Below, piece after piece: positions 1-38,635 of a stretch of DNA of 38,635 bases. Source of the DNA: Candidatus Peribacteria bacterium (lineage in GTDB: Bacteria > Patescibacteriota > Gracilibacteria > Peribacterales > Peribacteraceae); the NCBI GenBank assembly GCA_009691405.1, contig SICN01000009.1, positions 1 through 38,635 on the forward strand, given 5' to 3'. The translations under genes were made by a program, and so were the position numbers. Numbering within the stretch: the stretch's first letter is position 1; each line of letters opens with the position of its first letter. The notes below the pieces were generated by a model. It had not been told where the DNA came from. It made no database searches and saw only the letters and a list, made by a program, of their open reading frames with translations.

Positions 1-1
1 T

Positions 2-76
2 TGGCTGGGGAGGAGGGATTCGAACCCCCGAATGGTAGCTCCAGAGGCTACTGCCTTACCACTTGGCGACTCCCCA
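2..76 (-). tRNA. tRNA-Gln (anticodon CTG)
   Basis: Read on the minus strand, a complete cloverleaf is visible: acceptor stem TGGGGAG/CTCCCCA, D arm with GGTAA, anticodon stem GTAGC/GCTAC closing the loop CTCTGGA (anticodon CTG), a T arm with GGTTCGAATCC, discriminator G and an encoded CCA. The U1-A72 start of the acceptor stem is typical of bacterial tRNA-Gln. It decodes CAG. Long open frames on the opposite strand here are shadows of the tRNA. Confidence 0.96.
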
Positions 77-406
77 ATCACTTCAAACGAAAAATCTGGA
101 TGATGATGACTGCTACAATGAGCCCGTCGCCCGAAGCTCCCTCAGGAGCGCAGGGGGAACTCTCCAGCAGCAGGGGAATGGTACCGAGGGCGAACTGTTT
201 TTACCAGTGGGGTTGTCCATGCTGCGCTTCCCTATCGCCCCCGCTATGACGATATTCCGCTAAAGCTCTACCTAAACATTCACACGCAGACCTATCCGGA
301 TGGTGCTATCCACTGACAGGTCTACAACAGTAACCGAAGAGAATCCTTCACTCCGGTTTCTTTCCACTTGCGGGAGGAACCGGAGTATTCTGCGAAGCTG
401 TGTGCA
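77..406. other. gap of about 330 bases with no convincing gene
   Basis: No coding frame persuades on either strand. Bases 120-250 are GC-rich and look structured: GCTCC(CTCA)GGAGC forms a perfect small hairpin at 136-149, followed by purine-rich runs. I compared it by eye with SRP RNA, RNase P RNA, 6S and tmRNA signatures and found no match. A short minus-strand frame ending at 272-274 has no recognisable features. Confidence 0.3.
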
Positions 407-415
407 TGATACGAT
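407..415 (+). promoter_or_regulatory. extended -10 for the GT-C gene
   Basis: TGATACGAT (TG-N-TACGAT) ends six bases before the GTG at 422. This supports GTG as the start and a leaderless transcript. Confidence 0.5.
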
Positions 416-421
416 GCACGT

Positions 422-2125
422 GTGAAGAAAATCACAAACGCATGGCTCCTCTGGCTTTCGATTGCCGTAGCACTCACGGCTCTCATCAATCTCCCAAGTC
501 TCAAGTCAGCGCTTTTGGATGGGCGGACGGATACGGCGTTGATCCTCTCGACGGTGAATGAAGATGAAACACGGTACCTCTCAAGAGTGCACGAAATTCT
601 TGAGGGAAGAGAGTTAATGGGAAACCCGATCCTTAAGGAACACGAAGACCGAATCGCGATCAACGGACTCGTCGAATGGCTTACCGCCGGGTACGCGATC
701 CTTACGGAAACCGATCTTGCAATCACCGTATTCCACACGGACATTCTCTTCTCCTTCCTGAATATTTTTCTAATGCTTCTGTGGATCCAGTGCATTGTTC
801 GAAATCCGCTCCTGACTCTCGCGACATTCTCGATTCTCTGGATCGATCTCTTCAATTTCGGTGCGGCACTCCTCCGAGAATCGCATTCGAAAGACACGAT
901 GCTCCTCGTCAATCTCTATCTCTGCTTCGTATTCCTGCCAAAACGCGACCGGGCGATGCTCCGGATTCTCCGCGGACTCTTCATCGGTCTCATGCTCTAC
1001 TCCTATCCGTACCACTGGACGGTATTTCTGCCTTTCGAAGTTCTCCTCCTCCTCACAGAGTGGGGAGGGCATCGATCGTTCCGGACATCCTTGAAGAATG
1101 CTGCATGCATCTTCGTACCGTTTATACTGACCGTTCTTCCATTCGCCATCGTTAATACCGCATCCAACGCCGCAGATCCCCTCGCGTGGGAAGATACGAT
1201 CTTCCGCTTCGGCATGCTTCGGACACATGCGATTGCCGCTCCACTCCTGCAACTGCAACTCTGGACTGTGATCCTTGCATTGTTTGCAGGAATCTTCGTG
1301 CTGCGTCAGAAGAAAAGCCATGCATCCGTGCTGCTGATTGTCCTCCTCATTGCGAGTGCCAGCGCTGTCGCTTCGAATATTCTCACGGGACACGAATCGG
1401 AATTCCAAGGTCACTACGGACGCTTCGTTCTGATGTTTGCGTACGCAGGAATGTGGATGCTTGCAACGATGACGCTCCCGAAAAAACTGATGAAGACATC
1501 AGTACTCCTTGTCCTCACACTGGCATGCGTGCTGCAGATCCGAGAAGTGCCGCGAGCCCTAATGGAAGCCCAAAGAAATATTGCAGCGTTCGATCGTAGC
1601 GAAGAAAAAATGACACTCGAGTGGCTGCATGCCAATGTCGCGAGCGGCAGTGTGATCCTCGCACCAAGCACACTTGCGATGCTCATTCCAACCTATACGT
1701 CTCACTCGGTGTTCATGAGCAATGCTGCACGTTTCTTCGTTGCAACAGACGAAGAGCTGACCGAACGTTATCTTGTCTTCCAAACATTCTTCCCGGAAGA
1801 AACCGACAATCCAAGTGGTGGGACGCTCTCGGTGTTCGGCAACTACGCAGGGTCGTCCTATTCAAGAGCAAAGCGAACGTACCAGCTGACGCATTTCACG
1901 CTCAGCGGATTCACAAAAACCATTCCCGATTTCATTCGGCATCAGGAACTGCGAACAAGAATAGACGAACATCTCCGGAAACCTGGTCTCAAAGACATCA
2001 GAGAGATCCTCAAGAAATACGAACTGGACACTGTGATCAGTGTCTCTCCTCCGCCTGCCGCACTCAAAGATCTTTTCAAATTTGAGAAAAAGCTCGGCAC
2101 GTTCACGGTCTGGAAAAAATATTGA
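422..2125 (+). CDS. polytopic GT-C-like membrane glycosyltransferase
   Basis: A 567-residue integral membrane protein with about ten hydrophobic helices, beginning at residues 8-24 and running through the first 370 residues. An acidic extracytoplasmic loop follows helix 1 and contains NEDETRYLSRV. Acidic residues in that loop are the catalytic hallmark of GT-C fold lipid-phosphate-sugar transferases such as the dolichyl-phosphate-mannose type. The C-terminal 180 residues are soluble and probably lie outside the membrane. GTG start; the -10 element sits just upstream and no Shine-Dalgarno is visible. It is followed after 7 bases by a sugar methyltransferase, so it likely acts in the same surface polysaccharide or glycoprotein pathway. 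The family call rests on topology and the loop, not on a specific motif, and the sugar and acceptor are unknown. Confidence 0.6.
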   Translation: MKKITNAWLLWLSIAVALTALINLPSLKSALLDGRTDTALILSTVNEDETRYLSRVHEILEGRELMGNPILKEHEDRIAINGLVEWLTAGYAILTETDLAITVFHTDILFSFLNIFLMLLWIQCIVRNPLLTLATFSILWIDLFNFGAALLRESHSKDTMLLVNLYLCFVFLPKRDRAMLRILRGLFIGLMLYSYPYHWTVFLPFEVLLLLTEWGGHRSFRTSLKNAACIFVPFILTVLPFAIVNTASNAADPLAWEDTIFRFGMLRTHAIAAPLLQLQLWTVILALFAGIFVLRQKKSHASVLLIVLLIASASAVASNILTGHESEFQGHYGRFVLMFAYAGMWMLATMTLPKKLMKTSVLLVLTLACVLQIREVPRALMEAQRNIAAFDRSEEKMTLEWLHANVASGSVILAPSTLAMLIPTYTSHSVFMSNAARFFVATDEELTERYLVFQTFFPEETDNPSGGTLSVFGNYAGSSYSRAKRTYQLTHFTLSGFTKTIPDFIRHQELRTRIDEHLRKPGLKDIREILKKYELDTVISVSPPPAALKDLFKFEKKLGTFTVWKKY

Positions 2126-2132
2126 ACAAATA

Positions 2133-3482
2133 ATGTATTCAATCATGCAACACGAAAACAACGTGCATTCGCCGAAACCTTTCTCTATGATCTCACCCAT
2201 GACGAATTTGACGTTCCCGAAACATCACTCTGTGAAGACCGGCACTCTTTCCCGATGCCAAGTCTGCAATGCGGAAAAACTTCATATGATTTTGGATCTG
2301 GGACACCAGCCGCTCTGCGACACGCTGCTCACGAAAGAGATGCTGAATGAACCCGAGATGACCTACCCGCTCCGGATGATGTGGTGTGAGAAGTGCACGT
2401 GCGTGCAGCTCGATTACTGCGTTGACGGATCGGTGGTCTTCCACCCGGACTATCCCTACCGGAGCGGCATCTCGAAGCCACTTGCCGATTACCAGAAGAA
2501 TATCTGTCTCTCCCTCATCAAGCAGTACAAGATGACGAAGAAAGATCTCGCGGTGGACATCGGATCCAACGACGGCACGCTCTTAAGCGGTTTCAAGGGA
2601 GAGGGCATCCGGATCCTCGGCGTCGAGCCGACGAACATCGCGAAGATTGCAAACGCTGCGGGCATCGAAACAATCCAGTCGGTGTTCGACATTGCGACGT
2701 CCGAAAGAATCAAGAAGAAGTACGGCAAAGCGAAAGTGATTACGACTACCAACGTCTTTGCCCACATGCAGACGATTGGAGAATTCATTATGGGAATTCA
2801 TAACCTGCTCGAGGATGACGGTGTGTTCATCTCCGAGACGCACTACCTCCTCGATGTCATCCAGGGCGGTCAGTTCGACACCATCTACCACGAGCACCTC
2901 AGGACCTACTCGCTCCAGTCGCTCGTCGCGCTCTTTTCGCAGTACGACTTCACAGTGACCGACGTCCAGAGAGGTGATCGGTACGGCGGCAACATCCGCG
3001 TACACGTCACGAAGGGAAGAGGACGACCGGTGAGCCCACGCGTGGTAAAACTCCTCGCAGTCGAGAAGAAAGCCGGTCTCCAGAAGCTCTCGACGTACAA
3101 AAAATTCGCCGCTCGCGCGACGACTGCACGCATCCAGTTCATGGACTTCCTGATGCGCGTCAAAAAGTCCGGCAAGACGATTGTCGGGAAAAGCAGCCCC
3201 GGGCGTGCCGCAACACTCCTCAACTACTACGGTGTCGACAAGGAACTCATGCCCTACCTCGCAGAACTCCCAACATCTCTCAAGCTTGGGATGTTTCTCC
3301 CGGGCAAACACATCCCAATCGTCAACGAGAAAATTCTCCTCAAAGACAAACCCGATTACATTGTGCTCCTTGCATGGCACTATGCAGAAGTCATCATGCC
3401 GCGTCTCAAAGCTATGGGACTCAAGTCGACATTCGTCATACCGCTCCCGAAGCTCCAGATCGTGAAAAATTCGCAAGTCTAA
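2133..3482 (+). CDS. zinc-type sugar C-methyltransferase
   Basis: SAM-dependent methyltransferase of the NDP-hexose C-methyltransferase type (three-part architecture known from TylC3-like enzymes). The N-terminal zinc-binding part shows CQVC followed by CEKC about 55 residues later. The central Rossmann methyltransferase domain has the SAM motif VDIGSNDGTLL and a post-I acidic position (LGVEP). The YHEHLRTYS segment and the C-terminal domain (VGKSSPGRAATLLNYYG) are typical of the family. It would add a C-methyl branch to a nucleotide-activated keto-sugar. Start uncertain: ATG 2133 follows the previous stop by 7 bases; ATGs at 2187 and 2199 also precede the first Cys. The stop overlaps the next start (TAATG), indicating translational coupling with the oxidoreductase. 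Confidence 0.85.
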   Translation: MYSIMQHENNVHSPKPFSMISPMTNLTFPKHHSVKTGTLSRCQVCNAEKLHMILDLGHQPLCDTLLTKEMLNEPEMTYPLRMMWCEKCTCVQLDYCVDGSVVFHPDYPYRSGISKPLADYQKNICLSLIKQYKMTKKDLAVDIGSNDGTLLSGFKGEGIRILGVEPTNIAKIANAAGIETIQSVFDIATSERIKKKYGKAKVITTTNVFAHMQTIGEFIMGIHNLLEDDGVFISETHYLLDVIQGGQFDTIYHEHLRTYSLQSLVALFSQYDFTVTDVQRGDRYGGNIRVHVTKGRGRPVSPRVVKLLAVEKKAGLQKLSTYKKFAARATTARIQFMDFLMRVKKSGKTIVGKSSPGRAATLLNYYGVDKELMPYLAELPTSLKLGMFLPGKHIPIVNEKILLKDKPDYIVLLAWHYAEVIMPRLKAMGLKSTFVIPLPKLQIVKNSQV

Positions 3483-4495
3483 TGCTCCGTATTGGAATCA
3501 TCGGATCCGGCTTCGGTTCGTACGGTTTGATGCCGGCCTTTCGCACGGTGAAGGGATGCACGGTCACCGCACTCTGCGGAAGTAAGAGAGAACAGATGAT
3601 GCGTTACTTCAAGACCATAGGCTTCACGAATCTCTATGCCGATTGGAAAATGATGCTCGAGCACGAGAAACTCGATGCGATTGCAATTGCAGTGACCCCG
3701 GATGCTCAGTACGAGATCGCGAAGGCGGCGATCGCAAAAGGCATTCATGTGTTTGCCGAGAAACCGCTTGCAGCAACGCTCAGTCAAGCAAAAGAACTCG
3801 TGTCTCTCGCCAAAAAGAAAAAGATCACGCACGGCATCGATTTCCTGTTCCCGGAAATTGCCGAATGGAAAACGGTGAAAGAGATGCTGCAGAAGCGCAC
3901 GCTTGGGAAGCTCCTGCATCTGTCCGTGCAGTGGGATTTCCTCAGCTACGACATAAAGCACAAGCACTCATCCTGGAAAACTGCTTCTAAAGAGGGCGGC
4001 GGAGCACTCGCATTCTACTTCTCGCACGGGCTGCATTATCTCGAACATTTTGCAGGGAGCATCAAGAAGATAAAGTGTCTCTTCACGCACAGCAAAGAAA
4101 GTCCAAACGGTGCCGAGATAGGTGCAGACTTGCTCCTGTCCTTTAAAAACGGCATCACGGGAACCGCTCATGTCTGCTGTAATAGTCCCGGGCTCACGAG
4201 GCATCAGCTGATCTTCTACTGCGAGAATGGTGTCATTGTTCTCGAGAACGGCGAGGGAATCGTCGACGGTTTCACCGTCGTTGTCCACACGGCTGATGGC
4301 ACGCAAACGATTCGCGTGAAGAAAGACAAAGACAGGAAAAACGAAGGCGAGCGCGTGAAGATCGTGCGGAAACTTGCAGAACGCTTCGTTGATGCGTGCG
4401 GAACAAAGAAGCAGATGACACCGTCCTTCCACGAAGGACTTCGGGTGCAGGAATTAATCGAGATGTGCCACAGGAGTCCCCTTCCCGCTGAATAG
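3482..4495 (+). CDS. Gfo/Idh/MocA family NAD(P)-dependent sugar oxidoreductase
   Basis: 337 residues. The N-terminal Rossmann fold opens with IGIIGSGFGSYG, and the family signature EKPLA follows in VFAEKPLAATLSQAKEL, where the Lys is catalytic in this family. A C-terminal GFO/IDH substrate-binding domain follows. The expected role is oxidation or reduction at a sugar hydroxyl, probably on the substrate of the adjacent C-methyltransferase. The ATG at 3482 shares one base with the preceding TAA; longer upstream frames run inside the methyltransferase gene and are rejected. Its 3' end overlaps the convergent GT2 gene by 42 bases, which is long for a tail-to-tail overlap. Confidence 0.88.
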   Translation: MLRIGIIGSGFGSYGLMPAFRTVKGCTVTALCGSKREQMMRYFKTIGFTNLYADWKMMLEHEKLDAIAIAVTPDAQYEIAKAAIAKGIHVFAEKPLAATLSQAKELVSLAKKKKITHGIDFLFPEIAEWKTVKEMLQKRTLGKLLHLSVQWDFLSYDIKHKHSSWKTASKEGGGALAFYFSHGLHYLEHFAGSIKKIKCLFTHSKESPNGAEIGADLLLSFKNGITGTAHVCCNSPGLTRHQLIFYCENGVIVLENGEGIVDGFTVVVHTADGTQTIRVKKDKDRKNEGERVKIVRKLAERFVDACGTKKQMTPSFHEGLRVQELIEMCHRSPLPAE

Positions 4496-5212
4496 AGGAA
4501 CGGTGAACCCAAACTTTGCGAGCACGTACAGAAAAAGAACGCCGATCATCTGAAATGCGTACTGAATGGATTTCGGAATGCTAATGGATGTGTGCTCATT
4601 AAAGTAATAGCAACGATTCGGCACTTCTCCGATCCTCATATTCCAGTACCTCGCCTGCGCGATGATCTCAAAACCGAAGAGGAAATCATTCGAACTTGTC
4701 TCGAGATTGACGGTCTCGAGGAGACGTCTCGTATAGACGCGGAAACCGTTATGGAACTCGGTGAGCTTCGCGCCAAGCACCACTCTTGCGATGAAACTGA
4801 GCCCGATATTCGCGAAGTACCTGGCAAACGACATATGATCGCGAAGCGGCTGTTTCCAGTCCATGAACCTCGAACCCATGACGAGATCGTAGCCTTGTTT
4901 GGCTTTGTCGATGGCGGGACGTGAGGCAGCGAGATCGTACTGTCCGTCTCCGTGAATCTCAATCATATAATCAGCTCCAAGTTCCATCGCTTTTTTGCAG
5001 CCGTACTTAATGTTGCCACCGTACCCGAGACGCGGATGCGAGTAGCAAGGAATCCCGAGACGAGCGGCAATCACCTCGATCCCGTCTCCACTGTGGTCAT
5101 CAGCGATAATGATCGCATCGAAGACGCCCGGCGGAATGCTCTTAGCGAGAGCTTCGAGAAATGCCGCATGTTTGTACGTCAGGATCACCCCGATGATTTT
5201 TGGCTCCGGCAC
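4454..5212 (-). CDS. family 2 glycosyltransferase (polyprenyl-phosphate sugar synthase type)
   Basis: 252 residues with a GT-A fold. The nucleotide-binding start is IIGVILTYKHAAFL, followed by ADDHSGDG, LGYGGNIKYG and a DXD-like metal site in MIEIHGDGQYD. The acceptor-side NGFRVYTRR motif resembles DPM1-like and GtrB-like enzymes. Residues 215-240 are hydrophobic and may anchor the C terminus. It would load a sugar onto polyprenyl phosphate, a plausible donor for the GT-C enzyme at 422-2125. Start is GTG at 5212, because an in-frame TAG lies only nine bases upstream and no other start is available. It is transcribed divergently from the chorismate enzyme at 5320. Confidence 0.85.
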   Translation of the reverse strand: MPEPKIIGVILTYKHAAFLEALAKSIPPGVFDAIIIADDHSGDGIEVIAARLGIPCYSHPRLGYGGNIKYGCKKAMELGADYMIEIHGDGQYDLAASRPAIDKAKQGYDLVMGSRFMDWKQPLRDHMSFARYFANIGLSFIARVVLGAKLTEFHNGFRVYTRRLLETVNLETSSNDFLFGFEIIAQARYWNMRIGEVPNRCYYFNEHTSISIPKSIQYAFQMIGVLFLYVLAKFGFTVPLFSGKGTPVAHLD

Positions 5213-5267
5213 GTGCGGATGCTAGTGGAAGGGAGGAAGCTCTGCAATCCGGTTTCACCGCGACGCG

Positions 5268-5296
5268 TTGACAGAGGTGCTTCGCACGGATATTCT
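5268..5296 (+). promoter_or_regulatory. sigma70-type promoter of the PhzE-like gene
   Basis: A perfect -35 TTGACA (5268-5273), a 17-base spacer and -10 TATTCT (5291-5296) predict a start near 5303. This places the TTG at 5296 upstream of the transcript and favours ATG 5320. Confidence 0.75.
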
Positions 5297-5299
5297 TGT

Positions 5300-5317
5300 G
5301 TACCGTTACACCAGTAC
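5300..5317 (+). promoter_or_regulatory. TrpR-like operator
   Basis: GTACCGTTACACCAGTAC matches the E. coli trp operator core GTACTAGTTAACTAGTAC at 12 of 18 positions, with both outer GTAC arms intact. It lies directly after the -10 over the predicted transcription start, where a bound repressor would block initiation. The trpR-like gene at 7206 is two frames downstream in the same unit. Confidence 0.6.
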
Positions 5318-5319
5318 AT

Positions 5320-7200
5320 ATGCTTTCCGCCGAAGCAACAACGCAAACCTCGCTCGAAAAAATAATGCAGACACATCTGCCATTCGCCTTCGTGCGAAAG
5401 GATGGAGAAGAGCACGTTACGTACCTTTCTGGCGATGTGGAGGAACTTGCCACACTCGATCAGATACCAAGATCCGTATCGGACGGCACAGGGGAGCTCC
5501 GATACGATACGTTGAGCATGATTCCCTTCTCGCAAGCGAGAGAACGCGGTATGGACGTAGTGCCGGATGCATCGCCGATCCGCTGCATGAATATCAGGGA
5601 ACAGACGCGTTTGTCGCTGCAAGATGTTCTCACGTACCTCCCTCGAGAACGGATTGAATTCGACCGCATACCCGAGATGGATCACTCGGACGAACAATAT
5701 GCTGATGACGTGCGACGCGTGATCGAAGAGCAGATCAAGAAGGGAAACGCCTGTACGATCGTCATCAGCACTAACATCTCCGGCGTCATTGCCAATATGT
5801 CGCCGTCGAAAGCACTGACGATTTTTGGGAATTTGCTGAGACAGGAATTCGGCGCCTACATGACATTCTGTTTCTTTGATGGCAAGGAATACCACATCGG
5901 CGCTTCTCCCGAGCGTCACATCACCGTCGATCGAGGAGTTGTAACGATGAATCCGATCAGCGGGACGTACCGGAAAACGAACTTCCTGATTAAACGCGAC
6001 ACATTCGAAGAATTTTTGCTGGACGAAAAAGAAATCAATGAGCTCTTCATGTGCGTCGATGAAGAAGTGAAACAGATGGCGCAAATGTGCGAAGAAGGCG
6101 GCAGCATCGTCGGACCGCTCCTCAAGGAGATGTCGGGGCTCGTGCACACCGAATATCTTCTCATCGGACGATCGGAGCAGGACTGCATCGATCTTCTCCG
6201 AACATCGATGCATGCACCAACTGTCACAGGTTCCCCCGCGGAGAGCGCGTTCTCAATCATCCGAAACACCGAACGAACACCGCGGGAATACTACGCAAGC
6301 GAACTGGTGCTTCTGGGTCACCATCCCGACGGCACGGAATTTCTGGACAGCACCATCACCATCCGCACGATGCACGTGCTTCCAAACGGACTGATAGCCA
6401 TGCGTGTTGGCGCTTCCATCGTGCGCGATTCCGTTCCCGAAGAGGAAGCGAAAGAAACGAGAGCAAAAGCAAGCGGCGTGATGCGCGCCGTGCAAGGCAC
6501 CACTGCCGCCCACGCGGCACAACTCGCAAGCATTATGAACGACGAATTGATTGAAATTCTACAGAGCCGCAATGCCGCACTGAATCCGTTCCTCTTCGAA
6601 GATCAGCAAGGAAAAATTCAGCCTGTCGAAGAACTTCGCGGTAAAACCGTCACCATCATCGATTTCGAAGATCAATTCAGCTACGTGCTGAAACACATGA
6701 TCGCCGCAATGGGCGCAACCGCGAACGTAAAACGCTTCGATGCATATGACGAAGAATCCGACACGTCGGATATCGTGATCGTCGGACCGGGTCCCGGCAA
6801 TCCCTGCGACGAATCCTGCCCGAAAATGCAAAAACTTGGAAATGTGACATCCGCCCTTCTTACGAAGAAAAGAGCATTCCTATCTGTGTGCCTCGGGCAC
6901 CAGAAATTGTGTGAAACGCTCGGCATAAATGTGCGATGTAAAGATGAGCCTTCGCAGGGAATGCAACGGGAAATCGAGCTGTTTGGAACACGCGAAAAAC
7001 TCGGCTTCTATAACACGTTTGCAGGCGTTCATGAAGATGATATCGAAGGCGTGGAGATCTGCAGTGACGAAAATACGCGCGAGGTTTTTGCCGTGCGCGG
7101 CGACCATTTCTCCGGCTTCCAGTTCCACCCGGAATCGATCATGAGTCAAAACGGATTCTCGGTACTTGCGAATGAATTGCGAAGAATTCTGATACCATAG
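5320..7200 (+). CDS. PhzE-type fused chorismate amination enzyme (anthranilate/ADIC synthase-like)
   Basis: About 626 residues in two domains. The N-terminal chorismate-binding domain shows ASPERHITV, NPISGTYRK and HAPTVTGSPAESA. The C-terminal class I glutamine amidotransferase has the nucleophile Cys in SVCLGHQ and the His-Glu pair in FQFHPES. The linker and the amidotransferase signature QGMQ...LGFYNTFA are PhzE-like rather than like ordinary TrpE/TrpG, as is the fusion order. PhzE makes 2-amino-2-deoxyisochorismate; TrpEG makes anthranilate. The downstream trpR (5-base gap) and the TrpR-like operator argue for a tryptophan role, so substrate is known (chorismate) but product is uncertain. 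Start ATG 5320 chosen from the promoter position; ATG 5365 is an alternative. Confidence 0.85.
   Translation: MLSAEATTQTSLEKIMQTHLPFAFVRKDGEEHVTYLSGDVEELATLDQIPRSVSDGTGELRYDTLSMIPFSQARERGMDVVPDASPIRCMNIREQTRLSLQDVLTYLPRERIEFDRIPEMDHSDEQYADDVRRVIEEQIKKGNACTIVISTNISGVIANMSPSKALTIFGNLLRQEFGAYMTFCFFDGKEYHIGASPERHITVDRGVVTMNPISGTYRKTNFLIKRDTFEEFLLDEKEINELFMCVDEEVKQMAQMCEEGGSIVGPLLKEMSGLVHTEYLLIGRSEQDCIDLLRTSMHAPTVTGSPAESAFSIIRNTERTPREYYASELVLLGHHPDGTEFLDSTITIRTMHVLPNGLIAMRVGASIVRDSVPEEEAKETRAKASGVMRAVQGTTAAHAAQLASIMNDELIEILQSRNAALNPFLFEDQQGKIQPVEELRGKTVTIIDFEDQFSYVLKHMIAAMGATANVKRFDAYDEESDTSDIVIVGPGPGNPCDESCPKMQKLGNVTSALLTKKRAFLSVCLGHQKLCETLGINVRCKDEPSQGMQREIELFGTREKLGFYNTFAGVHEDDIEGVEICSDENTREVFAVRGDHFSGFQFHPESIMSQNGFSVLANELRRILIP
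7190..7198 (+). promoter_or_regulatory. possible internal extended -10 for trpR
   Basis: TGATACCAT lies within the last codons of the upstream gene, seven bases before the trpR ATG. It could give a separate leaderless trpR transcript. Confidence 0.35.
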
Positions 7201-7205
7201 CACCC

Positions 7206-7496
7206 ATGCCATCCGACAACAAAGCACTGCGCGAACTGTATCAACTCTTCTCATCGATCGAGAGCGAGAAAGAATCCGAACTGCTCCTGAGGGACATTCT
7301 CACACCGCAAGAACTAGAGACGATCGCGGAGAGATGGCAACTGATTCAGGGACTAGGGAGCGGCATGACCCAACGGGACACCGCAAAGAAGTACGGCGTC
7401 AGCATCAGTAAGATCACCCGCGGATCACATATGCTGCAGCACGGAAGCGGCGGATTCGGGCATTTTTTGAAGAAACTAAAAATGACACGACCCTAG
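7206..7496 (+). CDS. trpR: Trp repressor family regulator
   Basis: 96 residues, the usual size. The helical core [17 protein letters not shown] is followed by the DNA-reading helix-turn-helix at about residues 54-74 and the diagnostic ITRGS (residues 70-74). The same motif is found in E. coli TrpR, where it forms part of the corepressor and operator contacts; the related YerC/YecD proteins have a different residue after ITR. It should bind DNA when loaded with tryptophan. It lies five bases after the PhzE-like gene, so it is probably co-transcribed and self-regulated through the operator at 5300-5317. Its 3' end overlaps convergent msrA by 21 bases. Confidence 0.88.
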
Positions 7497-7946
7497 TCCC
7501 CTCTTCTTCAAGTACTGCTGATGATAATCTTCTGCAGGATAAAAAGTTTTTGCTTCTTCGATCTGTGTGGCGATCGGTCGCTTCCATATCCCCGACTGCT
7601 CGAGTGCTCTTTTTGATGCTTCGGCAATGTTCCTCTGCTCGGGAGAGTGGAGGAAGATCACCGAACGATACTGCGATCCGAAATCCGGACCCTGCTGATT
7701 CATCGTCGTCGGATTATGGTTCTTCCAAAAGACATCCAAGAGTTTCTCATACGAAATCACCGCAGGATCGTACGTCACCTGCACCACTTCCGCGTGACCT
7801 GTAAGATCGGTACACACCGCTTCGTAGCCTGGATTTTCTGTTGTTCCTCCGGAGTAACCGACCTCTGTTGAAAGAACCCCAGGAAGCACGCGAAACGCTT
7901 CCTCCACTCCCCAGAAACAGCCTGCACCAAACGTAGCAATGTTCAT
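7476..7946 (-). CDS. msrA: peptide-methionine (S)-S-oxide reductase MsrA
   Basis: 156 residues. The catalytic GCFWG motif at residues 9-13 (Cys10) is intact, followed by GYSGG, the GHAEVVQV segment and the HNPTT/NQQG substrate region. It reduces S-epimers of methionine sulfoxide in oxidised proteins. The resolving Cys near the C terminus is probably that of GSCHF at the very end. The start ATG at 7946 has a TACAAT -10 eight bases upstream. No MsrB domain is fused or adjacent. Confidence 0.95.
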
Positions 7947-7954
7947 ACATTGAT

Positions 7955-7960
7955 ATTGTA
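7955..7960 (-). promoter_or_regulatory. -10 element of msrA
   Basis: TACAAT on the minus strand, eight bases before ATG; no recognisable -35 at 17 bases. Confidence 0.5.
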
Positions 7961-7983
7961 TCCGAGCTCATGATTCACGGACA

Positions 7984-8020
7984 TAAAAAAACGTCACTTC
8001 GTTTTGAACGTCGTGACGTT
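7984..8020 (-). terminator. intrinsic terminator of the basic mini-gene
   Basis: On the minus strand AACGTCAC (8020-8013) pairs perfectly with GTGACGTT (7997-7990) across a 15-base loop, followed by a run of T residues. It starts 17 bases after the stop of the peptide ORF at 8037-8093. Confidence 0.8.
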
Positions 8021-8036
8021 TCAGAAAGCGACGAAA

Positions 8037-8093
8037 CTAACGGCGCTTCTTTGCCTTCTTTCTTTTCGACTTCGACTTCTTGGCTTTCGCCAT
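8037..8093 (-). CDS. 18-residue Lys/Arg-rich peptide
   Basis: ATG to TAG encodes MAKAKKSKSKRKKAKKRR: 12 of 18 residues are Lys or Arg and there is no hydrophobic residue beyond Met1 and Ala. The ORF sits between a good promoter (8128-8155) and an intrinsic terminator, so the locus is a complete small transcription unit of about 135 nt. The charge pattern resembles histone-H1-like tails and tiny ribosome-associated proteins such as Thx, but I cannot assign it to either. The frame is open upstream to an ATG at 8126, but that ATG lies before the predicted transcription start. The transcript could instead be a small RNA with an incidental ORF. Confidence 0.55.
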   Translation of the reverse strand: MAKAKKSKSKRKKAKKRR

Positions 8094-8127
8094 AAAAATA
8101 TGGAGGAAAAAATAAATCTTACTCATT

Positions 8128-8155
8128 ATTATACTCTTGAAGTTATGAAAGTGAA
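8128..8155 (-). promoter_or_regulatory. promoter of the basic mini-gene
   Basis: Minus-strand TTCACT (8155-8150), 16-base spacer, perfect TATAAT (8133-8128). Predicted start near 8121 gives a 28-nt leader before the ATG at 8093. Confidence 0.7.
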
Positions 8156-8721
8156 GAGCATACAAAATATTTCATTGCGAGTACGCATGCGTGATGCAAA
8201 AAAATATCAATGAAAGAAGTGGAAAGTTTTTTTCTGAGAACGCTTGAATTTACTGCGTGAGCCAATTCAAATTGAAAAATACGCAAAGACTTCTTTTGGC
8301 TTTGAGAAGAGAAAAAATGATGATCGAATTTTTTTAAATTTTGTGAAAATATTCTGCATTTGTTTTTTTGCGTGAAGAATTAAATAAAAGTTCTTCTTAT
8401 TTTTTTGCAATTGTTGTTACGAATAAAAAATTAAAAAATATTTACGCAACAAATAATTTTTCTGAAAAATATTTTTTCAAAAAAAATTCTCGCTCCGATG
8501 TTGAAAATACATTCTGCGTTCACGTTAAAAAAAATCAGACGATCTTCAAAAAATTATTTGCATACTCTGCATTTCGAGAACACCGACGATTACGTCAGCA
8601 CTACGATGAATATAAGAAACCAAAATGTAAATTCTGCAACAACTCCGTCTGTCAATGGCTTGCACGGACCTAAAGCCTCGCCCCATGATGGGGCGCACTC
8701 ATTTTTCTTCTCCCCTCCCAC
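8156..8721. other. AT-rich island without a convincing gene
   Basis: Bases from about 8160 to 8660 are far more AT-rich than the surroundings, with many A and T tracts. Frames on both strands give only Lys/Asn/Phe-rich low-complexity translations without RBS or start context. A motif close to ATTCTGCRTT recurs at 8351, 8511, 8564 and 8631 on the plus strand. A GC-rich hairpin CGCCCC(ATGAT)GGGGCG at 8679-8695 and a T-rich stretch precede the pyrophosphatase gene. Possibilities are a decayed gene, a regulatory region or an unrecognised RNA. Confidence 0.35.
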
Positions 8722-10782
8722 ATGTCCTTCACAGAGATGCTCCTCGTTGTCATCGCCTCGGGTGTTCTTGCTCTCCTCTTCGCACTGCTCTTCCGCATCA
8801 TCATCGGCAGACAACCGGCCGGCAATGAAGTGATGCAGGCACTCGCAAAGAAAATTCGCGTCGGATCCATGGCATTCCTCACACGAGAGTACATGGTGAT
8901 TGTTCCATTCATAGTAATAACTGCAATCCTCATTTACATCTTCCTCGATACCGGATTCGCAAACGTCGGCACGCTATGGGGTAAGCCGTTCACAGCGCTC
9001 AGCTTCATCGTCGGTGCGGTCTCTTCCGCTCTTGCAGGATTCATCGGCATGCGTACGGCAACGATTGCCAACGTTCGCACGGCGGAAGCGGCACGTACGA
9101 GCATCGTGAAGGCACTGCGTGTTTCCTTCCTGAGTGGCGCCACTATGGGACTTGCGGTCGTCGGTCTCGGACTCATCGGATTCGTCGGCGTCTTCCTCCT
9201 CTTATTGCGATCCGTTGACGCGGCGACGGCACTCACCTCTCTTACGGGCTTCAGCTTCGGAGCATCGTGCGTCGCACTCTTCGCGCGCGTGGGCGGAGGT
9301 ATCTACACGAAAGCTGCCGATGTCGGAGCGGATCTCGTCGGAAAAGTGGAAGCAGGAATTCCTGAGGATGATCCAAGAAATCCTGCTGTGATCGCCGACA
9401 ACGTCGGAGATAACGTCGGAGATGTCGCAGGCATGGGAGCAGACCTCTTCGAGAGTTACATCGGTGCGATCCTCGCAACGATGCTTGTGGGACTGCACGT
9501 GAACTGGGGTGAAGGCAGCCAAAATTCCGCACTCATCTTCCCACTCCTCGTATCCGCGATGGGCATCGTCGCCGCCATCATCGGTATGGCAGTCGTTCGA
9601 ACCAAGAATGCAGGAGGCGTGCAACGAGCACTCAAGAACGGCATGCTTCTGTCCTCTCTTCTCTCGGTTGCCGGAACATACTGGCTCTCGACTGTGATTC
9701 TCCCCGCAGAGATTGCATGGGGAGTGTTTGCTGCATCGACTGCGGGCTTGGTCGCCGGTGTGATCGTCGGAGGCATCACCGAGTACTACACGTCACAGAT
9801 CTATCAGCCCGTTCAAAGACTTGCAGCTTCTGCAAAGACCGGTGCAGGAACGGCACTCATCGAGGGACTCGCACTGGGATATCTGTCGACGATGCTTCCG
9901 ATTCTTGTGATCTGTATCGCGATCGGAGTTGCCTACCTCGAAGCAGGACTCTACGGCATCGGCATCGGATCCGTCGGCATGCTCTCGACCCTCGCAATGA
10001 CACTCGCCATCGATGCGTTCGGACCCGTTGCGGATAACGCGGGCGGCATCGCCGAAATGAGCAAGCTTCCGAAAGAAGTAAGAGAGACCACGGACGCACT
10101 CGACTCCGCCGGAAACACAACCGCCGCCATCGGCAAAGGATTCGCGATCGGTGTAGCCGGTTTCATGTGCCTGGCACTTTTCGGAGCTTTCAAAGAAGAG
10201 TCGGGGCTTGCGGGCATCGATGTCAGTAATCCCTTTACGCTGATCGGACTTCTGATCGGCGGCATGCTTCCGTTCCTCTTCAGTTCGCTCACCATGCGCG
10301 CGGTCGGCCGAGCGGCCATCGTCATCATCGTCGAGGTTCGCCGCCAATTCCGTGAAATAAAAGGCCTGATGCAAGGAACTGCGGAAGGAGATCCGGCAAC
10401 GTGCGTTGCCATCGCCACTTCCGCCGCAATCCGCGAGATGATCGCACCGGGGCTTCTCGCGATCGTTTCTCCCGTCATCGTAGGACTCGTACTCGGCAAA
10501 GAAGCGCTCGGCGGCATGCTCGCAGGCGCCCTCGTCAGTTCCATCATGCTCGGAACCTCGATGGCAAACAGCGGTGGAGCATGGGACAACGCCAAGAAGT
10601 ACATCGAGGCAGGAAACCACGGCGGCAAAGGCGGCGACACGCATAAAGCGGCTGTCGTCGGCGACACGGTCGGCGACCCTTTCAAAGACACGTCGGGGCC
10701 ATCCCTCAACATTCTCGTGAAGCTGATGTCGATCGTCTCCGTTCTCACCGCAGGACTGTATGGAACGGGACTCATCGGATAG
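8722..10782 (+). CDS. hppA: membrane-bound ion-pumping pyrophosphatase, K+-dependent type
   Basis: 686 residues and about 16 membrane helices, the full family length. Substrate-site motifs are intact: ADVGADLVGKVEAGIPEDDP and then the DNVGDNVGD metal-binding repeat; near the C terminus, NSGGAWDNAKKYIE and GDTVGDPFKDTSGP. It couples hydrolysis of pyrophosphate to H+ or Na+ export. The GNTTAAIGKG segment at residues 464-473 has Ala and Gly (468, 471) where K+-independent enzymes have Lys and Thr, which indicates the K+-dependent class. I cannot tell the pumped ion from sequence by eye. A CT-rich tract instead of a Shine-Dalgarno precedes ATG 8722. Confidence 0.96.
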   Translation: MSFTEMLLVVIASGVLALLFALLFRIIIGRQPAGNEVMQALAKKIRVGSMAFLTREYMVIVPFIVITAILIYIFLDTGFANVGTLWGKPFTALSFIVGAVSSALAGFIGMRTATIANVRTAEAARTSIVKALRVSFLSGATMGLAVVGLGLIGFVGVFLLLLRSVDAATALTSLTGFSFGASCVALFARVGGGIYTKAADVGADLVGKVEAGIPEDDPRNPAVIADNVGDNVGDVAGMGADLFESYIGAILATMLVGLHVNWGEGSQNSALIFPLLVSAMGIVAAIIGMAVVRTKNAGGVQRALKNGMLLSSLLSVAGTYWLSTVILPAEIAWGVFAASTAGLVAGVIVGGITEYYTSQIYQPVQRLAASAKTGAGTALIEGLALGYLSTMLPILVICIAIGVAYLEAGLYGIGIGSVGMLSTLAMTLAIDAFGPVADNAGGIAEMSKLPKEVRETTDALDSAGNTTAAIGKGFAIGVAGFMCLALFGAFKEESGLAGIDVSNPFTLIGLLIGGMLPFLFSSLTMRAVGRAAIVIIVEVRRQFREIKGLMQGTAEGDPATCVAIATSAAIREMIAPGLLAIVSPVIVGLVLGKEALGGMLAGALVSSIMLGTSMANSGGAWDNAKKYIEAGNHGGKGGDTHKAAVVGDTVGDPFKDTSGPSLNILVKLMSIVSVLTAGLYGTGLIG

Positions 10783-10788
10783 ATGATG

Positions 10789-10794
10789 TATACT
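10789..10794 (+). promoter_or_regulatory. -10 element of the MscS gene
   Basis: TATACT lies between hppA and the channel gene, eight bases before ATG 10803; no clear -35. Confidence 0.5.
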
Positions 10795-10802
10795 GTCGAC
10801 AC

Positions 10803-12221
10803 ATGCTCTCTCTTCGCACCAGTAGCCTCGGACTCCTCAGCTGTATTCTGCTCTCTCTCGATGGAGTCGCTCTCGCACAGCAGTCCTCGTCGTTTTCCTA
10901 CGACGAACGAACGTTGACAATGCTCTACGAGGCATCGCTCAAGAAGAACGAAGCCGACAGCTACATCGAGAAACGCATCGCCGACGAACGGACGAAGATA
11001 CGCATCCTTGCAGATGAGGAAGTGAAAACCTTGGTTGAACCTTCGGAGAGGGACCCCCAAACGACAGACACTGCAGCCCCGACGAAAGCCGTCGACAGAC
11101 AACGTGCTGTTGTGCAGCTTCTCGAAGATCATCTGCGAGATCGCAAGGCGGACCTGGAACTCCTGAATGAAGAAGAGCAGAAATACTACAAGGATGCTTC
11201 TCCACAAATCGACACCGATGACAACCTGAGACTGACGAAGACCCACCCTGAACTTCTCGCAAAGAAAGCGGTGCTCGAGGAACGAATCGATGCACTCGAT
11301 GCCGGTCTGGTTCTGCAGAAAGATCGCCTGAGCAAATTGAATCGCACGCAATGGCTCGAGCAATTCACGACGCTGATCGGATTCTTCAGTTACGTGCTCA
11401 TCATCCTCGGAGCCGTCTTCCTCGATCGCGTACTTAGGAGACGCGTCGCACGGAGATTCGAAGAGAAGGGCAAAAGGTACATCGTGGCAAAATTCGTCAG
11501 TGCGGGTATCTACTCGATCGCCGTTCTCTGGATTCTCAGCAAAATTCTGTCGGATCATCCGGATGCCATTGCCTCACTCGCCATCGTCGGTGCCGGTATC
11601 GCCATCGCGCTGCAGGATGTCGTCAAAGATTTCATGGGCTGGATCATCATTCTCCAGCGCCGACTCTACAAGCTCGGAAACCGCGTCTCCATCGGGCAAT
11701 ACACGGGTGACGTCGTCGACATCGGACCGCTTCGCACCACCATGCTCGAGATTAGTGTGGGAGGAAGTTTCAATGCGCACGAACGCACGGGGAAAATTTT
11801 GTACCTTCCGAATTCTCTCGTCCTCAGGGAATCGGTGCTGAACTACAACACGACGTCGGACTTCATGAGCGTCGAAGTGCAGGTGACCATCACGTACGCA
11901 AGCAACTGGCGCAAAGCCGAGCAAATACTGAAGGATGTCCTCATGAAGCAAACGAAAGACTTCTCGGAGCTTGCACGCATACAGCAACGCAGACGCACGG
12001 CGCTCTTCTATACCATGTGGGAAGTCGGCGAACCCGAGATTCATGTCGATCTGGCTTCGAGCGGCGTTCTCTTCACGCTCAAATTCATCGTTCCGATCGG
12101 CAAACGAAGATCCGTCGTCACGTCACTCTCCCGTGAAATTCTCGAACAGTTCAACGCCGATCGCGAAGTGGAGCTTGCCTACAACACGATCCAGATCGTC
12201 GGAGGAAAAGAGGTGAGCTGA
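10803..12221 (+). CDS. MscS-family mechanosensitive channel with periplasmic coiled coil
   Basis: 472 residues. A signal peptide (residues 1-25, ending ALAQ) is followed by about 140 charged residues with heptad-like Leu/Ile spacing, probably a periplasmic coiled coil. Next come helices at about 190-215 and 225-245 and the MscS pore helix, seen as IVGAGIAIALQDVVKDFMGW. The beta domain follows with GDVVDIGPLRTT and YLPNSLV, then the C-terminal alpha/beta domain. It should open under membrane tension and release solutes. The channel core is certain; the long N-terminal extension is larger than in the small E. coli MscS. Confidence 0.9.
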   Translation: MLSLRTSSLGLLSCILLSLDGVALAQQSSSFSYDERTLTMLYEASLKKNEADSYIEKRIADERTKIRILADEEVKTLVEPSERDPQTTDTAAPTKAVDRQRAVVQLLEDHLRDRKADLELLNEEEQKYYKDASPQIDTDDNLRLTKTHPELLAKKAVLEERIDALDAGLVLQKDRLSKLNRTQWLEQFTTLIGFFSYVLIILGAVFLDRVLRRRVARRFEEKGKRYIVAKFVSAGIYSIAVLWILSKILSDHPDAIASLAIVGAGIAIALQDVVKDFMGWIIILQRRLYKLGNRVSIGQYTGDVVDIGPLRTTMLEISVGGSFNAHERTGKILYLPNSLVLRESVLNYNTTSDFMSVEVQVTITYASNWRKAEQILKDVLMKQTKDFSELARIQQRRRTALFYTMWEVGEPEIHVDLASSGVLFTLKFIVPIGKRRSVVTSLSREILEQFNADREVELAYNTIQIVGGKEVS

Positions 12222-12225
12222 ATCG

Positions 12226-12250
12226 CAGCGGAGGTTCGTTACCTCCGCGG
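12226..12250 (+). repeat. palindromic repeat, family P2, copy 1
   Basis: GCGGAGGT (12228-12235), loop TTCGT, ACCTCCGC (12241-12248), flanked by GCA and GGTC. It shares its frame GYAGCGG...CCGCGGN with copy 2 and with the copy inside aroC. Confidence 0.7.
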
Positions 12251-12263
12251 TCACGGTACAGCG

Positions 12264-12296
12264 AACACCGCGGAAGATAGGGATCTTCCGCTACGA
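12264..12296 (-). repeat. palindromic repeat, family P2, copy 2
   Basis: Perfect 9-bp stem GCGGAAGAT/ATCTTCCGC (12270-12291) with a 4-base loop, in inverted orientation to copy 1. The pair fills the gap between the convergent mscS-like gene and marR and may stop both transcripts, although neither has a T tract. It touches the marR stop codon. Confidence 0.7.
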
Positions 12297-12713
12297 CATG
12301 CGGTGCTTTTCGACGTATTTCTTAAGCAATTCCGAGAGTGTTCGTCTCTCTACGGGTGTGAATACATTCATGCACTCTTTCGCTCTGACACCGAGAAGAC
12401 CCTTGAGTTCCGCATGGGCGACCGCACCCTTCCGCGTGAGCACCAAAGACGATACGCGACGATCGTTCTCCTGCAGAGAGCGAGTGATCAATTCTTTTTT
12501 CTCAAGACCGGAAACAACTTGCGTGACATTGCTCTTGTGACAACACATTTCCTTGCTCATTGTTGACATCGAAATCTTCCCCTCTGCGATTTTCTGAAGG
12601 ATCATCGCCTGACAATGGCTGATATCGAATTCTGAAAGGGCATCGTTCAGCTCCCGCTCGCAGCAGGCAGCCGCGGCTTTCAGACTACTGCAGAGGCAGA
12701 GTGAATCGTCCAT
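12291..12713 (-). CDS. MarR-family transcriptional regulator
   Basis: 140 residues with a winged helix-turn-helix. The core runs from ISMSTMSKEMCCHKSNVTQ (recognition helix) through VVSGLEKKELITRS to the wing ENDRRVSSLVLTRKG, matching the MarR DRR wing signature. The Cys-rich N terminus (five Cys in the first 20 residues, and CC in the recognition region) could sense oxidants or metals; that is inference. It is divergent from purM with only 48 bases between the starts, so it may act on that shared region. Confidence 0.88.
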   Translation of the reverse strand: MDDSLCLCSSLKAAAACCERELNDALSEFDISHCQAMILQKIAEGKISMSTMSKEMCCHKSNVTQVVSGLEKKELITRSLQENDRRVSSLVLTRKGAVAHAELKGLLGVRAKECMNVFTPVERRTLSELLKKYVEKHRMS

Positions 12714-12722
12714 GACTGAACC

Positions 12723-12731
12723 AGTGTAGCA
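12723..12731 (-). promoter_or_regulatory. extended -10 of marR
   Basis: Minus-strand TGCTACACT, nine bases before the marR ATG. Confidence 0.5.
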
Positions 12732-12746
12732 GGGGAACCCCGGCTC

Positions 12747-12755
12747 TGATACCCT
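12747..12755 (+). promoter_or_regulatory. extended -10 of purM
   Basis: TGATACCCT, six bases before the purM ATG; overlaps the divergent marR control region. Confidence 0.5.
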
Positions 12756-12761
12756 CTCGCT

Positions 12762-13823
12762 ATGCTAAAGAAGATCACATACGCCGCAGCCGGAGTGAAT
12801 ATCGATACCGCTGAAGCGACGAAGAAGGACATGGCGAAAAATCTGGAAACCGGAAATCCCCTCGTGCTCAACAAAATCGGCGCGTTCAGCTCTCTCTGCG
12901 ACGCTTCATTCCCGGGATACAAACATCCGGTGCTCGTCTGCAAAACGGAAGAACCCGGAAGCAAGCAACTGCTCGCGTTCAAACACAAACGCATCAAAGG
13001 CATCTGCTTCGATCTCATCAATCACCTCATCAACGACGTCATCGTGATGGGCGCAACCCCCCTCTTCATCCAGGATCTGATCGTCTGCGGAAAACTCGAG
13101 AAGGACGTTGTAGGCGAACTGGTGAAGCACATGGCGGAGGCGTGCAAAGCACAAGGCTGTGCCCTCACCGGAGGCGAAACCAGTGAGCAACCGAACGTAC
13201 TTGCAGCCGGAACATACGTGCTCGGTGCAAGTTGCATCGGTGTCGCCGAAAAGACGAAGATCATCGACGGGAGTGCAATCAGGGAAGGTGACATCGTGCT
13301 CGCGATCGAAAGCAGCGGACCGCACACGAACGGTTATACGCTCATCAGAGCTCTCATCGATCAGGACAATACGATTCTTGATGCCGAGATTGCTGACCGC
13401 GGGAAGAATCCCGCTCCCAAAAAGTTTTTAGATCTGATCATGGAACCGCACCGATGTTATTTCAAAGCACTCAAAGATCTCTTCAAAAATCCCGGTCTGC
13501 ACGGTATGGCACACATCACGGGAGGAGGCATCCAGGGAAATTTGAACCGAATATTGCCTGCAGGACTTGATGCAGTGGTTGATGCGTCGAAAATCAAGGT
13601 CTTACCTGTGTTTTGGTTCATCAGAGAGAAATCCGGAAATGATGACAACGATATGATGAGAACTTTTAACTTGGGCGTTGGAATGACGCTCGTTGTTTCG
13701 CCAAAAGATGTGAACAATTTTATTGTTCATATGAAGAAACATGATCTAGCATGTTATGAAATAGGAACGATTGTCATCGGTGGATCGCAAAGTGTAAGAA
13801 TTGAAGGAAAGCTGAAGTGGTGA
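12762..13823 (+). CDS. purM: phosphoribosylformylglycinamidine cyclo-ligase
   Basis: 353 residues, the standard length. The N terminus has the typical TYAAAGVNIDT start and continues with DLINHLINDVIVMGATPLF and the ALTGGETSEQP glycine-rich segment. The nucleotide-site GPHTNGYTLIR and the MAHITGGGIQGNLNRI motif complete the AIR synthetase fold. It closes the imidazole ring of AIR in purine synthesis. purE, the next enzyme but one in the pathway, is 7 kb away and not in the same unit. Confidence 0.95.
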   Translation: MLKKITYAAAGVNIDTAEATKKDMAKNLETGNPLVLNKIGAFSSLCDASFPGYKHPVLVCKTEEPGSKQLLAFKHKRIKGICFDLINHLINDVIVMGATPLFIQDLIVCGKLEKDVVGELVKHMAEACKAQGCALTGGETSEQPNVLAAGTYVLGASCIGVAEKTKIIDGSAIREGDIVLAIESSGPHTNGYTLIRALIDQDNTILDAEIADRGKNPAPKKFLDLIMEPHRCYFKALKDLFKNPGLHGMAHITGGGIQGNLNRILPAGLDAVVDASKIKVLPVFWFIREKSGNDDNDMMRTFNLGVGMTLVVSPKDVNNFIVHMKKHDLACYEIGTIVIGGSQSVRIEGKLKW

Positions 13824-13824
13824 C

Positions 13825-13932
13825 TTCTCGATACGCGCCTCGAAGGCGCTACTCGAAGTGACACACAGGCAAAACGTATCCGAAAAACTTGTGTCAGTTC
13901 GAGTAGTGCGCCTCGGACGCACGTATCGAGAA
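13825..13932. repeat. pair of inverted palindromic elements (family P3)
   Basis: Left arm 13825-13864 and right arm 13891-13932 are inverted copies sharing TTCTCGATACG, a CTACTCGA-type segment and TGACAC at the loop side. Each arm contains its own small palindrome (GCGCCTCGAAGGCGC on the left). The pair fills the gap between convergent purM and the ftsE-like gene, ending exactly at the latter's stop codon, and could act as a bidirectional terminator. Confidence 0.75.
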
Positions 13933-14733
13933 CTAGATCGCAATTGGCTTGATTTTTCCACTCATGTGCATTGTCCGGTGCTCCTGCGGTGCGGAATACG
14001 AAGAAGCTGTCTGCTGCGGCGGTATCACCTCAACCTTCGGCATCTCCTGCGGAGGAGGACTGTGCCGGTACCCGCCGATGGAATCCCGAACCAGCTTCCC
14101 ATTTTCGAGCCGCAGCACACGCATATGCAGCGAATCGATCACGCGCTGATCGTGCGACGCAAGAATTACGGTCGCCCCTTCCGCATTCACCTGTTTCAGA
14201 ATCTGGAGAATTTCGAGTGACTGATCGGGATCGATATTCCCCGTCGGTTCGTCGGCAATGAGAATGCTCGGTCTCCCCGCGAGAGCGCGTGCAAGAGCCG
14301 TTCTCGTTTTCTCTCCACCGGAGAGCTCACGAGGGAACGCATGCCTGCGACCGGTCAGCCTCAGACGCTTTAAGAGTTCTTCCACCCGCGGCGCGATCTC
14401 GCTATCCGGCACATCGGAAACTTCGAGAGCGAACGCAATATTTTCGGCAACGGTACGATCGGAAAGCAATTTGTAGTCCTGGAAGAGCACACCCATATTC
14501 CTGCGATACATCTGCAGAATCGGTCTTGGAAGGCTCGAAAGATCGGCTCCATCGATCGTAATCGTTCCGGCAGTCGGAAGCTCGGCACGAATAAGGAGAT
14601 GGACAATCGTCGACTTCCCGGCTCCGCTCGGTCCGGTGAGACAGACGAACTCCCCCGGTTGAATCGTAAAACTCACTTTATCCACCACCACGCGCGCATG
14701 AAACTCTTTGGTCACGGACGAGAAGACGATCAT
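13933..14733 (-). CDS. ftsE: FtsE-like ABC transporter ATP-binding protein
   Basis: 266 residues. ABC motifs in order: Walker A GPSGAGKST, Q-loop VLFQDYKLL, signature LSGGEKTR, Walker B ILIADEPTGNID and switch His in LASHDQR. The opening IVFSSVTKEF and the DYKLL Q-loop context are FtsE-like; FtsE pairs with membrane subunit FtsX at the division site. No ftsX adjoins it, which is unusual, and the Pro-rich tail of about 45 residues is longer than in typical FtsE. ATG 14733 is chosen because TATCCT lies seven bases upstream; the longer frame would overlap rlmE. Another LolD/MacB-like role is possible. Confidence 0.75.
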   Translation of the reverse strand: MIVFSSVTKEFHARVVVDKVSFTIQPGEFVCLTGPSGAGKSTIVHLLIRAELPTAGTITIDGADLSSLPRPILQMYRRNMGVLFQDYKLLSDRTVAENIAFALEVSDVPDSEIAPRVEELLKRLRLTGRRHAFPRELSGGEKTRTALARALAGRPSILIADEPTGNIDPDQSLEILQILKQVNAEGATVILASHDQRVIDSLHMRVLRLENGKLVRDSIGGYRHSPPPQEMPKVEVIPPQQTASSYSAPQEHRTMHMSGKIKPIAI

Positions 14734-14738
14734 GGGAG

Positions 14739-15344
14739 TTAGGATACAGCGATTGCATCCGAACACACAACGTACACTTCCCTGCTTCTGTCTCTGCTTG
14801 CAAGTGCACTCATCACTTTGAGACGCCCGAACTGCATCTTCAGTTCATGCGTGAATGCATCGAAATCTTTCCCGCGAAACACTTTCATCACGACACTGCC
14901 GTGCCCCCTCAGGTACTTCTGAGCGATCGAAGCGATCTTGCGATTCAATTCGATCGATCGCCACTGATCGACATCTTTGATGCCACTCGTGTTCGGTGCG
15001 ATATCGGAGAGTACAAGATCCACATGCTTCCAACTCATTTCGGCGATGGCATTCGAAACCGCCGTATCGTCGAATACATCCACGACTTTCGTCGTCACAT
15101 TCGGTGCAATGTCTTTGATCGGTTTGAGGTCAAGCCCGAGCACGCGACCGTTTGGACCGAGCTTATCACTCGTGTACTGGAGCCACGATCCAGGTGCCGC
15201 ACCGATGTCGAGAACGCGAAGACCCGGACGGATCAATTCGTACCTGGCATCAAGTTCCATGAGCTTATAGACCGACCTTGCAAGATAGCCTTCTTTCGCT
15301 GCGCGCTGGCTCCACTTGTCGTTTGGGATGTATGGCTTTGGCAT
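14739..15344 (-). CDS. rlmE: 23S rRNA 2'-O-methyltransferase RlmE/FtsJ
   Basis: 201 residues. The RrmJ/FtsJ catalytic K-D-K-E tetrad is visible in RSVYKL, VLSDIAPN, VVMKVFRG and SREVYVV, and the SAM motif is VLDIGAAPGSWLQY. It methylates a uridine in the ribosomal A-site loop. ATG 15344 (MPKPYIP) is preferred over upstream starts because TAGCAT lies eight bases before it. It ends five bases before the ftsE-like ATG. Confidence 0.9.
   Translation of the reverse strand: MPKPYIPNDKWSQRAAKEGYLARSVYKLMELDARYELIRPGLRVLDIGAAPGSWLQYTSDKLGPNGRVLGLDLKPIKDIAPNVTTKVVDVFDDTAVSNAIAEMSWKHVDLVLSDIAPNTSGIKDVDQWRSIELNRKIASIAQKYLRGHGSVVMKVFRGKDFDAFTHELKMQFGRLKVMSALASRDRSREVYVVCSDAIAVS
14741..14746 (-). promoter_or_regulatory. 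-10 element of the ftsE-like gene
   Basis: Minus-strand TATCCT, seven bases before ATG 14733, overlapping the end of rlmE. Confidence 0.4.
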
Positions 15345-15352
15345 GCGGAACG

Positions 15353-15358
15353 ATGCTA
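15353..15358 (-). promoter_or_regulatory. -10 element of rlmE
   Basis: Minus-strand TAGCAT, eight bases before ATG 15344. Confidence 0.4.
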
Positions 15359-15473
15359 GACACAAGTCGAAAATTGTTCAATAGTTAAATAAAAAAAATG
15401 TTGCACGAAGCTTCAGAGGAAGCCATTTTCAGCTCAAAAATACACGTTACAGAACATTGCAAAAATCTGACAA

Positions 15474-15501
15474 TTGCCTGCCACAGTTCTCCGATTAAAA
15501 T
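15474..15501 (+). promoter_or_regulatory. candidate promoter in the rlmE-rsmG gap
   Basis: TTGCCT (15474-15479), 16-base spacer, TAAAAT (15496-15501). It points toward the small membrane ORF at 15535. Confidence 0.35.
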
Positions 15502-15534
15502 GAGTACCGCTGATCGCTTCCCCCAGTCACTTCT

Positions 15535-15627
15535 ATGCGTTCTCGCACTTTGGGAGTTTCCCCCTTTCTCATCGTCTTTGTCTCGTGTCTGGTCGTCGTG
15601 ATGACAACACTGTCGCAGCAACTATAG
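15535..15627 (+). CDS. possible 30-residue membrane peptide
   Basis: ATG to TAG gives MRSRTLGVSPF followed by a hydrophobic stretch (LIVFVSCLVVVM) and a polar end. The layout is basic N terminus plus one membrane helix. It has a candidate promoter about 35 bases upstream and the CT-rich leader seen before other starts in this window; the 20 bases before its ATG resemble those before tal. It ends inside the 3' end of convergent rsmG. No family recognised; chance ORF remains possible. Confidence 0.3.
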   Translation: MRSRTLGVSPFLIVFVSCLVVVMTTLSQQL

Positions 15628-16296
15628 AGGATCGCTTTTTGGTATGCCCACCTTCCGCGGGTACTCCGAAGATGTTGCTTTGGTTTTCTTGAAAAACACA
15701 ATCAGACGCTTCCCAAAATCCGGCGAAAGCTCGTACTCGTAGGTTCCTGCGAAACTTACAGACAATGCTTTCTGGGCTTTCACGGAACCTGCAAGTTCAT
15801 CAGCAACCTTACTGCTCTTCCAGAACGCGCAGAATCCTCCGATCTTGAGAAACGGCACGGCGTACTCAAGGAGAATCGAAATCGGCGCAACGGCTCTGGC
15901 AGTGACGATGTCATACTTCTCACGGAAGTTTTTGTCTCGAGCTTTGCTCTCGAAACGTTCGGGGAAGAGCCCGACATTCGTAAGCCCCAGCGACGCTACG
16001 ATCCTTGCAACAGCATCGATCTTTTTCTTCGTAGCATCGATGCCTGAGCAGTGTGTCTTCGGCAAACAAATCGCAAGCGGCAAAAGCGGAAATCCTCCAC
16101 CTGTACCGATGTCGAGGAGGGTCTCAGGCATGGAAAGCCCTTCGATCTTCTCGAGTGCCTGCAACAAAGACAGCGAATCGAGCACATTCCCGACCCAGCA
16201 GTGTTCTTCCGTTCTGAATGCCGAGAGATTGAGCTTCTTATTCTCCTCAAGAAATACCGTGACAAGTTGCCGGAGTTTCGTTTCATCGATCGTCAT
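15622..16296 (-). CDS. rsmG: 16S rRNA (guanine-N7)-methyltransferase
   Basis: 224 residues. The family motif NLSAFRTEEHCWVGNVLDSL is followed by SAM motif LLDIGTGGGFPLLPLA, VTARAVAPI and the diagnostic C terminus YPRKVGIPKSDPL. It methylates G527 of 16S rRNA near the decoding site. It diverges from pyrE across a 41-base gap that holds both promoters' -10 elements. Confidence 0.94.
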   Translation of the reverse strand: MTIDETKLRQLVTVFLEENKKLNLSAFRTEEHCWVGNVLDSLSLLQALEKIEGLSMPETLLDIGTGGGFPLLPLAICLPKTHCSGIDATKKKIDAVARIVASLGLTNVGLFPERFESKARDKNFREKYDIVTARAVAPISILLEYAVPFLKIGGFCAFWKSSKVADELAGSVKAQKALSVSFAGTYEYELSPDFGKRLIVFFKKTKATSSEYPRKVGIPKSDPL

Positions 16297-16302
16297 GCAT
16301 TT

Positions 16303-16311
16303 ACTCTAGCA
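16303..16311 (-). promoter_or_regulatory. extended -10 of rsmG
   Basis: Minus-strand TGCTAGAGT, six bases before the rsmG ATG. Confidence 0.5.
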
Positions 16312-16320
16312 GACATCACC

Positions 16321-16329
16321 TGCTACGCT
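16321..16329 (+). promoter_or_regulatory. extended -10 of pyrE
   Basis: TGCTACGCT, eight bases before the pyrE ATG. Confidence 0.5.
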
Positions 16330-16337
16330 CCGCATGT

Positions 16338-16985
16338 ATGCATAACGGACTCCGTATCGCCGAGCATCTTCTCTCCATAGGAGCAGTGAAACTCTCGCCA
16401 GGAAAACCTTTCACATGGACCAGCGGAATTCTCTCTCCGATCTACTGCGACAATAGGATGATCTACAGTCATCCCAAAGAGAGGGATTTTGTCGTGACGG
16501 CACTTGCGAAATGCGTCGAAAACCTTCACGTTCCTGCGGATGTCATCGCAGGCACCGCAACAGCCGCGATCGGCTGGGCTGCACTTGTTGCCGACCGGTT
16601 GAAGTTGCCATTCGTCTACGTTCGCTCTCAGGCGAAAGAACACGGAGCGAAGAAACGCATCGAAGGGGATCTGAAACCAGGAAAACACGTCGTCGTTATC
16701 GAAGACCTGATTTCCACAGCGAAAAGTTCTGTCTCCACGGTCGAGGCTCTTCGTGATGAAGGCAAATGCATCGTCACAGACGTCGTTGCGATCTTCAGTT
16801 ACGAACTGAAAGTTGCACAGGAAAAAGCAAGCGAGTGCAAAGTGCGTCTGCATCCGCTCACGACACTGTCGACGCTTCTCGATGTCGCGCTGCTGCAGGA
16901 TAGGATCAAAAAAGACGATGTACAGAGCATTCTGGAGTTCTCGAAAGATCCGGAGGGGTGGGGGAAGAAAAGCACTATGCGATAG
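16338..16985 (+). CDS. pyrE: orotate phosphoribosyltransferase
   Basis: 215 residues of the PRTase type I fold. FTWTSGILSPIYCDNR is the orotate-site loop; VAGTATAAIGWA-like IAGTATAAIGW and YVRSQAKEHGAKKRIEG form the mobile catalytic loop with its conserved Lys and Arg. The PRPP-binding signature reads VVVIEDLISTAKSS, where the usual D-D pair appears as E-D, as is normal in OPRTs. It makes OMP from orotate and PRPP. Confidence 0.93.
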   Translation: MHNGLRIAEHLLSIGAVKLSPGKPFTWTSGILSPIYCDNRMIYSHPKERDFVVTALAKCVENLHVPADVIAGTATAAIGWAALVADRLKLPFVYVRSQAKEHGAKKRIEGDLKPGKHVVVIEDLISTAKSSVSTVEALRDEGKCIVTDVVAIFSYELKVAQEKASECKVRLHPLTTLSTLLDVALLQDRIKKDDVQSILEFSKDPEGWGKKSTMR

Positions 16986-16991
16986 AAACTC

Positions 16992-17738
16992 TTACCAACT
17001 GCGCTTTGAATCTCTCAATACTTCAATAACATATTGAGCTACTTCTTGCTGGTTCTTATTCATTGTCGACATACGCTTTTTTAGTTCGACGCTGGGGATT
17101 GCATCAAAGCCTTCTCTTGCAGATAAGACATCCAGCACAATATTTCTGTACCTTTTAGGACCCCTCAATGTTTCTAATTTCTTATATAAAACTTCAGTAC
17201 TTTCACCTTTCAAATCTAGCCCCTCTTCATCTACAGCTCTTAACGCCGCTTTCATTCCCCTTAGCTCATCAGAATCCTCTGAAGTAAATGAAGATGCTTG
17301 CATATCATCATCAAAAGATGATGTGCCAAACATTTCACGACGTATCTTGTCTACAAGACTATTGTCACTTGCAAGCTCTCGTCCATTCGCAGCCTGAAAG
17401 AATCTCTGAATGTATATATTTTTTGCAATTTCAAATCGCTTTCTGTCTGTATCAAGAGCAACTTTATTTAATTCCAAAGCCTTTGGATCTTTTGCCCTAT
17501 CTGCTCCACGGGAACGAAATCCGATACTATTCAAGCGAGATTTAAGCTCACCTTCTAATTTCTCTTTATCCATATTTTCACAAAGCGTATCGTATTCCTC
17601 AAGCGCCTTCCTGAGAGCGTTCCTGTCATGAAGCTTCCTAAATTTTTCATTCATACTTACCTCATCAACAACAGGATCTCTGTCTTTCATGACTGATGGC
17701 TTAATTTGTTCGGACTTACTCTTTGGAGTTTCTGGCAT
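16992..17738 (-). CDS. hypothetical helical protein
   Basis: 248 residues, highly charged, no signal peptide or membrane segment. The sequence reads as mostly alpha-helical with Lys/Glu-rich stretches (NALRKALEEYDTLCENMDK). Codon use is AT-richer than in neighbouring genes, suggesting recent acquisition or weaker selection. A TGATACAAT element lies about 22 bases before the ATG. No family recognised. It faces pyrE tail to tail with a 6-base gap. Confidence 0.7.
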   Translation of the reverse strand: MPETPKSKSEQIKPSVMKDRDPVVDEVSMNEKFRKLHDRNALRKALEEYDTLCENMDKEKLEGELKSRLNSIGFRSRGADRAKDPKALELNKVALDTDRKRFEIAKNIYIQRFFQAANGRELASDNSLVDKIRREMFGTSSFDDDMQASSFTSEDSDELRGMKAALRAVDEEGLDLKGESTEVLYKKLETLRGPKRYRNIVLDVLSAREGFDAIPSVELKKRMSTMNKNQQEVAQYVIEVLRDSKRSW

Positions 17739-17790
17739 TTTTGTTTGGGGAATTTACTATATTGTATCAAATAATGATTTATCTATCAAA

Positions 17791-17844
17791 TCAGAACTGC
17801 CTCAGAAACCTCAGATCCCCCTGAAAGAAAGAGCGAAGATCGGG
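17791..17844 (-). pseudogene. duplicated 3' stub of a second pheS
   Basis: Eighteen codons encode PDLRSFFQGDLRFLRQF and TGA, identical in protein to the last 17 residues of pheS just upstream (17872-17925 region). The DNA differs at roughly a quarter of positions, nearly all synonymous. Preceding codons (ASVGK) do not match pheS. It looks like the tail of a displaced pheS allele, with no start of its own. Confidence 0.8.
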
Positions 17845-17871
17845 CTTGCCCACCGAAGCTCTGCATGATGT

Positions 17872-18870
17872 CTAGAATTGTCGCAGAAATCTTAAGTCTC
17901 CTTGAAAAAACGAACGAAGGTCCGGTATCTGATGCCGGATCATGAGCATGCGCTCAACACCGAAGCCGAAGGCGAAGCCTTGGAATTTCTCCGGATCGAT
18001 ACCGACGTTTTTCAAAACTTGAGGATGCACCATGCCGCAACCGACGACCTCGAGCCACCTACCTTCGCGACTCTGCGACTCGTCCCCTCTCCAGCGGAGA
18101 TCCATCTCGAGACCGGGTTCCACAAATGGGAAGTATCCGGTTCTCCAGCGAAACTCGACAGTGGGATCGACAAGTTCACGAATCGCCTGCTCCATCACGG
18201 CTTTCATGTTTGCAAGTGAGACGGACGGCCCGATCATGAGTCCTTCGATCTGATGAAACATCGGCGAGTGCGTTGCGTCGGAGTCTTTTCTGTAGACTTT
18301 GCCCGCACAGATCATCCGAAAGGGCGGCTTCTTCTTTTCCATGTAACGAATCTGCATCGGCGATGTGTGTGTGCGAAGAACCGTACGATCCAGAGAACTC
18401 ACCCAGAACGTGTCCTGAAGATCCCTCGCTGGATGACTCTCGGGAATATTCAACATGTTGAAGTTATAATGCTCGGTCTCGAGCTCGGGACCACTAGCTG
18501 AATCAAACCCCATGCGACCGAAGACCTCCTCCGCTTTGCGAATGTACTCGTGAATCGGATGCTTGTGTCCTGTTTCTGTTTCCGGCAGGTCGAGGGTCAC
18601 ATCCAGAGCATCACTGTCCTCAAGGCTGCCGAAAGACTCAATAGCAATTGCTGAAAGCCTTGCATCGAGCAATTGCTCCAGCTCAACTTTGACAATATTA
18701 AGCGCTTGCCCCTGCGTGCGCTTCTCCTCAGGGGACTTGGTGCCAAGATCTTTCATCGCAAGTGTCAGGACTCCCGCCTTGCGACCGAAAAGCTCGAAAC
18801 GAATCGCTTCGACCTCGTCCACCGTTTTCGCAGATGCTATCTTCGCCGAGTATTGATCAAGAGTGATCAT
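17872..18870 (-). CDS. pheS: phenylalanine-tRNA ligase alpha subunit
   Basis: 332 residues. The N-terminal part is helical; the class II catalytic core carries motif 2 (FRMICAGKVYRKDSDATHSPMF within residues 190-215) and motif 3 (GFAFGFGVERMLMIRHQIPD). The specificity region FVEPGLEMDLRW is intact. It pairs with PheT, which is not adjacent in this window; the gene downstream is only a pheS stub. A TATTCT element lies nine bases upstream, and the hypothetical membrane gene ends 21 bases before its start. Confidence 0.95.
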   Translation of the reverse strand: MITLDQYSAKIASAKTVDEVEAIRFELFGRKAGVLTLAMKDLGTKSPEEKRTQGQALNIVKVELEQLLDARLSAIAIESFGSLEDSDALDVTLDLPETETGHKHPIHEYIRKAEEVFGRMGFDSASGPELETEHYNFNMLNIPESHPARDLQDTFWVSSLDRTVLRTHTSPMQIRYMEKKKPPFRMICAGKVYRKDSDATHSPMFHQIEGLMIGPSVSLANMKAVMEQAIRELVDPTVEFRWRTGYFPFVEPGLEMDLRWRGDESQSREGRWLEVVGCGMVHPQVLKNVGIDPEKFQGFAFGFGVERMLMIRHQIPDLRSFFQGDLRFLRQF

Positions 18871-18879
18871 GCAAGCAAC

Positions 18880-18885
18880 AGAATA
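18880..18885 (-). promoter_or_regulatory. -10 element of pheS
   Basis: Minus-strand TATTCT, nine bases before the pheS ATG. Confidence 0.4.
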
Positions 18886-18891
18886 GAGGGA

Positions 18892-19254
18892 TCAGGAATG
18901 CAATGCCACTTCGATGAGGATGAATACGAGATAAATGAGCCCCGCAATCCACCATGTGAGAATGCCGAAGATCTGAAAAACGAAGAGCAGTACGGTTGCT
19001 GTCGCCAAGAATAATCCCTCACGGAGCGAGATACTGATCTTCCGACCTGCATCCATACCCTCCACCGATAGGTTCCCCCAAATTGCATAACAGAGGAGTG
19101 TCGAGAGACTCGCAACCGTCAGAAAGATAGTGAGAAAGAAGAATGGCACGGCAAGCCCTGGGGATGTCAGCGGGCTCACGCGAAAGAGCACGACGATCAG
19201 AGACGAGAGTGAGAGAAATGCTGCAGCAGCGATGCGGAGGAGGAGAGGGGTCAT
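18892..19254 (-). CDS. small four-helix membrane protein
   Basis: 120 residues with hydrophobic segments at about 5-25, 33-58, 78-96 and 99-117, and short polar loops. No catalytic motif or family signature recognised. It has its own -10 element and lies between the UDG gene and pheS on the same strand. Confidence 0.7.
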   Translation of the reverse strand: MTPLLLRIAAAAFLSLSSLIVVLFRVSPLTSPGLAVPFFFLTIFLTVASLSTLLCYAIWGNLSVEGMDAGRKISISLREGLFLATATVLLFVFQIFGILTWWIAGLIYLVFILIEVALHS

Positions 19255-19260
19255 ATTTTT

Positions 19261-19818
19261 TTATTGTACAGTCTTCAAGAAATCTCCCAACTTGTAGAAA
19301 TCCGACTGCAACGCACTACGCAAACTGCCATTATGCAGTGCAGCTGCAGGATGATAAACAGAAAAGAGTGTGATCGAAGCAGTGATTGGAAAAGCATTGC
19401 CATGTGCTTCGGAAATCGTGATGCCGGAAAAAAAATGTCCAAGAGAATGACGACCGAGCGTCACGATGACCTTCGGTTTCACGAGAGCGATTTCGAGCAT
19501 CAGCCAGGGCATACACTGTTCTTTCTCAATCGGCTTTGGATCACGCGTATCCGGTGGGCAATATTTGACGACATTGCTGATGTAGACGTCCTCACGCTTC
19601 AGTTGAATCGATTCGAGTAATTCATCAAGATATTTTCCTGCTGCACCGACGAACGGTCGCCGGAGTTCATTCTCTTTCTCGCCCGGCGCCTCTCCGATAA
19701 TCATAACGGTCGCATGCGGATTCCCTTCGCCAAGCACGGCATTGGCTGTTTTGCTTAAGTCACAGCCTTTCCAGACCGTGAGCTTCTCTTTGAGGAGATC
19801 GAGGGTGAGTATTGGCAT
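19261..19818 (-). CDS. family 4-like uracil-DNA glycosylase
   Basis: 185 residues. Motif A GEAPGEKENE with the following RRPFVGAAGK, YISNVVKYCPPDTRDP, and motif B YHPAAALHNGSLR match the thermostable family 4 UDGs, which carry a [4Fe-4S] cluster. Here the N-terminal C-x2-C pair is reduced to WKGC (residues 16-19; the first ligand is Trp), and the third Cys sits one residue later than usual (KYC instead of KC). The cluster may be altered or absent. It would remove uracil from DNA for base-excision repair. Confidence 0.85.
   Translation of the reverse strand: MPILTLDLLKEKLTVWKGCDLSKTANAVLGEGNPHATVMIIGEAPGEKENELRRPFVGAAGKYLDELLESIQLKREDVYISNVVKYCPPDTRDPKPIEKEQCMPWLMLEIALVKPKVIVTLGRHSLGHFFSGITISEAHGNAFPITASITLFSVYHPAAALHNGSLRSALQSDFYKLGDFLKTVQ
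19263..19268 (-). promoter_or_regulatory. -10 element of the small membrane protein gene
   Basis: Minus-strand TACAAT preceded by TG, eight bases before ATG 19254, at the very end of the UDG gene. Confidence 0.45.
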
Positions 19819-19827
19819 GCAGTAAGG

Positions 19828-19857
19828 ATTGTAGCATTGGAGAGGGAACGTTATACT
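19828..19857. promoter_or_regulatory. back-to-back promoters of UDG and tRNA-Ala
   Basis: Plus strand: TTGTAG (19829-19834), 17-base spacer, TATACT (19852-19857), 13 bases before tRNA-Ala. Minus strand: TGCTACAAT (19836-19828), nine bases before the UDG ATG. The two overlap. Confidence 0.6.
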
Positions 19858-19870
19858 CCTCCAGCTTTCC

Positions 19871-19946
19871 GGGGCTCTAGCTCATCTGGTAGAGCGCTTC
19901 CATGGCATGGAAGAGGTGAGGGGTTCGAGTCCCCTGAGCTCCACCA
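19871..19946 (+). tRNA. tRNA-Ala (anticodon GGC)
   Basis: Acceptor stem GGGGCTC/GAGCTCC contains the G3-U70 wobble pair that identifies tRNA-Ala. D arm GCTC..GAGC, anticodon loop ATGGCAT, T arm AGGGG-TTCGAGT-CCCCT, encoded CCA. Confidence 0.97.
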
Positions 19947-19999
19947 ACCTCCGCAGGAGGTTGTCAGCCATAGCCTCGCCGCAGCGAGCGAAGGCTGAC
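19945..19999 (+). repeat. tRNA trailer hairpin plus palindromic repeat, family P1 copy 1
   Basis: Hairpin CAACCTCC(GCA)GGAGGTTG at 19945-19963, then GTCAGCC (19963-19969) pairing with GGCTGAC (19993-19999) around an inner CTCGC/GCGAG stem. The second element shares GTCRGCY, TAGCCT and AAGGCTGA with the copy inside aroA at 38241-38271. Confidence 0.7.
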
Positions 20000-20011
20000 C
20001 TCTCCGTTATC

Positions 20012-20035
20012 GCCTCCTGACTACGGTCGGCAGGC
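20012..20035 (+). repeat. imperfect hairpin between two tRNA genes
   Basis: GCCTCCTGAC and GTCGGCAGGC pair at 8 of 10 positions around a TACG loop. Possibly a processing or termination structure. Confidence 0.4.
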
Positions 20036-20053
20036 CATCCTTCACACCATCGT

Positions 20054-20131
20054 GCGCCCATAGCTCAGCCTGGATAGAGCATCAGCTTGCGGAGCTGGGG
20101 GTCGTAGGTTCAAATCCTGCTGGGCGCACCA
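20054..20131 (+). tRNA. tRNA-Arg (anticodon GCG)
   Basis: Acceptor GCGCCCA/TGGGCGC, anticodon stem TCAGC/GCTGG around loop TTGCGGA, giving GCG, T arm GTAGG-TTCAAAT-CCTGC, encoded CCA. Most bacteria read CGU/CGC with an edited ACG anticodon, so a G34 form is uncommon. Confidence 0.93.
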
Positions 20132-20191
20132 ATGAAAAATACGATAGCCTTCCGTCGCATGGCGCTGATTGGATTATTTTAATATTTAGTG

Positions 20192-20197
20192 TATAAT
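20192..20197 (+). promoter_or_regulatory. -10 element of the 138-residue hypothetical gene
   Basis: Consensus TATAAT, eight bases before ATG 20206; a poor TTGGAT lies 17 bases upstream. Confidence 0.55.
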
Positions 20198-20205
20198 AGT
20201 ATTTA

Positions 20206-20622
20206 ATGAATTCAAATGCACCAAACATTGATGTAACACTCTTGCACGAACCTATCCTCGCACTCCTTGAGGAGGACAGACTTCGAATGCATGGAAATTA
20301 TGGATATTCCATGGAATCTGTTTTCGGAGTTCGAGAACTAGAAGCAGAAACAATCGCAACAAAATGCCTATCCGAAACGGATCCCTCTCGCATCGCAGAA
20401 CTCTACACTCAACTTTGTGGTTTGCTATTCAGATCTCCTACAGAATCTCGTGTCATCGAATCCGCTGATTCGCTAGCCAGAGTCCACGAAATACTTGGAA
20501 CGATGGATGACTCTCTAAAAGCGATTGGCATCCATGTCGCCGAGCAGCAAATTGGAGAAATTTTATCATTCGTTCGTGAGAAACACAGACTACTGATGCA
20601 ATATCTAGAAACTAATTTATGA
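20206..20622 (+). CDS. hypothetical protein
   Basis: 138 residues, acidic and apparently helical throughout (DSLARVHEILGTMDDSLKAIG), with no signal peptide or membrane segment. No family recognised. The TATAAT element eight bases before ATG supports it as a real gene. It lies alone between the tRNA pair and purE. Confidence 0.65.
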   Translation: MNSNAPNIDVTLLHEPILALLEEDRLRMHGNYGYSMESVFGVRELEAETIATKCLSETDPSRIAELYTQLCGLLFRSPTESRVIESADSLARVHEILGTMDDSLKAIGIHVAEQQIGEILSFVREKHRLLMQYLETNL

Positions 20623-20650
20623 AAACCAATTCCTGACATACGTCATCATG

Positions 20651-20656
20651 TATACT
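20651..20656 (+). promoter_or_regulatory. -10 element of purE
   Basis: TATACT, six bases before ATG 20663; it argues against the upstream in-frame ATG at 20648. Confidence 0.5.
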
Positions 20657-20662
20657 CACATC

Positions 20663-21115
20663 ATGCCTTCCGTCACCTTCCTCCTCGGTTCCAAAGTCGA
20701 TACCGAGTTTGCCGAAAAAATTGCAGCAACACTCACCGAGTTCGGCGTGGAGTACGAGATCCTCGTTGCCTCAGCTCATAAAGTCCCCGAAAAAGTCGTC
20801 GAGATCATTGCCGGTCTCAACAAGCGCACCGAACCGACGGTTGTTATCACATGTGTCGGTATGAGCAACGGACTCGCCGGTGTGACTGCCGGCAGTTGCG
20901 TCCATCCGGTCGTAAACTGTCCTCCTTATAAAGACTTGAACGAATACATGGTCGACTTGCACAGTAACCTCCGAATGCCGTCGGATGTTCCGGTTCTGAC
21001 TGTTCTTCATCCCAAGAACGCAGCACTGGCGACTCTCAGGATTCTCGCCGAGAGCGACAAGGCACTGCAGAAGAAACTGATGGAGAGAATTCAGAAGATT
21101 AAGGCGGAGTACTAA
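20663..21115 (+). CDS. purE: AIR carboxylase / PurE, class II-like
   Basis: 150 residues. FLLGSKVDTEFAEKI is the phosphate-binding start and VASAHKVPEKV holds the family SAHK/R motif. SNGLAGVTAG, PVVNCPP and NLRMPSDVPVLTVL look closer to the PurE part of animal PAICS (class II, direct CO2 carboxylation of AIR) than to class I mutases. The class assignment is by eye. ATG 20663 is chosen over 20648 from the promoter position. Overlaps convergent rnhB by four bases. Confidence 0.85.
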   Translation: MPSVTFLLGSKVDTEFAEKIAATLTEFGVEYEILVASAHKVPEKVVEIIAGLNKRTEPTVVITCVGMSNGLAGVTAGSCVHPVVNCPPYKDLNEYMVDLHSNLRMPSDVPVLTVLHPKNAALATLRILAESDKALQKKLMERIQKIKAEY

Positions 21116-21678
21116 GAAAGGAGGTTCTTCAAAAAACTCTTCCTGTGTTCAGAGCACCCACCGTGCTTCTTGATTGCCGCAAAATGATCGGGGGTTCCGT
21201 AACCTTTGTGTTTCTCAAACGCGAAGCGGGGAAATTTTTTCGCAAGTGCCATCATGCGTTTGTCTCGCGTGACTTTTGCGATGATCGATGCGGCACCGAT
21301 GCATAACTCCGACTGATCACCTCTGATAATCGAGCTATGCGGATGATCGAACCAGAACTTGTCTCTGCCGTCGACAAGCAGATATAAATTTTGATGGATC
21401 TTTGCGACCTGTTTGACTGCTTTTTGCATCGCGATTTCATTCGCGGCAAGAATACCGATGCGATCGATACTATCTGCTTCCACTCTTCCTATTCCATGAA
21501 CACAATTTTTGATCAACCATGCACAGGACTCCTCGCGTTCCCAGGGCGTCATCTGCTTGCTGTCACCGATCTTCACGGGATAGTTCTTCATCACAGGCAG
21601 ACTACAAGCGCACGCAACAACGGGACCTGCGAGTGCCCCGCGTCCGGCTTCGTCGATGCCGACAATCAAGGTCGTCAT
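21112..21678 (-). CDS. rnhB: ribonuclease HII
   Basis: 188 residues from ATG 21678. Catalytic acids are in GIDEAGRG (Asp, Glu), LLVDGRD and AKVTRDKRM, with the GAASIIAKV and YGTPDHFAAIKKHG motifs of RnhB. It cuts the RNA strand of RNA-DNA hybrids and starts ribonucleotide excision. The upstream gene's stop at 21675-21677 overlaps its start (ATGA-type coupling). Confidence 0.93.
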   Translation of the reverse strand: MTTLIVGIDEAGRGALAGPVVACACSLPVMKNYPVKIGDSKQMTPWEREESCAWLIKNCVHGIGRVEADSIDRIGILAANEIAMQKAVKQVAKIHQNLYLLVDGRDKFWFDHPHSSIIRGDQSELCIGAASIIAKVTRDKRMMALAKKFPRFAFEKHKGYGTPDHFAAIKKHGGCSEHRKSFLKNLLS

Positions 21679-23183
21679 GATGCGAGTGTCTCGGTACAGA
21701 GAGAGTGATACTTCTGCTCGAACGTATCGCACACGGGCTTTCGTTTCCCCGGAATACTCTGGATATCGAGCAAGCGCGAAGAAATCAGCGCATAACAATC
21801 GCGCTTATGCTCGGAGGGAAGGAGAGCGCAGAGCTCACTTGCCTGACCCTCAAGTCCGCTTCCCCAGAAATCGACGATCACATTGAGCGCACCCGTCATG
21901 CACCCGACATAGTGAAGTGCTGGAACTTTGTCACAGTTCTCAATGATCTTTCGCGGATTACGGAGCGTGAAACCGGCAATATCACGACCGAGACTCCGAA
22001 AGCACACGGGTACCATGTCCTTTCGCGCTTCCTGACACTGCCTGATGACAGTCTCGATATCGTACTTTGCAAGCGTGAGCATCCAGCTCGTCTGCATCTG
22101 ATAACACTGGATTTGCACTGCCAGATCCGGATCGATCTTGTTGCAGGGAAAATGGGGATCTGTTTGATTCACCCATTCCGTCTTGTGATCGGACTCAGCC
22201 CCAAGTCCCTGCCCTTGGACGATATTCTCCATAAACACCCCTCCATAGCACGATGTCTGATCGTACCCGGTCGAAAGCTCTTTGCAGAGCTTGAGCGCTG
22301 CAGGCACATCGTAATTCCGGTACGCCAGCACACCGTGACCGACTCCGTGGAGACACGAGAATTTGCTGAAATCCGTATCGAAGAGACTGCATGCCTCACT
22401 CACCGTTTCCGGTAACTTTGAAACACCACGCACCTTGAGAAGTCCTTCCATCGCTCCGTGGTAGTAACCCGAATGACACGCGGGGCTGCCACCGGTGAAT
22501 GCCTCCATGCCGAGGAGCTCATACGACACGCGTCCGATGATGTGTGCTGGCTGATGGCAATCGAGCTCCGCACCATTCCCGGCACTTTCGAGTAAATGCT
22601 CCATGAGCTTCGTAGAACCGAAAATATGTAACCAGTATGAAAGCTCATCAGTGTCATCCGTGATCGAAAAAAGATCGAGAGACGCGAGTCGGCGATCGGC
22701 AACAATCGGAATCACTGCATAGAAAAACTTTGCAAGCTGCACCTTCATCCCGCGAACGATCGCAACCGGCACAGTGACCATCCGACTTTTCTCTTTCACG
22801 AGTGGCTGATTAAACTCTGGGCTCTCCTCAACATGAACAGTGCCGGTAAACTCCGCATCAATGTGATCATGCAGCCCCCAATCCCCGGCTTTCTCGAATT
22901 GAAATGTCCACGATTCTCCGGGGGCGATGCCGCCAAGCGAATCGAACTCGGGATAGATGCCGTGCGTGGGATGAATATCGGAAGCCGGCCAGTGGTTTCT
23001 CTTGCCGGTATTCCTGAAAACAATCCTGTCGCCTTGCAGGAGATCGATTGTCGACGGCACAAAACCATCCTCACTGATCTCGACGATCACGGTTTTGATC
23101 TCATGCGCGAAAGCAGGAATCACCGCAAGAAACAGCATTGATGCCATTACCATCGAAGCGCTGGTACAGAATGCTCTGATCAT
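21675..23183 (-). CDS. secreted cupredoxin-like protein with Cys/His-rich domain
   Basis: 502 residues. Signal peptide at 1-26 (cleavage after AFA). Residues 27-118 form a cupredoxin-like beta domain: NHWPASDIHPTHG supplies the first His and the C-terminal ligand loop reads WGLHDHIDAEF, with no Cys where type I copper sites have one. The remaining ~380 residues carry about 20 Cys and repeated Cys-His motifs: CHQPAH, CHSGYYHG, CLHGVGHG, then spaced single Cys. Likely periplasmic or cell-surface, binding metal or forming disulfides. I do not recognise the large domain. It is co-transcribed with rnhB. Confidence 0.7.
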   Translation of the reverse strand: MIRAFCTSASMVMASMLFLAVIPAFAHEIKTVIVEISEDGFVPSTIDLLQGDRIVFRNTGKRNHWPASDIHPTHGIYPEFDSLGGIAPGESWTFQFEKAGDWGLHDHIDAEFTGTVHVEESPEFNQPLVKEKSRMVTVPVAIVRGMKVQLAKFFYAVIPIVADRRLASLDLFSITDDTDELSYWLHIFGSTKLMEHLLESAGNGAELDCHQPAHIIGRVSYELLGMEAFTGGSPACHSGYYHGAMEGLLKVRGVSKLPETVSEACSLFDTDFSKFSCLHGVGHGVLAYRNYDVPAALKLCKELSTGYDQTSCYGGVFMENIVQGQGLGAESDHKTEWVNQTDPHFPCNKIDPDLAVQIQCYQMQTSWMLTLAKYDIETVIRQCQEARKDMVPVCFRSLGRDIAGFTLRNPRKIIENCDKVPALHYVGCMTGALNVIVDFWGSGLEGQASELCALLPSEHKRDCYALISSRLLDIQSIPGKRKPVCDTFEQKYHSLCTETLAS

Positions 23184-23192
23184 ACTTCTGCA

Positions 23193-23198
23193 ATTCTA
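23193..23198 (-). promoter_or_regulatory. -10 element of the cupredoxin-like gene
   Basis: Minus-strand TAGAAT, nine bases before ATG 23183. Confidence 0.4.
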
Positions 23199-23254
23199 GA
23201 TATCGCTTTGGAATACTCAAGTTCCGCTATACTCGGGTCAACTTCCCTCTCCAC

Positions 23255-23305
23255 ATGAAACTCTTCCTCGATACCCTGCAGTACACCGTCGCTGCGCTCC
23301 GGTGA
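23255..23305 (+). pseudogene. 16-codon tal-like 5' stub
   Basis: ATG opens MKLFLDT, the same seven residues that start tal at 23341, but with different synonymous codons (CTCTTCCTC versus TTATTTCTT). After that it runs into a palindrome and stops at TGA 23303. TATACT at 23229-23234 lies 20 bases upstream. Either a remnant of a displaced tal start or a leader peptide. Confidence 0.6.
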
Positions 23306-23313
23306 CTACAGGG
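23274..23313 (+). repeat. 40-bp imperfect palindrome before tal
   Basis: CCCTGCAGTACACCG (23274-23288) pairs with CGGTGACTACAGGG (23300-23313) with one bulge and one mismatch around an 11-base loop. It begins inside the tal-like stub. Confidence 0.7.
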
Positions 23314-23340
23314 CAAGCCGCCTCTTCCCCCATCACTTCT

Positions 23341-24009
23341 ATGAAATTATTTCTTGATACCGCTAATGTGAGTCAAGTCGCAGAGATTGCCGCATGGGGC
23401 GTACTCGACGGTGTGACGACGAACCCGTCACTTGTCTCAAAAGAATCGAAGAGCGATACCAAAAATCCTCTCGACGCTTTCAAGAAGACCGTCGTCGAGA
23501 TGTGCAAGCTCGTGCCGTGCGTGAGCGCGCAAGTCACGGCTGTGGATGCGGAAGGGATGAAGAAGCAGGGACTCGAATACGCGAGGTGGCACAAAAACGT
23601 CGTCGTGAAAGTCCCGATGACGGTCGAAGGCTTGAAAGCGGTCAAATTTTTCGCTTCGAAAAAAATCAAAACGAATGTGACTCTGGTCTTCTCCGCGGCA
23701 CAAGCGATGCTCGCCGCGAAAGCCGGTGCCACGATCATCAGCCCGTTTATCGGCAGACTCGACGATCAGGGGGAGGACGGCATGTCGCTGATCGCAGAGA
23801 TCATGGAGATTTGGCAGCAGTATGGATTCAAGACAGAAGTTTTAGTCGCCTCAACAAGACATCCAAGACATATCGTCGACGCAGCGCGCATCGGTGCGCA
23901 CATCTGCACGATCCCCTACGACGTCTTCAAAAAAATGCCGGGGCATGCGCTCACGGACAACGGACTCAAGAAATTTCAGGACGACTGGAAGAAAGTGATC
24001 GGTTCATAA
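23341..24009 (+). CDS. tal: transaldolase (small, FSA/TalC-type)
   Basis: 222 residues, the size of the short transaldolase subfamily. MKLFLDTAN start, DGVTTNPSLV, the Schiff-base Lys in NVVVKVPMT, TNVTLVFSAAQA, and ISPFIGRLDDQG followed by VASTRHPRH. It moves a dihydroxyacetone unit between sugar phosphates in the pentose phosphate pathway, consistent with gnd 13 bases downstream. ATG 23341 is chosen by homology of the first residues. A CT-rich tract precedes it. Confidence 0.9.
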   Translation: MKLFLDTANVSQVAEIAAWGVLDGVTTNPSLVSKESKSDTKNPLDAFKKTVVEMCKLVPCVSAQVTAVDAEGMKKQGLEYARWHKNVVVKVPMTVEGLKAVKFFASKKIKTNVTLVFSAAQAMLAAKAGATIISPFIGRLDDQGEDGMSLIAEIMEIWQQYGFKTEVLVASTRHPRHIVDAARIGAHICTIPYDVFKKMPGHALTDNGLKKFQDDWKKVIGS

Positions 24010-24022
24010 TCCCCTCTTCACC

Positions 24023-25417
24023 ATGCATCTCGGATTAATCGGCTTAGGGACGATGGGAGCGAACCTCGCACGCAATGCGGCGAGAAACAGCGCAACGGTT
24101 GCCGTCTACAATCGCACGACGGAGAAGACCGATGCATTCATGAATGCACACGCATCGGAGGGCGATTTTGTCGCATGCAAGACGATTCCCGAACTGATCG
24201 CAGCTCTCCCTGCTCCACGCTCGATCGTACTCATGGTGAACGCAGGCACACCGGTGGATGCCGTCATCAAGGAACTGCTCCCACATCTCGAGGCGGATGA
24301 CGTGCTGATCGACGCAGGCAACAGCCACTTCACCGATACCGAAAGGCGCATTGCAGAATTGAAACCTAAAGGAGTTCATCTGCTTGGCATGGGTGTTTCC
24401 GGGGGTGAAGAAGGAGCGCTCAAAGGTCCCAGCATGATGCCAGGAGGCAGCCGCACCGCGTTCGATCGGCTCGAGTCGCTGCTTCGAAAGATGGCGGCGA
24501 AAGACGGCAGCAGCGGCAAGTGCGTGTCCTTCATCGGGTCCGGGGGATCCGGTCACTTCGTGAAGATGATCCATAACGGCATCGAGTACGGAGACATGCA
24601 GCTGATCGCGGAAACGTATCATCTGATGAAATCGGTGATGAAACTTGGTAATGTTGAAATCGCTGAGACATTTGCCGACTGGAACAAGAGTCGCGAGCTC
24701 AAGTCATTCCTGATCGAAATCACGAGTGTGATCTTCCGAAAGAAAGATGATATGAATTCCTCCGATCTCATCGACGCGATCAAGGATGAAGCCAAGCAGA
24801 AGGGAACCGGAAAATGGACAACGCAGAGTGCGCTCGATCTTGGGATTGCCGTTCCGACGATGACTGCCGCGGTCGACGCACGCCTGATGTCTGCTTTGAA
24901 GCCGCTTCGCGTGGAAGCAGAACAGATGGTTGGCGCGCTCGATCTCAAGCAACCGAAACTCGCGCTCAGTGCGCTCAAGAACGCATTGTTTCTGAGCAAG
25001 ATCTGCTCGTACGCGCAGGGTTTTGCACTCATCGCCGAAGCGAGCCGCATTCACGATTGGAAGATCGATCTCGCGGAAACTTGTCGAATTTGGAAAGGCG
25101 GCTGCATCATCAGATCGGCATTGCTTAAAACATTCGAAGAAGCATTTCGGACGCAACCCGATCTCAAAAATCTCCTCCTCTCACCGATCGTTAAAGAACT
25201 CTTCAAGGCACGCCACACGAAATGGCGGAAAGTCGTTGCTGCCGCAGCGCTCTCAGGCATTCCGATTCCAGCAATGTCGGCTTCCCTCGCCTACTTCGAT
25301 AGCCTGAGAACGGCGAGACTTCCGCAGAACCTCACCCAAGCTCAGCGCGATTTTTTCGGAGCACACACGTTTGAGAGGCTCGACCGGCAGGGTGTGTTCC
25401 ATGCCGACTGGAACTAG
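24023..25417 (+). CDS. gnd: 6-phosphogluconate dehydrogenase
   Basis: 464 residues. NADP Rossmann start LGLIGLGTMGANLARN and VYNRTTEKT; substrate and catalytic motifs GMGVSGGEEGALKGPSMMPGG and GSGGSGHFVKMIHNGIEYGDMQ (catalytic Lys and the HNGIEY signature). The C-terminal helical domain carries KGTGKWTTQSALDLGI and ASLAYFDS. It oxidises 6-phosphogluconate to ribulose 5-phosphate and CO2. Operon with tal. Overlaps the convergent hypothetical by four bases. Confidence 0.95.
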   Translation: MHLGLIGLGTMGANLARNAARNSATVAVYNRTTEKTDAFMNAHASEGDFVACKTIPELIAALPAPRSIVLMVNAGTPVDAVIKELLPHLEADDVLIDAGNSHFTDTERRIAELKPKGVHLLGMGVSGGEEGALKGPSMMPGGSRTAFDRLESLLRKMAAKDGSSGKCVSFIGSGGSGHFVKMIHNGIEYGDMQLIAETYHLMKSVMKLGNVEIAETFADWNKSRELKSFLIEITSVIFRKKDDMNSSDLIDAIKDEAKQKGTGKWTTQSALDLGIAVPTMTAAVDARLMSALKPLRVEAEQMVGALDLKQPKLALSALKNALFLSKICSYAQGFALIAEASRIHDWKIDLAETCRIWKGGCIIRSALLKTFEEAFRTQPDLKNLLLSPIVKELFKARHTKWRKVVAAAALSGIPIPAMSASLAYFDSLRTARLPQNLTQAQRDFFGAHTFERLDRQGVFHADWN

Positions 25418-25806
25418 GCATCTTCGGATTGTGTCTCATCTTGTTTGATCTGATCATCGACCTTCTGCGCAAGATTCCCCTGCTCCACCATCTGATCGGT
25501 GGTTACTTTCGTTTCACCAGTCAATTTGGAGGCAGCGATCTCCTGCTCACGGGTCTTCGTGGAAGATGATGGTGAGGTGTTCTTACTCTCCTGATTTTTC
25601 TTCGTCTGATCATCCTTTTTCCCCGAAACCTGGGCTTTCAATACGGAAAGCTTCAGATTCTTCAAATCTGTACCCTGTTTACTTGCGTCACTCTTCATCC
25701 CCTCCTTCTGGAGCTTCTTCTTCAATGCCTCGCGCTGCGCCTTGAGTGGCGACTCGAGGAATTCCCTGGAGGACGTGCCAAATTCGGAATCGTCGTCGGA
25801 AGACAT
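25414..25806 (-). CDS. hypothetical disordered protein
   Basis: 130 residues, rich in Lys, Ser, Gln, Asp and Thr, with almost no hydrophobic clusters, so probably unstructured or coiled coil. There are no Cys or Trp residues, no signal peptide and no recognised family. The start lies 12 bases downstream of tRNA-Arg(TCG) on the same strand, so it may share that transcript. Confidence 0.6.
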   Translation of the reverse strand: MSSDDDSEFGTSSREFLESPLKAQREALKKKLQKEGMKSDASKQGTDLKNLKLSVLKAQVSGKKDDQTKKNQESKNTSPSSSTKTREQEIAASKLTGETKVTTDQMVEQGNLAQKVDDQIKQDETQSEDA

Positions 25807-25818
25807 AAAAGAGAAAAG

Positions 25819-25895
25819 TGGTGCGCCCGGCAGGATTTGAACCTGCTACCCCTTGGTTCGAAGCCAAGTACTCTATCCAAATGAGCTACGGGCGC
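25819..25895 (-). tRNA. tRNA-Arg (anticodon TCG)
   Basis: Minus strand: acceptor GCGCCCG/CGGGCGC, D arm GCTC-ATTTGGATA-GAGT, anticodon stem CTTGG/CCAAG around CTTCGAA (TCG), T arm GCAGG-TTCAAAT-CCTGC, encoded CCA. Two partial copies of its 5' half lie upstream. Confidence 0.97.
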
Positions 25896-25896
25896 A

Positions 25897-26092
25897 AGAC
25901 TGCACTCAGCATACATCAAAGAAGCTCTCTTTTCTTTGTTCGTATCGCAGCGCGATACTCAACCCAAATGAGCTACGGGCGCATGTGTACAATCAGCATA
26001 CATCAAAGAAGACCTCATTTCTTTGTTCGCATCGCTGCGCGATACTCAGCCCAAATGAGCTACGGGCGCATGTGTACAATCAGCATACATCA
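25897..26092 (-). repeat. tandem 87-bp repeats carrying the tRNA-Arg 5' half
   Basis: The segment ending in the tRNA 5' end recurs at exactly 87-base spacing: the acceptor/D-arm boundary falls at 25896 (real tRNA), 25983 and 26070. Units 25897-25983 and 25984-26070 share the flank CAGCATACATCAAAGAAG, a TTCTTTGTTCG segment and a hairpin GTATCGC(AGC)GCGATAC (25942-25958, with one change in the second unit). A partial third flank runs to the toxin stop codon at 26090-26092. Each copy keeps 27 bases of tRNA and lacks the anticodon and T arms. Confidence 0.85.
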
Positions 26093-26350
26093 TCGATACA
26101 CATCACGACGATGTCCTATATCGATGATAAGAAAATCCGTCTCAGACAATCGCTTCAGGATGACTCTGTAGTCACCCACTCGCAATCGATGGGTTGCTGA
26201 AGCAAAATCTGTCAGTGGCTTCAGAGCAGATGTAATATCTTGACGTTCTTTGAGTTCCTCCAACTTTGAACGGATTCTTTCCTGGATGCTTTTGTCCAAT
26301 TTAAAAAAATTCTTCTTCGCAAATCGACTGAATGAGAAAGAATTTGACAT
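26090..26350 (-). CDS. RelE/ParE-type toxin
   Basis: 86 residues with the compact RelE-like fold: FSRFAKKNFFKLDKSIQERI, the Leu-rich helix pair, HRLRVGDYRVILKR and IDIGHRRDVYR at the C terminus, the typical arrangement of basic and Tyr residues in mRNA-cleaving toxins. It lies one base after the antitoxin gene. The stop codon falls exactly at the edge of the 87-bp tRNA repeats. Confidence 0.88.
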   Translation of the reverse strand: MSNSFSFSRFAKKNFFKLDKSIQERIRSKLEELKERQDITSALKPLTDFASATHRLRVGDYRVILKRLSETDFLIIDIGHRRDVYR

Positions 26351-26351
26351 G

Positions 26352-26600
26352 TTAAATCACCAAATCAGATATGCCGCTCTCTTCGGATTCTTTAAATCGT
26401 TTCTGGAGAACAGCTCTGTTTTTATCAATTTCATATTCTTCCAAGTAATCGGCAATCACTCCTTCGTTGTCATCGAAATAGGGCAACATCACCACGGTAG
26501 GCTTCCCTTTATTCGTAACAACAACCCAAGAATGAGCGACGTAGGAAACAAGTTGTCCGATTGTTTTCTGCAGATGGGACGTCGTGATGATTTTTGCCAT
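26352..26600 (-). CDS. Phd/YefM-type antitoxin
   Basis: 82 residues. The N-terminal dimer and DNA-binding half starts IITTSHLQKTIGQLVSYV and includes the strand WVVVTNKGKPTVVMLPY; the C-terminal half (EEYEIDKNRAVLQKRFKE) is acidic and would wrap the toxin. The promoter region carries inverted repeats suitable for autorepression. Confidence 0.88.
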   Translation of the reverse strand: MAKIITTSHLQKTIGQLVSYVAHSWVVVTNKGKPTVVMLPYFDDNEGVIADYLEEYEIDKNRAVLQKRFKESEESGISDLVI

Positions 26601-26622
26601 ACAAAGTGAGGGAAAAGAATTC

Positions 26623-26660
26623 TTCTATATTATAGAATATATAAGTATCTATATCAATAG
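26623..26660 (-). promoter_or_regulatory. operator-like repeats of the toxin-antitoxin operon
   Basis: TTCTATATTATAGAA is a palindrome at 26623-26637, followed by CTAT(ATCA)ATAG at 26649-26660, both within the AT-rich promoter region upstream of the antitoxin. Confidence 0.5.
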
Positions 26661-26691
26661 AATATATCTATACTGCTATTGTACAGAGAAA

Positions 26692-26715
26692 GGGACAAAC
26701 CTTGCGGCCTGTCCC
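26692..26715 (-). terminator. intrinsic terminator of the minus-strand unit below ribBA
   Basis: Minus strand: GGGACAGGCC, GCAA tetraloop, GGTTTGTCCC (two G-U pairs), followed by TTTCTCT. Confidence 0.6.
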
Positions 26716-26766
26716 GTTTCCCCTCTCGTTTTGCTCCTCAACGAATTTTGATGTCGTACGCGTCAG

Positions 26767-27069
26767 TCAATCTTTGGGTGGCTCGTAGGTCATGCGGGCA
26801 TAGAAAGTCCGCATTTCTTGGAACGTTCCCTGGAAAAAACTGAGAGTGTCGTACGCAACGTCCTGGCGGTGATCCGTCCGCCAAACGATGTACGCACTTT
26901 GAGGAAGCACGATGTAGCGAATGGCAAAGAAAAAACCATCACCCTCCACATCATTGATTTCAGGCGCGGAGAGATCCGCGAGCAAATTCTAAATGCGTTG
27001 CAGCTCATCACGGACATCATGCTGAATTACCCGTTGGACAATCCGGTTCGAAGAAAGAAATAACATCAT
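26767..27069 (-). pseudogene. small ORF interrupted by an in-frame TAG
   Basis: From ATG 27069 the frame reads MMLFLSSNRIVQRVIQHDV..LQRI, meets TAG at 26989-26991, and continues open for 73 more codons with a protein-like sequence (GDGFFFAIRYIVLPQS, YIVWRTDHRQDVAYD) to TGA at 26767. The downstream part could start at TTG 26985. Either a nonsense mutation, re-initiation, or two genes. ATG 27069 overlaps the stop of the 26-residue ORF (ATGA), and a terminator follows at 26692-26715. A plus-strand frame at 26818-27063 is the competing reading. Confidence 0.4.
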
Positions 27070-27146
27070 GCCTTCCTCTCCGACCTCTTCGCCATGCCTT
27101 TCATAAGAGAGAAGGCGCGTTCGATGTCTTTGTCCCCTTGAACCAT
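27066..27146 (-). CDS. possible 26-residue peptide after ribBA
   Basis: ATG-TGA frame MVQGDKDIERAFSLMKGMAK plus SERKA-type end: an amphipathic helix with a basic tail. It lies 25 bases after the ribBA stop and its stop overlaps the next ATG. No family recognised. Confidence 0.35.
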   Translation of the reverse strand: MVQGDKDIERAFSLMKGMAKRSERKA

Positions 27147-27173
27147 GCTAGCAAGCGTTCAGGGGGATTTTTT
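27134..27173 (+). terminator. plus-strand intrinsic terminator at the ribBA 3' end
   Basis: CCCCTTGAAC (27134-27143) pairs with GTTCAGGGGG (27157-27166) with one wobble, followed by T6. It acts on plus-strand transcription, so something may be transcribed toward ribBA here; on the minus strand there is no T tract. Confidence 0.5.
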
Positions 27174-28401
27174 AGACGTTCTTCAATGTGTGTTTCATCC
27201 TCTTTTTCTTCGTCTTCAGATATTTCTTCTGTTTCGCACTTTGCGGTGAAATCTCGATTGGAAGCTGCTCGGTGATTGTGAGCCCATAGCCCTCGAGCCC
27301 GATGACTTTCTTCGGATTATTCGTGAGGAGGCGCATCTTTCCGACTCCCAGATCCTTGAGGATCTGCGCTCCGATACCGTACTCACGAAGATCATCGGGA
27401 AGCCCAAGGGCACGATTGGCGTCGACCGTATCGAGTCCCAAGTGTTGGAGTTCATAGGCACGAATTTTATTGACAAGTCCGATGCCTCTTCCTTCCTGTC
27501 TCAGATACACAAAAACTCCCTTTCCTTCGTCACTGATACGACGCATTGCGAGATCAAGCTGCTGTCCGCAGTCACAATGATGTGAACCAAAGACATCCCC
27601 CGTCATGCACTCCGAATGCACACGAACGAGAACTGGCGTGCCGGCGCTGATCTTACCTATGCTGAGTGCAAGATGATCTTTGTGATGTAAAGTATCATGG
27701 TACACCGAAATCGTAAACTCACCGTACTTCGTTTCGAGAAGCGAGCGAGCCTCGAGAGCAACGAGCGATTCTGTTCGTCTGCGATAGGCGATGAGGTCAG
27801 CGATCGGCAAGATTGGAATACGATGTTTCTTTGCGAAAGGCATGATGGAATTGAGGCGCATCATCGTGCCGTCGTCGTGCATCAGCTCGCTGATGACGGC
27901 GCCTTCTCTCAAGCCTGCGATTTTGCAGAGATCAATTGATGCTTCGGTGTGTCCGGATCTGCACAGCACGCCGCCGTCTTGCGCTCGGAGAGGAAACACG
28001 TGACCGGGGTGCGAGAGATCACCTGGCTTCGCATTCGAATCAATCGCCGTCAGAATAGTTCTTGCGCGATCAGCTGCCGAAATACCCGTATCGATGCCCT
28101 CTTTTGCTTCGATACTGACTGTAAACGGCGTACCGCGCTTGCTCGTATTTCGCTGCACCATGGAAGGAAGCTGCAGCTGATCGGCAATAGCATTGCTGAG
28201 AGATAAGCAGACGACTCCACCTGTATGACGAATGGTAAACGCCAGTTTTTCTGCAGTCGCAAACTCCGCAGCAAGCACAAGATCGCCTTCGTTTTCACGA
28301 TCGATATCGTCGACAACGATCACGAACTTCCCACGCTTGAGCGCTCTCACAGCAGCCTCGACATCGGAGAAGGGCTTTGGCATGGAAATGAATTTTACCA
28401 T
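27172..28401 (-). CDS. ribBA: bifunctional RibBA: DHBP synthase and GTP cyclohydrolase II
   Basis: 409 residues. The RibB half (about 1-210) has VVDDIDRENEGDLV and the GHVFPLRAQDGGVLCRSGHTEA site. The RibA half has the zinc ligands in SECMTGDVFGSHHCDCG and the catalytic region YLRQEGRGIGLVNKI, ending with DLGVGKMRLLTNNPKK. It supplies both precursors for riboflavin. ATG 28401 is used; ATG 28383 is an alternative. Its whole leader is a 122-bp inverted repeat. A short Lys-rich tail extends the usual C terminus. Confidence 0.95.
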   Translation of the reverse strand: MVKFISMPKPFSDVEAAVRALKRGKFVIVVDDIDRENEGDLVLAAEFATAEKLAFTIRHTGGVVCLSLSNAIADQLQLPSMVQRNTSKRGTPFTVSIEAKEGIDTGISAADRARTILTAIDSNAKPGDLSHPGHVFPLRAQDGGVLCRSGHTEASIDLCKIAGLREGAVISELMHDDGTMMRLNSIMPFAKKHRIPILPIADLIAYRRRTESLVALEARSLLETKYGEFTISVYHDTLHHKDHLALSIGKISAGTPVLVRVHSECMTGDVFGSHHCDCGQQLDLAMRRISDEGKGVFVYLRQEGRGIGLVNKIRAYELQHLGLDTVDANRALGLPDDLREYGIGAQILKDLGVGKMRLLTNNPKKVIGLEGYGLTITEQLPIEISPQSAKQKKYLKTKKKRMKHTLKNV

Positions 28402-28428
28402 GTTTCAGAAACCTATGCTCTCTGAGAA

Positions 28429-28550
28429 AAATCTCTCAAAAATCGCAGGATGCAAGGAATCAAGGCAAAATTTCACGAGACGTATCGCGCCATACGTCGA
28501 GTGAAATTTTTGGCGAAGATGACGAAGCAGCCTGCATTTTTCAGAGATTT
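28429..28550 (-). repeat. 122-bp long inverted repeat in the ribBA leader
   Basis: Outer arms AAATCTCT/AGAGATTT plus AAAAAT and GCAGG segments; inner arms AAAATTTCAC (28467-28476)/GTGAAATTTT (28501-28510), then GACGTAT (28479-28485)/ATACGTC (28492-28498) around CGCGCC. The two halves match over about 45 of 60 positions, forming a long hairpin with one internal loop. It begins at the stop codon of the SLH gene and ends 28 bases before the ribBA ATG. It does not match the FMN riboswitch. Could be a MITE-like insert or an attenuator. Confidence 0.8.
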
Positions 28551-29911
28551 CAGTGGAACTGGACTGTGTAGGGAACTCTATGTATCTGATCCCCGGACTT
28601 GCGTCCGATACCGACCATGTAGGCATCGTCATTGGCACTCGGCTTGAAGATGTAAGGCACATTGCATTCGGGTCCCTTGAATCCGAACTGATCGACATCT
28701 TGAGGTGTATAGATCACGCAAGAGAGCACTTCACCGGCGGTGATCTCGACCGTTGCCACTCCCTCTTTCATCACCTTGAAGCTGTACCAGTCGACGATGT
28801 CACCCGATTCCAAAATACTGGTGCGGACCAATCCCGGTCTCAGTTCCACGGCAGTCGAAAACCCATCGTTGCCGTCGCTGAAGACCGCCTTGGCAGAAAC
28901 ACTGTACAGCGTATTGCCAACACTCGGCTGCAACTGCAACTGATACTTTCCAGGTCGCAGCGTTGCCTTAATCGTACACATCGAGTTCTCCTGAAAACCG
29001 AGGTAATACTCGCTCGTGAAACCGTCGTCTTTCAAAAGATATAAACGACAGGTGACATCCGAGTGATAATAACCGGCCGTCGATACCTGCAGACCGATAT
29101 CCGATTGCTTCGTGAGAGTGAACAGATACACCGCCGGGCGCTTCTCGATGAAGGTATCGCTGTCGACGAAAGGAATGGACAGCGTCTTGATAATATCTGT
29201 GCGCACGGAGCTCGAGGAGGAAGATTCGCTGCTTGGAATCGACGACTGGAATACCGCCTGCTGAGAGCTCTGTTGCTTCTCAAGCGTTTTTTGCGCATTG
29301 AAGATATAGGCTGCAGCCTCGCCGCGTGTGAGCGGGAGATCAGGGTTGAAACGAGAACCCGACTGATTGGCGAGAGGCAAGAGACCGTTCATATACGCCG
29401 CACTGATGTATCTGCTGTACCACGCGGAGGTGGAGATATCGACAAACTTGATAAGACTCTGATCGTTCTGGGAAATATCTGGGGCGAGAATATTGAAGAG
29501 CATGAAGACCATCTTAAGAGCCTCGGTCCTCGTTACGGGGCTCGCGGGGCGGAAGAGTGAATCGCTGTAACCCTTCACAAATCCATATTCTTTCGAAGCG
29601 GCATCGCACACATAGCCCTCGTACCAACTACCGGCTTCGACATCCGAGAAGCAGTGCACATAGATCGCCTTCGGCTTTCGATTCGTCGCAACGTAGAGCA
29701 TCTTCAAGAACTCCGCTCGATTTACCGAGCGATCCGGATAAAAATTCCCATCCGGATTTCCCTTGAGGATCCCGAGTCTCGCGAGAGATTCGATCTCACC
29801 TTTGAATGTGTACGAATCGCTGACATCGGAGAACAGTCCGGCGCCGAGCGCGGTAAAGGGCTGCACAAGGATCAAGGAAACAAGAACGGTCGCGAATCGA
29901 AGATTCTTCAT
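28550..29911 (-). CDS. S-layer homology (SLH) domain surface protein
   Basis: 453 residues from ATG 29911. Signal peptide (about 1-24, cleavage near ALGAG). Three SLH repeats follow: FSDVSDSYTFKGEIESLARLG, CFSDVEAGSWYEGYVCDAA and FVDISTSAWYSRYISAAYMNG, each with the GNPDGNFYPDRSVNRAEFLK-type second half. A Ser-rich linker and a C-terminal part with two pre-peptidase-like beta domains (DIVDWYSFKV) complete it. SLH repeats normally bind secondary cell-wall polymer. A TATCTT element lies 12 bases upstream. It separates ribH from ribBA. Confidence 0.85.
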   Translation of the reverse strand: MKNLRFATVLVSLILVQPFTALGAGLFSDVSDSYTFKGEIESLARLGILKGNPDGNFYPDRSVNRAEFLKMLYVATNRKPKAIYVHCFSDVEAGSWYEGYVCDAASKEYGFVKGYSDSLFRPASPVTRTEALKMVFMLFNILAPDISQNDQSLIKFVDISTSAWYSRYISAAYMNGLLPLANQSGSRFNPDLPLTRGEAAAYIFNAQKTLEKQQSSQQAVFQSSIPSSESSSSSSVRTDIIKTLSIPFVDSDTFIEKRPAVYLFTLTKQSDIGLQVSTAGYYHSDVTCRLYLLKDDGFTSEYYLGFQENSMCTIKATLRPGKYQLQLQPSVGNTLYSVSAKAVFSDGNDGFSTAVELRPGLVRTSILESGDIVDWYSFKVMKEGVATVEITAGEVLSCVIYTPQDVDQFGFKGPECNVPYIFKPSANDDAYMVGIGRKSGDQIHRVPYTVQFH

Positions 29912-29970
29912 AAGTGAGCGGAAAAGATAGTGACCGCACGTTACTCTTGAACACATCTCTTATACAAGAT

Positions 29971-30447
29971 TTATGAACGCATTTCCGAAAGCTTCGCAAG
30001 CTGAGTCAGAAGTGTCCTTGCAGCGAGCGGTCCTTTTGCACGAGGACCCAGAGCTCTCACTTTCGCATCCTCGAGCGTATTTACGAAGAGCACTTCGAAG
30101 ACAATCGGCTTCTTCAGTGCCAGTTGCGTCTGCATGCAACCCGAGGCAGCTTCCCTTGCGATGAGCTCAGCGTGATGTGTCGCACCCTGCACCACAATTC
30201 CGATGGCGATGGCTCCATCTGCTCCTGACTCGAGTGCACGTTTGCAAAGAAGGGGAAGCTCGAAAGAACCGGGAGCATCGATTGCGATAATATTGCTCTT
30301 TGGAATTCCTGCAACAACGAGTGATTCTATCGCAGAGTCTCGTAGCACCGACGAGACCTCCGGATGCCACACGGAACGAATCACTGCGATCTTCCAATCA
30401 GGGTTGATTCTGCTCTTGCCGAACTCGGGAAGATTATCGATTGTCAT
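29971..30447 (-). CDS. ribH: 6,7-dimethyl-8-ribityllumazine synthase
   Basis: 158 residues from ATG 30447. The family motif GSFELPLLCKRAL, the AIGIVVQGATHHAELIA segment with the catalytic His, and PIVFEVLFVNTLEDAKVR are all present. It joins the two RibBA-derived precursors and self-assembles into capsids or pentamers. Start overlaps the ribE stop by 14 bases, so the two are translationally linked. The TTG at 30471 is less likely. Confidence 0.93.
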   Translation of the reverse strand: MTIDNLPEFGKSRINPDWKIAVIRSVWHPEVSSVLRDSAIESLVVAGIPKSNIIAIDAPGSFELPLLCKRALESGADGAIAIGIVVQGATHHAELIAREAASGCMQTQLALKKPIVFEVLFVNTLEDAKVRALGPRAKGPLAARTLLTQLAKLSEMRS

Positions 30448-31501
30448 GTGCTTGAAGAATGTACTTCCCAAGTATATCCGTCTCGAGGTTCACACTGTCT
30501 CCTGCCTGTAGCACTCCGAGTGTCGAGTGCTCGAGTGTATGAGGAATGAGTGCGACAGACAGTCGATCTTCCATGCAATCTGCAACCGTAAGTGCAACAC
30601 CATCGATGGTGATCGAACCGTAATGGACGATAAAGCAACGAAGTGAAGATGGAAGAGAAATAGTAAGCAAAATATTTTGTCCTCCTCGTTCCGTGCCCCC
30701 ACCCCTAACCCCTCCCCCCTCCGGGGGGAGGGGAACTTTACAATGAAGCTCTATGGAAGCAATAACATCACTCATGTGGTGCATGATTTGATCATTCGTG
30801 AAACGAACCAATCGGATACCACGCAATGCCAAATGTTCTGAGCGCCACTCATCATACATACGCTGTTCTTTTTCATCATGAATACCCCCATCAACTTCAA
30901 TACCAATGTGTAGTTCTTCGCAATAAAAATCGATAATACAAGATCCAATCGGGCGCTGTCTGCGAAAATAATATCCTTTGATCTTGTGCTTACGAAGTGC
31001 CTCCCATAGAAGTTTTTCTGCCTTTGTCGGTTCCTTTCGCATCGCTCGAGCATTGGCTACAACTGAAGACGGTGGATACGTAAGACCAGCAACACCCTTC
31101 CAAACGTGCGATGTCTTTTCAGCAGCGTCCCCCGCTCCCGGAACGGGAGAGGGGCTAGGGGAGAGGGCACCAGAAAGGGAAGAAGAAACCACCTTCCCCA
31201 CTCCCTCACAATGCCCGAGGACAATATGTCCTTCAAATCTGCCGTCAGCTTTCATCGCACGCTCGAGATTCACAACATCACCTTGGGAAAGTGAACCAAG
31301 TTTTGTCTTCTTCAGTGTCGTCTCAACGACATCGAAAGATATCGACTTTGCATCGAATGCAATGACTGAGAGACACACACCCGAGACTGCGATGCTCGAG
31401 CCGATCTTGATATCATCAAAACTTTTCGGTCTCTCGAGTGCAAGAGTGTTCTGTCCCTTCGAAAGAATCTTCGCCGTTGCTTCGATGATTCCGGTAAACA
31501 T
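30434..31501 (-). CDS. ribE: riboflavin synthase interrupted in frame by a DUF559 element
   Basis: 355 residues, about 160 more than normal. Residues 1-110 are the N-terminal barrel (MFTGIIEATAK, ALERAM-type LERAMKADGRFEGH, LGHCEGVGKVV). Residues 111-270 are foreign: a Pro/Gly-rich segment, a DUF559/Vsr-like nuclease domain, and a second Gly/Pro-rich segment. From NILLTISLP the C-terminal barrel resumes (GSITIDGVALTV, IPHTLEHSTLGVLQAGDSVNLETDILGKY). The insert lies in the first beta-hairpin turn of the second barrel, a variable loop, so the enzyme may still fold. No splicing motifs of inteins are seen. TGCTAGGAT lies eight bases before ATG 31501. Confidence 0.92.
   Translation of the reverse strand: MFTGIIEATAKILSKGQNTLALERPKSFDDIKIGSSIAVSGVCLSVIAFDAKSISFDVVETTLKKTKLGSLSQGDVVNLERAMKADGRFEGHIVLGHCEGVGKVVSSSLSGALSPSPSPVPGAGDAAEKTSHVWKGVAGLTYPPSSVVANARAMRKEPTKAEKLLWEALRKHKIKGYYFRRQRPIGSCIIDFYCEELHIGIEVDGGIHDEKEQRMYDEWRSEHLALRGIRLVRFTNDQIMHHMSDVIASIELHCKVPLPPEGGGVRGGGTERGGQNILLTISLPSSLRCFIVHYGSITIDGVALTVADCMEDRLSVALIPHTLEHSTLGVLQAGDSVNLETDILGKYILQAHDNR
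30693..30733 (-). repeat. DUF559 element, distal terminal repeat
   Basis: Starts GTGCCCCCACCCCTAA and ends with a CCCCTCC/GGAGGGG hairpin; translated in ribE as a PLPPEGGGVRGGG-like stretch. Confidence 0.85.
31129..31170 (-). repeat. DUF559 element, proximal terminal repeat
   Basis: Inverted partner of the distal repeat; contains CTCCCG(GAA)CGGGAG and is translated as LSPSPSPVPGAGD. Confidence 0.85.
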
Positions 31502-31509
31502 GGAGATGC

Positions 31510-31518
31510 ATCCTAGCA
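31510..31518 (-). promoter_or_regulatory. extended -10 of ribE
   Basis: Minus-strand TGCTAGGAT, eight bases before ATG 31501. Confidence 0.55.
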
Positions 31519-31537
31519 CAAATCTAAGAAGTGAGGC

Positions 31538-32137
31538 TTAGGGAGCACAGCAGACCCAGCCTCCAGCGCAATAATAATTCGTTGCTCGCTTATCGGAATC
31601 ACAGAAAGCCTGCTGCTTGCATTGATAGCCACTGCCGCCGCACGCACGGCGACAGCAAACATCGTTGTTGGTATTTGGAGGACAGTACCCTGCTTCCGTC
31701 CTTTCGTTCGGACAGTTACTGTCCGGGAGACACTCGCGTACGCGAATATTAGAACACGCCTGCTGTGCATTGCAACACCGCTGCCGTGAGTCGGGGCAGG
31801 TGCCGTTTGCGACGCCTGTCGAACAGACACCGTCAGTATCGGAGCAGGATCGTGGAGCACAGCACGGATCGGTCGGACCGCAACTGGCAGCTGAACCTCT
31901 CGACGTTTGATTTTGGGCACAGCACTTCATCGAAGTACTTCCACATCTGCCTGTCACTTCATGCCGCTGCGGACCACAATCACTTAAACACAGATGCGGT
32001 GAGGGGCACCAAACGATTGCAGCAGCTGGAGCAGGTGTAGGTATTGTAGGTGTAGTAGGAGGAACAGAACCAAAAGCAGCACCGGCTGAAGGATCAGCGG
32101 CGCGACCGGCAGAATATCCGGCTGTGTAACCTGCCAT
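31538..32137 (-). CDS. Cys-rich repeat protein (possible continuation of the upstream ORF)
   Basis: 199 residues from the only ATG. A low-complexity start (GYTAGYSAG) and a Pro/Thr linker precede about 30 Cys arranged as repeated modules ending in CC (KCCAQ, DPCCAP, QRCCN, VCCRR, WVCCAP), reminiscent of small disulfide-rich domains. No signal peptide of its own. The frame stays open upstream to the TAG that ends the neighbouring ORF, which carries the same kind of modules, so the two may be halves of one gene. Confidence 0.6.
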   Translation of the reverse strand: MAGYTAGYSAGRAADPSAGAAFGSVPPTTPTIPTPAPAAAIVWCPSPHLCLSDCGPQRHEVTGRCGSTSMKCCAQNQTSRGSAASCGPTDPCCAPRSCSDTDGVCSTGVANGTCPDSRQRCCNAQQACSNIRVRECLPDSNCPNERTEAGYCPPNTNNDVCCRRACGGSGYQCKQQAFCDSDKRATNYYCAGGWVCCAP

Positions 32138-32224
32138 ATAACCCGCAGAATAATCCGCACCACTGTATCCACTCGGAGCGGGACTCGGCGAAGCGAAAGC
32201 CGACCAATAAGTCCCCGCGGCGCC

Positions 32225-32665
32225 CTAGGTATTCGTACCAACAGGAGTCGAGTTTGTTACTCCACCACCGACACTCGCGTAAACTGCACCGACATCATTG
32301 GCTCGCTCGCAGCAACGCTGCGGGGGATTCGCGCCCGGACCGCATGCACCGTTTAATACTCGACCAGGACAAGTAAAAGCACAGACACCACCCACGCTCT
32401 CACAGCTGCCCAGAGGCGGCGTTGCCTGACATGCTCTGGAACCATTCGGCGAAGGCTGACACGAGAGACCGGAACAACATTGAGGATCCGCATTGGTGCA
32501 AGAAGCACCTGACGTTCCGCAACGCGGTGGTGGATAGGGCCCTCCAAGCGTCAATCTCCCTCTCACATCACCCCCTGACATCCCCGAACTCTGAGCCACC
32601 ACGATCCCGACTATGCCACCTGCAATGAAGACCGTCATCATCTTCGTTGGTGCGGACATCGGCAT
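32225..32665 (-). CDS. membrane-anchored or secreted Cys-rich protein
   Basis: 146 residues from ATG 32665 (ATG 32659 also possible). N-terminal hydrophobic helix (MTVFIAGGIVGIVVAQ) acts as signal or anchor. Then Cys modules PRCGTSGASC, PQCCSGLSC, SCESVGGVCAF and PQRCCERA. It ends at TAG 32225 in the same frame as the next Cys-rich ORF. Probably extracellular. No family assigned. Confidence 0.6.
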   Translation of the reverse strand: MPMSAPTKMMTVFIAGGIVGIVVAQSSGMSGGDVRGRLTLGGPYPPPRCGTSGASCTNADPQCCSGLSCQPSPNGSRACQATPPLGSCESVGGVCAFTCPGRVLNGACGPGANPPQRCCERANDVGAVYASVGGGVTNSTPVGTNT

Positions 32666-32747
32666 AAGCTGAAAGGAAACAATTTCAAGGAAGAGACTCC
32701 GCTGGTTTTTCTTTGGAATCAAGAGAATCTCCTTGCGACAAAAAACG

Positions 32748-33917
32748 TTACATCACTCTTGCAATCTTCCCGCACAACTCCCGTATCCTCTTCTCCGGAA
32801 TGCCTGCGATATTGATGCGACCGTCGAGCGGGAGAAAGACCTGCTCTTCGACCTTGAGACGCGTGACCTGAGGTTCGGTGAGCGGCAAGATTGCGAACAT
32901 GCCGTAACCCCGGAGTGAGGCATGGAACGAATCGGGGAGGTTGTGGATCAGAAGCTCGCGCTTTCTTTTCATCAGCAACCGTGCGGAACGGAGATCATCC
33001 CTCCACTGCTTGCTAAATTTCTTCTGCACCGTCGCAACGATTGCCTGACCAAAGGTCGGAGCTGCGGAATGAAGCCCACGCGTGATCGTCGAGTAGTTGC
33101 CGTCGACGGTTTTCTTCTCCTCTTCGCTCGAAGCGATCGCGGCAGCCAGTCCTGTGCGAAGTCCATAGATCGAGTGGTTCTTCGATGCCGACCATGTGAC
33201 AAGTGTTGTGAGCCCAGCATCGATACACTTGCCGATCAATACTGCATCCTGCTCCGGCTCTTCTTTGAAACCCTGATACGCGAAATCTAGAAGGATGATA
33301 CAGGACAATTTTTTCAGTTCTGCAATCAACATTGCAGTCTGCTCATCATCCAGATCAAGTCCTGTCGGGTTATGACAACCGACTTGCAAAAGAAGTCCGA
33401 ATGGTTTCCCGATTTTCTTCGCCACATCGACGATCCCAGCGATCGATGCCTTGCCGTTCTCGAGATACGGTGCTTCGACAATCGAAAGCCCCGCCCATTT
33501 GCACACCGGCAAGTGGTTCGCCCATGCAGGAGTCGGCACAATCATCGGCACGTCCCTATCGCCAAGCATCATCTTGAGAAGCCGCAAGTTGATCGCCAAA
33601 GCTCCCGTACCACCGGTCGATGCAATCGACGCAACATGAATAGTGCGCTCTCCGATGAGCAGCCGGGTCACCGTCTCGCGGAAATCAGGAAGCCCATTGA
33701 GAGGGGGATAGGAAAAACTGAACGTTTGGAGATTTTCCTGAAGATCCGCAACGGCGAGCTTAACGCTCGGCAACACCAGAGGCTTGCCGTCCTCATCCAT
33801 GTAAATTCCAAGCGTTCCGTTGATCACCGTCGGTCCTGCCGCCTGCGCCTCCGCGGCGATCGCAAAGAGCGGATCTGGCTTTGGAATCGGAAGAGCGGAG
33901 AAGTACGAATAACCCAT
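32748..33917 (-). CDS. class I aspartate/aromatic aminotransferase
   Basis: 389 residues from ATG 33917, PLP fold type I of the AspC/TyrB branch. Visible: IGIYMDEDGK-like LGIYMDEDGKPLVLPSVK, the PPLNG segment, ASTGGTGAL, PTPAWANHLPVCKWAG, QVGCHNPTGLD, LDFAYQGFKE and the PLP Lys in WSASKNHSIYGLRTG. Given the chorismate genes alongside, transfer to phenylpyruvate or hydroxyphenylpyruvate is a likely role, but aspartate activity is equally possible. ATG 33917 is chosen because TATAAT lies six bases upstream. Confidence 0.88.
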   Translation of the reverse strand: MGYSYFSALPIPKPDPLFAIAAEAQAAGPTVINGTLGIYMDEDGKPLVLPSVKLAVADLQENLQTFSFSYPPLNGLPDFRETVTRLLIGERTIHVASIASTGGTGALAINLRLLKMMLGDRDVPMIVPTPAWANHLPVCKWAGLSIVEAPYLENGKASIAGIVDVAKKIGKPFGLLLQVGCHNPTGLDLDDEQTAMLIAELKKLSCIILLDFAYQGFKEEPEQDAVLIGKCIDAGLTTLVTWSASKNHSIYGLRTGLAAAIASSEEEKKTVDGNYSTITRGLHSAAPTFGQAIVATVQKKFSKQWRDDLRSARLLMKRKRELLIHNLPDSFHASLRGYGMFAILPLTEPQVTRLKVEEQVFLPLDGRINIAGIPEKRIRELCGKIARVM

Positions 33918-33923
33918 GCAATG

Positions 33924-33929
33924 ATTATA
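33924..33929 (-). promoter_or_regulatory. -10 element of the aminotransferase gene
   Basis: Minus-strand TATAAT, six bases before ATG 33917. Confidence 0.6.
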
Positions 33930-33960
33930 GAGGAAAAACGGCATTGATCAGAGGAGAAAT

Positions 33961-33977
33961 CTAGGATCGACTCCTAG
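33961..33977. promoter_or_regulatory. operator-like palindrome between divergent genes
   Basis: CTAGGA(TCGAC)TCCTAG, flanked by TGATCA at 33945-33950 and again (TGATCA) at 33987-33992. It lies between the aminotransferase and the 59-residue ORF. Confidence 0.35.
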
Positions 33978-33981
33978 TTTG

Positions 33982-34009
33982 TTGACTGATCAGGTCGAAT
34001 CCCTATCCT
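33982..34009 (+). promoter_or_regulatory. promoter of the 59-residue ORF
   Basis: TTGACT (33982-33987), 16-base spacer, TATCCT (34004-34009); predicted start near 34016. Confidence 0.6.
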
Positions 34010-34033
34010 CTCTCAAACTCTTTCCCACATCCT

Positions 34034-34213
34034 ATGACTGAAGCGGACATCTATGACACGGACATCCTCGATTCGCAGATGCTCACCACGGCGCCGATGC
34101 TTGCGGATTACACGAATATACCCGATGAAATCGCCGAGACATTGGCATTGAAACGGCTTGGACTGCACAGGGTCACCAGCGTCCAAGCACCGTCACCGAC
34201 GCAAGGGGAGTAA
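34034..34213 (+). CDS. 59-residue acidic protein
   Basis: ATG to TAA frame starting MTEADIYDTDILDSQMLTT, acidic in the first half and basic in the middle (ALKRLGLHR). A good promoter lies 25 bases upstream and the leader is CT-rich, as before several other genes here. Its end overlaps convergent pheA by 41 bases. No family recognised; its placement next to aromatic amino acid genes could be chance. Confidence 0.55.
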   Translation: MTEADIYDTDILDSQMLTTAPMLADYTNIPDEIAETLALKRLGLHRVTSVQAPSPTQGE

Positions 34214-34961
34214 TTTCATCGAGGACTTTCTTCGTTCTCTCATCATCCGGACTGCCGAGAAAATCGAGATAAAACACGTAGTGACCGAAACGCTCCCCGC
34301 TCGGTCTGCTCTCGATACGCGTGAGGTTTACGTCATACACTTTGAACGGCGTAAGGAGAGCGTGCAGCAGTCCCGGTCTGTCACCTTTTGGATTCAGCAC
34401 GATCGTGACGTGCGTACGCTTTTCTTCCTTGAAAGGATCCTTCACGGAAACGACTGCAAAACGGGTCGTATTGCCGTCCCCCTCGATGTCTTCACTCAAC
34501 ACGTTCAGGCCCTTTGCCTTGAGTACTTTCACCGATGCGATCGCGCCAACCGAAGGATCTTCGGCGGCAAGTGCTGCAGCCGCTGCGGTACTGGTGCTTG
34601 GCACTTGCTGTGCATCCGGATAATGAACTTTCAACCACTTTCGGCACTGCCTCAGTGCTTGGGAATGACTGCACACTTTGCTGACTGTTTCCGCGCTCTG
34701 CGCACCGAAGGCATGCTTGATCGCAAGATCGTGGGTGCGGACGATCCGAACCTTCGATTCGTACAGTAGATCGAGAATCTCGTCGACAGACCCGTGCAGA
34801 CTGTTTTCGATCGGCACGATGCCGATATCGGTCGGATTCTTTTCGAGTGCGGTGAAAAGCGCATCGAAGTTCGGTGCGAACACCACATGCTGCCCGGGGA
34901 ATATTTTTTCCGTCGCTTCGTGCGAGAACGTACCGGCGGGTCCGAGAGTGTGGATGGTCAT
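34173..34961 (-). CDS. pheA: prephenate dehydratase with ACT domain
   Basis: 262 residues from ATG 34961. Catalytic part: TLGPAGTFSHEAT, IGIVPIENSLHGSV, and the TTRF motif (DGNTTRFAVVS) that includes the essential Thr and Phe. The C-terminal ACT domain has RPGLLHALLTPFKVYDVNLTRIESRP (residues within 195-220), the phenylalanine feedback site. It makes phenylpyruvate. Start overlaps the chorismate mutase stop by four bases, so this is a split version of the fused E. coli PheA. Confidence 0.93.
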   Translation of the reverse strand: MTIHTLGPAGTFSHEATEKIFPGQHVVFAPNFDALFTALEKNPTDIGIVPIENSLHGSVDEILDLLYESKVRIVRTHDLAIKHAFGAQSAETVSKVCSHSQALRQCRKWLKVHYPDAQQVPSTSTAAAAALAAEDPSVGAIASVKVLKAKGLNVLSEDIEGDGNTTRFAVVSVKDPFKEEKRTHVTIVLNPKGDRPGLLHALLTPFKVYDVNLTRIESRPSGERFGHYVFYLDFLGSPDDERTKKVLDEITPLASVTVLGRW

Positions 34962-35242
34962 ACGCTCTCTGGATTCTGAATCTTCTTGGACTCCACGAGC
35001 ACACAGTCGAGAATCAGAAGTGCGAGTTCGACGGGAATATCGAGCTCCTCCGCTTGCTTCCTCCATAGATCTTTGAGGATGTTCTCGCGCTCTCGATCCT
35101 CGGTTTCAAGATGAGCCGCATGCTTGACTGTCCGCATGTGCCTGACGGCACGGAAACGAGCCGCAAGTGCTTTGAGAAGAATGGCATCGGCCTCGTCGAT
35201 GGCGCGACGGACTTCGTTGATGAGGGAAGCAGGATCAGTCAT
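34958..35242 (-). CDS. chorismate mutase, AroQ type
   Basis: 94 residues from ATG 35242. The all-helical AroQ layout is clear: LINEVRRAIDEADAILLKAL (helix 1 with the key Arg), a second helix with AARFRAVRHMRTVK, and the third with KDLWRKQAEELDIP. It converts chorismate to prephenate, the substrate of the next gene. It starts five bases after aroC ends. Confidence 0.85.
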   Translation of the reverse strand: MTDPASLINEVRRAIDEADAILLKALAARFRAVRHMRTVKHAAHLETEDRERENILKDLWRKQAEELDIPVELALLILDCVLVESKKIQNPESV

Positions 35243-35247
35243 AGAAA

Positions 35248-36237
35248 TTATTGGTACATTTTTTGCATGAGGTAGCAATCGGCAAGCACGAGCGCGACCA
35301 TCGCTTCCGCAACGGGGATAACCCGGGGAACGATGCACGGATCATGCCGTCCTTCTTTTGCGACCTGTCCGATCGAACTCGCGGGTTTGATGCTGAGCGT
35401 GAGGAGAAGAGGCTCTCCCGTGGAAATACCACCAAGCATGCCGCCGAAATTTTTCGGATTCGCCGTATAGTCCTTGCCTTCCATCTCGGCGGTTCCAAAT
35501 CCCGCTCCGTAGCTGAAGCCCGTAACAGCACCAATCGTCATGATGGCTTCCGCAAGCCTTGATTTCAGTTTTCGAAATACCGGATCGCCAAGATTCTTTG
35601 GAGGATGTTCGACACGAATCTCGATAAGGCCCCCGGCGGAATTCCCTTTCGACTTCAGATCGAGAATATACGCAGTCATCTTCTTCGCCACTGCCAAATC
35701 GGCACAGCGAACAGGATTCTTTTCAATGTCCGCGGGTCGGTAAACCCGCGCTACAAAGGACCCGATCTGCTTCGCATGCCCGATAATTTTTACATTCTTT
35801 GGAAGAATCTTCCGCGCAACCACTCCGGCAATCACGCGTGCGACTGTTTCTCTCCCCGACTGCCGTCCACCGCCACGATGATCCCGATGACCGTACTTTT
35901 CGGCAAAGACCTGATCTGCGTGTCCGACTCTGAAGACACTGCGAAGCTTCTCGTAATCCTCCGGGCGCTGATTCTCGTTCGCTACGATAACCGTGATTGG
36001 CATGCCTGTTGTCTTTCCCTCGAACACACCGGAGAGAATAACCGGAGCATCTTCCTCTCTGCGGGAAGTCGTCACCATGCTCTGCCCGGGTCGCCTGCGT
36101 GCAAGCTCAGGAAGAAAATCCTCTTGCTTCAGAGCGATACCCGAAGGGCAACCGTCGATCACCACACCGAGTGCGGTTCCGTGCGACTCACCGAAGGTGG
36201 TGATCGTAAGAAGTGAGCCGAAGGAGTTACTTGCCAT
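35248..36237 (-). CDS. aroC: chorismate synthase
   Basis: 329 residues from ATG 36237. Motifs GESHGTALGVVIDGCP, RRPGQS, GHADQVFAEKYGHRDHRGGGR, and GGISTGEPLLL are all present. It is FMN-dependent, so it relies on the riboflavin genes. A palindromic repeat of family P2 lies in frame around residues 162-171 (FVARVYRPADI), in a region that varies between AroC proteins. The start overlaps the aroDE end by 11 bases. Confidence 0.94.
   Translation of the reverse strand: MASNSFGSLLTITTFGESHGTALGVVIDGCPSGIALKQEDFLPELARRRPGQSMVTTSRREEDAPVILSGVFEGKTTGMPITVIVANENQRPEDYEKLRSVFRVGHADQVFAEKYGHRDHRGGGRQSGRETVARVIAGVVARKILPKNVKIIGHAKQIGSFVARVYRPADIEKNPVRCADLAVAKKMTAYILDLKSKGNSAGGLIEIRVEHPPKNLGDPVFRKLKSRLAEAIMTIGAVTGFSYGAGFGTAEMEGKDYTANPKNFGGMLGGISTGEPLLLTLSIKPASSIGQVAKEGRHDPCIVPRVIPVAEAMVALVLADCYLMQKMYQ
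35727..35754 (-). repeat. palindromic repeat P2, copy inside aroC
   Basis: CGCGGGT(CGGTAA)ACCCGCG at 35731-35750. Minus strand reads GTAGCGCGGGT..ACCCGCGGAC, matching the GYAGCGG..CCGCGG frame of the copies at 12226-12296. It is translated without breaking the frame. Confidence 0.65.
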
Positions 36238-37561
36238 GGAGAGAAGAGGTAAAATGTTCAAATTGCTTCTGTGCCTGATTCACAAGCATTGGCATGCCAT
36301 CACACACACGATACCCCTGTTTCTTTGCATCATGCATGAAAGCGGTTGTTTTTCCGTAACGCAGGTCAATCGCGACAGCGGATTTGGAAGAAGGCTTCGG
36401 AAGAGGAAGCCGAACGTCTTCAGACACGGCACAGATCACAGCATCTGCCTTGAAAGCTATTGCCAAGCGGATCGGCTTGATGACTACGCAAAATTTTTGA
36501 AGCGCTCGTGCTGCCTTTTTTGTGTCGCGTGCGAAGACAGTGATCTTCATGTCCGAATTCAAACGTCGAGCGGCCAGAATGGCTGAGGGAAGGGCTCCAC
36601 CTGCACCGAGGATCGCAATATTCTTCACTCTTTTCAGCTCCGGATAGCCATGCTCGATGCCATAGACATCGGTATTGAACGCGCTGAAGCTGCTACCCGA
36701 TTTAACCAATGTATTCGCAACACCAAGGTTTTCCGTTAGTGCATCATGCTTCTTTGCAAGCTTGAAGGCCTCTTTCTTGAATGGCGCAGTCACGGAGAAG
36801 CCTACGACGCCTATCCTCTGCAGGATTTTGACCGTTCCTTTGAAATCATCCGTTGGAAAACACGAATACAGAGCATCGATCTTGTGCTTACAGAAAAGCG
36901 CATTATGAATTGCAGGACTGAGGGAAGAGCTGATCTGGCTTCCGCCTATAATGCCAAACAGAGCGGGGCTGCTCACTCGCGGCAATGATTGATAGAATGA
37001 TAATGGTAGTTGTCCAACGGCAGAAGGATGGGCTCCGTCGAGGTATGCATAGGTGAAGCAATTTCTGATCGGAGATGTGATTCGAAGAAGATGAGCCTTC
37101 TCACCCATACCCAAAACAGAAGATCGTATACTTTTTTTGTTCAATAAATTCTGCATATCCCAGAGCGCCAGAAGATCGTCGTAGTCAGTGACGTTTGTTG
37201 CCAACTTGATCATCCATGGTTTTAATGAATACATTTTTTGTACAATATTTTTCAATACTGTCAGGGCTGGAGTGGATTTGTAATCATGCATGCTCAGGAT
37301 CATTTTCACACCGGTCGGCAGCAAACGAAGCAGTAAGCATTCAGTCGTATCAAGATCAACGTAGGAAGGTTTGAATTGCTGTATGAAAGAGAGGCCGGCA
37401 CCTCTCGGAGCTACGAGAAGCGGAAGTGGTGAAGCAAATGCCTTTGCATCGGGTGTGATGTCTCCCCGAATTTCAAGAATCTGCGCTCCTGCTCGCTTCG
37501 CCTTCAGTGCGAAAGCTCGAGGATTTTTGGAAGCCAACAGAGGCAGGGTGACGACAAACAT
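36227..37561 (-). CDS. aroDE: fused 3-dehydroquinate dehydratase (type I) and shikimate dehydrogenase
   Basis: 444 residues. Residues 1-200: type I dehydratase with EIRGD (30-34), catalytic His92 in SMHDY, Schiff-base Lys119 in MIKLATN, and the AVGQLPLS substrate loop. Residues 202-444: shikimate dehydrogenase with FGIIGGSQISSSLSPAIHN, catalytic Lys262 in VTAPFKKEAF, Asp298 in FNTDVYG, and NADP loop GAGGA (319-323). It starts two bases after the aroAK stop. The order matches the last two domains of fungal AROM. Confidence 0.94.
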   Translation of the reverse strand: MFVVTLPLLASKNPRAFALKAKRAGAQILEIRGDITPDAKAFASPLPLLVAPRGAGLSFIQQFKPSYVDLDTTECLLLRLLPTGVKMILSMHDYKSTPALTVLKNIVQKMYSLKPWMIKLATNVTDYDDLLALWDMQNLLNKKSIRSSVLGMGEKAHLLRITSPIRNCFTYAYLDGAHPSAVGQLPLSFYQSLPRVSSPALFGIIGGSQISSSLSPAIHNALFCKHKIDALYSCFPTDDFKGTVKILQRIGVVGFSVTAPFKKEAFKLAKKHDALTENLGVANTLVKSGSSFSAFNTDVYGIEHGYPELKRVKNIAILGAGGALPSAILAARRLNSDMKITVFARDTKKAARALQKFCVVIKPIRLAIAFKADAVICAVSEDVRLPLPKPSSKSAVAIDLRYGKTTAFMHDAKKQGYRVCDGMPMLVNQAQKQFEHFTSSLHGK

Positions 37562-37563
37562 GC

Positions 37564-38635
37564 TTATCGTGAATCGGAATGGATGAGGGAACGCAGTGCT
37601 TTGACGGCAAACGGAACCTGAGCGGAGTACCGAAGCTTCGGCGGAATCATGATCGTTGCGACTTCTTTGTAATTGGGTGCGCGCTCCACTAGAAGCTTGT
37701 GCACTTCCTCATGGAGAGGCAAATCGGTGATCGCCGGACGCTTTCCCGATTCCAGTCGTTTAAGAAGTTCTGCCTTCGTGGCTTGCACCCAAATCACCAC
37801 CGCTCGATCTTTGAGCATTGCCCTGGTCTTTTTAGACTCCGTCGCACCGCCACCGAGAGAGACAACGGTTCCTATGTTCAAAAGAGCTTCGATGATTTGT
37901 TCTTCTTTCTCTCGAAACTCCGTCCATCCGTGCGCCGCAATGTATTCCTTGATCGGACCATGCTTTTCCACAAAAACATGATCGCTGTCCTTCGACTTCA
38001 GTTTGAGCTTTGCAGCGAGGCGTCTCCCGAGACTCGACTTCCCTGCTCCGCGCATGCCGACGATGACAATCGGCCTGGGTGATGCGATGACTGCGCGAAG
38101 ATGATCGAAGAATGTCGGATAACTTTTGACCGTGCACTCCGGATCGCTGATCTTGATGTCTCCAATTTTGAGTCCCATAATCGCAAAACACATTGCCATG
38201 CGATGATCATGATGAGGATCCAACAAACAGTGAGTGATGCTTGTCGGCTGTAGCCTTGGCAAAGGCTGAAGCTTTGAGCTTTGAACTGAACCTGCAATCA
38301 CCAGTCCATCTTCATTCTCTTGAATTTCAACACCGACTTTCCGAAGCTCATGTGTGATCACGGCAAGCCGATCGCATTCCTTATGCCGAAGATTTTTGGC
38401 ACCCGTGATCATCGTCTTTCCGTTTCGAAATGCAGCAAGCACCGAAAGATTCATGACCTGATCGGGAATGCCGCTGCAATCGATCGTGACATTTCCGGAT
38501 CGTCGAAGCTTGTGAATGAAATCCGGAAATTTGCTGTCTGCCTGGGAAGAATCTGCACGAAGATTGACGCAGCGAATACGACTTTGCGTGAGTTCGTTCA
38601 GAACAAGCCAGCTACCGGCTGCACTCCAGTCACCT
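37564..38635 (-). CDS. aroA-aroK: EPSP synthase fused to shikimate kinase (5' end beyond the window)
   Basis: The frame is open to the window edge, so the N-terminal part of AroA is missing. Visible AroA features: DWSAAGSWL near the edge, KECDRLAVI, and DPHHDHRMAMCFA with SYPTFFDHL. At about the last 160 residues, shikimate kinase begins: VGMRGAGKSSLGRRLA (Walker A), SLGGGATES and SGKRPAI lid. A palindromic P1 element is embedded in frame in AroA (QSSKLQPLPRLQPTS), before the DHHDHR motif. ATGs inside the window are not the true start. Confidence 0.93.
   Translation of the reverse strand, partial: GDWSAAGSWLVLNELTQSRIRCVNLRADSSQADSKFPDFIHKLRRSGNVTIDCSGIPDQVMNLSVLAAFRNGKTMITGAKNLRHKECDRLAVITHELRKVGVEIQENEDGLVIAGSVQSSKLQPLPRLQPTSITHCLLDPHHDHRMAMCFAIMGLKIGDIKISDPECTVKSYPTFFDHLRAVIASPRPIVIVGMRGAGKSSLGRRLAAKLKLKSKDSDHVFVEKHGPIKEYIAAHGWTEFREKEEQIIEALLNIGTVVSLGGGATESKKTRAMLKDRAVVIWVQATKAELLKRLESGKRPAITDLPLHEEVHKLLVERAPNYKEVATIMIPPKLRYSAQVPFAVKALRSLIHSDSR
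38241..38271 (-). repeat. palindromic repeat P1, copy inside aroA
   Basis: Plus strand TTGTCGGCTGTAGCCT..AAAGGCTGAAG with a central AGCCTT(GGCA)AAGGCT hairpin at 38252-38267. Shares GTCRGCY, TAGCCT and AAGGCTGA with the intergenic copy at 19961-19999. Translates as part of AroA. Confidence 0.65.

Follow-up and report, generated by a model that had tools for sequence, protein, structure and literature searches.

A REP-like palindromic element inserted in frame in the aroA-aroK gene of a Peribacteria bacterium and recurring in genes of related genomes

The window, i.e., the whole stretch of 38,635 nucleotides analyzed here, stops inside a gene fusing the C-terminal part of AroA to AroK (Table 1). 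The EPSP_synthase and SKI domains of Pfam were both found in its 356-aa open frame, which lies upstream of an AroD-AroE fusion (36227-37561). Shikimate pathway genes are thus held by two fusions between positions 36227 and 38634. The dN/dS values obtained in comparison with G001 (about 0.2 for AroA and 0.09 for AroK) indicate purifying selection, and this is therefore not a decaying gene. The aroA part contains the palindromic sequence CTTGTCGGCTGTAGCCTTGGCAAAGGCTGA, composed of CTT followed by GTCGGCTGTAGCCTTGGCAAAGGCTGA, a 27-mer core located at 38243-38269 on the forward strand, where GTGAGTGATG, CTTGTCGGCTGTAGCCTTGGCAAAGGCTGA, and AGCTTTGAGCTTTG directly follow one another. An earlier note on this DNA had placed the palindrome at the right site, but its bounds (38241-38271) were off by 1-2 bases: the complete inserted unit is 30 nt long. 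Since 30 is 3 x 10, the reading frame of aroA is kept and ten codons are gained. The residues added are exactly QPLPRLQPTS, where the note had given a QPLPRLQPTS-like stretch, and the motif that follows them reads DPHHDHR and not DHHDHR. On the strand read in aroA, the element is stop-free in all frames, and the junction peptides expected from the insert include LQPLPR and VFVTGLPAVALAK.

Table 1. Positions of the features described in the window and of the copies of the element in the genome to which it belongs.
Feature	Position	Strand	Remarks
AroA (C-terminal part)-AroK (shikimate kinase) fusion	37564..38634	-	insertion host; AroA cut by the contig end
Palindromic element, 30 nt, within aroA	38240..38269	+	in frame on the - strand
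Heptad array remnant at the insertion point	38270..38291	+	GAGCTTT twice, then GAACTGA once the flanks are joined
Long-apex relative of the aroA palindrome	19962..19999	+	intergenic, after tRNA-Ala
CCTCCGCAGGAGG hairpin	19948..19960	+	adjoins the long-apex copy
Own-genome copy	C1:13275		between mevalonate-decarboxylase-like and HMG-CoA-reductase-like genes
Own-genome copy	C3:4311		inside the dGTPase gene
Own-genome copy	C35:38243		in aroA
Own-genome long-apex copy	C35:19966

Aligning AroA with its relatives confirmed that this is an insertion: the ten codons are absent from both congeners, G001 and G002 (80.6 and 70.3% amino acid identity with the window in BLASTP), and from every other AroA relative aligned. 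The distance from a conserved glycine to the DP.HDHR motif amounts to 25 codons in the window vs. 15 in G001 and 14 in G002, and the sequence left once position 38239 is joined to 38270, GSVQSSKLITHCLLDPHHDHR, comprises 15 codons, the same loop length as in the nearest relative, G001. The element is a precise insertion without any target duplication or loss. Its target, ..GTGATG^AGCTTT, was a heptad-like array before the insertion (GAGCTTT twice). The fact that in-frame heptad arrays also occur in the same AroA loop in G026 (L041), G050 (L042), and G022 (L045) marks this loop as a repeat-tolerant site. The heptads in these three genomes are CGACCAG, AACCAAA/AACCAGT, and AAACCAG, respectively.

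In the genome to which the window belongs, three copies were found at up to 3 mismatches, in addition to the long-apex copy (Table 1). The resemblance proposed in the earlier note between the aroA palindrome and that after tRNA-Ala, at GTCRGCY, TAGCCT, and AAGGCTGA, was borne out. As the apex of the tRNA-Ala copy is about 9 nt longer (GCCTCGCCGCAGCGAGC vs. GCCTTGGC), it is a longer subtype. The composite formed by this copy and the adjoining hairpin has a single-strand fold z of -4.8, and a comparable composite adjoins an element in the relative G035 (L033). Elsewhere in the window (25858-26118), three tandem 87-nt repeats start inside tRNA-Arg(tcg) and include partial tRNA copies.

Members of the element family were identified at up to 3 mismatches in 35 of the 115 related genomes. 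Zero matches to the 27-nt pattern were expected from shuffles of the window, and the reversed pattern gave none in the 115 genomes; chance resemblance is therefore excluded. In a phylum-wide sample, 15 of 192 genomes carry the element. Candidate-phyla genomes harbor from 1 to 14 copies each. Among the 99 copies tabulated, about 90 belong to the Peribacteria group, and at least 41 of these lie, by our own count, within Pfam-supported ORFs; copies occur both within and outside genes. The element-bearing genes encode dGTPase, Obg, LysRS, another aminoacyl-tRNA synthetase, transketolase, GMP synthase, adenylate kinase, NusA, DnaK, PilB, POR, a Mur ligase, formyltransferases, MltG, and UvrD, among others. 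In NusA, four copies were found over three genomes. One nusA gene (L037) carries two copies in its C-terminal part, both in frame and 93 nt apart. Aligned with PDB sequences, Obg and adenylate kinase show about 10 extra residues at the element, and AroA, dGTPase, and LysRS show gaps there that are less sharply defined; in GMP synthase the element lies in an unaligned stretch. Insertion of this element into genes is a recurrent event across the family.

The clearest case is that of the dGTPase. In G000 and G001, this protein shares the stretch GLPAVALAKAG, corresponding to an exact insertion of 30 nt (10 aa) without target duplication at ..GTT ACA GG^T CAT.. (or ..TCG GG^A CAT..). The insert is absent from G002 and from most of the other relatives aligned, which read VAGHGDH or a similar sequence. 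In G029, the same loop is occupied by a copy that was inserted independently and the other way round (AGLRQGYGRQ); removing its 30 nt yields VAGGSDH, which is the sequence of the empty site in G017. The dGTPase of G033 (L177) carries a different repeat-like peptide, STLRLRSGQAQLTTS, in this loop, which is probably the product of a second family of translated palindromes. These cases show that insertion is precise, involves no target duplication, can occur in either orientation, and has hit some loops repeatedly.

The family consensus, CYTGYCGGCCGTAGCCTTGGCGAAGGCYGR, is exactly 30 nt long, and the structure conserved over it, ....((((((.(.(((..))).).)))))), is a long imperfect hairpin composed of a YC-R-GCC / GGC-Y-GR stem, a GTA/GAA mismatch zone, and a GCC/GGC apex, with a single-stranded CYTG in front. 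In the set of 48 distinct copies used to analyze covariation, this hairpin showed 39 doubly changed cells vs. 7.8 +/- 5.1 in shuffles, and a covariation score of 0.296 vs. 0.129, which was reached in 0 of 500 shuffles. No breaks were found in column pairs 5-30 (UA/CG/GC/AU/UG) and 7-28 (GU/CG/GC/AU). The long imperfect hairpin with its compensatory changes is the conserved feature of the element. For the aroA copy, the folding program preferred on energy the short hairpin AGCCTT/AAGGCT; this hairpin shows no covariation and was for that reason not accepted as the conserved structure. The motif GTAG (GTAG or GAAG) is conserved and yet internal to the hairpin supported by covariation, and an alternative hairpin starting at GTAG showed no covariation. 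When the flanks of all the copies were joined, a periodicity of 7, 14, and 21 nt was restored (z = 4.7, 5.3, and 5.6). This is what exact 30-nt insertion into heptad arrays should give, and such arrays make up many of the targets; the permutation mean was, however, also exceeded at periods 6 and 8 (z = 3.8 and 3.9). About 10 of 89 copies are located at the tip of inverted repeats with a score of at least 6, and KG is preferred directly before the insertion junction.

Besides the named Peribacteria/Peregrinibacteria genomes that carry it, the exact 27-mer was found in Verrucomicrobia (Opitutaceae and others), a Geomonas, and an alphaproteobacterial MAG; no exact match was found in viral contigs. 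Verrucomicrobia carry up to 41 copies per genome, with similar compensatory variants. In G279 (L264-L273), ten identical copies of the palindrome are contained in a larger composite repeat, most units of which also include a second palindrome (GACCACCGTAGCTTTAGCGAAGGTGGT) and thus resemble a MITE. This recent-looking amplification was followed as a lead to the mobilizing gene, but what is repeated is the larger composite, and no such gene was found there.

All in all, we take the aroA feature to be one inserted copy of a REP-like palindromic mobile element (probability about 0.9). The element would move as single-stranded hairpin DNA, and an enzyme of the HUH/Y1 type (RAYT or IS200/IS605-like) acting in trans would cut and join it next to ..KG^. 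Its exact insertion without duplication, the single-stranded 5' tag of its hairpin, and the KG preferred before the junction resemble single-strand transposition of this type. Members of the IS200/IS605 family insert without target duplication. TnpAREP cleaves REP hairpins as single strands, the form in which IS200/IS605 elements also transpose (PMC8266576). Copies entering genes would survive where the ten residues sit in a tolerant surface loop; the effect of the insert on AroA is thus probably neutral or near neutral, and the element would be a selfish sequence that has come to be translated.

Since the cognate gene was not identified in the genomes scanned, we can only infer enzymatic mobility in trans, and we hold this step to be somewhat probable. 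Approximately 31 Y1-transposase loci were scanned in the family, and none has the element beside it; a RAYT profile based on family members detected no RAYT near element loci. The Y1 transposases encoded in the same genome as the window, L068 (IS200-like) and L069 (RAYT-like), were considered as mobilizers and rejected, the element being absent from both loci. The single-contig genome G029 carries five copies of the element and no PF01797 gene. Within the family, the co-occurrence of the element with PF01797 falls short of significance (24/31 vs. 23/37, p = 0.2), whereas that with RAYT over all 115 genomes is (p = 0.002); being significant in the wide set and not within the family, it is confounded by kinship. 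At a verrucomicrobial RAYT locus (L223), two variant copies are present about 400 bp upstream, among other repeats, which makes a weak case. In another genome, the RAYT gene at L158 (G067:C25) is flanked by GTAG REPs of a different, classical kind (GTAGCAGCGATTCGAAAATCGCTG), two of which share a strand while the third is on the opposite one. Together they look like a complete REPtron from a candidate phylum.

The main rival to enzymatic mobility is copying of the element by template switching during repair or replication, or by hairpin gene conversion, with heptad arrays and inverted repeats as hot spots and without any dedicated transposase. The fact that no transposase flanks the element in the candidate-phyla genomes scanned fits this process, as do the copies of G029, which occur without PF01797, those located at inverted-repeat tips or in heptad arrays, and those of G279, amplified within a larger composite. 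However, an enzyme recognizing the ends would account for the KG preferred before the junction and for insertions that begin and end exactly at the 30-nt unit, with nothing duplicated or lost at unrelated targets, and we regard template switching as rather unlikely. It is much less probable that the element has been domesticated, its ten residues or an mRNA hairpin serving the function or regulation of aroA. The intact aroA under purifying selection would agree with such a role, and so would the dGTPase insert, kept in G000 and G001 despite a nucleotide divergence of 22% between the two genes. Yet the proteins that carry inserts are very different, as are the orientations and frames of the inserts, the AroA and dGTPase of near relatives do without them, and the element is no better conserved than many gene segments (91 of 1122 windows are equally conserved). 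The idea of an ordinary ancestral AroA loop resembling an intergenic palindrome by chance draws on the variable length of the loop before DxHHDHR, which is long in some distant relatives (L060, L057), but it is refuted by the congeners, which lack the ten codons at the exact boundaries of the element, and is hardly compatible with the presence of the 30-nt unit in unrelated proteins or with exact membership in a family giving 0 control matches. An assembly chimera or decayed pseudogene, which the contig end (38635) near the truncated aroA might suggest, is just as implausible in view of the open frame with both its Pfam domains, dN/dS values far below 1, and the occurrence of the phenomenon in many independent assemblies, including one single-contig genome.

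A sequence-identical element recurs in the reduced genomes of candidate phyla and in Verrucomicrobia, in core genes whose sites are clean and empty in near relatives. This recurrence, together with the empty sites, makes two questions directly testable: how a palindrome is inserted precisely, and how frequently mobile DNA supplies peptide loops to essential enzymes. The element also explains odd peptides recurring in predicted proteins of these groups, such as SAFAKATADK, GLRQGYGRQA, and LPAVALAKAG. Our literature search yielded no paper on REP-like palindromes or RAYTs in candidate-phyla genomes, nor any on one identical element common to the candidate phyla radiation and Verrucomicrobia.

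Several known systems resemble the element in part. As with heptanucleotide tandem repeats, in-frame arrays occur in the aroA loop of relatives, and the element often lies inside such arrays; the heptads are, however, its target or neighbor and not the element itself. With IS200/IS605 insertion sequences and their MITE derivatives it shares hairpin ends and the mode of insertion, the 30-nt units of dGTPase and aroA having been inserted exactly, after KG and without target duplication, but it differs from them in being only 30 nt long, with a single hairpin and no transposase gene nearby.

Protein-coding palindromes were reportedly first thought to be a peculiarity of Rickettsia and were later extended to some REPs. 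The likeness to Rickettsia palindromic elements (RPE-4/RPE-6, RPE-1) pointed out in the earlier note holds in kind: short palindromes are found in frame in many unrelated, conserved coding genes, are absent from the homologs, also occur between genes, are open in several frames, and probably lie in surface regions that tolerate them. This is not a strict RPE, however, since the sequence is another one, measures 30 nt, has no CGTC at either end of the consensus, and is hosted by Peribacteria-type candidate phyla and Verrucomicrobia instead of Rickettsia. The description of the element as a REP-like, protein-coding palindrome, in kind as RPEs, is supported. As for its novelty, which the earlier note had put forward for a genome of this type, such palindromes outside Rickettsia had already been published in the form of GTAG REPs (PMC3733652), and what is unreported in the literature found is their occurrence in candidate phyla.

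According to Di Nocera and colleagues (2013; PMC3733652), RPE-4/RPE-6 are CGTC REPs, GTAG and CGTC REPs both occur inside genes, and Opitutus terrae is the species richest in intragenic GTAG REPs. The present element resembles GTAG REPs in its imperfect hairpin, which at 30 nt, covarying and in many copies, falls within their 20-40 nt range, as well as in its conserved mismatches, its internal GTAG motif, its copies in and outside genes, and its presence in Opitutaceae, relatives of O. terrae. It differs from them in that CYTG is the end tag and GTAG internal in the covarying structure, and in that it does not flank the RAYT genes of the candidate-phyla genomes scanned. It thus belongs with the REPs by class, with an end tag that is apparently another one, and may yet correspond to one of the families GTAG-17 to GTAG-20 of O. 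terrae. It may, tentatively, represent a third class of REP-like tags: a CYTG-tagged unit specialized in entering genes that always preserves the frame because it measures exactly 30 nt, with nearly half of its copies translated in conserved enzymes, and passed by an enzyme between candidate phyla and Verrucomicrobia.
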